Shown one piece after another: positions 1 through 64,000 of a DNA stretch of 64,000 bases. The translations under genes and the position numbers were made by a program. Source of the stretch: Nitrosopumilus sp. b3. Its GTDB lineage: Archaea > Thermoproteota > Nitrososphaeria > Nitrososphaerales > Nitrosopumilaceae. The stretch is from NCBI RefSeq assembly GCF_014078525.1, contig NZ_MU078694.1, positions 1 through 64,000 on the forward strand, given 5' to 3'. How positions within the stretch are numbered: the stretch's first letter is position 1; the number at the start of each line of letters is the position of its first letter. The notes under the pieces were generated by a model. That model was not told where the DNA came from, did no database searches, and worked only from the letters and a program-made list of their open reading frames with translations.

Positions 1-4
1 TCAT
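1..4 (-). CDS. Archaellin, only the start codon lies in the window
   Basis: The reverse-strand ATG at 2-4 is preceded (positions 5-61) by a sequence identical to the upstream region of the archaellin that starts at 810. The identical block covers 1-61 and 807-867. Because the promoter and first codon are the same, a further archaellin gene almost certainly runs leftwards off the window. The gene itself is not visible, so its product is inference from the duplicated 5' region. Confidence 0.65.
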
Positions 5-61
5 TGATAGGATTTAGTGGTATGGGAGTATATCATGGCGTGTGTTTGCCATGATCAAACA
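1..61. repeat. Direct repeat of archaellin promoter, copy 1
   Basis: These 61 bases are identical to 807-867. Each copy contains an archaellin start codon, a TATA-like element about 27 bases upstream of it, and an inverted repeat (GTGTTTG ... CAAACA). Perfect identity in non-coding DNA suggests recent duplication or gene conversion. Confidence 0.95.
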
Positions 62-62
62 T
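42..62. promoter_or_regulatory. Palindrome upstream of the off-window archaellin
   Basis: GTGTTTG (42-48) and CAAACAT (56-62) form 6-bp arms with a 7-base spacer, centred 48 bases upstream of the start codon at 4. It has the same layout as the copy at 848-868. The seventh pair is lost here because the identity with the other copy ends at position 61. Confidence 0.5.
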
Positions 63-108
63 GATTCAAAAATGAAAAAGAAAAAATCGGTAAACCAGTA
101 TTAGTGGT

Positions 109-810
109 TTAACCCAAGTCTACTACCGATGTGGTAATTGTTGGAACTTGTCTTTCTACAGATAGTGAAGCTCCAGTTGCTGGAATGATTTCAGCTCTAA
201 TTGTATCTAGAGCAGCAGGTCTGTCAGCAGCTTTGTATGCTATTGTCAATACTGCGTGTTCTCCTTGATCCAAAATTGCATTGGTGTTGGTTTGTACTGA
301 CCAATAGATGAATGCTGAAGTTGCATTTGGAGAGTTTCCAGTTGTTGGATGACTAGCAATGTATCCAGAATTAATTGCCTCTGTGAGTGCAAGTGACAAT
401 GATCTCTTTTCTGCTGCATTGATTGGACCAGAGTAAATATCATCATACTCTACAGTATTGCTGAGGTATTTTACAGCAGTAGTGGAAGCCCCTAAATCAA
501 CTGCTTCGCCACCTGAGGTGATCTTAATTGGAAATGCAGTTGCATTTAGAACTGGTGTAGTGGCACAGCCTCCTGCAGAGGTAGTACATCCAACTGCAGT
601 AACTTTACCTGCAACTTGCATGCTGCTACCTGATTCTTCTAATCCTGCAATGATTGTAGTCTTTGCTTTCTGTGATGTAGTAAATCCCATGTTAAGTACA
701 ACAAATGCTAAGGCTGCTGCTACGATTACAAATGCAATCATGACTATTGCAGACTCTACACCGATGACTCCACGATGAGAATGTCGCGTTCCCTTTCGTT
801 GTAATTTCAT
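109..810 (-). CDS. Archaellin (archaeal flagellin)
   Basis: 233-residue structural subunit of the archaellum filament. The N-terminus has the class III signal layout: a short basic leader (MKLQRKGTRHSHRG), then V-I-G-V-E-S-A, then a hydrophobic helix of about 25 residues ending near LNMGFTT. Such leaders are cut by the prepilin/prearchaellin peptidase and the helix forms the filament core. The rest is a threonine/alanine-rich beta domain ending in VPTITTSVVDLG, which matches the end of the second archaellin (VPNISSSVVDLG). The start at 810 is supported by the shared 5' block and by a TATA-like element about 27 bases upstream, so the mRNA is probably leaderless. Motor and assembly genes are not in the window and presumably lie to the left. 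Confidence 0.93.
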   Translation of the reverse strand: MKLQRKGTRHSHRGVIGVESAIVMIAFVIVAAALAFVVLNMGFTTSQKAKTTIIAGLEESGSSMQVAGKVTAVGCTTSAGGCATTPVLNATAFPIKITSGGEAVDLGASTTAVKYLSNTVEYDDIYSGPINAAEKRSLSLALTEAINSGYIASHPTTGNSPNATSAFIYWSVQTNTNAILDQGEHAVLTIAYKAADRPAALDTIRAEIIPATGASLSVERQVPTITTSVVDLG

Positions 811-867
811 TGATAGGATTTAGTGGTATGGGAGTATATCATGGCGTGTGTTTGCCATGATCAAACA
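807..867. repeat. Direct repeat of archaellin promoter, copy 2
   Basis: Identical to 1-61. It holds the start codon and promoter of the archaellin that runs to 109. A diverged third copy sits upstream of the archaellin that starts at 2514. Confidence 0.95.
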
Positions 868-868
868 C
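848..868. promoter_or_regulatory. Palindrome upstream of archaellin
   Basis: GTGTTTG (848-854) and CAAACAC (862-868) are perfect 7-bp inverted arms around CCATGAT. The centre is 48 bases upstream of the start at 810 and about 21 bases upstream of the TATA-like element near 837. This is where archaeal activators commonly bind. The role is inference. Confidence 0.55.
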
Positions 869-877
869 TTTAAACAA

Positions 878-1747
878 TTATTCTAAATGAATATTTTTGA
901 AGAAATTTAACGAATCAGAAAATTCTTTTTCTGTTATTACTTCATCCCCATACCAGCATAATGCTTTTTTGTACCAATTTGGTAATTGCATTTTTTCAAA
1001 CATAAAATTATCCTCTGATTTGAAATCTTGACAAAATTCTAAATACTTTGATTTTTCATATGACGCATCTTTTGGAATTTTTAATGGCATACTAGTAGAT
1101 TCACTAGGAACACCATAAACTAATTTCATCATATAATTTTCATCTTTTTTCCATATGGGTTCTGAAATATCTATGGATGTGTTAAAAGATGCATCAGGCT
1201 CAAATGAATGGCCTTTTTGATAAACGAGGTTACCCTCACTATCATATATTAAAATCTCATATTCTGTTTTACCAAAATCTGTATCTACTAGTCCTCCAAT
1301 AGATAATATTTCATTTTCAAGAATCTTATATGATATATCTAGTGTGGAATAAAATATATCTGGTCTATCTTCGAAAAAGATTTTCCCTGTAAACCAAGGA
1401 TGTATTTCACAAAAATAATAATATCCTGCAAAACCATTAAAATCTAAAGAAATGGTATAATCCTTTCCGGGAGAAATTGTTTCTGTTGCAAAGTATTCTC
1501 CCGAATAATCGGGATGATTGGGTACACCACTAACAATTTTATGAGTAGTGATATCATTATTTTGCCAAGTTATATTGTCTCCTGAAAATATCGGTAGTTC
1601 TCTAGGCTGAAACAATTCTTTTTTTTCAAGATCCTCGTAAGGATTTATGAATACAGTCCATGAATTTTCTGCATATGCTGAGAATATGATAACTGGTGTA
1701 ATCATGAATAATCCTAATGCTCCGATAATCAATTTTTGAATCATCAT
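878..1747 (-). CDS. Secreted cupredoxin-domain (plastocyanin-like) protein
   Basis: 289 residues with a signal peptide (1-26, ending AYA-EN) and a type I copper fold at about 30-128. Likely copper ligands are His69 (TTHK), Cys113 and His116 (CEIHPWF). Residue 119, where blue-copper proteins usually have the axial Met, is Phe, so the site would lack the normal axial ligand. A second beta-rich domain follows (about 130-220), then a charged tail. Ammonia-oxidising archaea use many such copper proteins for extracytoplasmic electron transfer. It lies between two archaellin genes on the same strand. Two start codons are in tandem (1747 or 1744). A redox or structural surface role is inference. Confidence 0.8.
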   Translation of the reverse strand: MMIQKLIIGALGLFMITPVIIFSAYAENSWTVFINPYEDLEKKELFQPRELPIFSGDNITWQNNDITTHKIVSGVPNHPDYSGEYFATETISPGKDYTISLDFNGFAGYYYFCEIHPWFTGKIFFEDRPDIFYSTLDISYKILENEILSIGGLVDTDFGKTEYEILIYDSEGNLVYQKGHSFEPDASFNTSIDISEPIWKKDENYMMKLVYGVPSESTSMPLKIPKDASYEKSKYLEFCQDFKSEDNFMFEKMQLPNWYKKALCWYGDEVITEKEFSDSLNFFKNIHLE

Positions 1748-1777
1748 TTAATCATAAAATGTTTGTAATTTGTAGTA

Positions 1778-1798
1778 TTGTTTGATCAAAATAAACAA
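1778..1798. promoter_or_regulatory. Palindrome upstream of cupredoxin gene
   Basis: TTGTTT (1778-1783) and AAACAA (1793-1798) are perfect 6-bp arms with a 9-base spacer, centred about 41 bases upstream of the cupredoxin start. It resembles the element in front of the archaellins. Confidence 0.4.
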
Positions 1799-1833
1799 AA
1801 TAAAAAAGTAAAAAACCTGGTTATCTTTTAGGA

Positions 1834-2514
1834 TTAACCAAGATCTACTACCGATGATGATATGTTTGGAACTGTACGCTCAATTGACAGTGGTGCACCA
1901 GTTGGAAGAATGACTTCTGCCCTGATTACATCAAGTGATTGTGGTCTCTCTGATTCTGAGAATGCAATTGCTAACATACCGTGTTCTCCTTGATCCAAGA
2001 TGAAGTTGTCATTTCTATTCACATTGAAATAGAATATCGCTTTTGTGGAATTTGGACTGGTAGCATTTACAGGGTTTGAATCAATATATCCTGCAATAAC
2101 TGATTGACGCATTGCCTCTGCTAATGTGTCATATGTCCCTGTTGAGATTGCACCTGCATAGATATTTCCATGCTCCACACTGTTACTAAGATAACGTATA
2201 GCAGCATTTGCGGGATTTAGGTTAATTGATGATCCTCCTGAGACAATCTTTAGTGGAATTGCTGTTGCATTAAGTTTTCCTGCAGTGATGTGGCCTGAAC
2301 CAATAATCTTCCCTGCAATCTCTAATGCACTACTTGCTTCATCTGCACTTGAGACTATGGCGTTTTTTGTTTTTTGCGTAGTTGAGAATCCCATGTTAAG
2401 TACAACAAATGCTAAGGCTGCTGCTACGATTACAAATGCAATCATGACTATTGCAGACTCTACACCGATGACTCCACGATGAGAATGTCGCGTTCCCTTT
2501 CGCTGTAATTTCAT
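1834..2514 (-). CDS. Archaellin (archaeal flagellin), second copy
   Basis: 226 residues from the MKLQRKG start. The frame stays open for 18 more codons (to 2568), but the start at 2514 gives the same leader as the first archaellin and the correct distance to its promoter. The leader, processing site and hydrophobic helix (about residues 1-45) are encoded by DNA almost identical to the first copy: 116 bases exact, then one mismatch in 139. The outer domain has diverged, and it lacks the CTTSAGGCA cysteine pair present in the first copy. Filaments with several archaellins usually place them in different parts. The C-terminus SVVDLG is shared. Confidence 0.93.
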   Translation of the reverse strand: MKLQRKGTRHSHRGVIGVESAIVMIAFVIVAAALAFVVLNMGFSTTQKTKNAIVSSADEASSALEIAGKIIGSGHITAGKLNATAIPLKIVSGGSSINLNPANAAIRYLSNSVEHGNIYAGAISTGTYDTLAEAMRQSVIAGYIDSNPVNATSPNSTKAIFYFNVNRNDNFILDQGEHGMLAIAFSESERPQSLDVIRAEVILPTGAPLSIERTVPNISSSVVDLG

Positions 2515-2525
2515 TGATAGGATTT
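2387..2525. repeat. Archaellin 5' coding repeat, copy B (copy A 683-821)
   Basis: 2387-2502 is identical to 683-798. Including one mismatch (2503 versus 799), the match extends to 2525/821. It covers the leader and core helix of both archaellins. Synonymous sites are also identical while the outer domains differ strongly, which is the pattern expected from gene conversion. Confidence 0.9.
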
Positions 2526-2553
2526 GGTATGATGTTAGTATATCATCGCGTGT

Positions 2554-2570
2554 GTTTGGAGTGATCATAC
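2554..2570. promoter_or_regulatory. Degenerate palindrome upstream of second archaellin
   Basis: GTTTG (2554-2558) and CATAC (2566-2570) are imperfect arms with a 7-base spacer, centred 48 bases upstream of 2514. This is the same spacing as at the other two archaellins, but the sequence has drifted. Weaker arms may mean a different expression level. Confidence 0.35.
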
Positions 2571-2728
2571 AACTTTATAGAATTACAGTGTTCGTTTGTA
2601 AAAAACACACAGTATCTAATTATGTCAAAATTTATTGTGATATTAATGAAAAATCAACGACTTCTATGTTATAGAGCCCAAAATAATAGATCAGATAAAT
2701 ACCATGAATACTCAGAGGAGAAAGTCAT

Positions 2729-3538
2729 ATGTTAAGTAAAGAAGAAATTTACAATTCTCTAGTTCATTTTGGTTTAGAAGAAATTGATGCCAAAATCTAT
2801 GTTGGCCTTCTTCAGATGGGTTCTGTAACTGTTGGTACGATGGCACAAAAACTAAATGTGGATAGAGGAAAGGCATACAGATCCTTGAATAAGCTCAGAA
2901 ACATGGGTGTTATTTCGACTACCTTCTCAAACCCTACAATCGTAAATGCTGTAGAACCATCTGAAGCATTAACCAGTGTAATTCAAAAGAAGGAAGATGA
3001 AATTGTAATGCTACAAAAATTGGCAAGAACTGTAATTGAAAGTCTCCATAATTATGAAAATAATGTGGCCGCAACTGACATGTCCTCTTTTTCAATTGTT
3101 CAAGGAAGATCCAACATATACACTAGAATTGGAAAACTAATCCAAGAATCTAACGAGAAAATCTTTCTTGTTACAACTTCTGATGATTTGATGAGGATGT
3201 ATCATACGTCTATCCCAGATAAAATTCATGCAAAAGTATCTTCAGGTGGTGAAGTGAGAATAATCACTAATGACTGTGATACAAAAACCATGGAAATTAT
3301 TGAACAATTAGGTACAACTGATGTTAAAATTGGAAAACTACCTTCAAAAAGTAGAATGATAGTAGAATCAAAGAATCAACTAATAATGTCAGGAGCTATG
3401 AAAGAATCAATGGATCTTAATGATGATGTTGACTCTATTATGTACACTAATTCTGAAGAGATGGTTGAAAACATGTTTAGTTTGTGCACTCATCTATGGA
3501 AAAAATCAAAACCAATGGAAATCTTATCTTCCAATTAA
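2729..3538 (+). CDS. TrmB-family transcriptional regulator
   Basis: 269 residues. Residues 1-80 form a winged helix-turn-helix of TrmB type: FGLEEIDAKIYVGLLQMG, then recognition-helix region NVDRGKAYRSLNKLRNMGVIS. A helical linker with charged repeats follows (about 85-115). A C-terminal domain (about 125-260) resembles the phospholipase-D-like effector part of TrmB proteins (IFLVTTSDDLMRMYHTSIPD). The gene is divergent from the archaellin cluster, with 214 bases between the starts. TrmB-family proteins in other archaea control sugar genes and, in some euryarchaea, archaellum genes. A role in archaellin control is suggested only by position. Confidence 0.85.
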   Translation: MLSKEEIYNSLVHFGLEEIDAKIYVGLLQMGSVTVGTMAQKLNVDRGKAYRSLNKLRNMGVISTTFSNPTIVNAVEPSEALTSVIQKKEDEIVMLQKLARTVIESLHNYENNVAATDMSSFSIVQGRSNIYTRIGKLIQESNEKIFLVTTSDDLMRMYHTSIPDKIHAKVSSGGEVRIITNDCDTKTMEIIEQLGTTDVKIGKLPSKSRMIVESKNQLIMSGAMKESMDLNDDVDSIMYTNSEEMVENMFSLCTHLWKKSKPMEILSSN

Positions 3539-3549
3539 TTTTTTCTTTT

Positions 3550-5352
3550 TTATTTTAATAATTCTTTAAACTCAAACATATTAGATATACTTTCAAAAAT
3601 TACTTCATTTGATGCTATTAGTTTGAATACATCATTGGTTTTAACTACCTTAGATAAAATTTCAATTGCCTGTTTTGTATTTCCTTGGAGCATTTGAATT
3701 TTTGATTTTTCAAATTGTGCGTAATTGTAAAGAGTATCTGTTTCTGGAATTTGCTCTAAACAAAGAATAGCATCATCATATTTTTGTTGGGAAAAACATG
3801 CCATTGATTTCTTTAAAATTATTTTAGAATTCATGGGACAAATGCTTATTGCTCTATCAAAAAAATCCACTGCTTTCTCAAAATTATTTAAAATAAGGTG
3901 AATTTTGCCTAATTCGTATAATGTTTGAGCATTTGTTTTGTTGTTTTTAATTAATTCCATGCAAATTTGCCCTGCCTCTTCATGACGACCTAGAATTGAT
4001 AAAAGATGTGATTTTCTTTCTAAAATTACATCAGATGATGATTTTGTTAATAACTGATTTGTATATGCTAATCCCTTCTCATAATTCCCAACTTTTAATG
4101 AAATTTCCGCAGCCTTCTCTAGAGCTTCTGTGTTTTCAGGATCTGATTTTAATATGTTCTCTATACATAGAAGAGCCTCCTGAAATTCCTGTTTTTGCTC
4201 AAAGATTTTAGCTTTGTAAATTAGCGCAACATTGTTGGTTTTAGTTTTTCCTAAAATCTCATTAAAAATACTTAGTGCATTGGAAGATTTATTATTGTTA
4301 AATAATAAAATTCCTTTCTTCAACAATTGATCTCTTGGTTCTGATGTTGATTCTACCAGTTGGTCACAACACTCTATTGCGTCATCTAATTTTCCACTTT
4401 TTTCTAATAATTGAATTTTGTAATTCAATGCATCCTTATGGTTTGGAGAAATCTCTAAAATTTTTTCAAAATTTGACATTGCTTCATTAGGATTACTAAT
4501 CTCCATGTTAGTTTTGCCTAAAAGTAGATGTGCCTCTATATGATTTGGTGTTTTATTCAATATTTTTTCAAAATGTATGATTGCTTCATTATAATTTTCT
4601 ACTGAAACATGTGCCTTGCCTAAAAGTAGATGTGCCTCTATATGATTTGGTGAAATTTCTTCAAGTTTATTCAAATATACTATTGCTTTTTGATGCTCAT
4701 TTTGATTTAAGAAAGTTTGACCCAATAATAATAATGAATCTACATGATCATGATCTTCAAGAATTCCCTCTAATACTTCAACACCATTTTGAATATTTCC
4801 CATTTTCACAAGTGATTTTGCTAGATAGAATTTCGTATCTATATTTTCTGATTCTAAATCTAATGCCCTCTGAAAATGTTTTACTGCCTCGGCAAAATCT
4901 TGTTTTGCATACATTATTTTGCCTTTCATAAAAAATGCCTCTGGAATATTTTTGTAAGTAGATAAAGCCTCATTATAACATGTAATCGCATCATCTAATT
5001 TTGACAGTTTAAAGAGACAAAGGCCCTTATTACATAATGCTGAATATGACTGGGGGTTTTTTACTAATGCACTTTCATAATACCTTAATGCATCTGAAAA
5101 TTTCCTGCATGCAAGAAAATAATTAGCAAGATTTAGGTCATCTGTAAAATCTTCAAAATCATCATCTCCATCAATATCGTCTTTGATCCTCTCTCTTGAT
5201 TCTAACAACTTCTCAACTTTTGATCTTACCTCTGTATCAATTTGAGGTAATTTTGGAAATAATGTTCTATATGAGACCTTATTTTCCTCCAAAATACTGC
5301 CAATTAGTCCATTTACCATCTTAAATTTAACCAATGCAGAATTTGCAGACAT
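3550..5352 (-). CDS. Tetratricopeptide-repeat (TPR) protein
   Basis: 600 residues. After an N-terminal region with an acidic run (IDGDDDFEDFTDD), at least a dozen 34-residue TPR units fill about 72-580, with the usual pattern of small and aromatic residues (ALVKNPQSYSALCNKGLCLF, LEISPNHKDALNYK). There is no signal peptide or membrane segment, so it is a cytoplasmic scaffold for protein-protein contacts. One repeat was duplicated recently: 4514-4550 and 4616-4652 are an exact 37-base match exactly 102 bases (one TPR unit) apart. The gene is divergent from the surface-protein gene; a palindrome is centred 48 bases upstream of its start. Its partners are not recognisable. Confidence 0.88.
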   Translation of the reverse strand: MSANSALVKFKMVNGLIGSILEENKVSYRTLFPKLPQIDTEVRSKVEKLLESRERIKDDIDGDDDFEDFTDDLNLANYFLACRKFSDALRYYESALVKNPQSYSALCNKGLCLFKLSKLDDAITCYNEALSTYKNIPEAFFMKGKIMYAKQDFAEAVKHFQRALDLESENIDTKFYLAKSLVKMGNIQNGVEVLEGILEDHDHVDSLLLLGQTFLNQNEHQKAIVYLNKLEEISPNHIEAHLLLGKAHVSVENYNEAIIHFEKILNKTPNHIEAHLLLGKTNMEISNPNEAMSNFEKILEISPNHKDALNYKIQLLEKSGKLDDAIECCDQLVESTSEPRDQLLKKGILLFNNNKSSNALSIFNEILGKTKTNNVALIYKAKIFEQKQEFQEALLCIENILKSDPENTEALEKAAEISLKVGNYEKGLAYTNQLLTKSSSDVILERKSHLLSILGRHEEAGQICMELIKNNKTNAQTLYELGKIHLILNNFEKAVDFFDRAISICPMNSKIILKKSMACFSQQKYDDAILCLEQIPETDTLYNYAQFEKSKIQMLQGNTKQAIEILSKVVKTNDVFKLIASNEVIFESISNMFEFKELLK

Positions 5353-5391
5353 TCCTTAAGATGAGATTTTTGTTGTAATAGCATTCTGTAC

Positions 5392-5408
5392 GTTCAATTT
5401 GTTTAAAC
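5392..5408. promoter_or_regulatory. Palindrome upstream of TPR gene
   Basis: GTTCA (5392-5396) and TAAAC (5404-5408) surround a 7-base spacer, with one arm mismatch. The centre (5400) is 48 bases upstream of the TPR start at 5352. The 25 bases 5388-5412 recur with four changes at 5432-5456, so the divergent genes each have a copy. Confidence 0.45.
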
Positions 5409-5435
5409 TGAGTATTTTTTTGAAATTATTTGTGC

Positions 5436-5452
5436 GTTCAATTTGGGTGAAC
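5436..5452. promoter_or_regulatory. Palindrome upstream of surface-protein gene
   Basis: GTTCA (5436-5440) and TGAAC (5448-5452) are perfect 5-bp arms with a 7-base spacer. The centre is 44 bases before the TTG at 5488, with a TATA-like TTATAATG between them (5459-5466). This spacing helps choose the start of the downstream gene. Confidence 0.45.
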
Positions 5453-5487
5453 TGATGATTATAATGTTCATTTGGGTTGTTTATATA

Positions 5488-7809
5488 TTGAAATCTATAC
5501 TATTTGGAATACTATTTTTGTTGTCTATCACAATTATAGATAATTCGTTTGCCATTGTAAATGATTATGATTTAGAATATGATTTACTGCCAAAAAAAAT
5601 TCATGAAAATGATGTAGTTACTTTGGAAGTTTATAATTCTCATGGTGAACAAGTTTCATTAGAGAAAATCCAAAATCTAAAAGTAGAATCTCTTGATAAA
5701 TCCGTAATTGATGTAATTGATTTAGAAAAAAAACATTCGTACAAAACTATAGTGAAATTAAAGGCTTATGGAGAAGGTGAAACAATCCTCTATGTTTTTA
5801 CTGAAGGCTCCAAATCATTGGAAATCCCTATTGAGGTATATGGGAACAATATTCCGAATAAACTTTCTCTAAATTTATTTCCAGATGTATTTGAAATAGG
5901 TGAAAATAATCAAGGTATTTTATCTGTTTTACTAACTGATGATAGTGGAATTCCGACAAGAGCAGATAAAGACTATCTGATAAAACTGAGTACTTCAAAA
6001 CCTGGAGTTGTTTCCTTTTCTGAATCAAACATATTCATCCCTCAAGGTGAATTTGAAACTAAACAAACTTTTAGAGTAGATAAAGAAGGGGTTATTACCA
6101 TATCTGCAAAGTCAGGTGATCTTGAGTCTTCTGAATTATTGACAGTTGAAGAATCAACTGAAAAAGAAATTCAAATATATGTGATTCCTAAAGATATCAG
6201 TTCTTCAAATACTTCAAGTGGCCATTTAATTGCACAGTTATTTTCAGAAGGATCTCTGATTAAGGCAACAGAGGATATTACCCTTTACTTTGAAATTGAG
6301 AGTTCAACTGACTCTGAAACCATTAACACAAGTACAGATGCAAATTCAATAAATCCTAAAGGATATTTTCAAATTAAAAAAGGACAGACCTATGGGCACG
6401 AATTATTCTCAATTCAAAAAGGTGAGACTGATTCCTATACAATTACAGTGACTTCGCAAAACCCGTTAATTATAGTTGAAGATACTTTTGATACAATTGA
6501 TGTTGAACTATATGGAAACAAAAATGTAAAATTTGAACCCTTAGCTGTTCTTTCCGATGGTTCAAGACAATTAATTGGAGTTATTTATCTGGAAGATGAA
6601 AATGGTCATCCTGTAACTGCTGATAGAGACATTGTGGTACCATTTACCACATCTGATAAATCAATATCAATTGAAAACTCAATAATAAAAAAAGGATTTG
6701 AATCTTCTTTGGTGTATGGAAATATGGGATATTTTGTCCCTACTGATTCTGACATTGCCCCAAATATTCCTAATGCGGAAGTTGTTACATTGGATATTCA
6801 TGGATATGAAGAAGATTCTGTATCGCTGAAGACTTTTGTGTCTACGGATCATTTTCTAAAAGGTGAACAACATTGGATTCTTGTTTATATGGAATCTTCT
6901 GATGGGTTATTCCAAATACCCTTAGAACAACAAATAGAAATTTCCAACTCTGACATCTTTATAGTGGATACAGAAAATATTCAAACTTATCCCTACTTTA
7001 CTCTAATTCCTATCACAGCAATTGATTCAGGGGATGAAGATTTGGTAATTAATATTGACAACTTTGAAACTAGCATTTCTCTTTCAAGTATTTCATCAAA
7101 ACCTGATTCCTTGATCCTTGATTACCCAGAAAAACTATTCAACGGAGTAAAAGATACATTTGTTTTACAAATTTTAGATTCCCAATCATTACCTGTGAAA
7201 ATAGATTATGGTGTTGATGTCAAAATATTTTCCTCAGATCGTTCCATACTTGATTTCCCAAAAAATGTGACTCTGTCTCATCAATCTAGTTTCATACAGT
7301 TAGATTTAACACCAAAATCATCTGGAACCGTTGAAGTTACTTTCATTTCTGAAGGATTACCAATACTTACAGAGGAGATCGAAATTGAAGAAATCACTCC
7401 TACGCTAGAAATTACAAGTGCTGATATTGTTGAAGCGGGAGATTCTTTTCTTGTATCTATAATCGCAAAACAAAATGGACTTCCTCTACAAAATGCCCCT
7501 GTCATATGGGAATTTGAAGGTGGATTTGCAACTATCAGTGATGGTTCTACAGGTCCGACTGGGGAGGCTATGGCATCAATCATTTCTACATCTGGTGAGT
7601 CTGTTAAGATTTTAGCAAGTATTAATGGTCCTATTCAATCTGCATTTGCCTCCAAAATTGTCAAAGTTAATGCAACAACTATGAGTATCACTGAAGAATC
7701 AGATGACACATTTAAAAAACCAGATGTTGGTGGTTTTGATCCTATATTGATACTAGTTCCAGCAATAATTATTGGAATGGTATTATACATGAAGAAAAAA
7801 TCAAAGTAA
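5488..7809 (+). CDS. Large secreted, C-terminally anchored surface protein with Ig-like domains
   Basis: 773 residues from TTG 5488. This start gives a clean signal peptide (MKSILFGILFLLSITIIDNSFA) and a promoter at the usual distance. The frame is open upstream, and ATG 5455 or TTG 5443 would give longer but atypical N-termini that overlap the palindrome. The body is a series of beta-sandwich modules, including a C-terminal invasin/Big-like unit (about 620-725) with PVIWEFEGGFATISDGS and TGPTGEAMASI. It ends with a transmembrane helix (PILILVPAIIIGMVLYM) and a KKKSK stop-transfer tail, so nearly all of it is outside the cell. It is probably an adhesin or S-layer-associated protein. No enzyme motif is visible. 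Confidence 0.8.
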   Translation: MKSILFGILFLLSITIIDNSFAIVNDYDLEYDLLPKKIHENDVVTLEVYNSHGEQVSLEKIQNLKVESLDKSVIDVIDLEKKHSYKTIVKLKAYGEGETILYVFTEGSKSLEIPIEVYGNNIPNKLSLNLFPDVFEIGENNQGILSVLLTDDSGIPTRADKDYLIKLSTSKPGVVSFSESNIFIPQGEFETKQTFRVDKEGVITISAKSGDLESSELLTVEESTEKEIQIYVIPKDISSSNTSSGHLIAQLFSEGSLIKATEDITLYFEIESSTDSETINTSTDANSINPKGYFQIKKGQTYGHELFSIQKGETDSYTITVTSQNPLIIVEDTFDTIDVELYGNKNVKFEPLAVLSDGSRQLIGVIYLEDENGHPVTADRDIVVPFTTSDKSISIENSIIKKGFESSLVYGNMGYFVPTDSDIAPNIPNAEVVTLDIHGYEEDSVSLKTFVSTDHFLKGEQHWILVYMESSDGLFQIPLEQQIEISNSDIFIVDTENIQTYPYFTLIPITAIDSGDEDLVINIDNFETSISLSSISSKPDSLILDYPEKLFNGVKDTFVLQILDSQSLPVKIDYGVDVKIFSSDRSILDFPKNVTLSHQSSFIQLDLTPKSSGTVEVTFISEGLPILTEEIEIEEITPTLEITSADIVEAGDSFLVSIIAKQNGLPLQNAPVIWEFEGGFATISDGSTGPTGEAMASIISTSGESVKILASINGPIQSAFASKIVKVNATTMSITEESDDTFKKPDVGGFDPILILVPAIIIGMVLYMKKKSK

Positions 7810-7830
7810 ATATTTTTTAAGTTTTTTTAT

Positions 7831-8589
7831 TTAAACTTCTGCAAGTTGTTTTAATTTCTTTAATATTGCATCATTGTATTGAATAGTATCTTCAGGTGTA
7901 CAATTAAGCATATGTCCGTTAGTTATTTGATAGAATTTCCAATCTCCACAAATAGTATTATCTGTCATTTCTGAATTATTATATTCCCAATCAAAACCAT
8001 CAATAATATATGAATCAGGAAATGCTGGTCCACGTTCAAGAATCATTGTATTTTCTTCATAATTTATTCTAACTTTGGAATCTAAGGAACCTGGATATAG
8101 GTAAATTACATTTGGATGTGATGTGATTGCTAGAAATTCATTCTCTGTTACAAATTGGTTATGCAACAAAATCACTGAATTAAAATTATTCAAAATTTCC
8201 GGATTTTTGTCAATATCTATGTCGTCGATTACACTATATCCTAAAAATTCTAAAATTCTAAAGCTTTTTGCTCCCACTGAAAAAATAGGATCGTAATACT
8301 CTTCAATCTCGACTTTAAAACATGTTTCACAACGACCCATGTTGAAATCATGTATTCCTCCCCATGAATATGCCGTTTGGGTAAGGATGGGATATACTAC
8401 TGCAGTTTTTTCAGGAGCACTCAATTCTGTATATTGCTCAAAAAATCGTGTTTCTGGCATTTGTGATATCCTGTAATCTTCAAAATCATTATTCGCATTT
8501 ATGGCGTCTGAAGAACCTGTTTTTAAAATAATCAGTACTGATAACATAATTAAAATTGAACAAATCATGATTTTTCTATTAAATACCAA
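7831..8589 (-). CDS. Secreted protein of unknown function
   Basis: 252 residues. The N-terminus (MVFNRKIMICSILIMLSVLIILKTG) is a signal peptide or anchor. The mature part has AVVYPILTQTAYSWGGIHDF followed by a CETC cysteine pair (MGRCETCFKV), then alpha/beta-looking segments (FNSVILLHNQFVTENEFLAI, NVIYLYPGS) and two more cysteines near the C-terminus (TICGDWKFY, MLNCTPED). I do not recognise a family with confidence. The alternation of strands and helices could be a Rossmann-like fold resembling ThuA-type domains, but this is a guess. It is divergent from the matrixin gene and convergent with the surface-protein gene. Confidence 0.7.
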   Translation of the reverse strand: MVFNRKIMICSILIMLSVLIILKTGSSDAINANNDFEDYRISQMPETRFFEQYTELSAPEKTAVVYPILTQTAYSWGGIHDFNMGRCETCFKVEIEEYYDPIFSVGAKSFRILEFLGYSVIDDIDIDKNPEILNNFNSVILLHNQFVTENEFLAITSHPNVIYLYPGSLDSKVRINYEENTMILERGPAFPDSYIIDGFDWEYNNSEMTDNTICGDWKFYQITNGHMLNCTPEDTIQYNDAILKKLKQLAEV

Positions 8590-8628
8590 TGTTTGTTATG
8601 TCTAAATTTAATAGAAAAATAACTATCT

Positions 8629-8643
8629 GTTCATATTAAACAA
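8629..8643. promoter_or_regulatory. Palindrome upstream of the secreted-protein gene
   Basis: TGTTC (8629-8633) and AAACA (8639-8643) with a 5-base spacer and one arm mismatch. The centre (8636) is 47 bases upstream of the start at 8589, in the divergent promoter region shared with the matrixin gene. Confidence 0.4.
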
Positions 8644-8655
8644 TATCAAAAGTTC

Positions 8656-8668
8656 GTTCACGATGAAC
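8656..8668. promoter_or_regulatory. Palindrome upstream of matrixin gene
   Basis: GTTCA-CGA-TGAAC, with perfect 5-bp arms. The centre (8662) is 47 bases upstream of the start at 8709, and a GATATAT element near 8680 lies between. Each of the two divergent genes therefore has its own palindrome at the same distance. Confidence 0.5.
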
Positions 8669-8708
8669 AGACTCGGATATATCGCTTTATTCTAACCAAC
8701 TAATTTCA

Positions 8709-9557
8709 ATGTTAAGAGTGGGAAATTATTTAAAATTTAAAGAATTTATGCACTTTAATCGTTCAAAACTAAAATCTTCAAAAAAAGTATCTAAAATAAA
8801 ACATCAAAAATCTATACTTGTATTACAAATTGGGATATTGATTTTTTTTGGAGGTTATTTTACAGGACTACCTACATCTTCTGGTGAAAATGAAGAATTA
8901 CTGAATTCTATTGGTTTGTTTAATTCTGAGCATATTGTTGAAAATTTAAGAGGGGATTCAATAAGTCTCTCAAAATATTGGAGACTTCCTCAAGGGACGA
9001 CTCTTAGCGTCAATATACTTAACCCCGTTTCAATTTCTGATGAAACTATTTCAATTATTAAAGAATCAATCGTGTCTACTGAAAAAATTGATATTGAAGA
9101 TTCATTATTACATAAAGGGCCGCAAAATTCGTTTTCAAATTATTATGTTGGTTGGGCAGGAGCTCTTGAAAATACTGGAGATACAAAAATTCCTATTCCT
9201 AAAAATTTTGAAGTTTTAAACTCACAACAATCAAATGGTGATATTGTAGTGATTCTTTCAAATATTAAAGATCGTTCTGGAAATACTGGTTATACAAAAA
9301 CAATTCTTGAAGGAGATGAAATTGTCAAAGCATTCATTACAATTTATGATGTTGACTCTCTTTCAAATACACAACTTGGAACAATAATGAGACATGAATT
9401 TGGTCATGCAATTGGATTGGGTCACTCTACTGCCCCTGAAGATCTCATGGCTCCCACTATTGATATGACTTACCCATATATTTCCGAATGTAATATTGAT
9501 GCTATTGTTGATTTGTATAATGAAGATTCCGATGGAACAACAATTTGTGAAAAATGA
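8709..9557 (+). CDS. Secreted or anchored matrixin-type zinc metalloprotease
   Basis: 282 residues. A basic N-terminus of about 35 residues precedes one hydrophobic segment (SILVLQIGILIFFGGYFTGL), so the catalytic part is outside the cell. The zinc site HEFGHAIGLGH lies at 229-239 (HExxHxxGxxH) and is followed by a Met-turn (DLMAPTID), the signature of metzincins of the matrixin (M10) family. The conserved region starts near residue 90. Its position beside surface-protein genes suggests processing or turnover of envelope proteins, which is inference. ATG 8709 is favoured by the TATA-like element and palindrome at the usual distances. Confidence 0.88.
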   Translation: MLRVGNYLKFKEFMHFNRSKLKSSKKVSKIKHQKSILVLQIGILIFFGGYFTGLPTSSGENEELLNSIGLFNSEHIVENLRGDSISLSKYWRLPQGTTLSVNILNPVSISDETISIIKESIVSTEKIDIEDSLLHKGPQNSFSNYYVGWAGALENTGDTKIPIPKNFEVLNSQQSNGDIVVILSNIKDRSGNTGYTKTILEGDEIVKAFITIYDVDSLSNTQLGTIMRHEFGHAIGLGHSTAPEDLMAPTIDMTYPYISECNIDAIVDLYNEDSDGTTICEK

Positions 9558-9562
9558 GCTTA

Positions 9563-9574
9563 GTTTCAACAAAC
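9563..9574. promoter_or_regulatory. Short palindrome upstream of receiver gene
   Basis: GTTT-CAAC-AAAC with 4-bp arms, centred about 40 bases upstream of the start at 9609. A weak member of the palindrome set described in the findings. Confidence 0.3.
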
Positions 9575-9608
9575 AAGTCTTGATAACATAAAACTCGGTA
9601 AAATAGAA

Positions 9609-10079
9609 ATGGTCAAGAAATTATTAATTGCAGAAGATAACAAGTTTACTGCAATGCAATATAAAAAATTCTTTGAAGCAAATGGTTATGATGTTGACAT
9701 TTTTAATAATGGTCTTATTTGTTTTCAAAAATTTGAAAATGAGTTAAGATATAAGAAAATTGTATTAAAAGACAAAACCCCCCCATATGATTATGTAATG
9801 CTTGATCAGGATATGCCAAAAATGACTGGTTCAGAGGTTTCTGAAAAGATCCATAAACAATGTCCGAGACAACGAATAATTTTCTTATCTGCTTATGGTC
9901 AGAACATCATGCAATCAAATGAAAGCACAAAGGATTCATATCTTCAGATAATGCAAAAGCCTTTTTCTTTGGAATTCTTGTTAAACAAAATTACTCCTAA
10001 ATCATTTTCTAGTATTAAAAGATCTAGTCAAGAAAATAATTTGTTAACTGCTACTCAAAGCCCGGAAACAATCAGGTAA
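9609..10079 (+). CDS. Single-domain response regulator (CheY-like receiver)
   Basis: 156 residues forming one receiver domain plus a short polar tail, with no output domain. Acidic pocket residues are Glu8/Asp10 (LIAEDN), the phospho-acceptor is Asp66 (MLDQDMP), the switch residue is Ser94 (FLSAYG) and the conserved lysine is Lys117 (MQKPFS). The stretch between beta2 and the acceptor is longer than usual (about 15 extra residues, FENELRYKKIVLKDKTPPYDY). It probably passes a signal by protein contact, as CheY does. It is convergent with the PAS histidine kinase that ends at 10113, its most likely partner. Confidence 0.9.
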   Translation: MVKKLLIAEDNKFTAMQYKKFFEANGYDVDIFNNGLICFQKFENELRYKKIVLKDKTPPYDYVMLDQDMPKMTGSEVSEKIHKQCPRQRIIFLSAYGQNIMQSNESTKDSYLQIMQKPFSLEFLLNKITPKSFSSIKRSSQENNLLTATQSPETIR

Positions 10080-10112
10080 ATTTTCTACATTACGTAAAAT
10101 TTGGTATGTGAA

Positions 10113-11252
10113 TTAAGGCTGAGAGTTGAATGTATCTTTTTTTGGTATTTTTATTGTAAAGACTGTTGGGGATGATGTAACAAATAATCTTCCATCATGA
10201 CCTGTTATGATTGATTTAACACTTGCTAGTCCCAATCCCGTTCCTTGTTGTTTTGTTGTGAATAACGGCTCAAAGATATCTTCGATTAAATCACTTGGAA
10301 TCCCTTTTCCTGAATCCTTTATCTTGATAATTATCTCTTCTATTCTCTCATCGTAATTAATTTCAATGGTACCTTTTCCTTCAATTGCTTGAATCGCATT
10401 TAAAATTAAATTACTAATTGCAACTGCTAGTCGTTTTTTATCACATGTAAATTCAAAATCATTTTTTGAAATTTCAAAATAAATTCTATCTGGGAGATTG
10501 ATTGAATCTAGTGCATCAGAAATTACTTCTGACATCTGTGCTTTTTCAAATCTGAAAGGCTCTTTTCTAATAAATCCTAACACATCATCTATCTGATGAG
10601 AAATTCTATCTATGGCTCTCTCCACTCTGTCAAAATGTTTGGTTTCGGATTCGTTTTTACCGTACATCATTTTGAGATTTTCAAGTGAAACTCTGATTAT
10701 AGAAAGTGGATTTCTTATATCGTGGGATAGTCTTGCTGCAAGTTCTCCTATTGTAACTAATTTATCCTGTTTGGTTAACTTCTTTGATTGCTCTTCAATA
10801 ATCTCATTTGATTTTTGTAATTTATCCATTGCTTCTTTCATTCTATTTTCCTCTACTTTTTGATCTGTTATATCAAAACGTATTGCAATATATTCAAAAA
10901 TTTCATCATTACTATTTTTGATTGGTACTATTGTTGCAATATTCCAAAACATTTCTCCATTTTTTCTTTGATTGCATATTTCTCCTCTCCATACTTCACC
11001 TTTTGAAATGGTTGCCCATAATTCATCATAATATTCTATTGTGTGTATTCCACTTCGCAATGCTAACAAACTTGTTCCAATAATTTCTTTTTCAGAATAA
11101 CCAGAAACCCTACAAAATTTTTCATTTACATGTGTGATGATGCCGTCTTTGCTCATTACTGTAACAATTGATGATTCATCTATTGCTTTTCTTAGATTTA
11201 TTTCTAAAAGATCTCTCTCTCTATCCTCACCATTTATTATTTCTTTTTTCAT
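10113..11252 (-). CDS. Soluble PAS-domain sensor histidine kinase
   Basis: 379 residues with no membrane segment. A PAS domain spans about 25-131, with a PAC-type end (EYIAIRFDITDQKVEENRM). Then come a coiled coil (132-165), a HisKA-like dimerisation helix with phospho-acceptor His177 (LSHDIRNPLS), and a catalytic ATPase domain with G1 (DSGKGIPSDL), F (IFEPLFTT) and G2 (GTGLGLASV) boxes. The PAS domain suggests sensing of a cytoplasmic small molecule or redox state, but the ligand cannot be read from sequence. It is convergent with the receiver gene that ends at 10079. Confidence 0.92.
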   Translation of the reverse strand: MKKEIINGEDRERDLLEINLRKAIDESSIVTVMSKDGIITHVNEKFCRVSGYSEKEIIGTSLLALRSGIHTIEYYDELWATISKGEVWRGEICNQRKNGEMFWNIATIVPIKNSNDEIFEYIAIRFDITDQKVEENRMKEAMDKLQKSNEIIEEQSKKLTKQDKLVTIGELAARLSHDIRNPLSIIRVSLENLKMMYGKNESETKHFDRVERAIDRISHQIDDVLGFIRKEPFRFEKAQMSEVISDALDSINLPDRIYFEISKNDFEFTCDKKRLAVAISNLILNAIQAIEGKGTIEINYDERIEEIIIKIKDSGKGIPSDLIEDIFEPLFTTKQQGTGLGLASVKSIITGHDGRLFVTSSPTVFTIKIPKKDTFNSQP

Positions 11253-11343
11253 ATCTTAGAATAATTCTTATTCACTATGATATATCTAGTTATTAACTTA
11301 TGAAATTTATTTCTATAATTTTTAATGTTTTTTGGTGATTGTT

Positions 11344-11727
11344 TTATCTTCTTTCTTCAGATTTGATTTCCCATTTCTTAGACCCAAATCTGGATGTTTC
11401 CAATTCCAAATGACCTATGACTTTTTCACCTTTGAGAACTTTTGCATAGTCTGATTTCTTTCTACGAATGATTCTTGCTACTTCTTTATACCCCCCTTCT
11501 ATCATTTTGATGCCAAATCTCTTTCCAGCTTTAGAAATTAATTTTCTACTTTTAATTGAATCATCTGACAATGATAATAAATCAAAATCCCCAAAATTTT
11601 CTGTGGACAAAATATTGTTCTCAAATTTTACCTCTAATTTTAAACCTGTAGATATTGCTTGCTCATTTAACCATTCTGCAACTCTCTGACCATTACCTTT
11701 CTCGGCCCCATAAACTTGATCTTTCAT
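11344..11727 (-). CDS. Conserved-looking basic protein of unknown function
   Basis: 127 residues, rich in Lys, Arg and Glu, with no signal peptide or membrane helix. It has a mixed alpha/beta pattern (RVAEWLNEQAISTGLKLEVK; KRFGIKMIEGGYKEVARIIR), and the basic stretch RIIRRKKSDYAKVLKGEK could contact nucleic acid. I do not recognise the family. It stands between the PAS kinase gene (same strand) and a small forward-strand ORF. Codon use looks like that of its neighbours. Confidence 0.6.
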   Translation of the reverse strand: MKDQVYGAEKGNGQRVAEWLNEQAISTGLKLEVKFENNILSTENFGDFDLLSLSDDSIKSRKLISKAGKRFGIKMIEGGYKEVARIIRRKKSDYAKVLKGEKVIGHLELETSRFGSKKWEIKSEERR

Positions 11728-11869
11728 GTAATTTCTGATTATATTGTATTAATATGATTTTTCAATAATTATGTCTGCTGAATCCATTATTTGGTTTTAT
11801 TCCAGTTTGGAATCTATTTTTCCTCCATTTTTCCACCGAATCTATAACTTTTCTTGTGATAATATTAGT

Positions 11870-12112
11870 ATGTACAAAATATCCTTGCATTTGGGCACTT
11901 GTATTGTTACACGCCAAAATAAACCTGCATCATATTGGACAGTTTTAAGTCACTATGGAATTACTCACACTGATCTTCAAAAATTGAATTTGTCTTATGA
12001 AGAACTTTATGAGATCTATAAAACTATTCAACGACATGAAGAAATTCGTGAATTCCTTAAAAATTTAAAAGAAAAAATCGCAATGACTGCTAAAAATAAC
12101 AATGTTTCATAA
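11870..12112 (+). CDS. Small helical protein of unknown function
   Basis: 80 residues from ATG 11870. The frame is open back to 11771, but the extra N-terminus is cysteine/phenylalanine-rich and unlike the rest, so the shorter form is preferred. The protein has a strand-like start (MYKISLHLGTCIVTRQ), a turn (YWTVLSHYGITHTDLQKLN) and two charged helices (YEELYEIYKTIQRHEEIREFL, LKEKIAMTAK). It could be a small DNA- or protein-binding domain. No family recognised. Confidence 0.5.
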   Translation: MYKISLHLGTCIVTRQNKPASYWTVLSHYGITHTDLQKLNLSYEELYEIYKTIQRHEEIREFLKNLKEKIAMTAKNNNVS

Positions 12113-12229
12113 ATAAATTCACACTTTTCATATTTTCTGAAATCTGAACAGGTTGAATACTTTGTACATACAACAGCCCATTAACTAATGTACTGATATA
12201 ATGTTGTCATCGATAACTCTCAATGGGAT

Positions 12230-12262
12230 GTCGCGTCCTTTGCGACTCCCCCTTTAGGGGGA
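12230..12262. ncRNA. Candidate structured RNA: two adjacent perfect hairpins
   Basis: Hairpin 1 is GTCGC (12230-12234), a 7-base loop, and GCGAC (12242-12246). Hairpin 2 follows at once: TCCCCC (12247-12252), TTTA, GGGGGA (12257-12262). Both stems are perfect and very GC-rich in a strongly AT-rich intergenic region, which in such genomes often marks structured RNA. It could be a small RNA or the folded end of a transcript. No known RNA family is recognised. Confidence 0.4.
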
Positions 12263-12305
12263 TTATAATCTAAAAATTGAACAGTAACATTGATCTGAAA
12301 TCTGA

Positions 12306-12324
12306 TTTGTTTTATCTGAACAAA
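12306..12324. promoter_or_regulatory. Palindrome upstream of DUF1059-like gene
   Basis: TTTGTT (12306-12311) and AACAAA (12319-12324) are perfect 6-bp arms around a 7-base spacer, centred 45 bases upstream of the start at 12360. A TTTATC element near 12333 sits between. Confidence 0.5.
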
Positions 12325-12359
12325 CCAGATGATTTATCTATTCTACTTTAAACAATTCT

Positions 12360-12524
12360 ATGGTAAAAATATCATGCAATAACTATGGATATGATTGTAG
12401 TTTTGAAATTAACGGCAATACTGATGAAGTAATAAAAAAATATCAAAAACACTCTTTTGATGAACATGGAATTGAGTACAGCGAGGAAGGACTTGATCAA
12501 TTGCTTCTTAGAATGAAGAATTAA
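12360..12524 (+). CDS. DUF1059-like small protein
   Basis: 54 residues. MVKISCNNYGYDCSFEINGN followed by a helix with HSFDEHGIEYSEEGLD resembles DUF1059, small proteins that start with a CxxxGxxC motif and end with an H-x(4)-HG-like segment. Here the cysteines are Cys6 and Cys13 and the histidines His31 and His36, a plausible metal site. The family's biochemical role is not known. A TATA-like element and palindrome stand at the usual distance upstream, so it is probably transcribed alone and leaderless. Confidence 0.7.
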   Translation: MVKISCNNYGYDCSFEINGNTDEVIKKYQKHSFDEHGIEYSEEGLDQLLLRMKN

Positions 12525-12605
12525 TCTTCTTAACTGCTTGGGTTTCTTGCAAGAAATAATGGATTCTGATTCAATATAAAATGGGGATGAGTTACAGTCA
12601 ATATT

Positions 12606-12728
12606 TTATTCTGTAATCTCTATATCTTCTAATAATTCCAAATGGTATAGGTATGACTCAAAAACCATTGGTGCATTTTGCTGAAGTGATTTTTTGATGT
12701 TTTTTGAGACTAGTGTGTTCTGACTCAT
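12606..12728 (-). CDS. Possible small protein (40 residues)
   Basis: An ORF of 40 codons starting at ATG 12728. The product begins MSQNTLVSKNIKKSLQQNAP and ends in ELLEDIEITE. It is amphipathic and acidic at the C-terminus, and its codon choice resembles real genes here. There is no recognised domain. It is supported only by composition and by filling an otherwise empty gap. Confidence 0.35.
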   Translation of the reverse strand: MSQNTLVSKNIKKSLQQNAPMVFESYLYHLELLEDIEITE

Positions 12729-12850
12729 ACAATTATGTGGTATTTCATATATGAAAATATGACGAACGAAATATGATTGACTAGTACATGAATATGTTTT
12801 GTTAAAAAATCTCTATTATATTATTCATATACTCATACAATGTCAGGGTC

Positions 12851-12865
12851 TGTTTGAATTAAACA
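12851..12865. promoter_or_regulatory. Palindrome upstream of histidine kinase gene
   Basis: TGTTT-GAATT-AAACA, with perfect 5-bp arms centred 46 bases upstream of the kinase start at 12904. A TAATATG element near 12878 lies between it and the start. Confidence 0.5.
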
Positions 12866-12903
12866 AACTCTTCGTAATATGTCCTATCTGATAACCATTT
12901 GTA

Positions 12904-13980
12904 ATGTTGGTGGATAATCCTATGGAAAGAGATCCAGTTTTACGTGATTTGACAGAAATCTCAGTCAATGCCTTAAAGGATTTAGAACTAGCAAGAAAAG
13001 AACTCAAAGAAAATGATCTTCAAATGCAAGAGATGAATAAATTAGCAAATGAACGAGTTAATGAAATGTCTAGGGTAAATCAACAACTGCAAGATAAAAT
13101 CTCATTTGTGGAAAATATGACAAAATCCATACAGGAAAAAAATGAGCATCTGCAAAAGGAATTGAAAATTACCGAAACTGAAAAAATTAACTATGGTAAA
13201 CTTAATGCAATGTTAAAAGAAGATCTCACAAAAGTAATTAAAAAAGAAAAAGAGCTTTCGATAAAACAAATTTTCCTAGAAAAGAAAGTAAAAGAACAAG
13301 CCGAGAATTTATTGAAAGGAGAAAAAATGTCCATAATTGGAACATTTACATCAAGATTAGCTCATGACATTAGAAATCCATTATCCAAATTAAAAATGTC
13401 ACATGACATTTTATGTAATTCACCAAATATGCCAGTATTAGACAAAGTAAAACACCAACAAAGAATAGAATCTGCAATTTCTAACATGACTCATATCATT
13501 GAAGATGTTTTGGAATTTGTAAGAATGTCTGAACTTGATATGAAAGAGACTTCACTAAAAACAATTATTCAATCTAGTCTTGAAGGCATAACTGTACCAT
13601 CATCTGTAAAATTAGAAATTAAAGGTGATGACAAGGCTACACTATGTGACTCTAGAAAATTAGAAGCAGTATTTGTTAATCTCTTGACCAATGCTGTTGA
13701 AGCGATTCGTGGTAAAGGACATGTGACTGTAAAAATTATGGAAAATGAAGATGATGTTGAAATATGTTTTGAAGATTCTGGTTCTGGTATAATCCCTAGT
13801 TTACAGGCCAAAATTTTTGAGCCAATGTTTACAACAAAACAACATGGAACTGGACTGGGATTGGCAATATGCAAAATGATCGTAGAGCAACATGGCGGCA
13901 AACTAACATACAAAAACAAGCCCTCTACATTTTCAGTACATATGCCAAAAATCAATAACTCTAAAATGGTGGCACAATAA
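12904..13980 (+). CDS. Soluble histidine kinase with coiled-coil input region
   Basis: 358 residues with no membrane segment and no PAS domain. Residues 15-140 are a long charged coiled coil. His154 in RLAHDIRNPLSK is the phospho-acceptor. The ATPase domain follows, with DSGSGIIPSL, IFEPMFTTKQ and GTGLGLAIC boxes. The C-terminal half is close to that of the PAS kinase and of the kinase at 22564. The input is presumably a partner protein that binds the coiled coil. The receiver gene at 14211 is the nearest candidate partner on the same strand. A second start at Met7 is possible. Confidence 0.9.
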   Translation: MLVDNPMERDPVLRDLTEISVNALKDLELARKELKENDLQMQEMNKLANERVNEMSRVNQQLQDKISFVENMTKSIQEKNEHLQKELKITETEKINYGKLNAMLKEDLTKVIKKEKELSIKQIFLEKKVKEQAENLLKGEKMSIIGTFTSRLAHDIRNPLSKLKMSHDILCNSPNMPVLDKVKHQQRIESAISNMTHIIEDVLEFVRMSELDMKETSLKTIIQSSLEGITVPSSVKLEIKGDDKATLCDSRKLEAVFVNLLTNAVEAIRGKGHVTVKIMENEDDVEICFEDSGSGIIPSLQAKIFEPMFTTKQHGTGLGLAICKMIVEQHGGKLTYKNKPSTFSVHMPKINNSKMVAQ

Positions 13981-13982
13981 TT

Positions 13983-14150
13983 TTGCAATCTTCTCTTGAA
14001 CCATTCATTGATAATTTGGCAAAACAAGTTATCAAATGTACTTCATGCTCATTAGATGGTTACCTTTGTAAAATTCATGCCCAAATTGTTGCAACAAATA
14101 TCATGCAAAACACCAAAACCCTAATGACTCCACAGAAATTTTCTGACTAG
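13983..14150 (+). CDS. Possible small zinc-binding protein (55 residues)
   Basis: The ORF starts at TTG 13983, two bases after the kinase stop, and ends TAG 14150. The product contains CTSCSLDGYLCKIHAQ, a C-x2-C-x5-C-x2-H arrangement that could bind zinc, inside an otherwise helical peptide. Position and codon use fit a translationally coupled partner of the kinase, but the non-ATG start and small size keep this uncertain. Confidence 0.45.
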   Translation: MQSSLEPFIDNLAKQVIKCTSCSLDGYLCKIHAQIVATNIMQNTKTLMTPQKFSD

Positions 14151-14210
14151 GGTTTGTCTGTATGAAAAAATCACACTAATCAATATCTTCTAAAATTCTT
14201 ACTGATTTAC

Positions 14211-14636
14211 ATGGCAAGGAAATTCCCTGTAGTGTTGTTAGTAGATGATTCTGACGCATTTAGGTTATTTTGTAGAGATGCCATCAAATCTTCTATAAAA
14301 TTCATTCAAATTCTTGAGGCCAAAGATGGAATAGAAGGGCTAAGACAATATCAATTACAAAAACCAGACATGATCTTGCTAGATTTAAAAATGCCTAAAT
14401 TGGAAGGTGATAAAGTTTTAGAGCTAATTCGAAAAACTGATAAAATAACAAAAATTATTGTAACTTCTGCATACAACAGTAATCAAGAATCAATTAATGA
14501 TCTAATTAAAATGGGTGCGGACAGCTATGTTCCAAAACCAATGAATAGAATTAATTTGATGAAAGTGATTACTGATGTTTTGGCAAAAGGGAAAATGCCT
14601 GGAACAAATTTTACTAAATCTATTTCTGCTAATTAA
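14211..14636 (+). CDS. Single-domain response regulator (CheY-like receiver)
   Basis: 141 residues. Acidic pair Asp12/Asp13 (LLVDDSD), phospho-acceptor Asp58 (LLDLKMP), Thr85 (VTSAYN) and Lys109 (YVPKPM) are all in place, so the domain should be phosphorylatable. The short C-terminal tail carries no output domain. It follows the histidine kinase gene of the same strand and is its likely partner. The signalling output would be by protein contact. Confidence 0.92.
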   Translation: MARKFPVVLLVDDSDAFRLFCRDAIKSSIKFIQILEAKDGIEGLRQYQLQKPDMILLDLKMPKLEGDKVLELIRKTDKITKIIVTSAYNSNQESINDLIKMGADSYVPKPMNRINLMKVITDVLAKGKMPGTNFTKSISAN

Positions 14637-14827
14637 AATGACGATTTAGTTTTATCATAAATTAAAATAGAATAATGTATTTTTTACTCAGATATAAAAT
14701 TTTTTGATATTTAGGCATGAATAACTCCATGTTTAAAGAAATTCATGCGTGATTACTATGTTTTTTGCCCTTTTTGATTAAAATAAACATTTGATACTTT
14801 GTTCAAAATAAGCTGTCATGAATTTAG

Positions 14828-14848
14828 TTTGATCATCTTGATCATACC
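14828..14848. promoter_or_regulatory. TGATCA repeat upstream of the giant coiled-coil gene
   Basis: TGATCA-TCT-TGATCA (14830-14844) inside GTTTGATCATCTTGATCATAC, centred about 54 bases upstream of the ATG at 14891. The GTTTGATCAT part is identical to one half of the archaellin palindrome read on that gene's strand, which suggests a related regulator. Confidence 0.35.
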
Positions 14849-14890
14849 ATTACGCATTACTCACTTAGAACTAAAATTATTGTGGAATAA

Positions 14891-17800
14891 ATGAAATCAA
14901 ATATCAAATTAATCTGTATTTCTATGATGATATTTACAATTATGTATGTTTCGTCAATTGATCTTGTATCCGGAGATCATAAAATTGGAGATGAAGTATT
15001 ACACAAGGATCTGTATCAATTAACAATCAAATCTTCCCCTCCTGGGTTACACATTGATGATTCTGCGATACATAAAGAAGGAACATGGGTTGTAATTGAA
15101 CCTGCAAAAGAAAAATGGGGTGCATATGAATTTGTAAGATGGACTGTTAATGGTGAATGGGTTGATGGAAATCCAATCCGTGTTTTACTTGATCAAGATA
15201 TTACTGCAATTGCAACATATGCACTACATCCTGCAAAACAACAAGATAGTGTTGACTTTATAGAAGATTCATCTGATGGAACAACATATGATTTGAAAAT
15301 AATTTCTCCATATGGACAAACAATAGGAAGTGGTAGTTACACCGCTGATAAAATTGTAGATTTTAGTATTAAAGAACAACATGTTTATGATCAATCTGAT
15401 CCTGGAATACGTTATGCATTTTCAGAATGGAGTGATGGATTTACTCCAAACTTGAAAACAAATTTTATCAAACTTGATGATGATAAAATAATTACAACAA
15501 CTTGGGACACACAGTATAGATTAGAAATTTTAGATTCTACACAAAATAATAAAGTAATTAACACCAGCTGGCATAATGTAAATTCTACAGCTCCGTTAGT
15601 GATGAGTGTGGTGGATTCTGCATCAAATGGAAAAGTAAAACGAACAATTAATGAATGGGTTAGCAGTGGATCCAATTTTGCTGAAATTACAGATCCTACA
15701 AAACCAATCACTAGTGTAAAAATGGAAAATCCCTACTCCATATCGATAGATTGGAAGGATCAATTCTACCTTGATGCAAAAAGCAAATATGGAGATGTAG
15801 AAGGAAGTGGGTTTTATGATAAAGATGAAGTGGTAGTTGTGTCTATAGATGCAACAACACAAGATTCTGGAATCCCTGGAGAGCGATTAGTATTTGAGGG
15901 ATGGGGCGGGGATGTAAATTCTGATGGTAAAAATGTTCAAGTCATCATGACTGAACCTAAATCGATAGAAGGTATATGGAAAAAACAGTATCTGTTAACA
16001 GTAAATTCTGAGTATGGAGCAGGAAGTGGTGCAAATTGGTATGATGAGGGTGCTATTGCTAAATTTAGTACAAGTATCCCAAGAGACCCTGCAGGCATGT
16101 GGCAGCAAACAAGTTTTGATGGATGGAGTGGGGATGTTGAAGGAAAAACATTAAGCGGAAATATATTGATGAATGGTCCTAAAACTGTAACTGCTCAATG
16201 GGTAGTGGATTATAGCATTGCATATTTGAACATTGGAATAATTACTAGTGTTGCAATTGGTGGGTTATTCATATTTTACAAAATTAAACAAGGAGAGAAT
16301 AAAAGAAAACATTCAACAGAAGAATTAGTTGAATCAATAAAAGAAAAAAGACAAAAAAAATCTGTATTAAATAAAATCTTTGGAGGTAAATTAAATATTG
16401 GAAAAGATGTCTTTTCTATTGAAAATAAAGATTATGAGATAGTTTTAGAAAATGCAGAATCAGAAAAAAAAATAATGCTTGAAAAAACTCAAGAATTACG
16501 AGAAAATATAGAAGAAGAAAAGAAAAACATTCAAAAGAAATCTCAACAATTAGATCACAGATTATCTGAAATAGAACTTGAACAAAAAGAATCCCAAATA
16601 GAACTTGAAAAAAAGAAATTAGAAGAAAAAACAAAGGTACTTGAAAAAAATCTATCAGAGGTAAAAGAAGAAAAACAAAATATTCTTAGAGAGAAAGAAC
16701 AATTAGAAAAAACCCTAACTGAAACAAAATTTGAAAAAACCAAAACCATGATGAAACTTGAAAATGATATTGCTGAAGTAAATCTCCAAAAGAAAAATTT
16801 ATCGGAAAAAACTGAAAAACTTGAACAAACACTTGCAGATGCAGAACGTGAAAAGAAAAACATTGCAGAAGATAAAATCCAATTGGAGATAAAACTACAA
16901 GATGTTGAAAAACAAAAAAACAGTATTATAGATAAGCTAGAACAGAAAACGTATTCGATAGAACTAGAAAGAAAAGAATTAGAGATTGATCTTAAAAAGA
17001 AATCTGCTGAAGTTGACATTCAAAAAAAGAAATTATCGCAAAAAACAGAGGAACTTGAAAAAAGACTTTCTGAGGTCAACCTCCAAAAACTAAGTTTAAC
17101 GCAAAAAAAAGAGAATTTGGAAGACAGCATTACTGACATCGTGCTACAAAAGAAGAAAATCTCAACAGATTTTGAGAATAAAGAGCAATTTTTTGATTTT
17201 GAGAGAAAAGCCCGACTAAAAAGAATTAATGAATTAGAAAGCAAACTTGCTAAAGCAGAGTCAGAGAAAAAGAAGGCTGAAATTGAACTTCAGACAAATC
17301 TATCTGCAATAGAACTAACTAAACAAAGGATTTCACAAAAAACTGAGCAGCTAGACAAGAATCTATCAGATGTAGAACTTCAAAAGAGGGCAGTATTATT
17401 TGAAAAGGAGCAATTGGAAAAAAATATTGCTGAAGTGGAAATGGGGCGAAAAACATTGGCCCAAAAAACTATTGAATTGGAAAAAAGTCTTTCAGACATC
17501 AATAATCAAAAACAAATCCATGCTGATGAAATTAAGAAGAATTTTGCTGCCATTGAATTTCAAAAAGTTTCTGCATCACAAAAAATAAAAGATCTAGAAA
17601 AAAGAATTCATGAAGTAGAGCTTGAAAAGAAAAAGGTTTCAACTGATTTAGAAAGAAAAGAATCTGAGATTGAATCAATTAAAAATAATTTAAAACAAAA
17701 AACTTTGCAACTGGAGCAAGATCTTGCAACAATCACTCTCCAAAAGAAAAATCTATCAGAAAAAACCCAAAAACTAGAAAAATCTATTTCAGAAGTTGAA

Positions 17801-19090
17801 AATGAAAAGAAAAATGTCTTACTAGAAAAAAGACATTTGGAAGATTCTTTGAATCAAATTGAGTATGAGAAAAAGAAATGTGCTGTTGAACTAGAAAAAA
17901 GTATTGGGGATATTGAACTAGAAAAAAGAAAAGCTATAATTAAACTTGAAAACGAGGTAGCTGAAGTTAATCTTCAAAAAAAGAGTTTGTCTGAAAAAAT
18001 AAATCAATTAAATACACATCTCGAAGAAGTTAACTTGCAAAAAAAACAATTACATGAAAAAACTAACCATCTAAATAAAAGTCTCGAAGAAGTTGATCAT
18101 GCAAAGAAAGAGATGGCCTCAAAACTTGAAAGCAAGACCGCCTCATTTGAATTAGAAAATAAAAGTAAATTACTAGAAATTCAAAGAAAAGAAAATGAAT
18201 TGCAGTATACAAAACAAGATTTAGAGAATAAAAATAAACATCTTGAAAGCAGTCTTGCTGAAGTAAGCTTACAAAAGAAAAATCTTGATTCACAAAGAAT
18301 TGAACTTGAAAGCAAATTAGGAAAAATTGATCTGGAAAAGAAAAAACTTTCATCTGAACTTGAGCGAAAGGAATCGATTATTGAGACTGAAGAGAAGCGC
18401 CTTGGTCAAAAAATTTGGGATTTAGAAAAACGAATTGCTAATTTCACCCTTGAGCGAAAGATATCCTCAATTGAATTTGAAAAGAAGAAAATTAATGATG
18501 AATTAGAAAGGAAGGAGGCATTAATTGATCTTGAAAAAGAGCATCTTTCTCATAGAAAGGCAGAACTTGAAAAGAGTATTGCTGCAATTGAAATTGAAAA
18601 AGATGTCTTACCTTCTGAAATTCACATAGAAAATAATTCTAAACTAAACAAGAATAATTCTCGAAAATCAAAAGATTTGGAAAATATTGTTGCTGAAATT
18701 GAGCTTGCAAGAAAGATTTCAGCAGTTGAACTTGAGCGAAAAGAATCTGTAATCATGTTGGAAAAGAAAAACCTGGATGAACAAACTGAGATGCTTGAAA
18801 AAAGAATTTCAGGTTTGGAAGTTGAGCGAAAAATCTCTTCTGTTCAAATAGAAAGAATAGAATCTGAAATTCAACTTGAAAAGAAAAAATTGGAGCACCA
18901 AACACGAGAAATTGGAAAAGCTAATAAGAATACTGATTTGACAAAAAAAGTTTTAGATTATTCCTATTCGGCTGACTATCATAATTCATATGAAAAGTTC
19001 AGAGAATGGTCCAGTGTTTTAGAGGGTGAATTGTATTTAAAACAACCAATTGATGATGAAGAAACTTCATTATATTCTGGTGATAAGTAA
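14891..19090 (+). CDS. Giant transmembrane protein: extracellular repeats plus long cytoplasmic coiled coil
   Basis: 1399 residues. Signal peptide about 1-28. The extracellular part (about 30-440) has roughly four modules with the pattern YGxxxGSGxYxxD ... FxxWSGD ... TAxW, like divergent InlB B-repeats. One transmembrane helix lies at about 443-465 (IGIITSVAIGGLFIFYKI), followed by a basic KRKH segment, so the rest is cytoplasmic. Residues about 515-1340 are almost pure Lys/Glu/Leu coiled coil built from recurring phrases such as LQKKNLSEKTEKLEK and ELERKES. The C-terminal 50 residues are not coiled. Its stop overlaps the start of the next gene (TAATG), so it is co-translated with small secreted proteins. 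The role is unknown; envelope-to-cytoplasm scaffold or mechanosensor is inference. Confidence 0.85.
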   Translation: MKSNIKLICISMMIFTIMYVSSIDLVSGDHKIGDEVLHKDLYQLTIKSSPPGLHIDDSAIHKEGTWVVIEPAKEKWGAYEFVRWTVNGEWVDGNPIRVLLDQDITAIATYALHPAKQQDSVDFIEDSSDGTTYDLKIISPYGQTIGSGSYTADKIVDFSIKEQHVYDQSDPGIRYAFSEWSDGFTPNLKTNFIKLDDDKIITTTWDTQYRLEILDSTQNNKVINTSWHNVNSTAPLVMSVVDSASNGKVKRTINEWVSSGSNFAEITDPTKPITSVKMENPYSISIDWKDQFYLDAKSKYGDVEGSGFYDKDEVVVVSIDATTQDSGIPGERLVFEGWGGDVNSDGKNVQVIMTEPKSIEGIWKKQYLLTVNSEYGAGSGANWYDEGAIAKFSTSIPRDPAGMWQQTSFDGWSGDVEGKTLSGNILMNGPKTVTAQWVVDYSIAYLNIGIITSVAIGGLFIFYKIKQGENKRKHSTEELVESIKEKRQKKSVLNKIFGGKLNIGKDVFSIENKDYEIVLENAESEKKIMLEKTQELRENIEEEKKNIQKKSQQLDHRLSEIELEQKESQIELEKKKLEEKTKVLEKNLSEVKEEKQNILREKEQLEKTLTETKFEKTKTMMKLENDIAEVNLQKKNLSEKTEKLEQTLADAEREKKNIAEDKIQLEIKLQDVEKQKNSIIDKLEQKTYSIELERKELEIDLKKKSAEVDIQKKKLSQKTEELEKRLSEVNLQKLSLTQKKENLEDSITDIVLQKKKISTDFENKEQFFDFERKARLKRINELESKLAKAESEKKKAEIELQTNLSAIELTKQRISQKTEQLDKNLSDVELQKRAVLFEKEQLEKNIAEVEMGRKTLAQKTIELEKSLSDINNQKQIHADEIKKNFAAIEFQKVSASQKIKDLEKRIHEVELEKKKVSTDLERKESEIESIKNNLKQKTLQLEQDLATITLQKKNLSEKTQKLEKSISEVENEKKNVLLEKRHLEDSLNQIEYEKKKCAVELEKSIGDIELEKRKAIIKLENEVAEVNLQKKSLSEKINQLNTHLEEVNLQKKQLHEKTNHLNKSLEEVDHAKKEMASKLESKTASFELENKSKLLEIQRKENELQYTKQDLENKNKHLESSLAEVSLQKKNLDSQRIELESKLGKIDLEKKKLSSELERKESIIETEEKRLGQKIWDLEKRIANFTLERKISSIEFEKKKINDELERKEALIDLEKEHLSHRKAELEKSIAAIEIEKDVLPSEIHIENNSKLNKNNSRKSKDLENIVAEIELARKISAVELERKESVIMLEKKNLDEQTEMLEKRISGLEVERKISSVQIERIESEIQLEKKKLEHQTREIGKANKNTDLTKKVLDYSYSADYHNSYEKFREWSSVLEGELYLKQPIDDEETSLYSGDK

Positions 19091-19476
19091 TGGGATCAAT
19101 ATTATTCGGCATGATAATATTCTCAGCATTTGGAGTTGTAATGTTGAGTACTACTGGCCTTGCTAATCCCCTTGACACATCATCTGATGTAAATAAAATG
19201 AATGCATTGCAAATTTTTGATTCATCTGGGAGTACCCTTCTTGGATTGAATTTGGGAACCTCAGATAATATTACTTCTGTAACCCTTACATTCAATTCAG
19301 ATATTTCAGGTAGTACCACTGTAACTATTTCATTAAAAGATAAAGATGGAGTGGAAATTGGAACTGGCTCTACTGTAACCGGGAGTCCAACTAAAACTGT
19401 AGTGATTAACCTTAGTGACAGTGTGACTGATGCTGAAAGAAGTATTTTACAAACTGCAAATATTACAACATCTTGA
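19090..19476 (+). CDS. Small secreted beta-rich protein, candidate fibre subunit
   Basis: 128 residues. Its ATG overlaps the stop codon of the giant coiled-coil gene, so translation is coupled. The N-terminal hydrophobic segment (MGSILFGMIIFSAFGVVMLS) ends at TTGLA-N, and the mature part begins NPLDTSSDVNKM. This resembles the start of the next protein (NLDTSSTFNKI). The body is Ser/Thr-rich beta sequence (SVTLTFNSDISGSTTVTISLKD). It has no cysteines, unlike its three relatives at this locus. The family is not firmly recognised. The combination of a short signal, small beta domain and nearby SipW-type peptidase is like TasA/AbpA fibre proteins. Confidence 0.65.
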   Translation: MGSILFGMIIFSAFGVVMLSTTGLANPLDTSSDVNKMNALQIFDSSGSTLLGLNLGTSDNITSVTLTFNSDISGSTTVTISLKDKDGVEIGTGSTVTGSPTKTVVINLSDSVTDAERSILQTANITTS

Positions 19477-19486
19477 GGTAATTTGA

Positions 19487-19900
19487 TTGAGTCTAAAAAT
19501 AATTTTCTTTGTAGGCGTTTTGATTATTGCTATATCGGCAATTGGTTTGGGTGCAAACTTGGATACCTCAAGTACATTTAACAAAATTGGCAGTGATGAT
19601 AATGTCTCAATTGGATTGTCTACTGCAGATATTACAAATATAGTGCATTCTACAAGCGGTTCAGATATTGACTCTTCAACAATCACTGTGAGAAATACTG
19701 ATAGTGTTTCCCATTCCTATCAAATCTGTGTAATTACAAAAGCTGGAGCTTCAATTAGTGACACTGTGGGTACTAGTTCTGATTGCACTACAACTACTAT
19801 ATCTTCAAGTGGTACAGGTTCAGCTGTTATTACTTTTACAAACCCTCTAAGTAAAACCAGTGTGGATTTTGCTGAAATCTCCATACAAGAAATTACTTAG
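19487..19900 (+). CDS. Small secreted protein, candidate fibre subunit
   Basis: 137 residues from TTG 19487, which follows a GAGGTA ribosome-binding-like sequence. The signal segment (LKIIFFVGVLIIAISAIGLGA) leads to a mature N-terminus NLDTSSTFNKIGSDDNVS. A conserved core HSYQICVITKAG ... SSDCTTTT gives a likely disulfide. The C-terminus SVDFAEISIQEIT matches the ends of the two opposite-strand relatives (LVDISIAIQELG, IVDISFTIEQLD). It lies 10 bases after the previous gene, in the same operon as the giant coiled-coil protein. Confidence 0.68.
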   Translation: MSLKIIFFVGVLIIAISAIGLGANLDTSSTFNKIGSDDNVSIGLSTADITNIVHSTSGSDIDSSTITVRNTDSVSHSYQICVITKAGASISDTVGTSSDCTTTTISSSGTGSAVITFTNPLSKTSVDFAEISIQEIT

Positions 19901-19967
19901 AATATAATTTTTCTTTAAACTTAAAAAATAAATTCTATAAGTCAGAAAAATTCTTCTATTCAAATAT

Positions 19968-20489
19968 TTATCCTAATTCTTGAATTGCTATGGATATGTC
20001 TACAAGTTCACTAACTTTTACACCTGTATCAAAATCAATAAAATGATTGACTGATTTTTTATTGGTATCTATTATTTCAGTACTTGCGCATGCAAGAGGA
20101 CTATCTAATGATGGTGTGAATTTTTCTAATGGTCCTTGGACGATAGTACAAATTTCAAAAGATTGTGCTATATTGCCATCATTTACAACCGAAAAACCAA
20201 TACCGCTAATTTCAATAACACCATCTGATGAAACTCTTTTTATCCATGAAAAATCTTCAATATGTCCACGTGGAGTTAGTAATGATTTTTCCTCCAATTC
20301 TGAATTTGAAAATGATTGAGTCAGAATTGATTCATCTGCTATAGCCATTGATATTGTAGCAATGATTAGAATGATGGCAAGAACGCCATACATAATATAT
20401 TTTTGAAAATCTAAATTTCTTAGTTTTTTATGTCTTATACTCTGGAAGAGATTTTTATCTATGAAATAATTGGTCATCTTTGTTCTCAA
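19968..20489 (-). CDS. Secreted or anchored protein of the same small family
   Basis: 173 residues. A basic N-terminal region of about 30 residues precedes the hydrophobic segment (YGVLAIILIIATISMAIA-D). A start at Met5 (20477) is also possible. The family core is present: QSFEICTIVQGPLEKFTP ... SPLACASTEI, with two cysteines, and the end VSELVDISIAIQELG. It is closest to the protein at 21463-21921, sharing C-x-V/I-V-x-GP...FTP and the C-terminal VDIS. It is the last gene of the opposite-strand group, after the signal peptidase. Confidence 0.65.
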   Translation of the reverse strand: MRTKMTNYFIDKNLFQSIRHKKLRNLDFQKYIMYGVLAIILIIATISMAIADESILTQSFSNSELEEKSLLTPRGHIEDFSWIKRVSSDGVIEISGIGFSVVNDGNIAQSFEICTIVQGPLEKFTPSLDSPLACASTEIIDTNKKSVNHFIDFDTGVKVSELVDISIAIQELG

Positions 20490-20598
20490 TTTATTATGAG
20501 ATAATGAGTATTATTGGGCATGGAAAATAATCTGCATAATAACTTCCATTATGGAAGTAATTGGTAATCCTACATTTGAAAACGGGCCTTGACTTTGG

Positions 20599-21423
20599 TT
20601 AAAAACTGAGTGGAATCAATTGATTTTCATTTATAATATTCATTAAAATTGGAATGGTGTTTATTGCACTTATTACTTGAAGTACTAGTAACATAATTCC
20701 TCCTAAAGCAAAAATTAACTTTAACGGTTTTATATCATCGCTTTTGTTATTTTGAATTTTTCTTGAAAATAAATAGAGCATTATAAATGCCATAACTAGC
20801 AAACCAAAAGAAATAGAATTTGCAATTGATGGCTCAAGATAATTTGAAAATGGTATGTTCATTGTTTTAGCTAATCTGATATCGAATCCTAACACTACTT
20901 GAGTTAATACATAATTTATTAATGCTGAAATAATTCCAGTTTTATAAATTACAAAGTTCTCAGTTTGTCTTTTCTTGTTTGTTTTGTTTTTCTTTTTAGA
21001 AAACATTGCCAGTGCCCATATCCCAAAAATTGAAATTCCTATTGGAGTCTGTAAAAATAGTGTAGTAAAACCCACATATGGAATTACAAAAACTGTTCTT
21101 CCTATTACTTCGTTGACTGGAATCACGCCTGGATCATTTCTTCTATTATTGTCGCCTTTTGTGATGAATCCTTGATCTGTTTGCTCTACAATTCTGTGTA
21201 CCACATTTTTGTCGTCCTCATTAACAAACCCAATAATATCTCCTAGAAAATACTCCTGTTCTTGCTTTAACACTACAAATGTACCACTTTCAATGACTGG
21301 ATACATGCTGTTTCCTACTAGCAAGATATAGGTTGTGTCTCCATAAAGTTGAACTGGCCAAAAATATATCACTAAAGGTAATAATAAAAGCAAAAGAATT
21401 ACTTTGAGTTTTTTATGATTCAA
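20599..21423 (-). CDS. ER/SipW-type signal peptidase I with C-terminal membrane domain
   Basis: 274 residues. The catalytic part (about 30-125) has Ser39 in VGNSMYPVI, His76 in VVHRIV (the general base is His, as in archaeal/ER enzymes, not Lys) and Asp91 in KGDNN. It is anchored by an N-terminal helix (VILLLLLLPLVIYFW). After helix 125-145 there is a basic loop (SKKKNKTNKKRQ) and about three more membrane helices (150-274), an extension absent from the minimal archaeal enzyme. It removes signal peptides on the outer face of the membrane. It sits between two small secreted proteins, 39 bases after one of them, which suggests dedication to them as SipW is to TasA. Confidence 0.85.
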   Translation of the reverse strand: MNHKKLKVILLLLLLPLVIYFWPVQLYGDTTYILLVGNSMYPVIESGTFVVLKQEQEYFLGDIIGFVNEDDKNVVHRIVEQTDQGFITKGDNNRRNDPGVIPVNEVIGRTVFVIPYVGFTTLFLQTPIGISIFGIWALAMFSKKKNKTNKKRQTENFVIYKTGIISALINYVLTQVVLGFDIRLAKTMNIPFSNYLEPSIANSISFGLLVMAFIMLYLFSRKIQNNKSDDIKPLKLIFALGGIMLLVLQVISAINTIPILMNIINENQLIPLSF

Positions 21424-21462
21424 AGTCTTTCTCCTGAAAATTAAAAAATAAAAAAAGAACTA

Positions 21463-21921
21463 TCAATTGTTCTGCTGGTCAAGCTGTTCAATTGTGAAAC
21501 TAATGTCAACTATGTCAGTTACATTAACTGCTGGTGAAAATGATATTGTATTACTCGTACCATTTCCATGTGCTGCAATAATACCTGTAGTTGTACATGA
21601 TGGGGCTGAACCGGCTGCAGGAGTAAATGTATCTGCTGGGCCTTCAATTACTGCACAAATTTGGAAATCATGTGCTTCTGTACCATCTTCATTTCCCACT
21701 GCAAATGTAATTAGGTCAGTTTCAATTGTTCCGCCATTTGATACTTCTTCAGTCCATACCAATGCTGTAATATTGGCTGGTGCTACGGTAACCGCATTGT
21801 TATCACTTGCTCCGATTAAATTGAAATTAATATCTGAACTGTTAATACTTGCTCCGAATCCAACAGTTGATACCATTAGAATTGCGATTCCTACTAGTGC
21901 AATTATGGGTAAACTGTTCAT
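21463..21921 (-). CDS. Small secreted protein, candidate major fibre subunit
   Basis: 152 residues. The signal segment (LPIIALVGIAILMVSTVGFGA-S) is followed by a mature N-terminus SINSSDINFNLIGASDN. The family core is HDFQICAVIEGPADTFTP ... SAPSCTTTGI with two cysteines, and the end is NVTDIVDISFTIEQLDQQNN. It is low in Lys/Arg and rich in Thr/Ala/Ser, as is usual for exported filament subunits. It is the first gene of a reverse-strand set that continues with the signal peptidase. TasA/AbpA-like donor-strand assembly is possible but unproven. Confidence 0.7.
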   Translation of the reverse strand: MNSLPIIALVGIAILMVSTVGFGASINSSDINFNLIGASDNNAVTVAPANITALVWTEEVSNGGTIETDLITFAVGNEDGTEAHDFQICAVIEGPADTFTPAAGSAPSCTTTGIIAAHGNGTSNTISFSPAVNVTDIVDISFTIEQLDQQNN

Positions 21922-22139
21922 ACTAGTTAAATCAAAATCTGATTATTATCAACTAGTTTTTTCATAATAAACGAGCTGATTTCTTTCAAATAATGTTTAT
22001 TTACCAGATTTTGAAATGGTGTAATATCTTCTGTTTGACTTTTTAAAATAGTATGCATGATAATGATTTTTTAATTATGGGATTCTACAGTCCAAATTAT
22101 TGTCAAATCTAAATTCCTAGGATTCAAAATCTGATTTTG

Positions 22140-22253
22140 TCATTTGAGAAATTTTTCAAAATTAAAATTGTCAAAGACTTTTTCATGAAATGTTTGTATA
22201 AAATTATCTAAAGAATTAGACTCGTAATCAATTCCTCTCAATGACTTTGACAT
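22140..22253 (-). CDS. Possible small protein (37 residues)
   Basis: ATG at 22253. The product starts MSKSLRGIDYESNSLDNF and ends in DNFNFEKFLK. It is amphipathic and aromatic-rich with codons typical of the window. There is no known domain and no strong promoter, so it rests on composition alone. Confidence 0.3.
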   Translation of the reverse strand: MSKSLRGIDYESNSLDNFIQTFHEKVFDNFNFEKFLK

Positions 22254-22410
22254 GAGTCCAATTCTTTTCTAAACTTAAGACCAACCACGAGATGTGTGTT
22301 GGTGACAGTCATATTACAAATGATTTATTCCGTATGTATTTTGATGTGTGTTCTATTTGATTAAACATCGGTTGTTATCTGATAGTTTTTGACATTCTTC
22401 TAGATGAACT

Positions 22411-22497
22411 ATGGCTGAAGATATTGACTTATACCAATGCTCTGCAGAATGTTGGTGTAAAAAGAAGACAAATAATCTGGATAAGTTGAATTCATGA
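22411..22497 (+). CDS. Possible cysteine-rich microprotein (28 residues)
   Basis: MAEDIDLYQCSAECWCKKKT and eight more residues. The C-x3-C-x-C cluster could bind a metal. The start is ATG with no clear ribosome-binding site. It is included because a cysteine cluster is unlikely in random AT-rich DNA, but chance cannot be excluded. Confidence 0.25.
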   Translation: MAEDIDLYQCSAECWCKKKTNNLDKLNS

Positions 22498-22511
22498 ATA
22501 TCAAATTTGTC

Positions 22512-22526
22512 TGTTTAGAATTAACA
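22512..22526. promoter_or_regulatory. Weak palindrome upstream of histidine kinase
   Basis: TGTT (22512-22515) and AACA (22523-22526) with a 7-base spacer, centred 45 bases upstream of 22564. A TATGCATAAA element near 22537 lies between. The arms are short, but position and spacing match the other members. Confidence 0.3.
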
Positions 22527-22563
22527 ATCATATGCATAAAGGAATAATGTTTCAAAATAACCT

Positions 22564-23649
22564 ATGCGTAAATATATTGTTAGGAAGAATTTTAATCAAA
22601 ATAATCTAGATGAACTAAATGCTCCCAACAGAACCGTTTTCTTTGAAAAAAAGAAAAAGAATGAACCATTCTCTGCCGAAGACATAAAATCAAATAATGA
22701 AATACAAACTAATTCATTAAACCCATCTATAGATAAGAATGAAATAAAAACAAATTTTGAGGAAGAACTTCTTAACACTGAAGCCAGAAAAATATTTGAC
22801 GAATCTATATCTGCAATGGAACAATATGATAAAAAAAGACTAGATAACATTTACAATCAATTGTCAACAGAAAAAAAAATTTCAAAAGAACTTAATCAAA
22901 AACTACACAAAAATTTATCAAAAATAGCATCTGCAGAGTTAGAACTAATAAAGAAAAAAAACCAATTAGAAAAAGATCTTGATGAAAAAACAAAAAAATT
23001 AATCGATTCTGAAAGATTTGCTGCAATTGGAAAATTGTCTGGTAAACTAGCTCATGAATTGCGTACTCCGTTAACTGTGATTAAAGGCTCTGTAGGAGTT
23101 ATGAAGCATAAAAAAGGAGATGTGATAGATGACGCAATAATTCAAAAATTAGAATTGATGGAGGAGTCTGTTTATAGAATGAATAATCAAGTTGAAAAAG
23201 TTTTAAATTTTGTTCAAAAATATCCTCTGAATAAAAAAGAGGTATCCCTAAGAGAATTAATTCAGAAATCTGTATCTTTACTTAGAAAAAACTCAAACAT
23301 TACAATTCTAACTCCAAAAAATGACATCCTATTCAATTGTGATCCAATTAAAATGGAGGTGGTTATAGGTAACATTTTATTAAATGCAGTTCAGGCAATT
23401 GAAAAAGAAATTGGACAGATAATAATTGAAATTACCGAGTCACCTGATTCAATTAAGATCACTATTCAAGACTCAGGAAAAGGAATCTCTGAAGAACTAA
23501 GCGATAAAATATTTGATCCTTTAATTTCCTCTAAAATGGATGGAACTGGATTGGGACTGTCCAGTGTTAAAAATATTGTAGAGCAACACGGTGGAGTGAT
23601 TAATTTCAAAAATAATCCCACTACATTTACTATTATTTTTCCAAAATGA
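22564..23649 (+). CDS. Soluble histidine kinase
   Basis: 361 residues. The N-terminal 70 residues are polar and probably disordered. Then a coiled coil (about 75-150) leads into the dimerisation domain with His164 (KLAHELRTPLTV). The ATPase domain has the G1 box DSGKGISEEL, IFDPLISSKM and GTGLGLSSV. There is no PAS, HAMP or membrane segment. The HELRTP form of the H-box differs from the HDIRNP of the other two soluble kinases. No receiver gene is adjacent, so its partner must be encoded elsewhere. Confidence 0.9.
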   Translation: MRKYIVRKNFNQNNLDELNAPNRTVFFEKKKKNEPFSAEDIKSNNEIQTNSLNPSIDKNEIKTNFEEELLNTEARKIFDESISAMEQYDKKRLDNIYNQLSTEKKISKELNQKLHKNLSKIASAELELIKKKNQLEKDLDEKTKKLIDSERFAAIGKLSGKLAHELRTPLTVIKGSVGVMKHKKGDVIDDAIIQKLELMEESVYRMNNQVEKVLNFVQKYPLNKKEVSLRELIQKSVSLLRKNSNITILTPKNDILFNCDPIKMEVVIGNILLNAVQAIEKEIGQIIIEITESPDSIKITIQDSGKGISEELSDKIFDPLISSKMDGTGLGLSSVKNIVEQHGGVINFKNNPTTFTIIFPK

Positions 23650-23809
23650 TCTAAATTTAATTTGTTTTTTGTATTTTGTCAAAAATTAACTCTTCTTGGG
23701 AATAAAAATTATTTTATAAAAATTGTAGAATGTATTTAAAAATAAAGTGACTCTTTTGTCTATATATTTTGAATCCCCCACTTATGATCAAAGATTCAAA
23801 GGTGTACAT

Positions 23810-24016
23810 ATGCTTGAATCTCACGCCTTCTTCTCAAAAATGGTTGACGAGTTAGTAGAATTCTCAGAATATGATCCTGAATTAGCTGATGGAATTAAAT
23901 GGCTAGATGATCAGGCACAAAAAAAAGGCATTACATTTTATGATATGGTCTTTGAAGTATTATACAAGCATGATGTAAACTCTAAAGCAAAAGAGTGGCT
24001 TAGCACAAGAAATTAA
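23810..24016 (+). CDS. Small acidic protein next to citrate synthase
   Basis: 68 residues from ATG 23810. The frame is open to GTG 23747, but AAAGGTG seven bases before 23810 is a good ribosome-binding site. The product is helical and acidic. Its segment WLDDQAQKKGITFYDMVFEVL resembles EIDHQTQMEGLSFYDVYLDS in the small protein on the other side of citrate synthase. The shared motif is Q-x-x-x-G-[IL]-[ST]-F-Y-D-[MV]. Function unknown. Confidence 0.6.
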   Translation: MLESHAFFSKMVDELVEFSEYDPELADGIKWLDDQAQKKGITFYDMVFEVLYKHDVNSKAKEWLSTRN

Positions 24017-24019
24017 AAA

Positions 24020-25183
24020 TTATTTTCTCAAATCTAATGTTTTGTATTCACAGCCCTCAGGACCGCAATATTTCCCAACGTATGTGGCCTTTGGTCTGTA
24101 CAATGCAGGTTTTGGAGCTGCCTCTGCAAACTTTTCTTCAATAATATGAGCTGCCCAACCCACAACTCTTGAAATTGCAAAGATTGGAGTATTGAGATCC
24201 ATTGGAATTTTCAACATATAATATAATGATGCACTATACAAGTCTACATTCGGATAGATGTCTCTATCTTTTTGAGACTTCATTTCAGAAATAGTTACAG
24301 TTTCTACTTTTTCTGTAATGTCAAACCATGGGTCTTTAGTTTTTGCTGCAAGTTTTCTTGATAGTTCTTTTAGTACTTGTGCTCTTGGGTCATATGTCTT
24401 GTATACTGCATGACCCATCCCCATTATTCTTTCGTTGTTTTTCATCTTATCTTTAATCCATTCTTCTACTTTTCCTATCTCCCCAATTTCTAACAACATC
24501 TTCATGACTTCGGTATTGGCTCCTCCATGTAACTCCCCACTTAAAGCTCCAATTGCAGCACTAGATGCTGAATACATATGTGCTCTAGTAGATGCAACTT
24601 GCCTGGCAGTAAATGTTGATGCATTGAAAGTATGGTCTGCATGAAGAATTAGACACACGTCAAATATTTTTTCAACTTCAGAGTCTGGCTTTTCCCCAAA
24701 CATCATGTACAAAAAATTTGCAGCATGACCAAGCGATGAATCTGGTTCTACCGGATCTAACCCATTTCTAATTCTGTGCCAACTGGCAACAATTGTAGGT
24801 ACTTTAGCAATCAGATTTATTGCCTTTTCATAACTTGCTTCTTTATTTGCAAACTCCTCATCATAATATCCTGCAAGTGCTGCCACAAATGCTTGCAACA
24901 TATCCATAGGATCTGCGTCTTTCCTCCAGTTTCCCATGTTTTTCTGCATTTGCTTTGGGATGTATCTTGCCTCTACTAATTTTGCATTAAATTCTTCGAG
25001 TTGAGTCTTGGTTGGTAAATTATCATAAAGTAGTAAATATGCTGTTTCCTCAAATGTAGAATTTTCTGTAAGATCTAAAATATCAAATCCACGATAAATC
25101 AGCTTGCCTTTTTCTCCGTCAATATTAGATATTCTGGTATCTGCAACTTCAATTCCTCGTAATCCAATGTTTTTAGTTTCCAT
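24020..25183 (-). CDS. gltA: Citrate synthase
   Basis: 387 residues, the normal length for archaeal citrate synthase. It condenses oxaloacetate with acetyl-CoA in the citric acid cycle, which in these autotrophs mainly supplies biosynthesis. Catalytic residues are His219 (GELHGGAN), His258 (GMGHAVYKT) and Asp314 (PNVDLYS), with substrate-binding His184 (HADHTFNAS). The N-terminal LRGIEVADTRIS and IYRGFDILDL are typical. A role as 2-methylcitrate synthase is possible because the families are close. Two small related proteins flank the gene. Confidence 0.95.
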   Translation of the reverse strand: METKNIGLRGIEVADTRISNIDGEKGKLIYRGFDILDLTENSTFEETAYLLLYDNLPTKTQLEEFNAKLVEARYIPKQMQKNMGNWRKDADPMDMLQAFVAALAGYYDEEFANKEASYEKAINLIAKVPTIVASWHRIRNGLDPVEPDSSLGHAANFLYMMFGEKPDSEVEKIFDVCLILHADHTFNASTFTARQVASTRAHMYSASSAAIGALSGELHGGANTEVMKMLLEIGEIGKVEEWIKDKMKNNERIMGMGHAVYKTYDPRAQVLKELSRKLAAKTKDPWFDITEKVETVTISEMKSQKDRDIYPNVDLYSASLYYMLKIPMDLNTPIFAISRVVGWAAHIIEEKFAEAAPKPALYRPKATYVGKYCGPEGCEYKTLDLRK

Positions 25184-25276
25184 ATTGAGCCTATCAGAAA
25201 TCTTCTATTATATTTTCGCCAAAATCATGTCTATGATGTTTAGTAATTAGTCTAAAATGCCAACTTTTGGTCATAA

Positions 25277-25492
25277 ATGATTATTTTTAATCAAAAATTA
25301 ATGAGTCCGATAGAGCGTAAACGTCTTGAAAAATTAGATGATTTAGTACTAAATGCATCATCTAGTGAACTTGAAAAGATTCAAGAAATTGACCACCAAA
25401 CTCAGATGGAAGGTTTGTCATTTTATGATGTATATTTAGACTCTAGTTCATTAATCCATCAAAGTATCAAAAAACCTTTTAGCGAATCTTAA
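25277..25492 (+). CDS. Small charged protein related to the one at 23810
   Basis: 71 residues from ATG 25277, or 63 from ATG 25301 (MSPIERKRLEKL). Helical and charged. IDHQTQMEGLSFYDVYLDS matches the motif of the small protein that ends at 24016. It is divergent from citrate synthase. No known family is recognised. It might bind or regulate citrate synthase, but only location suggests this. Confidence 0.55.
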   Translation: MIIFNQKLMSPIERKRLEKLDDLVLNASSSELEKIQEIDHQTQMEGLSFYDVYLDSSSLIHQSIKKPFSES

Positions 25493-25538
25493 ATTTCATT
25501 CTTAATTTAAATGAGGGCTAGTGGTTTTTTAATTTGAA

Positions 25539-26657
25539 TTGGCAGTACCTAAAACTAAAAAACCTACAACCAAAAAAGCAGTAAAAAAGATAGTTAAAAA
25601 AACAGTGGCAAAAAAAATTGCTAAAAAACCTACTGCAAAAAAATCTACCAAAACTAAAGTAAAAAAATCTGCAAAACCAAAACGAAATAAAGTAATTTGT
25701 ATTTCTCATAAAGAAGACTGTGATGGAATTAGTTCTGCTGCAATAATTCGACAAGCGTTTGGTGGAGATGCAATACTGGTTGACTATCCCGGACAAATGG
25801 AAGCATTAAACCAAGTGGTCTTAGATGAAAAATTGAAATCATTATTTATCTGTGATTTGGGTCTAAGTAAGAAAACTCAAGATGAATTTATTGATATTAT
25901 GACGACATTGAGAAAAAATAAAGTCTCTGTTACTTACATAGATCATCATGACATTGATCCTAATGTTGTCAAAGCACTAGATAAAATCAAAGTTAAAGTA
26001 ATTCATGATACTAATGAATGCACTGCAGTTTTAGCTTACACTGCTTTCAAATCAAAATTAAATGATCATGCATCATTTGTTGCAGCTTGTGCTGCGATTA
26101 CTGATTACATGGAATCTAGACCAATTGGTTCCAAATTATTGCAAATCTATGACAGACAATTTGCGTTGATTAGTGCAACTGTTCTGACATACAATATAGT
26201 AGGACATCAAAAAGAACCTGATTATCTTTTGTACTTGGTAGAAGAATTGGCAGACTCTAAATTTCCTCATGCTATCCCTAACACATTTGAATTTGCACAA
26301 ATTCAAGTTGAAAAACTATCCCAAATGATTACCAAAGTAAAACAAGGAATGAAGACCATGAAAAATCTAGGTCATATGGAAATACTTGATGCAGGTGCTA
26401 GCGGCGCTGTTAATTTTGTTATGGGTTTGTCTGGAAAAGATGTAGGTGTTGCATACAAAGAACGTATAGATCATGGAATTTACGCAGTATCTGTTCGTGG
26501 TTCTAAAGATTGTAAAGTACATTTGGGTAAAATTGTCAATAATCTTGCAACTAGTCTTGGAGGGTCTGGTGGAGGCCATGATAAAGCATGCGGTGCTGTA
26601 ATTCCAAAACCCAAAATAAAAAAATTCCTCACAGAATTGAATAAAAAAATCAAATAG
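25539..26657 (+). CDS. DHH-family phosphoesterase with histone-like lysine tail
   Basis: 372 residues from TTG 25539. Residues 1-48 are a tail of K-K-A/P/T repeats (VKKIVKKTVAKKIAKKPTAK), like histone H1 tails. The DHH domain follows with EDCDGISSAAII, CDLGLSKK and the eponymous YIDHHDID, residues that bind two Mn/Mg ions. The C-terminal DHHA1-like substrate domain ends in GGSGGGHDKACGA. Archaeal members are RecJ-like nucleases or cleave short oligonucleotides and cyclic dinucleotides. The exact substrate cannot be assigned. The basic tail suggests nucleic acid binding. Confidence 0.88.
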   Translation: MAVPKTKKPTTKKAVKKIVKKTVAKKIAKKPTAKKSTKTKVKKSAKPKRNKVICISHKEDCDGISSAAIIRQAFGGDAILVDYPGQMEALNQVVLDEKLKSLFICDLGLSKKTQDEFIDIMTTLRKNKVSVTYIDHHDIDPNVVKALDKIKVKVIHDTNECTAVLAYTAFKSKLNDHASFVAACAAITDYMESRPIGSKLLQIYDRQFALISATVLTYNIVGHQKEPDYLLYLVEELADSKFPHAIPNTFEFAQIQVEKLSQMITKVKQGMKTMKNLGHMEILDAGASGAVNFVMGLSGKDVGVAYKERIDHGIYAVSVRGSKDCKVHLGKIVNNLATSLGGSGGGHDKACGAVIPKPKIKKFLTELNKKIK

Positions 26658-26776
26658 TTCATTTTTAGTTTATTCATAAATATTGAATTTTTATCTGAAT
26701 CTTCAAAAAAGTTAGTGATTATTTTATGTTTATTATTTAATATGTTCATGAAAGATGTTGTTTTAGATTTTTAGAA

Positions 26777-27595
26777 TTAATATTTTGATGGAATAATGAG
26801 TTTTGATTTTGCAGATATAGCAATGATTGAAATTATTGATATTGCTAAAACCAATGATACCAAAACTCCGAATTCTGGAACTACTACTCCGTCTTTGATT
26901 TCAACTGTTACTAATTTTTTATATTCTGATGATGCTCCTTGGTTTGCTGTAATGGAATAATCTCCATCTTCTTTCCACATAGAACCTCCTACTTTGATTT
27001 CAACTTCAAAGTCTCCATTAATTCCAGGTGTAACTTGGTCAATTGTAATTAAGTTCCCTACTGGTGATTTGACAACTATTGTGATGTCTGCCCCTCTATA
27101 GGTTGTATTTCCATTAATTTTGATAATATCTGAACCATTTTCTGCCTCAGCAAACATAGATATTCCTGTTGAAATTTTTAATTCTCTCTCTTCTATTTTT
27201 ACTGGTTCACTTGATTCTGGAACTGGGTTTTTTGGAATCTCTTGGGCAATTACTGTGAATTCAGTTTGAGCAACCATGTTAGTATCCTCATGACTTGCAG
27301 TTACAATGTATTTTCCAGCATCAAAGCTTGGCACTGGTGGATTTAGTAATTTTCTAAACTCCCAATTGTCATTAAATGTGATTTGTGGTGCAAAGACTAT
27401 TGCACCATCTGGTCCAATAATTCTTAATTTTACTGGTTTGTATTGAGAGACATCAGTAATTTTACCTGTAATCCAAATTGATTCAAGCGCTTTAATTTCA
27501 TCCATTGATGTTTGGACTTGTATCGTTGGCTCTGCAAAAGCTAAAGTTGATGCCAATGATATTGTCAATACTACAAACAATGAAATTTTTAGCAT
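26777..27595 (-). CDS. Secreted PEFG-CTERM surface protein
   Basis: 272 residues. Signal peptide 1-21 (LFVVLTISLASTLAFA). Two beta-sandwich modules follow (about 22-120 and 145-235), with TGKITDVSQYKPVKLRI and NGDFEVEIKVGGSMWKEDGDY. The C-terminus is PEFG (240-243), a hydrophobic helix and a basic tail (AKSKLIIPSKY). This PEFG-CTERM signal of Nitrososphaerota is recognised by an archaeosortase, which would cut it and attach the protein at the cell surface. The domains suggest an S-layer-associated or adhesive role. Confidence 0.87.
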   Translation of the reverse strand: MLKISLFVVLTISLASTLAFAEPTIQVQTSMDEIKALESIWITGKITDVSQYKPVKLRIIGPDGAIVFAPQITFNDNWEFRKLLNPPVPSFDAGKYIVTASHEDTNMVAQTEFTVIAQEIPKNPVPESSEPVKIEERELKISTGISMFAEAENGSDIIKINGNTTYRGADITIVVKSPVGNLITIDQVTPGINGDFEVEIKVGGSMWKEDGDYSITANQGASSEYKKLVTVEIKDGVVVPEFGVLVSLVLAISIISIIAISAKSKLIIPSKY

Positions 27596-27841
27596 TTTAC
27601 TACTAAATTTTTAACCCATATGAATTATTTCTTAAAGTGTGTAGCAATGTTATTATTCTTGAATTTATTTTTCGACGTTTTTTCTTTTTCTTAAAATTTT
27701 TTTAATTTGCCTATTTATGACCAATTTTATATCGTAGATTGTTAGAAAATGAAGTTGATTTTAATCTCACACACCCCTCTACACATCTGAACCATTATTG
27801 AGTTTACTCAAAAAATCTATTTAAGAAAATTTCCAAATTAA

Positions 27842-28297
27842 CTAATCTGTAAATTCAACTATTGCGTCAATTTCAGTCATTGAATTTAATGGTAAACTAG
27901 ATACTCCTACTGCGATTCTAGAATGTTTTCCTTTTTCACCAAATATCTCAAAAAACAAATCTGATGCATGATTGATTACTTTAGGTTGCTGTGAAAATTC
28001 TGGAATAGAATTTACAAAGCCTGATAATCTGACTATTTTTGATACTTTATCCAAATTTCCTAACTCTCTTTTTATTTGAGCTATGATGTTAATTGCACAC
28101 ATTTTAGCTGATTTTTGTGCCGTCTCTAAGTTGTCATCTGAAACTTTTCCTGTAAATACAACCTTGCCATCTGTCATTGGAATTTGTCCTGAAATGAATA
28201 ATAAATTCCCAGTTCTGATTACTGGAACATATGATCCAGCAGGTGTTGGAGGTGTTGGGAGTTTAATCCTCAGCAATTCTAATTTTTCTTCAATCAT
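27842..28297 (-). CDS. RidA/YjgF-family protein
   Basis: 151 residues covering the full YjgF/YER057c/UK114 fold. The start PTPAGSYVPVIRTGNLLFISGQIP and the segment HSRIAVGVSSLPLNSMTEIDAI hold the conserved arginine and acidic residue of the trimer cleft. Close relatives hydrolyse reactive enamine/imine intermediates from pyridoxal-phosphate enzymes. This sequence is longer than E. coli RidA and resembles the YER057c-like subgroup, for which activity is less certain. It is on the same strand as the receiver gene upstream, 61 bases away. Confidence 0.88.
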   Translation of the reverse strand: MIEEKLELLRIKLPTPPTPAGSYVPVIRTGNLLFISGQIPMTDGKVVFTGKVSDDNLETAQKSAKMCAINIIAQIKRELGNLDKVSKIVRLSGFVNSIPEFSQQPKVINHASDLFFEIFGEKGKHSRIAVGVSSLPLNSMTEIDAIVEFTD

Positions 28298-28358
28298 AGT
28301 GCAATTACAATCTTTTATCAGAATTTATTTTTACCTATGTTTTGAACTTTTAAAACTT

Positions 28359-28715
28359 TTACAGTTTGGCTAATTCATTTTTTACCATGATTGGATCAAT
28401 TGGCTTTGTAATGTATCCCAACTGTGGAATTTTTCCACTCTTGACTGCAATCATATTTGATTTGATAGATGTGACAATTAACATCTTTACATTTTTATCA
28501 ATTTCTCTAATTTTTGAAGCTGTTTCTATTCCATTTAATCCTGGCATCTCATAATCAATTGTTACTAGTGCAGGTTTATGCTTCCTAACTGCTCTAACTG
28601 CGTCCATTCCATTTTTTGCCTCAATTACCGAATCTATCTTCATGTACCGAAATACTTCTTTGATACTTTGTCTCATGAATGGTGAATCGTCTACAACCAG
28701 TACGTTTAATCCCAT
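28359..28715 (-). CDS. CheY-like response regulator
   Basis: 118 residues, just one receiver domain. Asp9/Asp10 (VVDDSPFMR), acceptor Asp54 (TIDYEMPGL), Thr82 (IVTSIKS) and Lys104 (ITKPID) are all present. The DDSPFMRQ start and size are typical of chemotaxis CheY. Che genes are not nearby, so it could serve chemotaxis encoded elsewhere or one of the soluble kinases. Confidence 0.9.
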   Translation of the reverse strand: MGLNVLVVDDSPFMRQSIKEVFRYMKIDSVIEAKNGMDAVRAVRKHKPALVTIDYEMPGLNGIETASKIREIDKNVKMLIVTSIKSNMIAVKSGKIPQLGYITKPIDPIMVKNELAKL

Positions 28716-28831
28716 AAAATGTTATGAACATCACAATACATTAAATATTGTTTGTTTGAAAATTACACTTTTTTTAGTGTGACTGACTACTAATTTGATA
28801 TTGCTAATAAGAAAAATCAATAATTTAAAAA

Positions 28832-29992
28832 TTAGTTTTTGATAATTTTGATATGTACCTTTTCGCCTTTGTTTGAATTATTTTGGTATATTGTTCTAGT
28901 TTTGTATCCTAGCTTTTGAAGGCATCCATCTAAAATTGATACCCACGGTAATGAATGTCCGCTGTTCAATTTTGATTCGACAGTAATATTTTTTGTATTT
29001 GCTTCAAAATTCACATGTCCTGAACATGTTATTTGGACTATTGCATCCATAATCTCAATTATGTCATCTAATGATTTTGATTTGAATGAAATCCCATTTT
29101 TTTCTAATAATTTGAATATGTCTGATTCTGGTTTTTTTGACACCATTGTGGAATTTAGAATATAGGTTAATCCAATTTCATTTACTGTTTTAATTATTTT
29201 ATAAATTTCTTGGGCTTCCCCTTTTGACATATCTGCCATTGCTTTTGTTTTTATAGAATTTTTCCAAATACTCGCAAATATTTTTTCCTGATTTGAAGCT
29301 AGAATTTCTGTAGATGAAAAAATTGCTCCTTTACCATTGTCATTATTTACTAAAAGTAATTCTGTTTCATCAAACATAAAACAATTTTGTGTTATTTCTG
29401 ATGACCTAATTTCAACTCCATCGGGAATTTTTCTGTATGCTTCTGAACAAATTTGAGATGGTGACACCAAAATTTTAATATCTAGATTCCTACGTGTAAC
29501 TGAAACTAATTGTTCTTTACACTCAGCTAGCAATCCAAAACCCCATTGGTCTGTCATGATTCTGATTGATGATTTAGACCCTTCAATCATTGTTTGAAGT
29601 TGTGACAAAACATTGTTGGCACTGACATGAAAATATCTTTTTTCTTCTGATCCTCTAGTTTTTCTACTTTCTTCACTTGCTTTTTTCAAGTTTGATACCA
29701 ATGAATTCATTGCATTTACTTTGTTGATTTGCTCATGAATTATTCCATCAAAAGCATCTTCAGGAGCAATTGCCGTACACATTATTGGTTTACTCTTTGA
29801 AATTATTGCTAGTTTTTTATTTTCTAATTTCAATAATGTTGGATAAATTTTTGTCCTGGGAATCTCTGAATAATATGCCAATTCACTAGCTGAAATTGTA
29901 CCTTTTGAAATAAGGGCCACATATGCCTGTGCTTCGTATTTACTTAATCCAAATTCTTCTAAACTTACTGTTAACACATGTTCATTTACCAT
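28832..29992 (-). CDS. TrmB-family transcriptional regulator with extra C-terminal domain
   Basis: 386 residues. The winged helix is at 8-75 (FGLSKYEAQAYVALISKG; IPRTKIYPTLLKLENKKL). A linker helix and a phospholipase-D-like effector domain (about 120-245, SSIRIMTDQWGFGLLAECKEQ) follow. The last 140 residues form an additional alpha/beta domain not found in the TrmB protein at 2729. The effector is unknown. Upstream is a 159-base gap with the divergent cdv-like operon, which it might control. Confidence 0.83.
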   Translation of the reverse strand: MVNEHVLTVSLEEFGLSKYEAQAYVALISKGTISASELAYYSEIPRTKIYPTLLKLENKKLAIISKSKPIMCTAIAPEDAFDGIIHEQINKVNAMNSLVSNLKKASEESRKTRGSEEKRYFHVSANNVLSQLQTMIEGSKSSIRIMTDQWGFGLLAECKEQLVSVTRRNLDIKILVSPSQICSEAYRKIPDGVEIRSSEITQNCFMFDETELLLVNNDNGKGAIFSSTEILASNQEKIFASIWKNSIKTKAMADMSKGEAQEIYKIIKTVNEIGLTYILNSTMVSKKPESDIFKLLEKNGISFKSKSLDDIIEIMDAIVQITCSGHVNFEANTKNITVESKLNSGHSLPWVSILDGCLQKLGYKTRTIYQNNSNKGEKVHIKIIKN

Positions 29993-30151
29993 AACTTCCC
30001 TCCAATTGTTATTAGGTAAAATTGAGAGCTAAATTCCTTTATACAAATACTCAAAAAAAATCAAAATTGTACCCGTAGCCAGGTGTAACTGTAGTTACTA
30101 AAATTATTGTGACATCGTCCTCAAATACAAAATCTAAGGGAAAATAATGGT

Positions 30152-30709
30152 ATGTTGGTAAAATACAATGAAACAGTTCTTGAAAATATCTCTCATTCAG
30201 TAACCCTTGCTCCAAGATTGGAGTATTCGTCTAATCTTTTATCAGAAATTATGGATATTTTTTCAGAAAAACTATATGATTTAAAAAAATCTAACTGTGA
30301 TTTTGAATTATTTTTTGATGACACTGACAAAAATCATCACACTGCAATAGAACTTGAGCGAAATCTGACTTTTTCTTTGGAAGTTCTTGTAACAATCAGG
30401 AATAGAATTACTTCCATTTCTGGTGTTTACAACATTCCTGAGGTACTTCCCTCATTAGTCCCAATGATTAGAACAATAAGTGCTAAGTTTTTTAATATTA
30501 TTCCTATATGTAGTCAAAAACTATCTGAATTATCTGTTCATTTGGGAAGTATTGTTTTAGATTCAGCATCTCTTACTAAAGCAAGATTTGATTTTAGCCA
30601 ATCAAATCGTGAATCGTCGATATTTCTTGATAAAGTAAAATTGATGGTGGACTCTAAAATAAGTAAGCAGTATCCTAATGTTGATTTTTCTAAATTGTGT
30701 AATACTTGA
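30152..30709 (+). CDS. CdvB/ESCRT-III-like protein
   Basis: 185 residues, all helical. The middle and C-terminal parts follow the CdvB pattern: a helix with LEVLVTIRNRITSI, a region with VPMIRTISAKFFNIIPICSQKLSELSV, the segment LGSIVLDSA, then a later helix ending KISKQYPNV, like the CdvB region before its MIM segment. ESCRT-III proteins polymerise on membranes during division and are remodelled by CdvC. The gene leads an operon that ends in cdvC, and its stop overlaps the next start. The assignment rests on pattern and context; divergence from canonical CdvB is large. Confidence 0.55.
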   Translation: MLVKYNETVLENISHSVTLAPRLEYSSNLLSEIMDIFSEKLYDLKKSNCDFELFFDDTDKNHHTAIELERNLTFSLEVLVTIRNRITSISGVYNIPEVLPSLVPMIRTISAKFFNIIPICSQKLSELSVHLGSIVLDSASLTKARFDFSQSNRESSIFLDKVKLMVDSKISKQYPNVDFSKLCNT

Positions 30710-31197
30710 TAACTCTGCCCTCAAAACGAGATTTAACAAAAGATATTCAGCGAATTAAAAACATTTCCAAAAAAATTGATAAAAAACTATCTGAAGTAAA
30801 ATCTTCTGAAGATATCAAAATTGATAAACTAAGTTTGGAGGAACTTCAGGATTTAGATAAAATTGTTAAAATTGCGGATTTTATGTTGTGCAAATACGCT
30901 GACAAAAAAGAGATATGTTCTACCCTGAGACAATTTGCCTCTATAGTTTCTGAAACTGCTTCATCAATTGAAGATCTTGATGATGAAATATCTGAATTAA
31001 TTTTATCAGCAGAGGATTCTATTAACAAGGTAAAAGACGTACATACAACCATCTCAGATAAATCTGATTTTAAGAAGAATTATCAGAATGGTCCTGACTA
31101 TAATGAGGCCGAAACAAGTGGAATTAATTTAACCAATTTTGTGACAGAGATTAACACAGTAGAATACCAACAAAATTCTCAAAGACAAACTGCGTAG
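30706..31197 (+). CDS. Charged helical protein between CdvB-like and CdvC genes
   Basis: 163 residues from TTG 30706, which overlaps the preceding stop (TTGA), so translation is coupled. The N-terminal half is basic (KRDLTKDIQRIKNISKKIDK) and the C-terminal half acidic (SIEDLDDEISELILSAEDSI), predicted helices throughout. This charge order is also found in ESCRT-III proteins, but no sequence motif proves the link. The cdvC gene begins 9 bases after its stop. It is probably a CdvC substrate, adaptor or polymer partner. I do not recognise a family. Confidence 0.6.
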   Translation: MITLPSKRDLTKDIQRIKNISKKIDKKLSEVKSSEDIKIDKLSLEELQDLDKIVKIADFMLCKYADKKEICSTLRQFASIVSETASSIEDLDDEISELILSAEDSINKVKDVHTTISDKSDFKKNYQNGPDYNEAETSGINLTNFVTEINTVEYQQNSQRQTA

Positions 31198-31206
31198 GTA
31201 AATGAG

Positions 31207-32400
31207 ATGAGTTTAGCCCCCCAAGAATTAGAAAACACTGCAAGCAAATATGCTTCAGAGGCTATCAAATTTGATTCCCAAGGTGCACGAGGAATGGCAA
31301 TTACACATTATCAACATGCCATTGACTCTTTGGTAAAACTACTACAATTATACCCAACAAGCAAACTGAATCAAATTTACAAAGAACGATGTAACTCTTA
31401 TCATAATAGGATTAATGCATTACAACAGGCCCATGGAGTAGAGCCTGCAGTAGACCCTAAGGCATCTGAAGATGAACAAAAGAAATCTGTTCAGAGACAA
31501 GAAAATGAAAATGACTTTGAAGATCTTTTAATGAAAGAAAAGCCTGATGTTACTTGGGACCAAGTAATTGGCTTAGATGATGCAAAAAGTGCTTTACGTG
31601 AATCAATTGTTTACCCTACAAAGAGACCAGATTTATTCCCATTAGGTTGGCCAAAAGGAATGTTGCTTTACGGTCCACCAGGTACTGGTAAAACAATGCT
31701 TGCAGCAGCAACTGCAAACGAAATGGATGGTTACTTTATCAATGTAGATGCATCTTCAATGATGAGTAAATGGTTGGGTGAAGCAGAAAAAAATGTCTCA
31801 AAATTATTTTCTATGGCAAGACAATATGCTGAAAAAGAAGGGAAACCTGTAATTTTATTTGTAGATGAAGTTGACTCTTTACTTGGCTCTAGAAATAGTG
31901 AAGTAGGAGGAGAGGTAAGAACTAAAAACCAATTCTTAACTGAGATGGATGGTGTAAATGGCAAAGGCAAGCAACTGATGTTATATGTAATTGGAGCGAC
32001 AAACAAACCTTGGAGTCTTGATTGGCCTTTCCTTAGACGATTCCAAAAAAGAATTTATGTTTCTCTTCCTACTCAAAAAGCAAGAGAAAATCTATTTGAA
32101 CAATACACTGCACCTCTTAGTAAAAACTATAAAGTAAATAATTCTGAATTGGCTAAATTGTTTGACGGTTATAGTGCAAGTGATATTAAAGACGTCTGCC
32201 AAGCAGCTCAAATTAAAACGGTCCATGAAATTTTCAATGCTCCTGACTATCATGAACCCATTGAAGGAGAAGAGCCAGTAAAGCCAAGAGAACTCACCAC
32301 ATCTGATTTCAAAGATATTATGTCCAGAAGAAAACCAAGTGTTTCACTTGAAATGATTCGTGCATATCACAAGTGGAGCGAAGAGTTCCAGGCACTTTAG
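31207..32400 (+). CDS. cdvC: CdvC, Vps4-type AAA ATPase of cell division
   Basis: 397 residues. The MIT domain at about 1-78 (ASKYASEAIKFDSQGARGMA) binds C-terminal motifs of ESCRT-III proteins. The AAA core has Walker A GPPGTGKT (156-163), Walker B LFVDEVDSL around 218-225, a sensor region (VIGATNKPWSLDWPFLRRF) with the arginine finger, and the Vps4 C-terminal helix (MIRAYHKWSEEFQAL). It disassembles or remodels ESCRT-III polymers during cytokinesis. ATG 31207 follows an in-frame ATG-like run; ATGAG upstream at 31204 is out of frame. It is the last gene of the three-gene operon. Confidence 0.95.
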   Translation: MSLAPQELENTASKYASEAIKFDSQGARGMAITHYQHAIDSLVKLLQLYPTSKLNQIYKERCNSYHNRINALQQAHGVEPAVDPKASEDEQKKSVQRQENENDFEDLLMKEKPDVTWDQVIGLDDAKSALRESIVYPTKRPDLFPLGWPKGMLLYGPPGTGKTMLAAATANEMDGYFINVDASSMMSKWLGEAEKNVSKLFSMARQYAEKEGKPVILFVDEVDSLLGSRNSEVGGEVRTKNQFLTEMDGVNGKGKQLMLYVIGATNKPWSLDWPFLRRFQKRIYVSLPTQKARENLFEQYTAPLSKNYKVNNSELAKLFDGYSASDIKDVCQAAQIKTVHEIFNAPDYHEPIEGEEPVKPRELTTSDFKDIMSRRKPSVSLEMIRAYHKWSEEFQAL

Positions 32401-32519
32401 AACTTTTACTCAAACATTTTGCAAATCATTCGTATGCTTTGATTTAGCGATCATTTCATTTCTTGTAATTTCCTCATAAAACTTAAATTCGCTTTCTAGC
32501 GGACTTATCGAGGGTCACA

Positions 32520-33677
32520 ATTACTACAAAGAAATCAAACCACGCAAAAAAGTTTGGAAAGCTAATTTTTGATGATGGATCTGTTCTTGATGGGGAAGGC
32601 TTTGGGTATTCGACTACCGTTTTTGGAGAAATTGTCTTTAATACTGGAATGGTGGGCTATACTGAAGCACTAACAGATCCCTCGTATAGGGGTCAAATTC
32701 TTACTCTTACATACCCACTAGTTGGAAATTACGGTGTTCCTGATTCCTCAATTAAAGACCAAGATGGAATCCCTAAATTCTTTGAATCTGACAAAATTCA
32801 GGTTAGGGGTCTAGTTGTCCATGAATTGTCTCTGACTGCAAGTCATTGGAATCTTTCTATGACTCTTGATGAATGGTTATACCGGGAGAAGATTCCTGGA
32901 ATATCTGGAATTGATACTCGTGAATTGACAAAAAAGATTAGAACAGGTGGAGTAATGATGGCAGCTTTGGTTGTATCTGATTCAGAAATTGATGTAGAAG
33001 AAATTAAAAAACAACTTGTATCTGCACCTCGTTATGATTCTGAGCAATTTATGGATGATGTCTCTACAAAACAAGAAAAAATCTATGGCGATGAAAACCA
33101 ATCTGTTGTAGTTATAGATACGGGTGCCAAAAATGCAATTATCCGAAATATCCGGGAGATTGGTTACAAAGTAATACGTCTTCCATGGGACACGTCATAT
33201 GAAAAAATAATGTCTTATAATCCAAAAGGTGTTGTACTGAGTAGTGGTCCCGGTGATCCACAAAAATGTCCTAACACTATTGATACTGCTAAAAAATTAA
33301 TTGAAAATAATATTCCAACATTAGGAATTTGTTTGGGTGCTCAAATTATCGGCATTGCAGGAAATACTGATACTTACAAACTAAAGTATGGACATCGTGG
33401 ACAAAACAAACCCTGTGTCAATTTAGAAAATAATCAAGTTTATGTGACTAGTCAGAACCATGGCTATGGGATTACTCCAGAATCTCTTGAAAAATCTGAA
33501 TTTAATTTATGGTTTACAAATGCAGACGACAAAACAGTAGAAGGAATAAAACACAAAAAACAAAAGTGTATTGCAGTACAATTTCATCCCGAAGCTGCAC
33601 CAGGTCCTTATGATTGTAAATTCGTCTTTGAAGAACTACAGCACCTTATGGAGGAAGGAACATCTGCCAAAGAATGA
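32520..33677 (+). CDS. carA: Carbamoyl-phosphate synthase small subunit
   Basis: 385 residues if started at ATT 32520. The conserved N-terminus (KFGKLIFDDGSVLDGEGFGY) begins near 32550, upstream of the first ATG (32649), and the frame contains no ATG, GTG or TTG between the stop at 32484 and 32649. GAGGG at 32510-32514 is a suitable ribosome-binding site five bases before ATT 32520. The glutamine amidotransferase domain has its nucleophile in LGICLGAQIIG and the His-Glu pair in QFHPEAAPGP. It supplies ammonia to CarB for arginine and pyrimidine synthesis. The start from ATG 32649 would lose about 40 conserved residues. Confidence 0.85.
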   Translation: MTTKKSNHAKKFGKLIFDDGSVLDGEGFGYSTTVFGEIVFNTGMVGYTEALTDPSYRGQILTLTYPLVGNYGVPDSSIKDQDGIPKFFESDKIQVRGLVVHELSLTASHWNLSMTLDEWLYREKIPGISGIDTRELTKKIRTGGVMMAALVVSDSEIDVEEIKKQLVSAPRYDSEQFMDDVSTKQEKIYGDENQSVVVIDTGAKNAIIRNIREIGYKVIRLPWDTSYEKIMSYNPKGVVLSSGPGDPQKCPNTIDTAKKLIENNIPTLGICLGAQIIGIAGNTDTYKLKYGHRGQNKPCVNLENNQVYVTSQNHGYGITPESLEKSEFNLWFTNADDKTVEGIKHKKQKCIAVQFHPEAAPGPYDCKFVFEELQHLMEEGTSAKE

Positions 33678-36600
33678 GTCGTTAAAGAAAATTCTTGTAC
33701 TTGGAAGTGGGGCAATAAAAATCGGAGAAGCCGGCGAGAGTCGCTAAAACGACCGTCAATTTGACTACTCCGGAAGCCAATGCCTCAAAGCCATACATGA
33801 AGATGGTCTGAACAGTGTTTTAATCAATCCAAACATTGCAACAATTCAGACTGATACAAGATTTGCAGATCAAGTGTATCTTCTTCCTGTAAACCAAGAG
33901 TACGTGAAATCTATTATCGAAAAAGAAAGGCCAGATGGAATTATGCTGGCATATGGTGGACAAACCGCTCTTAACTGCGGGGTTAGCTTAGAGGAATCTG
34001 GAATTCTCCAAAAATATGGTGTCAAAGTACTTGGAACTCAAATTAAAGGCATTCAAAGAACTGAGGATCGCCAACTCTTCAAGGATTCCATGAAAGAATG
34101 TAGCGTTCCTGTTTTGAAAAGTAAGACTGTCACCAATTTTGATGATGCAAAAAAGGCAGCAGAAGAATTAGTATATCCTGTAATAGTGCGAGTCGCCTAC
34201 ACTTTGGGTGGTCGTGGTGGTGGAGTTGCATATAATGAAATTGAACTTCATGAAATTGTTGAAAGAGGTTTTAAGGCAAGTATAGTTGGTCAAGTTCTAA
34301 TTGAAGAATACATTGGACACTGGAAACAAATTGAATATGAGGTAATGCAGGATTATGATGGAAATAATGTAATTGTTTGTAATATGGAAAATGTTCTATC
34401 TATGAAAGCACACACTGGTGATAATATTGTAGTTGCACCTTCCCAAACAATTGATAATCATGAATACCATATGTTGCGTTCTGCAGCATTACGTGCAACA
34501 AAACATGTTGGGATTGTTGGAGAATGTAACATCCAATATGCTCTTGAACCAAGTTCTGATAGATATGTTGCTATTGAAATTAATCCTAGGCTTTCACGTT
34601 CTTCTGCTCTTGCTAGCAAGGCAACTGGATATCCACTTGCTTACATGTCTGCAAAAATTGGACTGGGCTACAAATTGTCTGAACTAGTCAACAGAATCAC
34701 AAAAAATACTACTGCTTGTTTTGAACCCTCACTTGATTACATTGTATGTAAACACCCTCGTTGGGATTTTGAAAAATTCGAATTAGTAAATAGAAAACTT
34801 GGACCCACTATGAAATCTGTTGGTGAAGTTATGGCCGTTGGTAGAACATTTGAGGAATCTTTCCAGAAAGCTATTCGAATGTTAGATATTGGAAATGACG
34901 GTGTTGTTCTAAACCGTACAAATGGAAAAACATACACTGAAGAAGAAATCGAAGACAAACTATCTCATCATGATGATCACATAATGTATAATGTTGCAAT
35001 TGCATTAAAGATGGGGATTTCTGTAGCTAGAATATACAAACTTTCCACCATTGATCCTTGGTTTATTGAAAAAATTAAAAATATTGTAAATGTTGAATCA
35101 AAACTTAAAACTTCTGAACTTGATGCATCCCTCCTTTGGGAAGCCAAAAAAACGGGCTTTTCAGACAAACAAATTGCTCGTGCCAAGGGGTTCATTACTG
35201 ATGATATACGTAATTTACGAAAGAAATTGGGAGTATTGCCCTCTGTAAAACAGATTGACACACTAGCAGCAGAGTGGCCTGCGGTAACCAATTATCTCTA
35301 TCTAACATATGGGGGTCATTCTCATGATATCACAATACCTGCAGATGAAAAGGGGATAGTCGTTCTTGGAGCTGGTCCTTATAGAATTGGGAGTAGTGTT
35401 GAATTTGATTGGGGAACTGTAAACATGGTTTGGGGACTACAAGAAAATGGTGAGAAAAGTGTTTCTGTTGTAAATTGTAATCCTGAAACAGTCTCAACTG
35501 ATTATGATATTTGTACTAGATTATACTTTGAAGAATTAACTCAAGAAAGGATTTTGGATATCACAGAATTTGAGCATCCAAAAGGAATTATCACATGTGT
35601 TGGAGGACAAACTGCAAATAATCTTACTCCTGGTCTTGCGCAACATGGTGTGAATATTTTGGGAACAAGTGCACATGATGTTGACCGAGCAGAAAATCGT
35701 TCAAAATTTAGTGCTGAACTTGATAAACTTCACATCCAACAACCATTGTGGCAAGCATTTACAAATCTTAATGAAGCAAAAAACTTTGCACAGCAAGTAG
35801 AATTCCCAGTAATTGTAAGACCTTCGTATGTTCTTTCTGGTGCAGCAATGAAAGTAGTTTGGTCTCAAGATGAATTAAAAACATATGTGAAAGAAGCTAC
35901 TGATGTCTCTCCTGATCATCCAGTTGTAATTTCAAAATTCATGCTAAATTCCCTTGAAGTGGATGTAGATGGAATTAGTAATGGAAAAGAAGTTGTTATT
36001 GGTGCAATTGTTGAGCATATTGATAGTGCGGGCGTTCATTCTGGAGATGCCATGATGTGTATCCCACCTTGGAGATTAAGCAATAAAATCATTGAAACCA
36101 TAAATGAATACACCAAAAAGATTGCTTTGACATTTAATGTCAAAGGTCCATTTAATCTCCAATTCTTGGTTCATGATGATCATGTATATGTAATTGAATT
36201 AAATATCCGGGCCTCACGTTCCATGCCTTTTGTATCCAAACTAGTCAAAACAAATCTAATTTCTCTTGCAGCAAAGGCAATACTGAACAAACCCTTACCT
36301 AAAATTCCTGAAAACAAATGGCAAAAGATTCAGAATTATGGAATTAAGGTTCCTCAATTCTCATTTATGCAGCTTGATGGTGCTGATATTGCATTAGGTG
36401 TTGAGATGCAATCAACTGGAGAAGCTGCCTGTTTTGGAAATAGTTTCTATGATGCACTCTCAAAAGGATTGACATCTGTTGGATATAATTTGCCAGATAA
36501 AGGGACAGCGCTAGTTACGGTTGGTGGTGCTCAAAATAAAGAAAAACTTGTAGCGTCAATTGCAAAACTAAAACATTTGGGATTCAAAATTTTGGCAACC

Positions 36601-36927
36601 GAGCACACTGCTGAATTTTTTGAAGAAAAAGTTGGTCAAGTCGAAATTGTTCATAAAATTTCTGAACCTGACAGAAAACCAAACATTGCAGATCTTCTAT
36701 ACGAACGAAAGATTGACTTTATCATAAATATCCCAAGTACATCAACATTGGAAAAATATGTTGGAATGCTTGATGATGAATATCAAATTAGAAGAAAATC
36801 TTTAGAGCTTGGAATCCCAGTTCTTACAACTATCGAGTTGGCAGATTCTTTTGTAAAAACTTTAGAGTGGCTTAAAAATAATAAAACTACTAAAGATCCC
36901 ATTGAACCCTACGATAAATACGATTGA
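33664..36927 (+). CDS. carB: Carbamoyl-phosphate synthase large subunit, interrupted by an in-frame stop
   Basis: About 1087 codons from CTG 33664, which lies 9 bases after a strong GGAGG site (33650-33654). No ATG/GTG/TTG fits between that site and the conserved ILVLGSGAIKIGEAGE. After GEAGE the frame reads AGT CGC TAA AAC GAC CGT CAA and then resumes exactly with FDYSGSQCLKAI. Removing those 21 bases restores the family motif (GQACEFDYSG in E. coli). Downstream both ATP-grasp halves (GGQTALNCGVSL, GGQTANNLTPGL) and the C-terminal MGS-like domain are intact to DPIEPYDKYD. The first in-frame ATG after the stop (33874) would lose about 60 conserved residues. It overlaps carA by 14 bases. Confidence 0.8.
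33739..33759 (+). other. 21-base insert with in-frame stop in carB
   Basis: Seven extra codons lie between GAG (33736) and TTT (33760), including TAA at 33745-33747. The insert holds a small perfect hairpin: GTCG (33740-33743), loop CTAAAA, CGAC (33750-33753), with the stop in the loop. Flanking exon sequences do not form a standard bulge-helix-bulge. Arg codons CGC and CGT lie on either side of the stop and hairpin. See findings for the possible explanations. Confidence 0.75.
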
Positions 36928-36928
36928 C

Positions 36929-37675
36929 TCATAAAACTTGTTTGATTATCGATTCATCCCCTAAAATTACTCCATCCAATGAGACAATTTTTGCAGATAA
37001 AATTCCCAATCTTTCTATGATGGGTGAAATTGATTTTTTATAAAATTTTTTGTGTGTAGCATAAAAATATCTATTAAATGATGGAACAATGATGATCTCT
37101 AATTCTCCTGACCTTGATGGAAATATTTTTTGTTTTTCTGTCTTAAGTGAAACCCACACTCTTTGTCCATTCATAATCGAATCTTCTTGAAAAAATACAG
37201 GGTGTATGTGACCCATTATGATTTTATCAATATGGGAAAAATTCTCTGATGGCATTGTATGTCCATGTGTTAGCAAGACATTTTCTTCAACCATCCCTAT
37301 TGTACTTATCATGGTAATATTTTCTGGAACTAGTTTCTGAATATTTGCATCATGATTGCCTGGAATTAATATTACATTACATTTTTTTCTAATTTCTTTA
37401 AAAAATAATGGGACTTCATCCCATTCATTTCTTGATATTGTTTTGATACTTGATTTTATGTCTCCTAATAGAATTACTGCATCTGGTTTCTCTGAGTCTA
37501 TAATTTCTGATAATTCATTAATTGTTTCATTTACTGATGAATTTTTTCCAATGAAGATCTCGTTTGATTTTAGAGTATTCTCAAACCCTAAATGAAGATC
37601 TGTAACTATGAGATTCTTTTTTTTACCTTCTAAAATTAATGCTGGTTTTGATTGAATGAGTCTAGTTTGTAACAT
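36929..37675 (-). CDS. Calcineurin-like metallophosphoesterase
   Basis: 248 residues from ATG 37675 (MLQTRLIQ). Six more codons are open to 37693, but the shorter start fits better. All five metal motifs of the family are visible: D-L-H (VTDLHLGFE), GD (LLGDIKSS), GNHD (IPGNHDAN), GH (LTHGHTM) and GHIHP. It resembles the archaeal COG1407-type phosphoesterases. The natural substrate is not known. The divergent SWIM zinc-finger gene begins 34 bases away and may share its promoter. Confidence 0.85.
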   Translation of the reverse strand: MLQTRLIQSKPALILEGKKKNLIVTDLHLGFENTLKSNEIFIGKNSSVNETINELSEIIDSEKPDAVILLGDIKSSIKTISRNEWDEVPLFFKEIRKKCNVILIPGNHDANIQKLVPENITMISTIGMVEENVLLTHGHTMPSENFSHIDKIIMGHIHPVFFQEDSIMNGQRVWVSLKTEKQKIFPSRSGELEIIIVPSFNRYFYATHKKFYKKSISPIIERLGILSAKIVSLDGVILGDESIIKQVL

Positions 37676-37709
37676 CAAAGTTATACTGCACATAGATGAT
37701 TAAATCCTT

Positions 37710-38012
37710 ATGAATAAAGACTCTGATAGAGTTGAAGTACTAGTTTCTGAAAAACGTGTTAAACTACATATTTTTGAACCTAGTAGGAGAAAAATTTGGT
37801 CTGTAGTTGGAAAGGGTGAGGAACATTGGATAGACCCTATTGGAAGTTATTGTTCTTGTCCTGGATTTTATTTTGGTCAGTTAAATGGAAAAAATTCTTG
37901 CTACCATCTAGATTCTGCAAGATTGGCAGAAAAAGAAAATAAAATTGAAGAAATTATTTTTTCTGATGTTGAATTCAGAGATTTTCTTTCGGGAATAATT
38001 TCGGATTTGTAA
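37710..38012 (+). CDS. SWIM zinc-finger protein
   Basis: 100 residues. The SWIM signature C-x-C ... C-x-H is present as YCSCPGFYF followed by NSCYHLDSARL (the x-n-CxH half), the usual zinc site for binding DNA or protein. N-terminal strands (RVKLHIFEPSRRKIWSVVG) are typical of stand-alone SWIM proteins of archaea. SWIM proteins in other organisms often act with recombinases. There is no recombinase gene nearby. Divergent from the phosphoesterase. Confidence 0.8.
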   Translation: MNKDSDRVEVLVSEKRVKLHIFEPSRRKIWSVVGKGEEHWIDPIGSYCSCPGFYFGQLNGKNSCYHLDSARLAEKENKIEEIIFSDVEFRDFLSGIISDL

Positions 38013-38060
38013 TTACTATTTATTCGAATGTGTTAATAACTAGAAATTATATTAATAATT

Positions 38061-38312
38061 ATGAATGAAGAAGAACAAAATTCTGAAATTGAAAAAATTG
38101 CAAATTTAATGGTTCATGATGGAGTATCGCCTGATGAACAGGATGATGTAAAATTAGAAAAATACAAAAACATAATCAAGGAAGATTGCAATCTTGATGA
38201 TGACTCTTCAATGAAACTAGTTTATGAGACATTACTTTACAGAAAATTAAAAAATTCTGATTCTGGAGATATTTTAGAAAAAGGTAATGATTTCGGTGCT
38301 GGATTTAGTTAA
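38061..38312 (+). CDS. Small acidic protein of unknown function
   Basis: 83 residues, strongly acidic and helical (MNEEEQNSEIEKIANLMVHD; DDVKLEKYKNIIKEDCNLDD), with no membrane segment and a Gly/Phe tail (NDFGAGFS). No family recognised. It is on the same strand as the SWIM gene, 48 bases later. Its codon use and TATA-like upstream sequence support it as a gene. Confidence 0.6.
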   Translation: MNEEEQNSEIEKIANLMVHDGVSPDEQDDVKLEKYKNIIKEDCNLDDDSSMKLVYETLLYRKLKNSDSGDILEKGNDFGAGFS

Positions 38313-38315
38313 TTA

Positions 38316-38666
38316 TTATAACTGAACAGTATCAATATCATCTTTTGAAACACCTTTCCATAAACCGATCATTCCTTCTGGTTCAACTTCTTCAATTTTG
38401 GTAATTTGTTGAATTTTGATATGATCTGGGCTTGGAGGCATCCATAACATTGCCATATAATCACCAACATTTCCAACTTTATTTGGTAATGCCATAGTGA
38501 TTTTGTCACTTGAAAATCCCTTGGTAGATAGTGCATTCATTGCTTTTTCTTTAAGATCCATCCGACCATGTAAGAATAGGTACACATCCTTTTGAGAATC
38601 AATTTCTGCCATGAATTCAGTGATTTCTTTGACTAAATCAATCTTTCTTGATCTAACTAGTACCAA
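38316..38666 (-). CDS. Alpha/beta protein of unknown function
   Basis: 116 residues. Helix/strand alternation (SRKIDLVKEITEFMAEID; KDVYLFLHGRMDLKEKAMNA) and a central loop LPNKVGNVGDYMAMLWMPPS, probably a small sandwich fold. No known domain recognised. Convergent with the preceding acidic protein gene and divergent from the ATPase subunit gene, with 35 bases between. Confidence 0.6.
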   Translation of the reverse strand: MVLVRSRKIDLVKEITEFMAEIDSQKDVYLFLHGRMDLKEKAMNALSTKGFSSDKITMALPNKVGNVGDYMAMLWMPPSPDHIKIQQITKIEEVEPEGMIGLWKGVSKDDIDTVQL

Positions 38667-38701
38667 AAAGGGTTAAATTAGAATGCACAAAAATTTTAAC
38701 T

Positions 38702-38995
38702 GTGAAAATCTTCACTGTTGGCAGCAAATCATTTGTAACTAGTTTCCAATTAGCAGGAGTACCTGGAATTATTTCTGAAACTCCTGAAAAAGCTCTGGAT
38801 GAAATTAAGCGACTTACTGATGATTCTGATGTTGGCTTGGTATTGGTAAGTGATGATATCACTGAACCAATTAATGATGAACTGACCGCATTAAGAGCAG
38901 AAAAATCTACTCTGGTTTTTGCATTGCCTGCAACTGGAAGTGAAAAAACAGAAGTTGATTATAGAGTTATGCTGAAAAAGATCCTTGGCGTATGA
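38702..38995 (+). CDS. A-type ATP synthase subunit F
   Basis: 97 residues from GTG 38702. The start KIFTVGSKSFVTSFQLAGVPG and the ending VDYRVMLKKILGV match subunit F of archaeal/vacuolar ATPases, a small Rossmann-like protein on the central stalk. DDSDVGLVLVSDDITEPI is the usual middle segment. The other ATPase subunits are not in the window, so this subunit is encoded apart from the main operon or is a second copy. Confidence 0.82.
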   Translation: MKIFTVGSKSFVTSFQLAGVPGIISETPEKALDEIKRLTDDSDVGLVLVSDDITEPINDELTALRAEKSTLVFALPATGSEKTEVDYRVMLKKILGV

Positions 38996-39035
38996 TTGTT
39001 TAATCTACTTATATTCAATCTTTTAATGATCTACC

Positions 39036-40064
39036 ATGAAAACTGCATCTGTTAAAGAACCCTCTGTTATTTCGGTAAGTGAAACTGACAAACCATCAAT
39101 TGGTGAAGGTGATGTTTTAGTTCAGATGAATGCTTGTGGAATATGTGGTTCTGATTTAGAAAAAGTTTTTGGACAATATGGACAACCCTCTATGCGTTTA
39201 GGTCATGAGCCATCAGGAATCATTTTGGATGTTGGCTCTGGTGTTTCTGAATTTAAAAAAGGAGATCGTGTTTTTACCCATCATCATGTTCCTTGCTATG
39301 ATTGCCATTTATGCAATCATGGAAATGAAACCATGTGTTCAAAATACTATGAAACAAATCTATCTCCCTGTGGTTTATCCGAAGAATATGTGGTACCTGC
39401 ATGGAATGTGTCTCATGGTGGAATTTTGAAAATCTCTGATTCGTTAAGTTTTGAAGAAGCCGCAATGATTGAACCCTTAGCATGTTGTGTTAGGGCATGG
39501 ACAAAATTTCGTTTTCATGAAGGCGACTCTGTAGCAATTTTTGGAATAGGGCCTACTGGTATGATGCATGTAATGCTTGCACATGAAAAAAAATCCTCCA
39601 AAATTTTCTGCTTTGACGTGAATGATTTTAGATTAAACTTTGCCAAAAAATTCAATATTACTAATTCAATAAATTCTATGGATAAAAATCGAAAGCAAAA
39701 AATTTTGGATGATACTGAGGGTAGAGGTGTAGATGTGGCAATTGTATCTACTAGTAGTCTTAAGGCATTAGAAGACGCAATAGATATGGTTAGAAAAGGG
39801 GGATATGTTATGATGTTTGGAGTTCCATCAAAAGGTGCACAGTTAAATTTGGATATGAGTAAAATTTACTCCAAAGAAATAACTCTAGTAACAAGTTATG
39901 CTGCTTCAGATAAGGATACCAAAGAAGCACTTGATTTAATTGAATCCTCAAAAATTGATGTTAAGCAACTCATCACACATACTTATTCTATTGATGATTC
40001 TCAAAAGGCATTTGATCATGCACGTTCCGGTAATGATGCTATGAAAATAATTATTACTAAATAA
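39036..40064 (+). CDS. Zinc-dependent alcohol dehydrogenase (MDR family)
   Basis: 342 residues. Catalytic zinc ligands are Cys37 (CGICGSD) and His57-Glu58 (LGHEPSG). The structural zinc lobe is present with Cys87, Cys90, Cys93 and Cys101. The Rossmann part has GIGPTGMMHVMLA, with cofactor NAD(P). The sequence resembles sorbitol/threonine dehydrogenases, but the substrate cannot be told. It ends 46 bases before the LsrF-like aldolase, so the two probably form an operon acting on one sugar-derived or polyol compound. Confidence 0.9.
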   Translation: MKTASVKEPSVISVSETDKPSIGEGDVLVQMNACGICGSDLEKVFGQYGQPSMRLGHEPSGIILDVGSGVSEFKKGDRVFTHHHVPCYDCHLCNHGNETMCSKYYETNLSPCGLSEEYVVPAWNVSHGGILKISDSLSFEEAAMIEPLACCVRAWTKFRFHEGDSVAIFGIGPTGMMHVMLAHEKKSSKIFCFDVNDFRLNFAKKFNITNSINSMDKNRKQKILDDTEGRGVDVAIVSTSSLKALEDAIDMVRKGGYVMMFGVPSKGAQLNLDMSKIYSKEITLVTSYAASDKDTKEALDLIESSKIDVKQLITHTYSIDDSQKAFDHARSGNDAMKIIITK

Positions 40065-40110
40065 GAAAGGCTTAAGAAAGGCATTTCGATTATTTCAAAT
40101 TCGAAGAGAG

Positions 40111-41079
40111 ATGGATTGGGGATTAAAAAACAGAATTTCTAGTATTATTAAACCACAAAATAATCGTGCATTGATGTTGGCAGTAGATCATGGGTACTTT
40201 CTTGGTCCTACTGAAAAATTAGAGAATCCAACAAAGGTAATTGCACCCCTTTTGAAACATTGTGACTCTTTAATGGTTACAAGAGGAGTTCAAAGGGCAT
40301 GTGTATCTGCAACAACTGATACTCCTATGGTACTGAGAGTATCTGGTGGTTCAAGCATAATTGGAGAAGACCTTTCTCAAGAAGACATTACTGTATCCAT
40401 TGAAGATGCAATTCGATTAAATGCAAGTGCTCTTGCAATGTCTATTTTTGTTGGTTCAAAATATGAATATCAAACCATTGCTAATCTTGGAAAATTAGTT
40501 GGGGAGGCTCAAAAATATGGTTTACCCGTTTTAGCAGTAACTGCTGTTGGAAAAGAACTTGGTAAAGATGCTAGATACCTTTCATTGGCATGTAGGGTTG
40601 CAGCTGAACAAGGAGCACATATTGTAAAAACTTACTATTGTGATAATTTTGAAAAAGTTGTTCAATCATGTCCTGTACCAATTATTGTAGCAGGTGGGAA
40701 AAAAATCCCTGAACGTGATGCATTGCAACTAACATACAATGCCATTAAAGGTGGTGCCGTTGGTGTTGATATGGGCAGAAACATCTGGCAATCAGAACAT
40801 CCAGTATCAATGATTAAAGCAGTTAGAGCAATAGTACATGGAAATCAAAATGTTGATCAAGCTTTTAAACTCTATAAAAAATTAGTAAGTGAAGAACCTA
40901 AAAAGAAAACTAATCAAAAGAAATCCAACTCACCAAAGAAACCATTCAACCCAAATCAAAAGAAATCCAACTCACCAAAGAAACCATTCAACCCAAATCA
41001 AAAGAAATCCAACTCACCAAAGAAACCATTCAACCCAAATCAAAAAAAATCAAATAATTCTAACTCTTCTAAAAAATAA
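40111..41079 (+). CDS. LsrF/DeoC-type class I aldolase with repetitive lysine-rich tail
   Basis: 322 residues. Residues 1-260 follow LsrF (3-hydroxy-5-phosphonooxypentane-2,4-dione thiolase) closely: MDWGLKNRIS, AVDHGYFLGPT, VTRGVQRACV, then IVKTYY with Schiff-base Lys173, IIVAGGKKIPERDAL and VDMGRNIWQSEHP. The fold also includes archaeal class I FBP aldolases and ADH synthases, so the substrate is not certain. From about 262 a tail of 60 residues consists of three copies of NQKKSNSPKKPFNP and a Ser/Asn/Lys end. The tail is strongly basic and presumably disordered. Homologous enzymes end near residue 260. Confidence 0.85.
   Translation: MDWGLKNRISSIIKPQNNRALMLAVDHGYFLGPTEKLENPTKVIAPLLKHCDSLMVTRGVQRACVSATTDTPMVLRVSGGSSIIGEDLSQEDITVSIEDAIRLNASALAMSIFVGSKYEYQTIANLGKLVGEAQKYGLPVLAVTAVGKELGKDARYLSLACRVAAEQGAHIVKTYYCDNFEKVVQSCPVPIIVAGGKKIPERDALQLTYNAIKGGAVGVDMGRNIWQSEHPVSMIKAVRAIVHGNQNVDQAFKLYKKLVSEEPKKKTNQKKSNSPKKPFNPNQKKSNSPKKPFNPNQKKSNSPKKPFNPNQKKSNNSNSSKK
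40912..41037. repeat. 42-bp tandem repeat, three perfect copies
   Basis: Copies at 40912-40953, 40954-40995 and 40996-41037 are identical, followed by a partial copy. Each encodes 14 residues of the aldolase tail. Perfect identity indicates recent expansion or strand slippage, and copy number may vary between strains. Confidence 0.97.
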
Positions 41080-41083
41080 TCTA

Positions 41084-41494
41084 TTAGTCAATTTTTGAGA
41101 GATGAATGTGTGCAATTTTCCATGTGGGTTGCTTCACTAGCACAAACGTTGCACGTCCATTAATTGTCATGTGTTCACCTGTGAATGCTTTGTTATCTAC
41201 TAGCATTCCTTTTTGAATCAATTCCATTGCTACAACAGCCGTATCTCCAAAGATGCTGATTTTTGGATTTTTTATCTCATAAGAGTAATCTGAAATACTA
41301 ACAAATCTTAATTCCTCAAGCTCAATTGTAGTTTGATAGTCTTTAAGATCATAGGGCGGTAAATCGCTGAAACTAGAAAATTTTGCATCATTTAGATGGA
41401 TATCTTTTAAAATTGCCAGATCTTTTGAAATCCCTGCTTGAAATAATGTCTCAATAATTTTTATTATATCTTCATTATCTGACAAAACAACCAA
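41084..41494 (-). CDS. SnoaL/NTF2-like protein
   Basis: 136 residues with the cone-shaped NTF2 fold pattern: N-terminal helices (DIIKIIETLFQAGISKDLAI), then long strands (DYSYEIKNPKISIFGDTAVV, ATFVLVKQPTWKIAHIHLS). The final WKIAHIHLS strand is typical of DUF4440/SnoaL-like members. The family contains enzymes and binding proteins, and no catalytic residues can be fixed here. It is convergent with the aldolase gene, 4 bases away. Confidence 0.72.
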   Translation of the reverse strand: MVVLSDNEDIIKIIETLFQAGISKDLAILKDIHLNDAKFSSFSDLPPYDLKDYQTTIELEELRFVSISDYSYEIKNPKISIFGDTAVVAMELIQKGMLVDNKAFTGEHMTINGRATFVLVKQPTWKIAHIHLSKID

Positions 41495-41596
41495 TCTTGA
41501 ATGTATGAAATATCAGTTTAAGTCTTCTGTGCAATTACACATGAAAATCTGATTATTTTTCAGAGAATCTTTATTAATTATCAATTGATTGATTTT

Positions 41597-41665
41597 ATGA
41601 TTTCAATGAGTACAAAATTAACAGGAACATTTGACAAAAAACTGTCTGTTGTTTTTCTATTGTAA
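41597..41665 (+). CDS. Possible short leader peptide upstream of ilvB
   Basis: A 22-codon ORF lies just before the ilvBN-leuAB operon: it starts MISMSTKLTG and ends KKLSVVFLL. The C-terminal V-V-F-L-L is reminiscent of leader peptides in branched-chain operons, but archaeal examples are not well known and no attenuator hairpin is evident. Low confidence. Confidence 0.2.
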   Translation: MISMSTKLTGTFDKKLSVVFLL

Positions 41666-41695
41666 ATCGTACTCAAAATTTACTAGGTTAAAATT

Positions 41696-43408
41696 ATGGC
41701 GAGTGATTTAATGAATAAAATGGAAAGCATGAGTGGTGCAAAAGCCTTGATGAAGGCTATGGAAAAAGAAGGCGTCAAACAAGTCTTTGGATTGCCTGGA
41801 GGTGCTAATCTTCCAATGTATGATGAATTTTCAAGATGTGATATTAGACATATTTTGGTAAGACATGAACAATCAGCAGCTCACATGGCTGATGGTTTTG
41901 GTCGAGTTAGTAGAAAGCCTGGGGTCTGTTTTGCAACATCTGGACCTGGAGCAACTAATATTCTAACTGGAATTGCAACAGCTCAGGCAGATTCTGCACC
42001 AATGGTTGCCGTAACTGGTCAAGTACCAGTAGCCATGATTGGACGTGATGCATTTCAAGAAAGTGATATTATTGGAATGGCAAATCCTGTTGTAAAATAT
42101 GCATTTCAACCAAGAACTGCTGCAGAAATTCCTGAGACTGTAAAAAAAGGATTTTTCATTGCAGAAACTGGAAGACCTGGACCTGTACTTATTGATATTC
42201 CAAAGGATGTTCAAACTAATGAGTCTGAGATGATATTCCCTGATGAATTTAAAATTCAAGGATACCATCCTTGGGCTGATCCTGATATTGTAAATGTTGA
42301 AAAAGCAATTGACATGTTACTCCATTCAGAAAAACCAATCATCTTAGCTGGTGGTGGAACAATAATCTCATCTGCGTTTGCTGAATTGCAAGCTATTGCA
42401 GAAGCTCTTATGTTACCTGTAGTTACAACATTCAAAGGTAAAGGGGCATTTCCTGAAAATCATCCGTTATCATTAGGACCAATTGGAATGCATGGTCATG
42501 CTGAGGCCAATAAAATGATGGCAGAAGCTGATTGTGTATTGGCAATTGGGACTAGATTTTCCGATAGATCCGTTGGAACCTTTGAAGCGTTTGAAAAGAG
42601 ATTAAAAATTATTCATATGGATGTCGACCCTGCAGAAATTGGAAAGAACCAAACAACTCAAGTTGCAGTAGTGGGAGATGTTCGTGCATCTCTTAGAATT
42701 ATGGTGAAATTACTTTTACAAAAACAAATTAAAAAAACTGAAGAAAATACTTGGATAAAACACGTTAAAGAAACAAAAGATTACTGGAAAGAAAATTTGA
42801 AACTTCATCCAGGTGAAATGGGTGCAGCTAAACTTTTACGAAAACTAAGGGAACTGTTGCCTAAAGAATCCGTTGTAACCACTGAAGTTGGACAACATCA
42901 AATGTGGGCATCATTATTTTATGACGTAATTCAACCTGGAACTTTTTTTAGTTCTACTGGACTTGGTACTATGGGTTGGGGATTCCCTGCAGCAATTGGA
43001 GCAAAAGTTGCAAAACCTGATGTTCCTGTAGTTGACATTGCAGGTGATGGTAGTTTCAGTATGACTGAAAACTCTCTTGCAACTGCAGTGTTAGAAGATA
43101 TACCTGTGATTGTATTTCTCTTAAACAATTCCTCATTGGGAATGGTTGCCCAATGGCAAAGAACATTCTATGGTAGAAGAATGAATGGTGTTGAGCAGAA
43201 TCATTGTCCAGATTATGTTAAATTAGCAGAATCTTATGGTGCTCAAGGAATACGTGCACAATCAATAGATGAACTTGACAAAGCAATCAAAACTGCACTT
43301 AGCAGTGATGTTGCAACAGTAATTGACATTCCAATTGATCCTGAAGAAGACGTATTGCCATTTGTTGCTCCTGGAACTTCGCTTTCGGATATGATTTTAC
43401 CTTCATAG
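41696..43408 (+). CDS. ilvB: Acetolactate synthase large subunit
   Basis: 570 residues. Condenses two pyruvate, or pyruvate and 2-oxobutyrate, in valine/leucine/isoleucine synthesis. Visible parts: N-terminal ThDP domain with the activating Glu in RHEQSAAHMADG, the FAD-type middle domain (LAGGGTIISSAF ... IGTRFSDRSVGTF), and the C-terminal ThDP site with IAGDGSFSMTENSL through LNNSSLGMVAQW. It is followed after 9 bases by the regulatory subunit gene and is the first gene of a four-gene operon. Confidence 0.96.
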   Translation: MASDLMNKMESMSGAKALMKAMEKEGVKQVFGLPGGANLPMYDEFSRCDIRHILVRHEQSAAHMADGFGRVSRKPGVCFATSGPGATNILTGIATAQADSAPMVAVTGQVPVAMIGRDAFQESDIIGMANPVVKYAFQPRTAAEIPETVKKGFFIAETGRPGPVLIDIPKDVQTNESEMIFPDEFKIQGYHPWADPDIVNVEKAIDMLLHSEKPIILAGGGTIISSAFAELQAIAEALMLPVVTTFKGKGAFPENHPLSLGPIGMHGHAEANKMMAEADCVLAIGTRFSDRSVGTFEAFEKRLKIIHMDVDPAEIGKNQTTQVAVVGDVRASLRIMVKLLLQKQIKKTEENTWIKHVKETKDYWKENLKLHPGEMGAAKLLRKLRELLPKESVVTTEVGQHQMWASLFYDVIQPGTFFSSTGLGTMGWGFPAAIGAKVAKPDVPVVDIAGDGSFSMTENSLATAVLEDIPVIVFLLNNSSLGMVAQWQRTFYGRRMNGVEQNHCPDYVKLAESYGAQGIRAQSIDELDKAIKTALSSDVATVIDIPIDPEEDVLPFVAPGTSLSDMILPS

Positions 43409-43417
43409 TGATTTATC

Positions 43418-43900
43418 ATGTGGGCAATTCTTTCTATTTTAGTTGAAAACAAACCTGGAATCTTGTTTAAGATAACTCATCTTTTCCGATCTAGGAATTT
43501 CAATATTGATAGTATCTCTGTAGGTGTTACTGAGAATCCTGATTACTCAAAGATGACTATAACCACTTATGGTGATGAAAAGCAAGTAGAGCAAATTGTA
43601 AAGCAATTGGACAAAATGATTGACACAGTTAAAGTTGAACATTTGGATGAGCACAAAACAGTATATCGAGAACTTAGTCTTTTTAAGATTAAACTGAGTA
43701 ATGCTAATGATAGTATGGAAATTAACAAACTAGCAAATGCATATGGCGGTAAAGTTCATGATGTGAAAAAGGAATCAATTATGGTAGAATTAACTGCCAC
43801 TCCTGATCAAATTCAGGCATTTGAGGAATTAGCAAAACCATTTGGCATTATTGATGTAGCTCGAACTGGAGTTGCTGCTTTGCAAAGGAGCGGAGCTTGA
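43418..43900 (+). CDS. ilvN: Acetolactate synthase regulatory subunit
   Basis: 160 residues. An N-terminal ACT domain (about 2-75: ILSILVENKPGILFKITHLF, NIDSISVGVTENPDYSKMTI) and the C-terminal small-subunit domain (RELSLFKIKLSN ... IMVELTATPDQIQAF) are both complete. ACT domains bind valine for feedback inhibition. Its stop region overlaps the leuA start by four bases, indicating coupled translation. Confidence 0.95.
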   Translation: MWAILSILVENKPGILFKITHLFRSRNFNIDSISVGVTENPDYSKMTITTYGDEKQVEQIVKQLDKMIDTVKVEHLDEHKTVYRELSLFKIKLSNANDSMEINKLANAYGGKVHDVKKESIMVELTATPDQIQAFEELAKPFGIIDVARTGVAALQRSGA

Positions 43901-45411
43901 ACGTAAGAATTTTTGATACCACTTTAAGAGATGGAGAACAAACCATTGGTGTATCATTATCGCCAGATCAAAAATTAGCAATAGCAAAAAAACTTGATGA
44001 ATTAGGTGTTGATGCAATCGAAGCTGGCTTTCCAGTTATTTCAGAAGGTGAATTAAAAGCAGTCAAGATGATTACTAGTGAAGGGCTATCTTGTGAAATT
44101 GCAGGATTGACAAGAACAATTAAAAAAGATATTGATGCTGCCGTTGATGCTGGATTGAATTACATTCACACATTCATTGCAACATCTGACATTCATTTAG
44201 AACATAAACTCAAAATGACACGAGACCAGGCACTTGAAAAAGCAATTGAATCTGTAGAGTATGGAAAGTCTCGTGGTCTTCAAGTAGAGTTTTCAGCTGA
44301 AGATGCATCTAGAACAGAAAGAGAGTTTTTAAAAAAAGTATTTGGTGAAGTAGCAAGGGCAGGTGCAGACAGAGTTAACATACCTGATACTGTAGGGTAC
44401 TCTACACCTGAATACATGGCAGAAATTACTAGGGATGCAGTAGAGGCCACAAAACTTCCAGTAAGTGTTCATTGTCATAATGATTTTGGATTAGCTGTTG
44501 CAAACTCCTTGGCTGGAATTCATGCAGGAGCTTCATGTGCACATGTTACAATTAATGGAATTGGTGAACGTGCCGGAAATGCATCTTTAGAAGAACTTTC
44601 CATGGCATTGAAATGTTTGCCCTATGATCAAAAATATGAAACTAATATTAAATCTGAATTAATTTATGAAACATCGAGATTTATCTCAAAGACTGTGGGA
44701 ATCATAGTTCAGCCAAATAAGGCAATTGTTGGGGCAAATGCATTTGGTCATGAATCAGGAATTCATACCCATGGTGTTTTGAGTAATCCTCTCACATACG
44801 AGCCTATTAGTCCTGAATTAGTTGGACGAAAAAGATGGCTTCAAGTTGGGAAACATGCAGGAGTTCATGGAATGAATGCCATGCTTGCAGAGTATGGCGT
44901 TAAACCAACCGAAGAACAATCCAAACAAATCTTAGATAAAGTCAAAATCTTAGGTGATCAAGGAAAACAAATTACTGATGTTGAATTGCTATCTATGGCA
45001 AGTGAGGTTTTAGGTGAAAAAGATCTCAAACGAATTGTTCAATTAAGTGGATTTTCAGTATCTACAGGTATTGGGACAATGCCTTATGCATTTGTAAAAT
45101 TAAACATTGATGGTCAGGATCATATTGGAACTGATTATGGGGTGGGCCCAGTAGATGCTGCCCTTAATGCTATTCAAAAGATTACTGGAAAGATTTCGGA
45201 GATTAGAATCAAAGATTATGGTTTAGCTTCTATTTCTGGCGGTTCTTCTGCGTTATGTGAGGTAACAGTAAAAGTTGAAGATGCCCTCGGGAACAAAGTA
45301 TCTGCAAAATCAGTAGGTGAGGATATTGTTACTACTTCTGTTAAGGCAGTTATTGATGCTATTAATAGAATAATGCTCAAAAAGATGCTTCAAGAAAAGC
45401 AAGTCAACTAA
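43897..45411 (+). CDS. leuA: 2-isopropylmalate synthase
   Basis: 504 residues from TTG 43897, overlapping ilvN (TTGA). The TIM-barrel has FDTTLRDGEQT (metal Asp), HxH in SVHCHNDFGLAVA and the GANAFGHESGIHTHG segment. The C-terminal dimer domain (about 390-495) with GTDYGVGPVDAALNA is the leucine-binding region. It condenses acetyl-CoA with 2-oxoisovalerate. A citramalate synthase activity is possible for close relatives, but the gene order ilvBN-leuA-leuB favours leucine synthesis. Confidence 0.93.
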   Translation: MNVRIFDTTLRDGEQTIGVSLSPDQKLAIAKKLDELGVDAIEAGFPVISEGELKAVKMITSEGLSCEIAGLTRTIKKDIDAAVDAGLNYIHTFIATSDIHLEHKLKMTRDQALEKAIESVEYGKSRGLQVEFSAEDASRTEREFLKKVFGEVARAGADRVNIPDTVGYSTPEYMAEITRDAVEATKLPVSVHCHNDFGLAVANSLAGIHAGASCAHVTINGIGERAGNASLEELSMALKCLPYDQKYETNIKSELIYETSRFISKTVGIIVQPNKAIVGANAFGHESGIHTHGVLSNPLTYEPISPELVGRKRWLQVGKHAGVHGMNAMLAEYGVKPTEEQSKQILDKVKILGDQGKQITDVELLSMASEVLGEKDLKRIVQLSGFSVSTGIGTMPYAFVKLNIDGQDHIGTDYGVGPVDAALNAIQKITGKISEIRIKDYGLASISGGSSALCEVTVKVEDALGNKVSAKSVGEDIVTTSVKAVIDAINRIMLKKMLQEKQVN

Positions 45412-45443
45412 ATCCTAAAATTCCCTTCTTTTCATGAAAAATT

Positions 45444-46457
45444 ATGTATAAAATTTCATTAATTACTGGCGATGGTATTGGTCCTGAGTTATCTGAATCT
45501 GCAGTATCTGTATTAAATACAATTAATGATAAATTTGATTTAAAATTTGAAATTACTAAATTATCTGCAGGGGACAAGGCACTTTCTGAAACTGGCAAAG
45601 CATTACCTGATGAAACAATTAATGCCATTAAACAATCAGATGTATGCCTCAAAGCGCCTGTTGGTGAAAGTGCAGCTGATGTTATTGTGGTATTAAGACG
45701 AATGCTTGATCTTTATGCAAATATACGCCCTGCAAAATCATATCCACACATGCCTGCATTACGTGATGATATTGATATGGTGATAGTTCGGGAAAACACT
45801 GAGGATCTTTATACTGGTAAAGAATTCAGTGTAGGAAATTCTGCAGTTGCATTGAGAATAATTTCAGAGGATGCATCAAAACGAATTGCAAAATATGCTT
45901 TTGAAACTGCAACACAACGCGACTCTATGAAAAAAGTAACCTGTGTTCATAAATCCAATGTCATGAGAGTAACTGATGGATTATTTGCAAAAGCATGCAC
46001 AGAAATATCTAAAGATTACCCTGAAATTTTATTTGAAGAAATGTATGTCGATGCATGCGCTATGAATTTGATTCGTCAACCCGAAAAATTTGATGTGATA
46101 GTTACTACCAATCTATTTGGAGATATTTTATCTGATGAATCCTCTCAGGTAGTAGGGGGATTGGGGATGGCCCCAACTGCAAACATTGGTGATAATTTTG
46201 CTTTGTTTGAACCTGTTCACGGAGCTGCATTTGACATTGCAGGAAAAAATATCGCAAATCCTTCATCTTTTCTGTTATCCATTAAGATGATGTTTGATTG
46301 GTTAGGTAACAAACACAATGATTCCAAATGTATTCAAGTTGGAGAAAAATTAGAATCAACAATTTTTGATTTAGTAAAATCTGGTGTGAAAACTAAAGAT
46401 ATTGGTGGCGAAATGTCAACTTCAGAATTTACTAGTGCAATAATTCATAAATTATGA
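45444..46457 (+). CDS. leuB: 3-isopropylmalate dehydrogenase (or related isocitrate/homoisocitrate-type enzyme)
   Basis: 337 residues. The beta-decarboxylating dehydrogenase fold has GDGIGPEL, the substrate loop VIVRENTEDLYTGKEF, the metal site TNLFGDILSDESSQV and the cofactor region EPVHGAAFDIAGKNIANPSS. The ENTEDLYTGKE loop is also found in isocitrate and homoisocitrate dehydrogenases, so specificity cannot be fixed by sequence. The operon position after leuA points to 3-isopropylmalate. The GAAFDIAGKNIANP motif implies NAD. Leucine isomerase subunits are not here. Confidence 0.85.
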   Translation: MYKISLITGDGIGPELSESAVSVLNTINDKFDLKFEITKLSAGDKALSETGKALPDETINAIKQSDVCLKAPVGESAADVIVVLRRMLDLYANIRPAKSYPHMPALRDDIDMVIVRENTEDLYTGKEFSVGNSAVALRIISEDASKRIAKYAFETATQRDSMKKVTCVHKSNVMRVTDGLFAKACTEISKDYPEILFEEMYVDACAMNLIRQPEKFDVIVTTNLFGDILSDESSQVVGGLGMAPTANIGDNFALFEPVHGAAFDIAGKNIANPSSFLLSIKMMFDWLGNKHNDSKCIQVGEKLESTIFDLVKSGVKTKDIGGEMSTSEFTSAIIHKL

Positions 46458-46467
46458 TTATGTATAA

Positions 46468-46824
46468 TCAATCTTTTCGCTTCTTCACATCTGACTTTGG
46501 TGGATTTAAAGACCAGAAAAATAATGCAAATCCTATTGGAATCATAATTAGTAAAGCTGCAACAAGTGAAATTGTATAAAATGTTGGATCCAATCCTGGT
46601 ATTAATGGTCCTGGAAACACTGCGTACAACCACAAAATTCCAATAAATACTAAAACAATTTTATTTTTTTTGATTACTTCTTTCCATCCAAGACGGCGTT
46701 TCTGAATGTAGCAGTCCTTGCAACGTGTTCTATCATCTACCATACATGATGTGCAACAAGTTTTCTCACAAAAATAACATATTCTATCCCCAAACACTGA
46801 TCCACAATAATCACACTTGTGCAC
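46468..46824 (-). CDS. Zinc-finger membrane protein
   Basis: 118 residues. The N-terminal 40 residues carry eight or more cysteines in CxxC pairs (CDYCGSVFGDRICYFCEKTCC ... CKDC), probably two zinc sites in a treble-clef or RING-like arrangement. Two transmembrane helices follow (IVLVFIGILWLYAVFPG and ISLVAALLIMIPIGFALFFW) with a basic tail. The zinc domain is most likely cytoplasmic. Function unknown. Confidence 0.75.
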   Translation of the reverse strand: MHKCDYCGSVFGDRICYFCEKTCCTSCMVDDRTRCKDCYIQKRRLGWKEVIKKNKIVLVFIGILWLYAVFPGPLIPGLDPTFYTISLVAALLIMIPIGFALFFWSLNPPKSDVKKRKD

Positions 46825-46906
46825 TAATTAGGATCCATTCCTTTGAATTTATCTCTTTTTCAAAAATTACCAATTTTTATTAGTCCGATTTTTTTCTATA
46901 TCATAA

Positions 46907-47038
46907 ATGGCAAAGTGCTGTATCTGTAAATTAGTTGACGGAACTCTAAAAATTACTGATGGTAATCCAAAATACAAGGGAAAACCAATCTGCAAGGAAT
47001 GCCAAGGTTACAGAAAACTTCTAAAAGAAACCAAATAG
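46907..47038 (+). CDS. Small zinc-ribbon protein (43 residues)
   Basis: MAKCCICKLVDGTLKITDGN, then IC-K-E-C and a basic helix (QGYRKLLKETK). The two CxxC pairs (CCIC at 4-7 and CKEC near 30-33) form a four-cysteine zinc knuckle. Its stop is one base from the end of the reverse-strand gene that follows. No longer family recognised. The cysteine pattern makes it a credible gene despite its size. Confidence 0.65.
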   Translation: MAKCCICKLVDGTLKITDGNPKYKGKPICKECQGYRKLLKETK

Positions 47039-47039
47039 T

Positions 47040-47285
47040 CTATTCTGATTTAGGTTTATTTTTCTCAGCCCATTTCTCATACATTGATATCAACTCATCA
47101 ACATCTTTACCTTCTTCAGAATATGTCACAATTACTCCAAATGTTCCTTTTGTGTCATGCCCTCTTGCAAAATATCCCCAAAAAGAATCAGGAAGCTTGG
47201 CAAAATTGTTTGAATCATGTGAGACTCCTATCAAATTATTTCCAATCACTTCGACTACTTTTTTCGCATCTTGAGACTCAATCAT
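47040..47285 (-). CDS. Small protein of unknown function
   Basis: 81 residues. A mixed alpha/beta pattern (DAKKVVEVIGNNLIGVSHDS; GTFGVIVTYSEEGKDVDELI) with a WGYFARGHD loop. No membrane segment. No family recognised. It lies downstream of the aspS gene on the same strand, 40 bases after its stop. Confidence 0.6.
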   Translation of the reverse strand: MIESQDAKKVVEVIGNNLIGVSHDSNNFAKLPDSFWGYFARGHDTKGTFGVIVTYSEEGKDVDELISMYEKWAEKNKPKSE

Positions 47286-47324
47286 GGATTCTCATGGTTT
47301 CAATACAATAAAAATCTGAATAAA

Positions 47325-48611
47325 TTATGGGCTTAGTCTGTCTGGATCCCTGGGATACAAAACAACTTCACGCACATTATCAATTCCAATCAATGTGGTC
47401 ATCAATCTATCTAGCCCCATACCCCAACCAGAATGTGGTGGCATTCCCCAATCAAATGTTTTTAGATGATCTTGGAATTGTGAAGGATCCAAATCTTGTT
47501 CTTTGAGTCTTGCCTTTAACATCTCTGGATTATGTAATCTAGTTCCTCCAGAAGACAATTCTAGATATCCGAATTGCAAGTCAAATGAGCGTGATAATGT
47601 TGCATCTTCGTCTTTTTCTCTAATGTAAAATGGTTTTAGTTTCATTGGCCAGTCAGTCAAGAAGAAAAAACCTGGATGATTATCTCCAATTATTCTAAGG
47701 TGTGAATCAAGCAAGTCATCACCAAATTCTATTTTTTCACCTGCTTTTTGTAATTCCTCAACACATTGAGAATATGTAATTCTTTCAAATGGTGATTTTG
47801 GAATCTCAATTGTATGCCCAATTGTTTCTTGCTCTTTTTTACAATTCTCTGATGTGTACTTGTAGACTTCCATTACCAGGGATTCTAATACATCCATTAC
47901 ATCATTATAGTCCATAAATGCTGCTTCAATGTCGATACTGGTGAATTCTGAGAGATGTCTTCCAGTATGGGAGTTTTCTGCACGATAAAAATTTGATATT
48001 TCAAAGACTCGCTCTAGTCCAAGTGTCATTTGCTCTTTGTATAATTGTGGACTCTGAGCCAAATAGGCAGTCTTCCCAAAATACTCCAAGGAAAATAAAT
48101 TGGCTCCTCCCTCACTTGCACTACCAATAATTTTTGGAGTTGTAATCTCTATGAATCTCTTTTCAGTTAATGTTTTTCGCAGTGATTGTAACACATGATG
48201 TCGAAGCTTGAAAATTGAAGCTGTTTTCTGATTTCTCATATCTAGTGCTCTGTGGTTCAATCTTGTATCGATGTTACTTTCTACTCTCCCAATAGGATCT
48301 ACTGGTAATGGATGGATTGCCTTGCCTAATACCTCAATCTCATCAGCTTTAATTTCAAATGCAAAGTCCCTAGCTTTAGTTTCTTGTACAGTACCTTTTA
48401 CAGAAACAACACTCTGACGATTAATCTCTCCTAGATTTTCATTTAATTCCCCTTTTACAATTACTTGAGATATTCCTGTAACATCGCGTAAAGTAATAAA
48501 TGACATTTTGCCTAGTTTTCTAAAATCTTCAACCCATCCCCCAAGAACCACTTGTGATCCGATTAACTGCTCAGTTAACTCATCAATATCGTGCGTTTTA
48601 ACAAAAACCAT
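47325..48611 (-). CDS. aspS: Aspartyl-tRNA synthetase (archaeal type)
   Basis: 428 residues, the compact archaeal/eukaryotic form without the bacterial insertion domain. The N-terminal OB fold binding the tRNA anticodon is at about 20-105 (VVLGGWVEDFRKLGKMSFIT). The class II core has motif 2 (FRAENSHTGRHLSEFTSI, starting around residue 213) and motif 3 (GWGMGLDRLMTTLIG). Archaea without AsnRS often use a non-discriminating AspRS together with GatCAB. Whether this is so here cannot be seen. It follows the KH protein gene by 2 bases in one operon. Confidence 0.95.
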   Translation of the reverse strand: MVFVKTHDIDELTEQLIGSQVVLGGWVEDFRKLGKMSFITLRDVTGISQVIVKGELNENLGEINRQSVVSVKGTVQETKARDFAFEIKADEIEVLGKAIHPLPVDPIGRVESNIDTRLNHRALDMRNQKTASIFKLRHHVLQSLRKTLTEKRFIEITTPKIIGSASEGGANLFSLEYFGKTAYLAQSPQLYKEQMTLGLERVFEISNFYRAENSHTGRHLSEFTSIDIEAAFMDYNDVMDVLESLVMEVYKYTSENCKKEQETIGHTIEIPKSPFERITYSQCVEELQKAGEKIEFGDDLLDSHLRIIGDNHPGFFFLTDWPMKLKPFYIREKDEDATLSRSFDLQFGYLELSSGGTRLHNPEMLKARLKEQDLDPSQFQDHLKTFDWGMPPHSGWGMGLDRLMTTLIGIDNVREVVLYPRDPDRLSP

Positions 48612-48613
48612 GC

Positions 48614-49126
48614 CTATCTTTTATCCTCAAATTCTATCTCAATGTCAAGGTTTCGGGCATTTCTTACAATCTGTACAACTTTTTCAGTATCTATTGGAAA
48701 TTTTGGAGTCCATTTGCCTGATACAACAGCCTTGGTTTTTTGAACTCCTCCTGGAGCCCACACTGCATTAATTGATAGGATTTTGGTTGGAAAAAACAAA
48801 TCTTCTATGAATCTATTATCGTTTTCATCTGCTTCTACTAGCCAAATTTTTCCTTTGAATTGCTCCTGAAGTAATCTGTAAAGTGTCCTACTTTGTCTAA
48901 TTATCATGATGTCATTTTTTGCTAGTGACAAGACAAAATTTCCATCAAATTCCTTGCATGAATAAAGCGTAAAATTCTCAATCATCTTGTTTGTTTTTGC
49001 AGTTTTTGCAAGGATGATTGATGCATCTACATCTGCTTTTGTTATCTCGCCTGATTCTACTTTACTCTCGCATTTTGGGCAGAGAACTGCGTTTTTTGCA
49101 TCAAAACCACAAATTGGAAGTAACAT
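48614..49126 (-). CDS. Zinc-ribbon and KH-like (NusA-type) RNA-binding protein
   Basis: 170 residues. The N-terminus has a Cys pattern ICGFDAKNAVLCPKCESKV, a likely zinc ribbon. The C-terminal part has WAPGGVQKTKAVVSGKWTPKF and a final helix, compatible with a KH-type fold as in archaeal NusA-like proteins. It is co-transcribed with aspS (two-base gap), so an RNA-related role is plausible. The assignment is moderate: the KH GxxG loop is not standard. Confidence 0.6.
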   Translation of the reverse strand: MLLPICGFDAKNAVLCPKCESKVESGEITKADVDASIILAKTAKTNKMIENFTLYSCKEFDGNFVLSLAKNDIMIIRQSRTLYRLLQEQFKGKIWLVEADENDNRFIEDLFFPTKILSINAVWAPGGVQKTKAVVSGKWTPKFPIDTEKVVQIVRNARNLDIEIEFEDKR

Positions 49127-49209
49127 TTGAATCGACTTTTTTCATTTCAATAATGTTGTTTATATCCCTTAGTGCAAAACAGAAATTCTAGTTTGGATCA
49201 AATAGAGGT

Positions 49210-50145
49210 ATGGTTTTTTTAGACATTACTGGACTATCTGTAAAATATTCCTCATCATCAGGACCAGTTTATGCAGTTGATGATGTTGATATTGATCTAG
49301 AAGATGGTCAATCTATAGGAATAGCAGGCGAGAGTGCATGTGGGAAAAGTACACTGGGCTTATCAATCATTAGAATGCTTTCTGGAGGAATTGTTCAGGG
49401 TAAAATTCTCTTTGAAGGTGACTCTCTTTTGGATTTGAGTGAATCTGATTTTAATTCAAACTATAGGTGGAAAAAAATCTCCATGATCTTTCAAGGTGCA
49501 ATGAATGCTTTAGATCCTGTCTTTACAATAAAGGATCAGTTTCTTGAAATCTTAAATCAACATGATTTTGAGGGAAATTATGACCAATTGATTTTGGATG
49601 CAATGAATTCAGTTAGTTTGGATGAGAATGTTTTGAAAAAATATCCTCATGAATTAAGCGGGGGAATGAAGCAGCGGGTTGTCATTGCTATGGCATTATT
49701 GTTAAAACCAAAATTTGTCATTGCAGATGAGCCTACAACCGCACTTGATGTATTAATTCAGGCTCAAATCATCAATTTACTGAAAACTCTCAAAAAAGGT
49801 GGAATGTCCTTTTTACTAATTACTCATGATTTAGCAGTATTGTCTGAAATTGCAGACAAGATTGGAATAATGTATGGGGGACAAATTGTTGAATTTGGTA
49901 CTTCTGAAGAAATCTACAAAAACCCAAAACACCCTTACACTAAAGGTTTGTTAGAATCAATTCCTAGATTACATGGAACTACTCCGAAATACATCAAGGG
50001 AACCCCTCCAAGTTTACTTGATGCCCCAACTGAGTGCCGATTTTTAGAGAGATGCCCACTTGCAATTGAAAAATGTAAAGAACTTCCACCCAAAATTAAA
50101 ACAAAAACTGGATATGTTCGATGCTGGTTATATCAAGAAGAATGA
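49210..50145 (+). CDS. Peptide-type ABC transporter ATP-binding protein (DppD/OppD-like)
   Basis: 311 residues. Walker A GESACGKST, Q-loop MIFQGAMNALDPV, ABC signature LSGGMKQRV, Walker B FVIADEPTTALD and His switch LLITHDLAV are intact. The C-terminal oligopeptide-type extension has the cysteine pattern CRFLERCPLAIEKC ... RCW seen in DppD/OppD subunits. No permease or binding protein is encoded next to it, so it either works with subunits encoded elsewhere or as an orphan. ATG at 49210 follows AAATAGAGGT. Confidence 0.9.
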   Translation: MVFLDITGLSVKYSSSSGPVYAVDDVDIDLEDGQSIGIAGESACGKSTLGLSIIRMLSGGIVQGKILFEGDSLLDLSESDFNSNYRWKKISMIFQGAMNALDPVFTIKDQFLEILNQHDFEGNYDQLILDAMNSVSLDENVLKKYPHELSGGMKQRVVIAMALLLKPKFVIADEPTTALDVLIQAQIINLLKTLKKGGMSFLLITHDLAVLSEIADKIGIMYGGQIVEFGTSEEIYKNPKHPYTKGLLESIPRLHGTTPKYIKGTPPSLLDAPTECRFLERCPLAIEKCKELPPKIKTKTGYVRCWLYQEE

Positions 50146-50149
50146 AATT

Positions 50150-50434
50150 TTATTTTGAATTTAGATATTCATTGTCAATTTTTTTCAAATAAATTTCCTG
50201 AATTTCTGAAATTTCTCTCTGTGTTGTATTTTTTGAAATCATTTTAAGATAACTTATCAAGTCTTGGTCTTTTTGCATTTTTTCAAACTCTTCAATTTTT
50301 TTTAATGACTCTTGTTCAAATTTTAAAATATTTTGAATCTCTTTGCTTATTTCTAACGCTTTCATGTTGTCATAATTTTTGGATTTTGATTTTCTAAAAC
50401 TGATTTCGTCAATTATTTTTTCAATTTCATCCAT
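50150..50434 (-). CDS. Small coiled-coil protein of unknown function
   Basis: 94 residues. Almost entirely charged helix: two coiled-coil stretches (ISKEIQNILKFEQESLKKIE; REISEIQEIYLKKIDNEYLN) with no signal or membrane segment. It follows the roadblock-like gene and zinc-finger ORF on the same strand. No family recognised. Confidence 0.6.
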   Translation of the reverse strand: MDEIEKIIDEISFRKSKSKNYDNMKALEISKEIQNILKFEQESLKKIEEFEKMQKDQDLISYLKMISKNTTQREISEIQEIYLKKIDNEYLNSK

Positions 50435-50474
50435 GCTGAGACATTTTTTAATATTTTGAGATTGTTTTTAAATT

Positions 50475-50570
50475 TTATTTCTGATTTTCTTTTTTGTGCT
50501 CTAAGACATGTTTTAAACCATCAGTCATACTAAGAGAATCCAAATCAATATCGCAATATGGACATTTCAA
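50475..50570 (-). CDS. Short C2H2 zinc-finger segment in frame with upstream gene
   Basis: An ORF of 31 codons from TTG 50570: LKCPYCDIDLDSLSMTDGLK, then HVLEHKKENQK. CxxC and HxxxH fit a C2H2 zinc finger. It is in the same frame as the gene ending at 50577 and separated from it by the TGA stop and two codons. It may be a separate coupled microprotein or the detached C-terminus of an ancestral fusion. Confidence 0.5.
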   Translation of the reverse strand: MKCPYCDIDLDSLSMTDGLKHVLEHKKENQK

Positions 50571-50576
50571 AATATT

Positions 50577-50957
50577 TCAAGCGTCTGAATATTTTTTAAC
50601 AATAGGTAGACAAGAGTCAATAATTCGTAAAACTTCGGATCTGATTACTTTTTTATCAATTGATATCCAAACTCTGATTTTTTTAATTGCAAATGAAATT
50701 GTCTGAACCTTTTTTCTTTCTTCCCATGAAAATTCAATCTCTCCCAAGTTTTTATCAAAAAATCCTTCAAGATCTGTTTTCATGGCAATATGTGAGAACT
50801 GATATTTTGTATTTTTTTCATCCAACAACGGAATCAAATCCTGTCTTCTTTTGTAAGCCAATAATTCACCACTCTCGCCAATTACGCCTACAAATCTGAT
50901 GTATGGGCTTATTGTGGCAATAACGTCACTAATTGACTCACAGTCTTTTTTTAACAT
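50577..50957 (-). CDS. Roadblock/LC7-like protein of unknown function
   Basis: 126 residues. Beta-alpha-beta pattern (YIRFVGVIGESGELLAYKRR; KVQTISFAIKKIRVWISIDK) suits a roadblock/LC7 or profilin-like sandwich, with helices before and after. Similar proteins occur in many copies in Nitrososphaerota. There are no catalytic motifs. Its stop codon is followed in frame by a C2H2 zinc finger (50475-50570). Confidence 0.55.
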   Translation of the reverse strand: MLKKDCESISDVIATISPYIRFVGVIGESGELLAYKRRQDLIPLLDEKNTKYQFSHIAMKTDLEGFFDKNLGEIEFSWEERKKVQTISFAIKKIRVWISIDKKVIRSEVLRIIDSCLPIVKKYSDA

Positions 50958-51048
50958 TTTATTGAACTTTGAAAAGATGTTATTTTAATGATTGTTGTGA
51001 GTGATTCTTCTAGTTTTAATTAAATAAAGCCCAAAAACAGATTGATTT

Positions 51049-51681
51049 GTGGATTTTGTTGATCTATTTCCATTTGCTCCGGAAGTAGGTTATCTGAGTT
51101 TATCTCTTGTTAATTTCTTCGGTTCGCTTGTTCCATTTGTTCCTCTACCTGGATTTTTACTATTGGCTACTATGGCAGTAGGTGATCAATTTGATTTACA
51201 CATTCTAGCAATACTTTCTGCAGTTACAGCAACTATTGCAAAACAAATAATCTTCTATGTCAGTTATGGCGGACGAAAAATTATCAATGAAAAGACTAGA
51301 AAAAGAATGCGCCCCTTTGAAAGATTAGTAAAGCGGTATGGTGCAGGAGCTGCATTTTTTGCTGCAGCAACTCCTATTCCTGATGATCTAGTGTATGTGC
51401 CATTGGGGTTGGCAAAGTATAATCCAAAGCGATTCTTTGTTGCAACGCTTACTGGAAAAATCGTTCTTAGCTATTCTATTGTTTTTATTTCACATTATCT
51501 TGGTTTGTCCTTGGTGGAGCCATTCCTTGAGAATATAGATGATGCAACTCCCATTTACATAGGGATTATCATTTTTGGTGCCATGATGACTGCCGTAATT
51601 GTTTTGCTTTTAAGATTAGATTGGGCAAGAATTCTAGGAAAATTTGCTCCGTGGACATTAGATGAAAATAATAAAGATTAA
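51049..51681 (+). CDS. VTT/DedA-family membrane protein
   Basis: 210 residues from GTG 51049. VTT-domain (SNARE-associated Golgi) layout: N-terminal helix, the re-entrant FGSLVPFVPLPGFLLLATMA, a cytoplasmic basic loop (RKIINEKTRKRMRPFERLVK), then AAATPIPDDLVYVPLGLA, the second re-entrant hairpin with its conserved Pro residues, and two C-terminal helices. DedA proteins are linked to lipid carrier transport and membrane homeostasis. The substrate is unknown. Confidence 0.85.
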   Translation: MDFVDLFPFAPEVGYLSLSLVNFFGSLVPFVPLPGFLLLATMAVGDQFDLHILAILSAVTATIAKQIIFYVSYGGRKIINEKTRKRMRPFERLVKRYGAGAAFFAAATPIPDDLVYVPLGLAKYNPKRFFVATLTGKIVLSYSIVFISHYLGLSLVEPFLENIDDATPIYIGIIIFGAMMTAVIVLLLRLDWARILGKFAPWTLDENNKD

Positions 51682-51686
51682 AATTT

Positions 51687-52238
51687 TTAAAAAACTATTT
51701 TAAAATTCCATAACTTGTCTGTTGCTTTTTTAATTCCTATTCTTGGTGATTCAAAAATTTTTTCTATTTTAATCCCATCTTCAATGTAAAGTTTTGAATC
51801 GTTAGTCAAGTCTATACCATAATGTTCTTTTGTTATCCCTAAAGCTTGCGTTAATTTTGCTGGTCCATTTGTTAGGTTCTTCAAGTCTGCAATGCCTCTG
51901 TTTTTTTGCATTTTTTTTATTCCTTTTTCAGGCTCAATTGCACGAATTAAAACCGCACCAGCCTTTATCTTTGCCTGTTTTGCAACTACATTAAAGCAAT
52001 AATGCATTCCATATGTAAAATACACATATGCATGTCCTACTTCTTCAAACATTACTTTGTTTCTCTCTGTCTTCTTGTTAAATGCATGACTGGCAGGATC
52101 GTCTGAATGTCTGTATGCCTCTGTTTCAGTAATGATTCCTGATATGATTGAGCCTTTAGTTTTTCTAACTATTCTTTTTCCTAAAATATTTCTTGCAACA
52201 GTTACCGTGTCTTTGTTATAAAAATCTCTAGGGAGCAT
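51687..52238 (-). CDS. 3-methyladenine DNA glycosylase (AAG/MPG family)
   Basis: 183 residues, full AAG fold. Recognisable parts: ITETEAYRHSDDPASHA, containing the catalytic Glu (TETEAY); YVYFTYGMHYCFNVV, the region of the tyrosine that intercalates in human AAG; and GAVLIRAIEP. It excises alkylated and deaminated purines. It overlaps the uracil-DNA glycosylase gene by 11 bases, so the two are translated as one repair unit. Confidence 0.93.
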   Translation of the reverse strand: MLPRDFYNKDTVTVARNILGKRIVRKTKGSIISGIITETEAYRHSDDPASHAFNKKTERNKVMFEEVGHAYVYFTYGMHYCFNVVAKQAKIKAGAVLIRAIEPEKGIKKMQKNRGIADLKNLTNGPAKLTQALGITKEHYGIDLTNDSKLYIEDGIKIEKIFESPRIGIKKATDKLWNFKIVF

Positions 52239-52821
52239 ATTCTATATCTACTGTAATATTTTTTCCATTTTTTAACTCTCTTATGTTATCAAACAATTTT
52301 GAAATGTCTTTTTTTAAAACATCAATTAGTTGTTGATTGTAGATTGTTGCTGCAGGATGAATGGTAAGAAAATATAGTTGGTTGTCTTTTCTTACAATCT
52401 TTCCTCTGAATTTTGTTATTTCAGATCCTCCTAAAATGGAATTAAAAGCTGTATTTCCTAAGATACAAATTATTTTTGGTTTGATAATTGAAATTTCTTG
52501 TTTCAAATATTCTTGGCAAGTACTCCTTTCATCTGTATTTGGAACTCTGTTTTTAGGGGGTCTGCACTTTACAACGTTTGTAATGTATATTGATTCTCTT
52601 GAAATCCCTGCTTCGTCAAGTGCAATTGATAATTTTTTTCCTGCTACTCCTACAAATGGCTCTCCGTTTTTATCTTCATTTCTTCCTGGTGCTTCTCCTA
52701 CAAAAATTACATCTGATTGAAAATTCCCTTTACCTGGAACTGAATTGGTTCTAGTTTTACATAGATCACACTTTGTGCAATTTATGACATTTTGTTTTAT
52801 TTCTTCTAATTTTTGCTTCAT
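52228..52821 (-). CDS. Uracil-DNA glycosylase, family 4 (Fe-S)
   Basis: 197 residues. Motif A GEAPGRNEDKNGEPFVG and motif B TIHPAA surround the active site. The 4Fe-4S cluster ligands are Cys15, Cys18, Cys86 and Cys102 (INCTKC, VVKCRPP, STCQEY). Removes uracil from DNA, important for archaea with high deamination. It lies between tldD (one base away) and the alkyladenine glycosylase in an operon. Confidence 0.94.
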   Translation of the reverse strand: MKQKLEEIKQNVINCTKCDLCKTRTNSVPGKGNFQSDVIFVGEAPGRNEDKNGEPFVGVAGKKLSIALDEAGISRESIYITNVVKCRPPKNRVPNTDERSTCQEYLKQEISIIKPKIICILGNTAFNSILGGSEITKFRGKIVRKDNQLYFLTIHPAATIYNQQLIDVLKKDISKLFDNIRELKNGKNITVDIEYAP

Positions 52822-52822
52822 T

Positions 52823-54241
52823 CTAGTTTACACTCTTTACCGTGGCATTTCCACGAATTGTTGGTCCGCCATTTCCCATAATCATCGATTGCATTGGATC
52901 TCCCTTACCGCAATTAGTTATTGGTCTAACTGTAAAGTCATTTCCACATGCATCAATTGACTCAAAAAATTCTGGTGCTGTACCCATTACAATGACATCT
53001 CTTAGCAAATCTGTAATTTCACCATCTTCAATTTTTTGTGCGTACTGACATGAAATACTCCAATTATATCGTTTCATATCTATTGATGGGATCTTCATAT
53101 TTGAAATTAGATATCCGTTTTTGACTTCTTTAATAATCTCATCTGGTTTTCTGTCCCCGTTCCCTATACATGTGCAAGCCATGCGTATCAACGGCATGAA
53201 TCTATAATTGGTAGCTCTCATATTTCCAGTGGGTACTGTGTTGAAAATTTTTGCAGTCTCTCTATTTTGCATATGATTAATTAGAATTCCATTTTCTACC
53301 AATTTGGTTTTCTTTGTTTCAACTCCTTCATCATCAAAATAATACCATCCTAGACTCTCTTTGATGGTTGGATCATCAAAAACATTTAGATTATCAGAGC
53401 CTATCTTCTTTCCAATTTCTCCTTTCCACCACGAACCCCCAGCCCATGCCATCTCTTTTCCTAGTACTCTATCTGCTTCTGAGGGATGACCTAGTATTTC
53501 ATGTGTGAGCAGAGATACAAAATCTGGATTCATAACCACTGTTCCCATTTCTTCTTTTGCAGATTTGGCAAAAATTAATTCTGATGCTTTTTGAGCAATC
53601 TCTTTTGATTTTAGCTGAATTTTATCTTCATTTGTAATTTGTTCTAAACCACCTCTTCCTCCTTCTGTGACGTTTATTGCTTGTGTAATTCCTGCTTCGT
53701 GTGCTATTGCAATCATATCTGTAACAACATCTGTAAAATTCTGTTCAATTTTACTTCCTTCGCTATTTGCAAAATATTTTGAGTTAGTTGTATACCATGG
53801 ACTGATTACTGACTTGATGATTCGTGGTGTTTCTAAAATAATTTTACTGCATTCTAATCCAACTGAAATCAATTCATCAATTGATGGTTTTTTTATTACT
53901 GGATAATTGATTTTGATATTTTTTGTTTCACAAGAATATTGATCAACTGTCTTTTTATTTTGTGTGGTATGTGATGAGTTTTTTATAGCACCGTTGATTT
54001 TTTCCTTAATTTGATCAAATGACTTTGGATTTGTTATTGAGCAAAAACCCCATACTCCTTCTTTGATTAATCTTATCCCTAAACCTGAGTCAGACAAAGT
54101 TCTAACATTTTCAATCTCTTTATTTTCAATATGGGCTGATTTCTTTTCTTGCTCTTCAGCCCTGATATCGCAATATTGTGCCCCCGAATCCATCGCATGC
54201 TTTATTCCTCTATCTGCTAACTCTTGGAGTGCTGTATCCAT
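52823..54241 (-). CDS. tldD: TldD-type metalloprotease
   Basis: 472 residues. The TldD/PmbA fold has HEILGH (247-252, HExxxH zinc site), the GGWWK-like AWAGGSWWKGEIG segment and the C-terminal Cys-rich region (MACTCIGNGDRK). TldD works with TldE as a heterodimer that degrades unfolded or short peptides. TldE is not encoded in the window, so its partner must be elsewhere. It precedes the two DNA repair genes in the operon. Confidence 0.9.
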   Translation of the reverse strand: MDTALQELADRGIKHAMDSGAQYCDIRAEEQEKKSAHIENKEIENVRTLSDSGLGIRLIKEGVWGFCSITNPKSFDQIKEKINGAIKNSSHTTQNKKTVDQYSCETKNIKINYPVIKKPSIDELISVGLECSKIILETPRIIKSVISPWYTTNSKYFANSEGSKIEQNFTDVVTDMIAIAHEAGITQAINVTEGGRGGLEQITNEDKIQLKSKEIAQKASELIFAKSAKEEMGTVVMNPDFVSLLTHEILGHPSEADRVLGKEMAWAGGSWWKGEIGKKIGSDNLNVFDDPTIKESLGWYYFDDEGVETKKTKLVENGILINHMQNRETAKIFNTVPTGNMRATNYRFMPLIRMACTCIGNGDRKPDEIIKEVKNGYLISNMKIPSIDMKRYNWSISCQYAQKIEDGEITDLLRDVIVMGTAPEFFESIDACGNDFTVRPITNCGKGDPMQSMIMGNGGPTIRGNATVKSVN

Positions 54242-54281
54242 AATTACTTGGATTTTGAATGCCTCGTAAATCTTGTGCTAA

Positions 54282-54416
54282 TCAGTGATTTGAAATTGCA
54301 GGCATGGTAAAATAATACTCGTCTTCAAATTCATAGTCTACTTCACCTTTTTTGCGTAAAAATTCAAAATATTCGGTACAATTTTTATAAAATTCATCAT
54401 TTTGGTTGTGATGCAT
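54282..54416 (-). CDS. Small acidic protein (44 residues) ahead of tldD
   Basis: MHHNQNDEFYKNCTEYFEFL, then RKKGEVDYEFEDEYYFTMPA and ISNH. Rich in Tyr, Glu and Phe, one Cys, codon use normal. The start at 54416 is the only ATG. It ends 40 bases before tldD on the same strand. No family recognised. Confidence 0.5.
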   Translation of the reverse strand: MHHNQNDEFYKNCTEYFEFLRKKGEVDYEFEDEYYFTMPAISNH

Positions 54417-54484
54417 GATTAGTTTTTCTAAATGTACTTTTTTTAAAGAGAGTGAGAAATTTTAACTCATACCGTTTATTTTCT

Positions 54485-56368
54485 TTAAGTGTTATTGATT
54501 GCTGATTTTTTTTGATTATTGGATTTTGGAAGTGTAAATGAAAATTCAGCACCCTTGTTTATCTCACTTTGGACTGAGATCTTACCAAAGTGGTTATCAA
54601 TAATTCCCTTACATATAGCCAATCCTAATCCACTGCCTCCCCTTTCTCTTGTGAGTGTTGCATCCACTTGGTAGAACTTTTTAAAAAGTTCTTTTTGATG
54701 ATTTTTTGGAATTCCAACTCCGTTGTCTTTAACAGTTATTTTTATTTCCCTTGGAAGGTCTTCCATGCTTACATGTATTTTTCCTATTTTCGGTTCTACT
54801 GCAGTCAAACTATTTTTGATTAAATTTGTAACAACCTGAGCAATTCTTTCTGAGTCATGCTCAATTTCTAAATCAAATAAATTCGAAGTTAACTCAACAT
54901 TGCTTTTTTGTGATTCAGGCAATAATGATGTGATAGCTTTGTTGACTGTGTCTTTAATGTTCTTGATCTCTTTTTTCATTCTTAACTGACCTAAATCTAA
55001 TTTTTGTGCATCAAGTAAATCTGAAATAATTCCTAACAGCGTTTCTGAACTTGATTTGATAATCTCTATTCGTTCTTTTTGTTTGTCTGTTAATTTTCCC
55101 AAATGTTCTCCAAGTAAAATGTCAGAGTACCCTTGAATTGGAACTAATGGTGTTTTGAGTTCATGTGTAATCATTGCTAAAAATTCGTCTTTTGCAATGT
55201 CTGTTTTTTTTGCTTGCTCTTCTTTTTCTTTAATCGTATTGGACATTATGTTGAAATTATTCACTAACTGTCCTACTTCATCTGTACCTGAATACGCAAT
55301 TTTTTCACCATACACTCCTTCTTTGACTTTGGATAATGCCTTGCTGATTACTTCAAGTGGTAAAAGTGATTTCCTAATAACTGCTAGAACTAAAATGAAT
55401 ACTGCAATATCTACAATTAATAAAATCTGAATGATGATTTGCCCTTCTGAACCTTCTTTTGTTATTTCATTGTTCCAAGAATTAATTAATTGATCAATAT
55501 CATCAAACAAAATAAACTTCTGTTCATTCATTTTGTTTTTCGCTAGATTAAATTCAGGAGATAAAAGTGCCCTTTCTTCAAGTATGTTTATTCGTAGCTG
55601 GATTGCTTCCCAAAGAGGATCTATTTTTCTTAATGATTCCGAGTTTTCTCTTGGAATTGGTTCAATTTCTTCATGAGTTTGTTCTACACTTTCTACATCC
55701 AAATCCTCTGTTGAAATTTGTAATAATTTTCTAATTCCAATTTCAAATCTTAGGTTTTTCTCTTTGAGTTCCTCCTGGGAATTCTCTCCCTCTCCTATTG
55801 AAATTAACAAACTTTGTTGCCCTATCACTTTGGCACATTCTGCCAAGTCTTTTGCAATTTCTTTATGTATGTTGAAGTTTCTATCCAAACTTTCTAAATC
55901 CCTTTCTAGTTCTGCTGTAAGTAATACTAGATCTTGATTTTTTTGTAATACATAATTCATTGCATTTGTTGCTTCTGGATCAAAAACCGAAGTATTTTCT
56001 ACATCAAAGGAATTTGATTTGAAATTTTCCCAAGATGATAAAATTTTGTTATACTCTAAGTACAATCCTTCAGGAATCTTTGCAATGTCTTTCCCTTTTA
56101 CAGTTCCACCATCTTTGATCTTCATTAACATTGATTGCACTTCTTCGACCTCTTTTTCTAATTCATCTCTATCTTCTAAATTTCCATTTGCTACTGATGT
56201 TGCAAGTGATGAAATTGATTCAGCTTTTACTTTGATATCTCCTATGCTAATAATAGAATATGATTGTGTTATTCCAGATTTCTCGTCCTGATACAATAGA
56301 AATAGATTAAAAACAGCTGCGACGATCAAAATAATTATCAAAAGATACGCTTTGCTAACTATTTTCAC
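54485..56368 (-). CDS. Membrane sensor histidine kinase with large extracytoplasmic domain
   Basis: 627 residues. Helix 1 at about 7-25 (AYLLIIILIVAAVFNLFLLY). A helical extracellular sensor part at about 26-310 contains Asp/Glu-rich heptads. Helix 2 is near 312-335 (IIIQILLIVDIAVFILVLAVI). HAMP follows, then coiled coil with His402 (MITHELKTPLVP), and the ATPase domain with DNGVGIPKNH, LFKKFYQVD and GSGLGLAIC. The long sensor could detect a ligand by its helical bundle. The HPt and CheY genes next to it are its most likely partners. It runs divergent to them, and the 55-base gap contains their promoters. Confidence 0.92.
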   Translation of the reverse strand: MKIVSKAYLLIIILIVAAVFNLFLLYQDEKSGITQSYSIISIGDIKVKAESISSLATSVANGNLEDRDELEKEVEEVQSMLMKIKDGGTVKGKDIAKIPEGLYLEYNKILSSWENFKSNSFDVENTSVFDPEATNAMNYVLQKNQDLVLLTAELERDLESLDRNFNIHKEIAKDLAECAKVIGQQSLLISIGEGENSQEELKEKNLRFEIGIRKLLQISTEDLDVESVEQTHEEIEPIPRENSESLRKIDPLWEAIQLRINILEERALLSPEFNLAKNKMNEQKFILFDDIDQLINSWNNEITKEGSEGQIIIQILLIVDIAVFILVLAVIRKSLLPLEVISKALSKVKEGVYGEKIAYSGTDEVGQLVNNFNIMSNTIKEKEEQAKKTDIAKDEFLAMITHELKTPLVPIQGYSDILLGEHLGKLTDKQKERIEIIKSSSETLLGIISDLLDAQKLDLGQLRMKKEIKNIKDTVNKAITSLLPESQKSNVELTSNLFDLEIEHDSERIAQVVTNLIKNSLTAVEPKIGKIHVSMEDLPREIKITVKDNGVGIPKNHQKELFKKFYQVDATLTRERGGSGLGLAICKGIIDNHFGKISVQSEINKGAEFSFTLPKSNNQKKSAINNT

Positions 56369-56423
56369 AATCCTGTTTTTCTTACAAAGAGTATAAAAAC
56401 ATCCAGATACATAATTTTACATC

Positions 56424-56783
56424 ATGTCTGATGAATTCATCAAAATTGCCACTTCAGAAATTAATGAGGAGATATCTGCAATTTCTTCTGTCTTAAAATC
56501 TTGTAAGGGTGATGATGATGTTTATGGAAACTCTAAAGATCTGCAGAGTCATACTCATAAAATTAAGGGCTTAGCACCCATGATGGGTCAGGAAGAATTG
56601 GGTTCAATATGCTCTACTCTTGATGCAATACTAAAGCAAATCAATGATGGTAAAAAAATAGCAGAAATTTTTGATATTCTTAATGAAACACTTCCTCATA
56701 TGGAAAACACTATGAGTTCCCCCGATTATGACATGCGCGGGATTTCTGAAAAAATTACAAATTTCTCCTCCTCCTTGAAATGA
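56424..56783 (+). CDS. Histidine phosphotransfer (HPt) protein
   Basis: 119 residues. Helix bundle with HTHKIKGLAPMMGQ: His45 in the H-x-x-K-G motif is the phospho-acceptor, as in HPt and CheA P1 domains. A middle step between kinase and receiver. Located between the membrane kinase (divergent) and the CheY-like gene (same strand, 36 bases later), giving all parts of a phosphorelay. Confidence 0.85.
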   Translation: MSDEFIKIATSEINEEISAISSVLKSCKGDDDVYGNSKDLQSHTHKIKGLAPMMGQEELGSICSTLDAILKQINDGKKIAEIFDILNETLPHMENTMSSPDYDMRGISEKITNFSSSLK

Positions 56784-56819
56784 TGGATATTTTTTATACT
56801 CAATCCATCACAGCATTGT

Positions 56820-57206
56820 ATGGCAAAAATCCTAATTGCTGATGACTCTGACGCAATCCGTTTGGTTTTGCAAGATATTTTGTCAATTGGAGAACATGAT
56901 GTGATTGGGGAATCTACAGACGGTGCAGAAGCTGTTGAATTTTACAAAAAACTCAACCCTGATTTAATTTTACTTGATTTGGCAATGCCTCAGAAAGATG
57001 GTCTTACAGTAACCAAAGAAATAATTGCATATGATCCAAATGCAAAAATTGTATTGATTACTGCTAGTGATGATCAAAAAGTGATTCAGAATTGTTTGGA
57101 TGAGGGCGCATCATCTTATGTTTCAAAACCATTTGATTTTAATTCTGTTTTAGAAAACATTAAAGGAATTTTAGAAAGTAATTTAGGGAATAAACCGGAA
57201 ACATAA
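56820..57206 (+). CDS. CheY-like response regulator
   Basis: 128 residues. Asp8/Asp9 (IADDSD), acceptor Asp53 (LLDLAMPQK), Thr81 (LITASDD) and Lys103 (VSKPFD). One receiver domain with no output. Ends 10 bases before the PIN-ATPase gene, so it is co-transcribed with it. Probably receives phosphate from the adjacent HPt. Confidence 0.92.
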   Translation: MAKILIADDSDAIRLVLQDILSIGEHDVIGESTDGAEAVEFYKKLNPDLILLDLAMPQKDGLTVTKEIIAYDPNAKIVLITASDDQKVIQNCLDEGASSYVSKPFDFNSVLENIKGILESNLGNKPET

Positions 57207-57216
57207 TTTAGAAAAC

Positions 57217-59037
57217 TTGTCAAAAATAGTAGCTGATACTAGCGTAATAATTAATGGCGAACTAATTACTCAAATAGAAACTGGCTCTCTTAGAAATTCC
57301 CAAATTATAATTCCTCAGGCAGTATTTGATGAATTACAATCTCAGGCATCAAATAAAAAAGAACAGGGATTTGTCGGATTAGAAAAAATTAGAAAACTCA
57401 ATGAACTTTCTGGAAGTTTTGGCTTGGAGATAATTATGAAAGGTCCTCATCCATCCACAGATGACATCAAGTTTGCTGCTAGTGGTAGAATTGATGCACT
57501 CATTGCTGACATGGCAAAGCAAAATGATGCAGTACTATACACCTCTGATAAGGTTCAACATTTAGTTGCACAAGCTGAAGGTATTGAAACTGTATTTTTG
57601 AAAACAAAAATTAAAAATGAAAAATTAGAATTCTTAAAATTTTTTGATTCTGAAACTATGAGCATTCATCTAAAAGAGAACCAATTTCCACTTGCAAAAA
57701 AAGGAACTCCTGGCGCATTTTCACTTACTCAAATTGGTGATGAAATTCTAACACTCTCTTATTTGAAAATGATTTCATCTCAAATATTTGATATTGCAAA
57801 CATTTCTGATTCAAGTACCATTGAAATCTCGAAGACTGGTGCATCAGTAATACAGCATGAAGATTATCGAATTGCAATTACATATCCTCCATTTTCAGAA
57901 TCTTATGAGATTACTATTGTTCATCCAATCATAAAATTGTCTTTGGAAGATTATGATATTTCTGATGAGTTAATGGCTAGATTATCTGATAGGGCTGAAG
58001 GCATTGTAATTTCAGGTGCACCAGGTTCTGGTAAAAGTACACTTGCATCAGGACTTGCAAATTTTTATCACAAAAAGGGAAAAATTGTTAAAACATTTGA
58101 ATCTCCTCGTGACTTGCAAGTTGATTCTGGTATCACGCAATACGGAAAACTTGATGGAAGTTTTGATAACACCGCAGATATCCTACTTTTAGTTCGTCCT
58201 GATTACACCATTTTTGATGAAGTTCGAAGACGTGAAGATTTTAGAACATTTGCAGATTTGAGGTTAACTGGAGTTGGAATGGTGGGCGTTGTGCATGCAA
58301 ACTCTCCTCTAGATGCAATCCAAAGATTCATCGGTAAAATTGAATTGGGAATTATTCCAAATATTTTAGATACTGTAATTTTCGTAAACGATGGAAGAAT
58401 AGAAAAAGTCTATGACTTGGAGCTAAAAGTTAAAGTCCCTTCAGGTATGACTGAATCTGATCTAGCAAGACCTGTAATTGAGGTAAGAAACTTCCAAGAT
58501 AATGTTCTAGAGCATGAAATATACACATTTGGGGAAGAGAATGTTATTGTTCCTGTCTCAAAACGAGTACAAAAAGTTGGAATTGAAAAGCTTGCAGAAG
58601 ATAAAATAAAAGACACCTTCAAAAGATATGATCCTCATGCTCAAGTTGAAATTTTATCTGATAATCGGGTCAAGGTTCTAGTAAACGAGCAATACATTCC
58701 CTCAATCATAGGAAGAGGTGGCTCTAACATTAATGAAATTGAAAAATCTCTTCAAGTTCACATTGATGTTGTGGCAAAAAACTCTGAAAGCCTCTCCTTG
58801 ACATCAAATGATCTTCCCTTTACATTTTCAGAATCCAAAACTGCCTTACTTCTTACTGTAAGTAGAGAATACACCTCTATGCATGCAGATGTCTATGCCA
58901 ATGACAAATTTTTGGCTTCAGTGAGAATTGGTAAAAAGGGACAGATAAAAATCCCAAAGCGCTCAGATGTTGCAAGAAACTTGATGGATGAGACATCCTC
59001 ACAAAGTGACATAAAATTATATCTTAAAGATTTTTAA
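57217..59037 (+). CDS. PIN-ATPase-KH protein (PilT-like)
   Basis: 606 residues from TTG 57217. Residues 1-135 are a PIN nuclease-like domain (VADTSVIINGEL, DALIADMAKQN, YTSDKVQ). Residues about 230-400 are a PilT/VirB11-type ATPase with Walker A GAPGSGKST (267-275), DEVRRREDF and GVVHANSPLD. Then a KH domain (about 482-545) with GRGG at 499-502 and a C-terminal beta segment. This architecture is conserved in archaea. An RNA-processing or ribosome-linked role is suspected. It lies directly after a CheY-like gene, suggesting control by phosphorelay. Confidence 0.9.
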   Translation: MSKIVADTSVIINGELITQIETGSLRNSQIIIPQAVFDELQSQASNKKEQGFVGLEKIRKLNELSGSFGLEIIMKGPHPSTDDIKFAASGRIDALIADMAKQNDAVLYTSDKVQHLVAQAEGIETVFLKTKIKNEKLEFLKFFDSETMSIHLKENQFPLAKKGTPGAFSLTQIGDEILTLSYLKMISSQIFDIANISDSSTIEISKTGASVIQHEDYRIAITYPPFSESYEITIVHPIIKLSLEDYDISDELMARLSDRAEGIVISGAPGSGKSTLASGLANFYHKKGKIVKTFESPRDLQVDSGITQYGKLDGSFDNTADILLLVRPDYTIFDEVRRREDFRTFADLRLTGVGMVGVVHANSPLDAIQRFIGKIELGIIPNILDTVIFVNDGRIEKVYDLELKVKVPSGMTESDLARPVIEVRNFQDNVLEHEIYTFGEENVIVPVSKRVQKVGIEKLAEDKIKDTFKRYDPHAQVEILSDNRVKVLVNEQYIPSIIGRGGSNINEIEKSLQVHIDVVAKNSESLSLTSNDLPFTFSESKTALLLTVSREYTSMHADVYANDKFLASVRIGKKGQIKIPKRSDVARNLMDETSSQSDIKLYLKDF

Positions 59038-59488
59038 AATTTTCAATTATCTTTGGATTTGCTTTAAGAAAAGTAATGAATTTTCTTAACTGCTTGATGG
59101 TTTTTGGATTGAGATGATGTTCAATTCCCTCTGTGTCTTGATTAGCCGTATCATATCCCACTCCTAAAATCTCAAAGAATTCTAATAATATTCCGTGATT
59201 CTGCCTGATGCCTTCAGCTACTTGGATTCCTTTCTTTGTGAGATTAATTCCGTGATACTTTTCATATTCTAAAAATCCTCCCTCATCTAACCTTTGAAGC
59301 ATCTTTGTAACACTTGGGGCACTAACATTCATGTATCTTGAGATATCTAATGTGGTGGCATATCCTTTTAATTCAACAAGCTCTGATATTATTTCTAAAT
59401 AGTCCTCCATTCTAGTGCTTGAACGAGTTCTCTCAGTTTGATGGGCAGCTTTTATTGAATCTAGTCTCTTTGAATTTTTAGGTTTCAT
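59024..59488 (-). CDS. DtxR/MntR-type metal-dependent repressor
   Basis: 154 residues. The winged helix lies at about 27-88 (MEDYLEIISELVELKGYATT; RYMNVSAPSVTKMLQRLDE). The dimerisation and metal region with GILLEFFEILGV and TEGIEHHLNPKT carries the Glu/His ligands typical of MntR. No SH3 domain. Probably a Mn or Fe responsive regulator; regulated genes unknown. It overlaps the end of the PIN-ATPase gene by 14 bases, convergent. Confidence 0.85.
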   Translation of the reverse strand: MKPKNSKRLDSIKAAHQTERTRSSTRMEDYLEIISELVELKGYATTLDISRYMNVSAPSVTKMLQRLDEGGFLEYEKYHGINLTKKGIQVAEGIRQNHGILLEFFEILGVGYDTANQDTEGIEHHLNPKTIKQLRKFITFLKANPKIIENFKNL

Positions 59489-59620
59489 ATGTTCTTTGTA
59501 ACTAACATGTGTCTAGTATAATTGGATGTCTTTCCCCCTCTTTGGTTACTCTTTGTTGACTTGGGTGTGATGCTAGTTGATCTTAGAATGTTAACTATTT
59601 TTTATGAAATTGATATTGGT

Positions 59621-59971
59621 ATGGTAGACCCCCTAAAGGAACGACTAGCAAACTTGAGGAAAATCTCTGATTCAGCTAAACGAAGAGCAAATTTGTATAC
59701 TGATATTGCTAAAATTGACAGTAAAAATACCCATTCGTCATTGGGTGCACTTCAAAAAGCTCCTGCACCTGGTAAAAAACTCCAAAAAATTGGATTTTTG
59801 ATGTTATGGGTTCCAGAACCTACTGGTGTAACTATTGCAGTTGGTGGTCCGATGATTGTTGCAGGGAGATATCTTGACAAGAAATACAATGGTTCTACTA
59901 TTCATGATATTGGCCATGAGACAAAAAGTACGCTTTCTTCAATAAGTGACTTTAAGAATTCTATAATGTGA
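59621..59971 (+). CDS. Small membrane-associated protein of unknown function
   Basis: 117 residues from ATG 59621 (MVDPLKERLANLRKISDS). The frame is open to 59522, but the extra hydrophobic part seems less likely. A charged N-terminal helix, then a hydrophobic segment with IGFLMLWVPEPTGVTIAVGG, and a polar C-terminus. One membrane-associated hairpin is likely. No family recognised. The start is uncertain. Confidence 0.55.
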   Translation: MVDPLKERLANLRKISDSAKRRANLYTDIAKIDSKNTHSSLGALQKAPAPGKKLQKIGFLMLWVPEPTGVTIAVGGPMIVAGRYLDKKYNGSTIHDIGHETKSTLSSISDFKNSIM

Positions 59972-60009
59972 CACCTTTAGTTTTTAAATAGACTGCGATT
60001 AATTTACTC

Positions 60010-60501
60010 ATGACAACTAGATCACAAGTCCTGATTCCTATTTTTATCGCAGCTGTAATTATTGGTGCCGTGGGTTTGATATCTATCCCAAGTGAAAGTA
60101 AATTAGAGTCTGTTGAATTTCCAAGAGGTACAATAAAGGTTGATGATGTTCCATTACAAGTACAAATAGCAGACACTGAACCAAGACGTGTTCGTGGCTT
60201 GATGTTCCAAGACGTATTGCCTTATGATCAAGGAATGATATTTGTCTTTGAGCAATCTGGTCTTTACTCTCTTTGGATGCTTAACATGCAATTTTCGCTT
60301 GATATGATTTGGTTTGATGAAGATGGCAAAGTTGTACACATTGAAGAAAATATTCCACCATGCAAAAGTCCTTTAGAAATTACAACTTGTCAAAGCGTAG
60401 TTCCTCAAAAAGAAGCAGTATATGTATTAGAAGTCACATCTGGATTTGTTAAACAAAACAACATTACTAAAGACTCTATCTTAAGTATAATTTCTATCTG
60501 A
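60010..60501 (+). CDS. DUF192 family protein, membrane-anchored
   Basis: 163 residues. N-terminal anchor (VLIPIFIAAVIIGAVGLISI). The DUF192 fold has VQIADTEPRRVRGLMFQDVL, GMIFVFEQSGLYSLWMLNM and DMIWFDEDGKVVHIEENIPP, all the hallmark segments, facing outside the cell. The cysteine pair (PPCKSPLEITTCQ) is probably a disulfide. The biochemical role of the family is not known. Confidence 0.88.
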   Translation: MTTRSQVLIPIFIAAVIIGAVGLISIPSESKLESVEFPRGTIKVDDVPLQVQIADTEPRRVRGLMFQDVLPYDQGMIFVFEQSGLYSLWMLNMQFSLDMIWFDEDGKVVHIEENIPPCKSPLEITTCQSVVPQKEAVYVLEVTSGFVKQNNITKDSILSIISI

Positions 60502-60540
60502 CTATAAAAAAACTTTATGTGATATTCTCTTAATGTATTT

Positions 60541-61185
60541 ATGATGAATAAATTAATTTTGATTTCAATTTTAATTGGACTTTCAATTATTGGAGCTGCT
60601 TCAATTGTAGTTTTTTCTGAAGATTCTTTAGAATCACAAATTCAAAAAACTGTTTATGAAAACGATTTCACTTTTTATGATGTAGAAAAAATTAAAAAAT
60701 CTCTTGAAGGAAAAAACATTTTCATGTCTACTCCTGTTGCTATAACTGATCATACTGTTTCTCAATATTGTACATATTTTGATTCTAAAAACGAGCAAAA
60801 AACTGTAGAGTATTGCACAACAACGGCTCTCTTGAATTCTGATGATCAAACCATTGGTAATCTAAACATGGGTGGTACTACTGATGGTCCTGTAATGGCA
60901 CTTGCAATTATTGATGCATCCCCCTTTTTAAATTCGAGGTATGATGAGGTAAATTCTGTTTTTGAAATTATGGTTGAAACATTAGTTTGTGATTGCTGGG
61001 AGCAACGCCAACCCGGTGGTTTTGATACCGTCAAATCTTGGATTGATGCAGCTTCGGAGAAATATGAGAAATCCTCGCAAACAACAATGAAGTCTGAAAT
61101 TACTGGATTGGATAACAAGCGACTGATTCTAGAGATTACATCTAGTGGTGAATCCTACCTTTGGACGTTGCTGGTGTTAAAGTAG
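60541..61185 (+). CDS. Secreted or anchored protein of unknown function
   Basis: 214 residues. Signal/anchor (LILISILIGLSIIGAASIVVF), then an extracytoplasmic part of alternating helices and strands with Cys residues (SQYCTYFD, VEYCTTTA, LVCDCWEQ). Possibly two disulfides. Function unknown. Tandem start codons (ATGATG, 60541/60544). It lies 39 bases after the DUF192 gene on the same strand, and these may be one operon. Confidence 0.65.
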   Translation: MMNKLILISILIGLSIIGAASIVVFSEDSLESQIQKTVYENDFTFYDVEKIKKSLEGKNIFMSTPVAITDHTVSQYCTYFDSKNEQKTVEYCTTTALLNSDDQTIGNLNMGGTTDGPVMALAIIDASPFLNSRYDEVNSVFEIMVETLVCDCWEQRQPGGFDTVKSWIDAASEKYEKSSQTTMKSEITGLDNKRLILEITSSGESYLWTLLVLK

Positions 61186-61213
61186 CTTAATTATATATTG
61201 CAAAATTCTTTGA

Positions 61214-61999
61214 TTGGCGATTACCGTGATTGAACAATTTTGGTTTATTCTTTTAGGCTTTGCAGCAGGCGTTTTGGGCTCGATGATTGGGCTAGGTGGG
61301 GGAATTGTTGTGGTTCCAGTCTTAACTTTTCTTGGTTTTCCACCTACTGCCGCTGCAAGTAACAGTCTTTTTGCAGCATTAAGTAATGCTGTCGCATCAA
61401 CAATATCTTATTCAAAGCAAAAAAGAATTGAAATATCCCTTGGATTGAAATTAGGATTACTTTCAATTCCTGGGACTGTTTTGGGTGCTGTAATTTCAAC
61501 TGATGTTGCACCTGAGATTTTTAAAATTTTATTTGGATTTGTTCTCATTGCTTCAGCATCTTACATTTTTTTGAGAAAAAAAATCGAAAGCAAAGAAAAA
61601 ACATTATCAAAACAAATTATGATATTTGCAATTGGTGCAAGCTTTTTTGCGGGAATCATCTCTGCATTTTTTGGAATTGGTGGTGGAATAATCTTTGTAC
61701 CATTAATGGTTGTTGGGATGGGAATGGCCATGAAAAGAGCTGCTCCTACATCTCAATTGATATTACTTTTCTCTTCTTTATCTGGAGTTATTGTTCATAC
61801 TCTTTTGGGTCATCCTGATTTTACCCAAGCAGGATTTTTGGCAATTGGATCTTTTGTAGGTGGGTTAGTTGGTGCACGCTTATCCATTGACATCAAAGAA
61901 AGATATTTGCAAATAATTGTCTCTGTTGTAATTTTGATAGCTGCAGGAAAACTATTTTTAGATTCTGCAACTGGAAATTCTGGCTTTTTTGGATTTTAG
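61214..61999 (+). CDS. TauE/SafE-family permease
   Basis: 261 residues from TTG 61214 (alternative GTG 61226). About eight membrane helices in two halves, each starting with a glycine-rich motif: AAGVLGSMIGLGGGIVVVPV and ISAFFGIGGGIIFVPLMVVG. The family exports or imports sulfonates, sulfite and other small anions. The ligand is not known in archaea. Upstream 28 bases separate it from the previous gene. Confidence 0.9.
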   Translation: MAITVIEQFWFILLGFAAGVLGSMIGLGGGIVVVPVLTFLGFPPTAAASNSLFAALSNAVASTISYSKQKRIEISLGLKLGLLSIPGTVLGAVISTDVAPEIFKILFGFVLIASASYIFLRKKIESKEKTLSKQIMIFAIGASFFAGIISAFFGIGGGIIFVPLMVVGMGMAMKRAAPTSQLILLFSSLSGVIVHTLLGHPDFTQAGFLAIGSFVGGLVGARLSIDIKERYLQIIVSVVILIAAGKLFLDSATGNSGFFGF

Positions 62000-62051
62000 C
62001 CTTGAATTTTTTTATTGTGTTTTTATAGTTATTTTGTAATACATGATGTCT

Positions 62052-62098
62052 TTCAGGTCATTTGATCTGAGGGCTGGGGAGACTAGTCGGCTTCCCGG
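62052..62098. ncRNA. Candidate structured RNA or terminator: two adjacent hairpins
   Basis: Hairpin 1 spans 62053-62070, with CAGGTC (62054-62059), loop ATTT, and GATCTG (62064-62069); a closing T-A pair (62053-62070) and a possible T-G wobble (62052-62071) extend it. Hairpin 2 has CTGGGGA (62074-62080), an 11-base loop, and TTCCCGG (62092-62098) with two G-T wobbles. A T-rich run follows. It lies between the convergent permease and hotdog genes. It could be a small RNA or a transcript end. The same two-hairpin layout appears at 12230-12262. Confidence 0.35.
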
Positions 62099-62102
62099 TA
62101 TT

Positions 62103-62555
62103 TTATTTTGGCGGTTCTTTCTTTATTCTGTAAATGTTTCTTTTTGAAAGAACAATTATCTCTCCATCTTGGTTTGTTCCTTCATAATCAATTCCAATCT
62201 TTCCAAATTCCTCATCGATGTCATCCTTTTGTGATACTGTAAATTTCAATTTCAAAACTTGATCAGTAAACAGTGTTTTTAAAAATCTGGTATTTCTATT
62301 ACTCCATTCTGGATCCCCGTCTGTACCAACAAAAACAATGTGGTTTCCATAAATTTGACTTAGCCTTGTAAATTCTCCTTCCATTCTAGATAAAATAGCT
62401 CTTCCTGAGACAATTTTTTGTTCTCCTTTTTTCCTTTCATCAAGAAATGCATTCTTGACTCTGGAAAAATTAAGATATTCTTCTAACTCTTTATCTGAAA
62501 TACTGCATGTGGAATAAAATGAATCACCTATTCTGAATTCTGAAAATTTTTTCAT
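62103..62555 (-). CDS. MaoC-like hotdog-fold protein
   Basis: 150 residues. The N-terminus FRIGDSFYSTCSISDKELEE and the middle QKIVSGRAILSRMEGEF match the MaoC/hotdog hydratase pattern. LKLKFTVSQKDDID is the typical strand. The catalytic Asp/His pair of true MaoC hydratases is not evident, so it may act as a thioesterase-like or non-catalytic partner. Starts 2 bases after the double-SDR gene, so the two form an operon. Confidence 0.65.
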   Translation of the reverse strand: MKKFSEFRIGDSFYSTCSISDKELEEYLNFSRVKNAFLDERKKGEQKIVSGRAILSRMEGEFTRLSQIYGNHIVFVGTDGDPEWSNRNTRFLKTLFTDQVLKLKFTVSQKDDIDEEFGKIGIDYEGTNQDGEIIVLSKRNIYRIKKEPPK

Positions 62556-62557
62556 TC

Positions 62558-64000
62558 TTATCTTGATTCATCAACACAGAAAACTATCTCTGATGATGAC
62601 TCTGCATTGCCTGATACTAGAAAATTAAATGCATCTACAATTCTTTGATTATTTGGCTCTGAACCTGTTACTGAACCTGGGAAAATTGTAAACATCCTGA
62701 TTTTAGATTTTAGAACGTCACTTAATTCTTGATTGACTGTAGTTGTAAATGGTCTTAGAGCTCCTCTGAATACTTCTACTTGTCCTCTCTGTATACCTGT
62801 GACTTTTCTGCCCACTGGTAAATCTGGACCTACAATCATAATTGCACCTTTTGCATCTTTGTAAAGACGTGGATCATTGGTTCCGCCTGGAACAAATTGT
62901 TCAAGTGTTCTTTGTGCAACTGTTGCAGGCGTTGTGATGAATTTTGCAATTAATGCCTCCCACTCTGCTCTTGATGATTCTGTTAATTTTGATATCTCTG
63001 GGAGTTTTCCAGTAATGTGGATTACTCCTAGAATCTCTCCGATGTTGGTTTTTGCAGTGTTTAACCATTTTGCAACTTCATCTGGATTTTTAATATCTAC
63101 AACATGAGAGTGAAATTTTCCACTGATGTATTCTTGAAGTTCTGTGGAAGTTGATTGGGATATGAAACATGCAACTTTGCCGCCATTTTTCTCAACGTGC
63201 TGTGCTAAAAATTCCACTCGTTCTGCATCTGCTTTATCTGTTGCATCAATTGTAAAAACAACGGCCTTTCCTGTAAAATCTGGTTGGTGGCAACCAGGTG
63301 TGGTAGTTCCAATATGTGGTTTAACTGGATAAAATACTCTGTCTCCAGGAATTACTTTGCCGTTGATAATTTTTGCAATTTCATCATCGCAAAGATTGAG
63401 GACTGATTCTGCAACTTGTCCTTGTGATAGAAATTCTCTATTTGCAATCATATGTGATGTGTTGTTTTGAACTTTTTCTGCTATGGTTTGAATTTTGTTT
63501 AAAAGATTTGTAAATGTCTCAGTTAATTTTGCAACATCTTTGCCGTTTGCAAGTTTTTCTGCAGCTTTTACAATTCCGTCTTTGATTACATTCTCATCTT
63601 CTCCTAATAATGGGAGTAATTCTCTGTTGGCTTTGTCAACTTCAGTTGGTATTAGATCTTCAAATCCACTGACTCTCATAAATTCAGCAGCTGCCTTTGG
63701 ATACACTGTTTTGTAAATTCTGTCTGAATGTACTGGTCCAGGGTTTGTTGCAATTGACATAATACCTTTATCAGTTAATTCCCATGACATTAATTCTGCT
63801 AATCTATTCTTTGCACCTTGAGAAGCTGTATATGGACTTCTAAATCTATAAGGTCTTTGCTCTAATGGTCTTTCTTCTGTAAAGAATGTTGAGATTGTGA
63901 TTATTTTTCCTCCCTCTTTCATTACTTTTAATGCCTGAACAGAGCCCCAGAATGTACCTGTCAGATGAATTCCGATAGTACTTTTGAATTCCTCAAGTGG
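62558..64000 (-). CDS. Double short-chain dehydrogenase (SDR) protein, N-terminus beyond window
   Basis: At least 480 residues are encoded here and the frame runs to the right edge, so the gene is cut. The first SDR part has the catalytic Ser/Tyr-Lys region as FRSPYTASQGAKNRL and NPGPVHSDRIY. A helical linker (about 120 residues) leads to a second Rossmann domain with KAVVFTIDATDKADAERVEF and ends SEIVFCVDESR. The second domain lacks a clear YxxxK. Bacterial malonyl-CoA reductases also carry tandem SDR domains, but the link is only structural. Likely substrate an acyl or aldehyde compound, with the hotdog partner. Confidence 0.8.
   Translation of the reverse strand, partial: PLEEFKSTIGIHLTGTFWGSVQALKVMKEGGKIITISTFFTEERPLEQRPYRFRSPYTASQGAKNRLAELMSWELTDKGIMSIATNPGPVHSDRIYKTVYPKAAAEFMRVSGFEDLIPTEVDKANRELLPLLGEDENVIKDGIVKAAEKLANGKDVAKLTETFTNLLNKIQTIAEKVQNNTSHMIANREFLSQGQVAESVLNLCDDEIAKIINGKVIPGDRVFYPVKPHIGTTTPGCHQPDFTGKAVVFTIDATDKADAERVEFLAQHVEKNGGKVACFISQSTSTELQEYISGKFHSHVVDIKNPDEVAKWLNTAKTNIGEILGVIHITGKLPEISKLTESSRAEWEALIAKFITTPATVAQRTLEQFVPGGTNDPRLYKDAKGAIMIVGPDLPVGRKVTGIQRGQVEVFRGALRPFTTTVNQELSDVLKSKIRMFTIFPGSVTGSEPNNQRIVDAFNFLVSGNAESSSEIVFCVDESR

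Follow-up and report, generated by a model that had tools for sequence, protein, structure and literature searches.

A conserved small protein beside citrate synthase in ammonia-oxidising archaea, with copies in viruses: a possible regulator of carbon metabolism

The citrate synthase gene of Nitrosopumilus sp. b3 lies between two short open reading frames, which raises the question whether these are related to each other and whether either of them acts on the enzyme. The window, that is the whole analysed stretch of 64,000 nucleotides, corresponds to C2:1-64000 of a genome of 1.79 Mb. ORF A (positions 23810 to 24016, forward strand) encodes a small protein of 68 aa and is convergent with gltA (24020 to 25183, reverse strand), whose product of 387 aa matched Pfam Citrate_synt with an E value of 2.7e-140; the two genes stand tail to tail with their stop codons 3 bp apart. 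ORF B (25301 to 25492, forward strand) is a diverged paralogue of A which encodes 63 aa, or 71 aa from an alternative ATG at 25277, and is arranged head to head with gltA. After a gap of 46 bp it is followed on the same strand by its usual neighbour, a DHH/DHHA1 phosphoesterase-like gene (25539 to 26657, forward strand), in whose protein the N-terminal stretch of about 50 residues is lysine-rich. The arrangement is in accordance with the original prediction, which had placed two related small proteins on either side of gltA. The C-terminal tail of the citrate synthase ends close to YVGKYCGPxGCEY; both cysteines were present in 54 of 56 sequences, the tails being read by eye, and could form a redox or metal site.

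The shared motif was recovered as G-I-T-F-Y-D in A (23927 to 23944, forward strand) and G-L-S-F-Y-D in B (25412 to 25429, forward strand), both from the sequence and from a pattern scan of the genome. Of the motif first proposed, the part G-[IL]-[ST]-F-Y-D-[MV] held, while the spacing Q-x-x-x-G had to be corrected to Q-x-x-G (QKKG / QMEG). The whole 1.79 Mb genome was scanned with a degenerate DNA pattern that encodes G-x-[ST]-F-Y-[DE]; it matched twice on the forward strand, exactly at A and B, and not at all on the reverse, and the reversed-pattern control gave one forward and no reverse match. A wide occurrence of the motif unrelated to gltA, which had been considered at the outset, was not seen in this genome.

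The likeness of A and B reaches past the motif. Comparison of 16 A-type with 13 B-type sequences by hhalign gave a probability of 97.3% and an E value of 2.6e-11 over 50 columns, and the family profile searched against its own genome at E <= 10 returned A and B and nothing else. These results support the suggestion that the two genes are paralogues, a duplicated small gene. When A was used as a single query, second, B-like matches appeared in other genera among the matches listed (E 6e-6 to 9e-4), and the B of some genera (e.g. L067, L069) is A-like over about the first 50 residues. Dating of the duplication by a tree was attempted with 34 rows, but its resolution was poor, with stars on 3 of the 31 inner branches, and the timing was dropped. 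Selection was estimated in the close relatives, namely Nitrosopumilus, Nitrosarchaeum and their kin. For A, 79 distinct DNA sequences gave a pN/pS ratio of 0.066; for B, 21 distinct sequences compared over their first 50 codons gave 0.27. The mean pS of 0.62-0.65 places the synonymous sites near saturation. A is thus under strong purifying selection, and B is under purifying selection as well.

Linkage to gltA was counted in the home family (f1, taken as Nitrosopumilaceae). The count covered 136 gltA places in 135 genomes. At 116 of them A was convergent with gltA and no more than 500 bp away, with a median gap of 9 bp between match ends; at the remaining places it lay within 6 kb (14), on another contig (2) or was undetected (4). 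B was divergent from gltA within 500 bp at 98 of the 136 places; 11 others had it within 6 kb, 3 at a greater distance and 3 on another contig, and at 21 it was undetected. The conserved order of the block in this family is DHH-B-gltA-A-h126-MOFRL-FeADH. Among 38 of its loci the genes within 3 kb of gltA were A in 33, DHH in 31, h126 in 30, B in 26, YjgF in 24, MOFRL in 23 and FeADH in 15, a count which favours A and B, as a match to one or the other had served to retrieve 34 of the 38 loci. Since conservation extends to the whole block, linkage within this family is not special. The gene h126 (L064:4505-4885) encodes a 126-aa protein with no Pfam match.

B tends to stay with its other neighbour. 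At 17 places B was either separated from gltA by more than 500 bp or located on a different contig; 8 of these were looked at, and in 7 of the 8 (L063, L067, L084, L086, L093, L101, L102) the DHH gene still adjoins B, although in 4 of the 7 loci B is 2.2-13.7 kb away from gltA. As the DHH gene stays next to a displaced B, the preferred interpretation of the gltA-flanking pair is that a gene was duplicated locally and that the second copy came to lie in another transcription unit. A reading with about even chances, and compatible with the others discussed below, is that B works with the DHH phosphoesterase-like protein, its flanking of gltA being a trace of that duplication. The faster evolution of B noted above is in its favour, and so is the position of B in 12 loci of the families f3 and f8, where no family member was found. 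Against it stands the eighth displaced locus, G009, where B is on another contig without DHH and DHH stays by gltA; the 8 loci also cover a part of the 17 displaced places. The displaced copies, and the 12 loci of f3 and f8 with no family member found in the B position, lend no support to the suggestion that B binds or regulates citrate synthase.

For A the first alternative to be weighed is that A and B are small genes with an unrelated role which sit in a slowly rearranging block, which would make the adjacency to gltA uninformative. The conserved gene order in the home family speaks for it, and inertia of this order explains much of the linkage. Three g15 genomes that lack A and B have gltA directly adjoining h126, and in L086 and L097 A is apart from gltA (2.8 and 0.75 kb) yet still with h126. 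A luciferase-like gene was found near gltA in both f2 loci (2/2), which are without A, and part of the neighbourhood therefore antedates A. On the other side, A remains by gltA in home-family loci that have h126 at a greater distance or in which no h126 was seen (L083, L093; L072, L085). Further counter-evidence comes from f3 and f8, where all 12 A carriers in which gltA was found have A convergent with it, at 15-1362 bp (G152 of f3; G171, G201, G216, G223, G225, G227, G231, G237, G257, G275 and G279 of f8). Almost none of the home-family neighbours is left there: of 14 reference neighbours searched besides A and B, the luciferase-like gene was found in 9 loci, malic enzyme in 7 and no others, in loci that were picked for holding A and are in some cases short on one side. 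In those 7 loci the malic enzyme gene separates A from gltA and has the same orientation as gltA (L109:6219-7472; L107, L113, L118, L135-L137). Taken together, this positional explanation is tentative, somewhat short of an even chance, and stands level with the regulatory reading of A given below.

Loci without A were also compared. A was absent from the gltA flank in 4 home-family loci (g7, g15), in the 2 f2 loci and at all 7 f8 gltA loci from genomes without a typical A, one of these loci being seen for 0.6 kb on that side; A is therefore dispensable. The gltA columns conserved at >=95% in 43 A-bearing sequences were examined in 13 A-less ones, and none of them departs in at least 5 of the 13. 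As no gltA column changes with the absence of A, there is no sign of a lost interface. The proposal that the small protein binds or regulates the enzyme is plausible for A, which lies by gltA in other families too, while this comparison of gltA residues counts against it.

The upstream regions of A and gltA were then considered. A TATA-like element (23761 to 23771, forward strand) lies 39-49 bp before the ATG of A, and TTTTGTc.ATATatTTTGAAT, at about 40-50 bp upstream of that ATG, was kept in 75 distinct sequences of close relatives (capitals: >=90%). This box may explain the apparent conservation of the frame upstream of the ATG of A (GTG at 23747). A second TATA-like element (25206 to 25216, reverse strand) lies 23-33 bp before the ATG of gltA, and TATTATaTTTT was kept in 15 distinct gltA-B intergenic sequences. 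Both elements are putative promoters, and the conserved TATA-like box of A suggests that this gene has a transcript of its own, running towards gltA. A sigma-70 and terminator scan of positions 23600-25600 gave 7 promoter-like matches against a shuffle mean of 8.6 and 2 terminator-like matches against 0.6, which is uninformative for an archaeon.

The distribution of the family extends over three families of one order. A was found in 132 and B in 115 of 151 home-family genomes, A at E <= 0.01 and in 93 of the 97 good genomes; all of these counts come from single-sequence queries and are minimum figures. When genomes were drawn from the whole class, 177 of 300 matched the family profile at E <= 1e-3, all of them in f1, f3 and f8, and in a phylum draw 67 of 398 genomes matched at E <= 0.01. 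The three matches of the latter draw that fell outside the order, in G502, G566 and G703 (E 0.0075-0.0094, unrelated frames), were taken as chance, as was a match in G210 with E 0.003 within a 517-aa frame. The family f8 is probably Nitrososphaeraceae and f2 probably Nitrosocaldaceae. Judged by this distribution, rather than by a tree, A is probably older than the split of the three families. Weak orphan homologues were seen in six f8 genomes, each off the contig of gltA (G180, G245, G267, G285, G289, G296), and G168, outside f1, has A with no gltA found. The MAG contig G038:C6 carries two diverged members (L088:4324-4515, L089:4476-4691) amid many small ORFs and is possibly a mobile element; PHROGs searched with 6 of its ORFs gave one weak match of unknown type, and a viral origin was unsupported.

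Homologues of A were found in two virus contigs. The first, 59% identical to A, was obtained by a pattern scan with A in IMGVR_UViG_3300031576_000158 (L224:4989-5201), where it sits between two pieces of the terminase large subunit within a run of genes on the same strand. The sole public-phage match of the first terminase piece was Nitrososphaera phage Pro-Nvie1 (27%, E 1e-6), pointing to an archaeal nitrifier as the putative host. Two genes after this viral A lies a dual-specificity phosphatase gene (L224:5486-5875; Pfam DSPc, E 4.2e-18), possibly another host-control gene. The second copy, 76% identical to A of the window, is in the 65 kb record IMGVR_UViG_3300010939_000064 (L226:5995-6201), near genes for thymidylate synthase, PD-(D/E)XK, HNH and ERCC4 and 1.3 kb from the contig end. 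This contig carries a 515-aa terminase (L229/L230); its relatives in public records come from bacterial phages, at about 23%. The viral status rests on this terminase ORF and on the split terminase of L224; phrog_2, with matches in 13 of 14 control genomes, is a weak viral marker when taken alone. Citrate synthase was not detected in either virus record, which may be a fragment in each case.

The two viral copies were joined in 0 of 200 bootstrap trees, and their nearest host A sequences, in a weak tree, are from different genera. Both copies stand in a viral setting with host A as nearest rows, the pattern of virus-borne host genes, at weak tree support. PHROGs with the first copy and Pfam with the second gave nothing above the cut-off, public phage records held no A homologue above chance (best E 0.3), and a viral scan with an A of f8 gave no match. 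Scans of B type gave none or one stretch (L234), whose frames scored E 6.2 at best when compared with the family profile, and a viral B was rejected. As such scans need short peptide matches, two viral copies are a lower bound.

The structure of both proteins was predicted. The model of A has helices at residues 2-19, 23-39 and 43-67 (mean pLDDT 76.7, pTM 0.54) and that of B at 3-18, 21-36 and 41-54 (mean pLDDT 80.2, with residues 53-63 below 50), and both proteins are acidic, with a pI of 4.66 and 4.77 respectively. The motif of A falls on the turn and the start of helix 3, which begins at residue 43, and its G-I-T-F-Y-D may be read as a helix-cap motif. The motif was dropped as a functional signature, as its core G-[IL]-[ST]-x-x-D opens helix 3 of the predicted structure and has the look of a helix start. 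Neither A nor B reached a Pfam or NCBIfam cut-off (NCBIfam: none at E <= 10), and a Pfam-A scan of 22 family members at E <= 1 listed 7 families, none above the cut-off. The best PDB sequence match was a kinase at E 0.069, taken as chance, and Foldseek against PDB with the A model gave no significant match.

A further alternative is that A is a dimeric DNA- or partner-binding regulator of ribbon-helix-helix type, whose viral copies would act on host or viral transcription. Thirteen chains were aligned to the A model and 7 of them reached Z >= 2, including 8u12 with Z 5.4 (50 aligned residues, 2.2 A), 3ft7 with 4.5, 1ea4 with 4.4, and 2k5j and 1u9p with 3.3 each; we take these five of the seven (1ea4 being CopG and 1u9p Arc) to be ribbon-helix-helix proteins. 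The layout LDxxAxxxGI[ST]xxxMVxxVL of A presumably recalls the helix-turn-helix of such proteins. The likeness of the model to CopG, Rv0298 and Arc is weak at Z 3.3-5.4, however, and by the guidance of the alignment tool Z < 8 may reflect just a common arrangement; the best Foldseek E value was 3.4. No ribbon-helix-helix family was among the Pfam matches of the 22 members. Where these proteins have an N-terminal strand, A has a predicted helix and no predicted strand, and it is acidic. The N-terminal strand of ribbon-helix-helix proteins pairs only in the dimer; the single-chain model of A is all-helical, and its residues 1-10 have a mean pLDDT of 68. Such a regulator is unlikely on this evidence.

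The reading that is put forward for A is action in trans on citrate synthase or on the entry of carbon into the oxidative TCA branch. The purifying selection, the linkage to gltA across families and the viral copies in records with no gltA detected are in keeping with a regulator acting in trans, for which citrate synthase would be the simplest target; this reading is as tentative as the positional explanation. A would be a small acidic protein of three predicted helices, made from its own promoter, and its simplest action would be to bind citrate synthase and tune its activity; the target, the binding, the promoter, the age and the direction of effect are what we infer here, whereas the family, the homology, the linkage, the selection and the viral copies were observed. 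B would be the product of a duplication, since diverged and at present associated with the DHH gene. The occurrence of A alone in at least two head-tail viruses would fit a free-standing protein that redirects host metabolism in infection.

Known small regulators offer likenesses and differences. CP12 has conserved cysteine pairs, and A of the window, which has no cysteine, does not share this feature. CP12 works on the Calvin cycle whereas A sits by gltA; it resembles the proposed role of A in being a small host metabolic regulator which is also virus-carried, cyanophages carrying cp12 (PMC5082946). VcdP of Vibrio cholerae offers an analogy for a small protein acting on citrate synthase, as would be the role of A: it binds and activates GltA (PMC8672173). 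It differs in being a 29-aa protein encoded by a dual-function RNA and in acting on an enzyme described there as hexameric and NADH-inhibited (PMC8672173), while A is a 68-aa protein whose gene stands tail to tail with gltA. AcnSP of Synechocystis alters aconitase kinetics (PMC7336809) and is like the proposed role of A a small protein tuning carbon into the oxidative TCA branch. AcnSP has 44 aa, is derived from aconitase and is plasmid-borne (PMC7336809), whereas A showed no apparent resemblance to the enzyme encoded beside it.

Within the accessible open-access literature, no paper was found that deals with a small protein associated with citrate synthase in these archaea, and no description of how ammonia-oxidising archaea control the step into citrate. 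These archaea occur in very large numbers in the sea. They fix carbon via the 3HP/4HB cycle (PMC11494057). The host genes reported in their viruses, in the portion of PMC11849493 at hand, include amoC, MCO1 and two oxidoreductase classes, and a small regulator is not mentioned in that portion. A broader proposal, which is doubtful at present, is that an undescribed family of proteins of about 68 aa is common to host and virus, and that viruses of ammonia-oxidising archaea use a captured, dedicated regulator of citrate synthase during infection to change how host carbon is divided between the oxidative TCA branch and biosynthesis, as an archaeal counterpart by analogy of the cyanophage CP12. 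If this is true, a small regulator would join amoC and MCO1 among the host genes in these viruses. A may thus be an undescribed regulator of carbon metabolism, and a conserved, virus-carried small protein beside gltA would give a direct handle on the control of the citrate step in these archaea.
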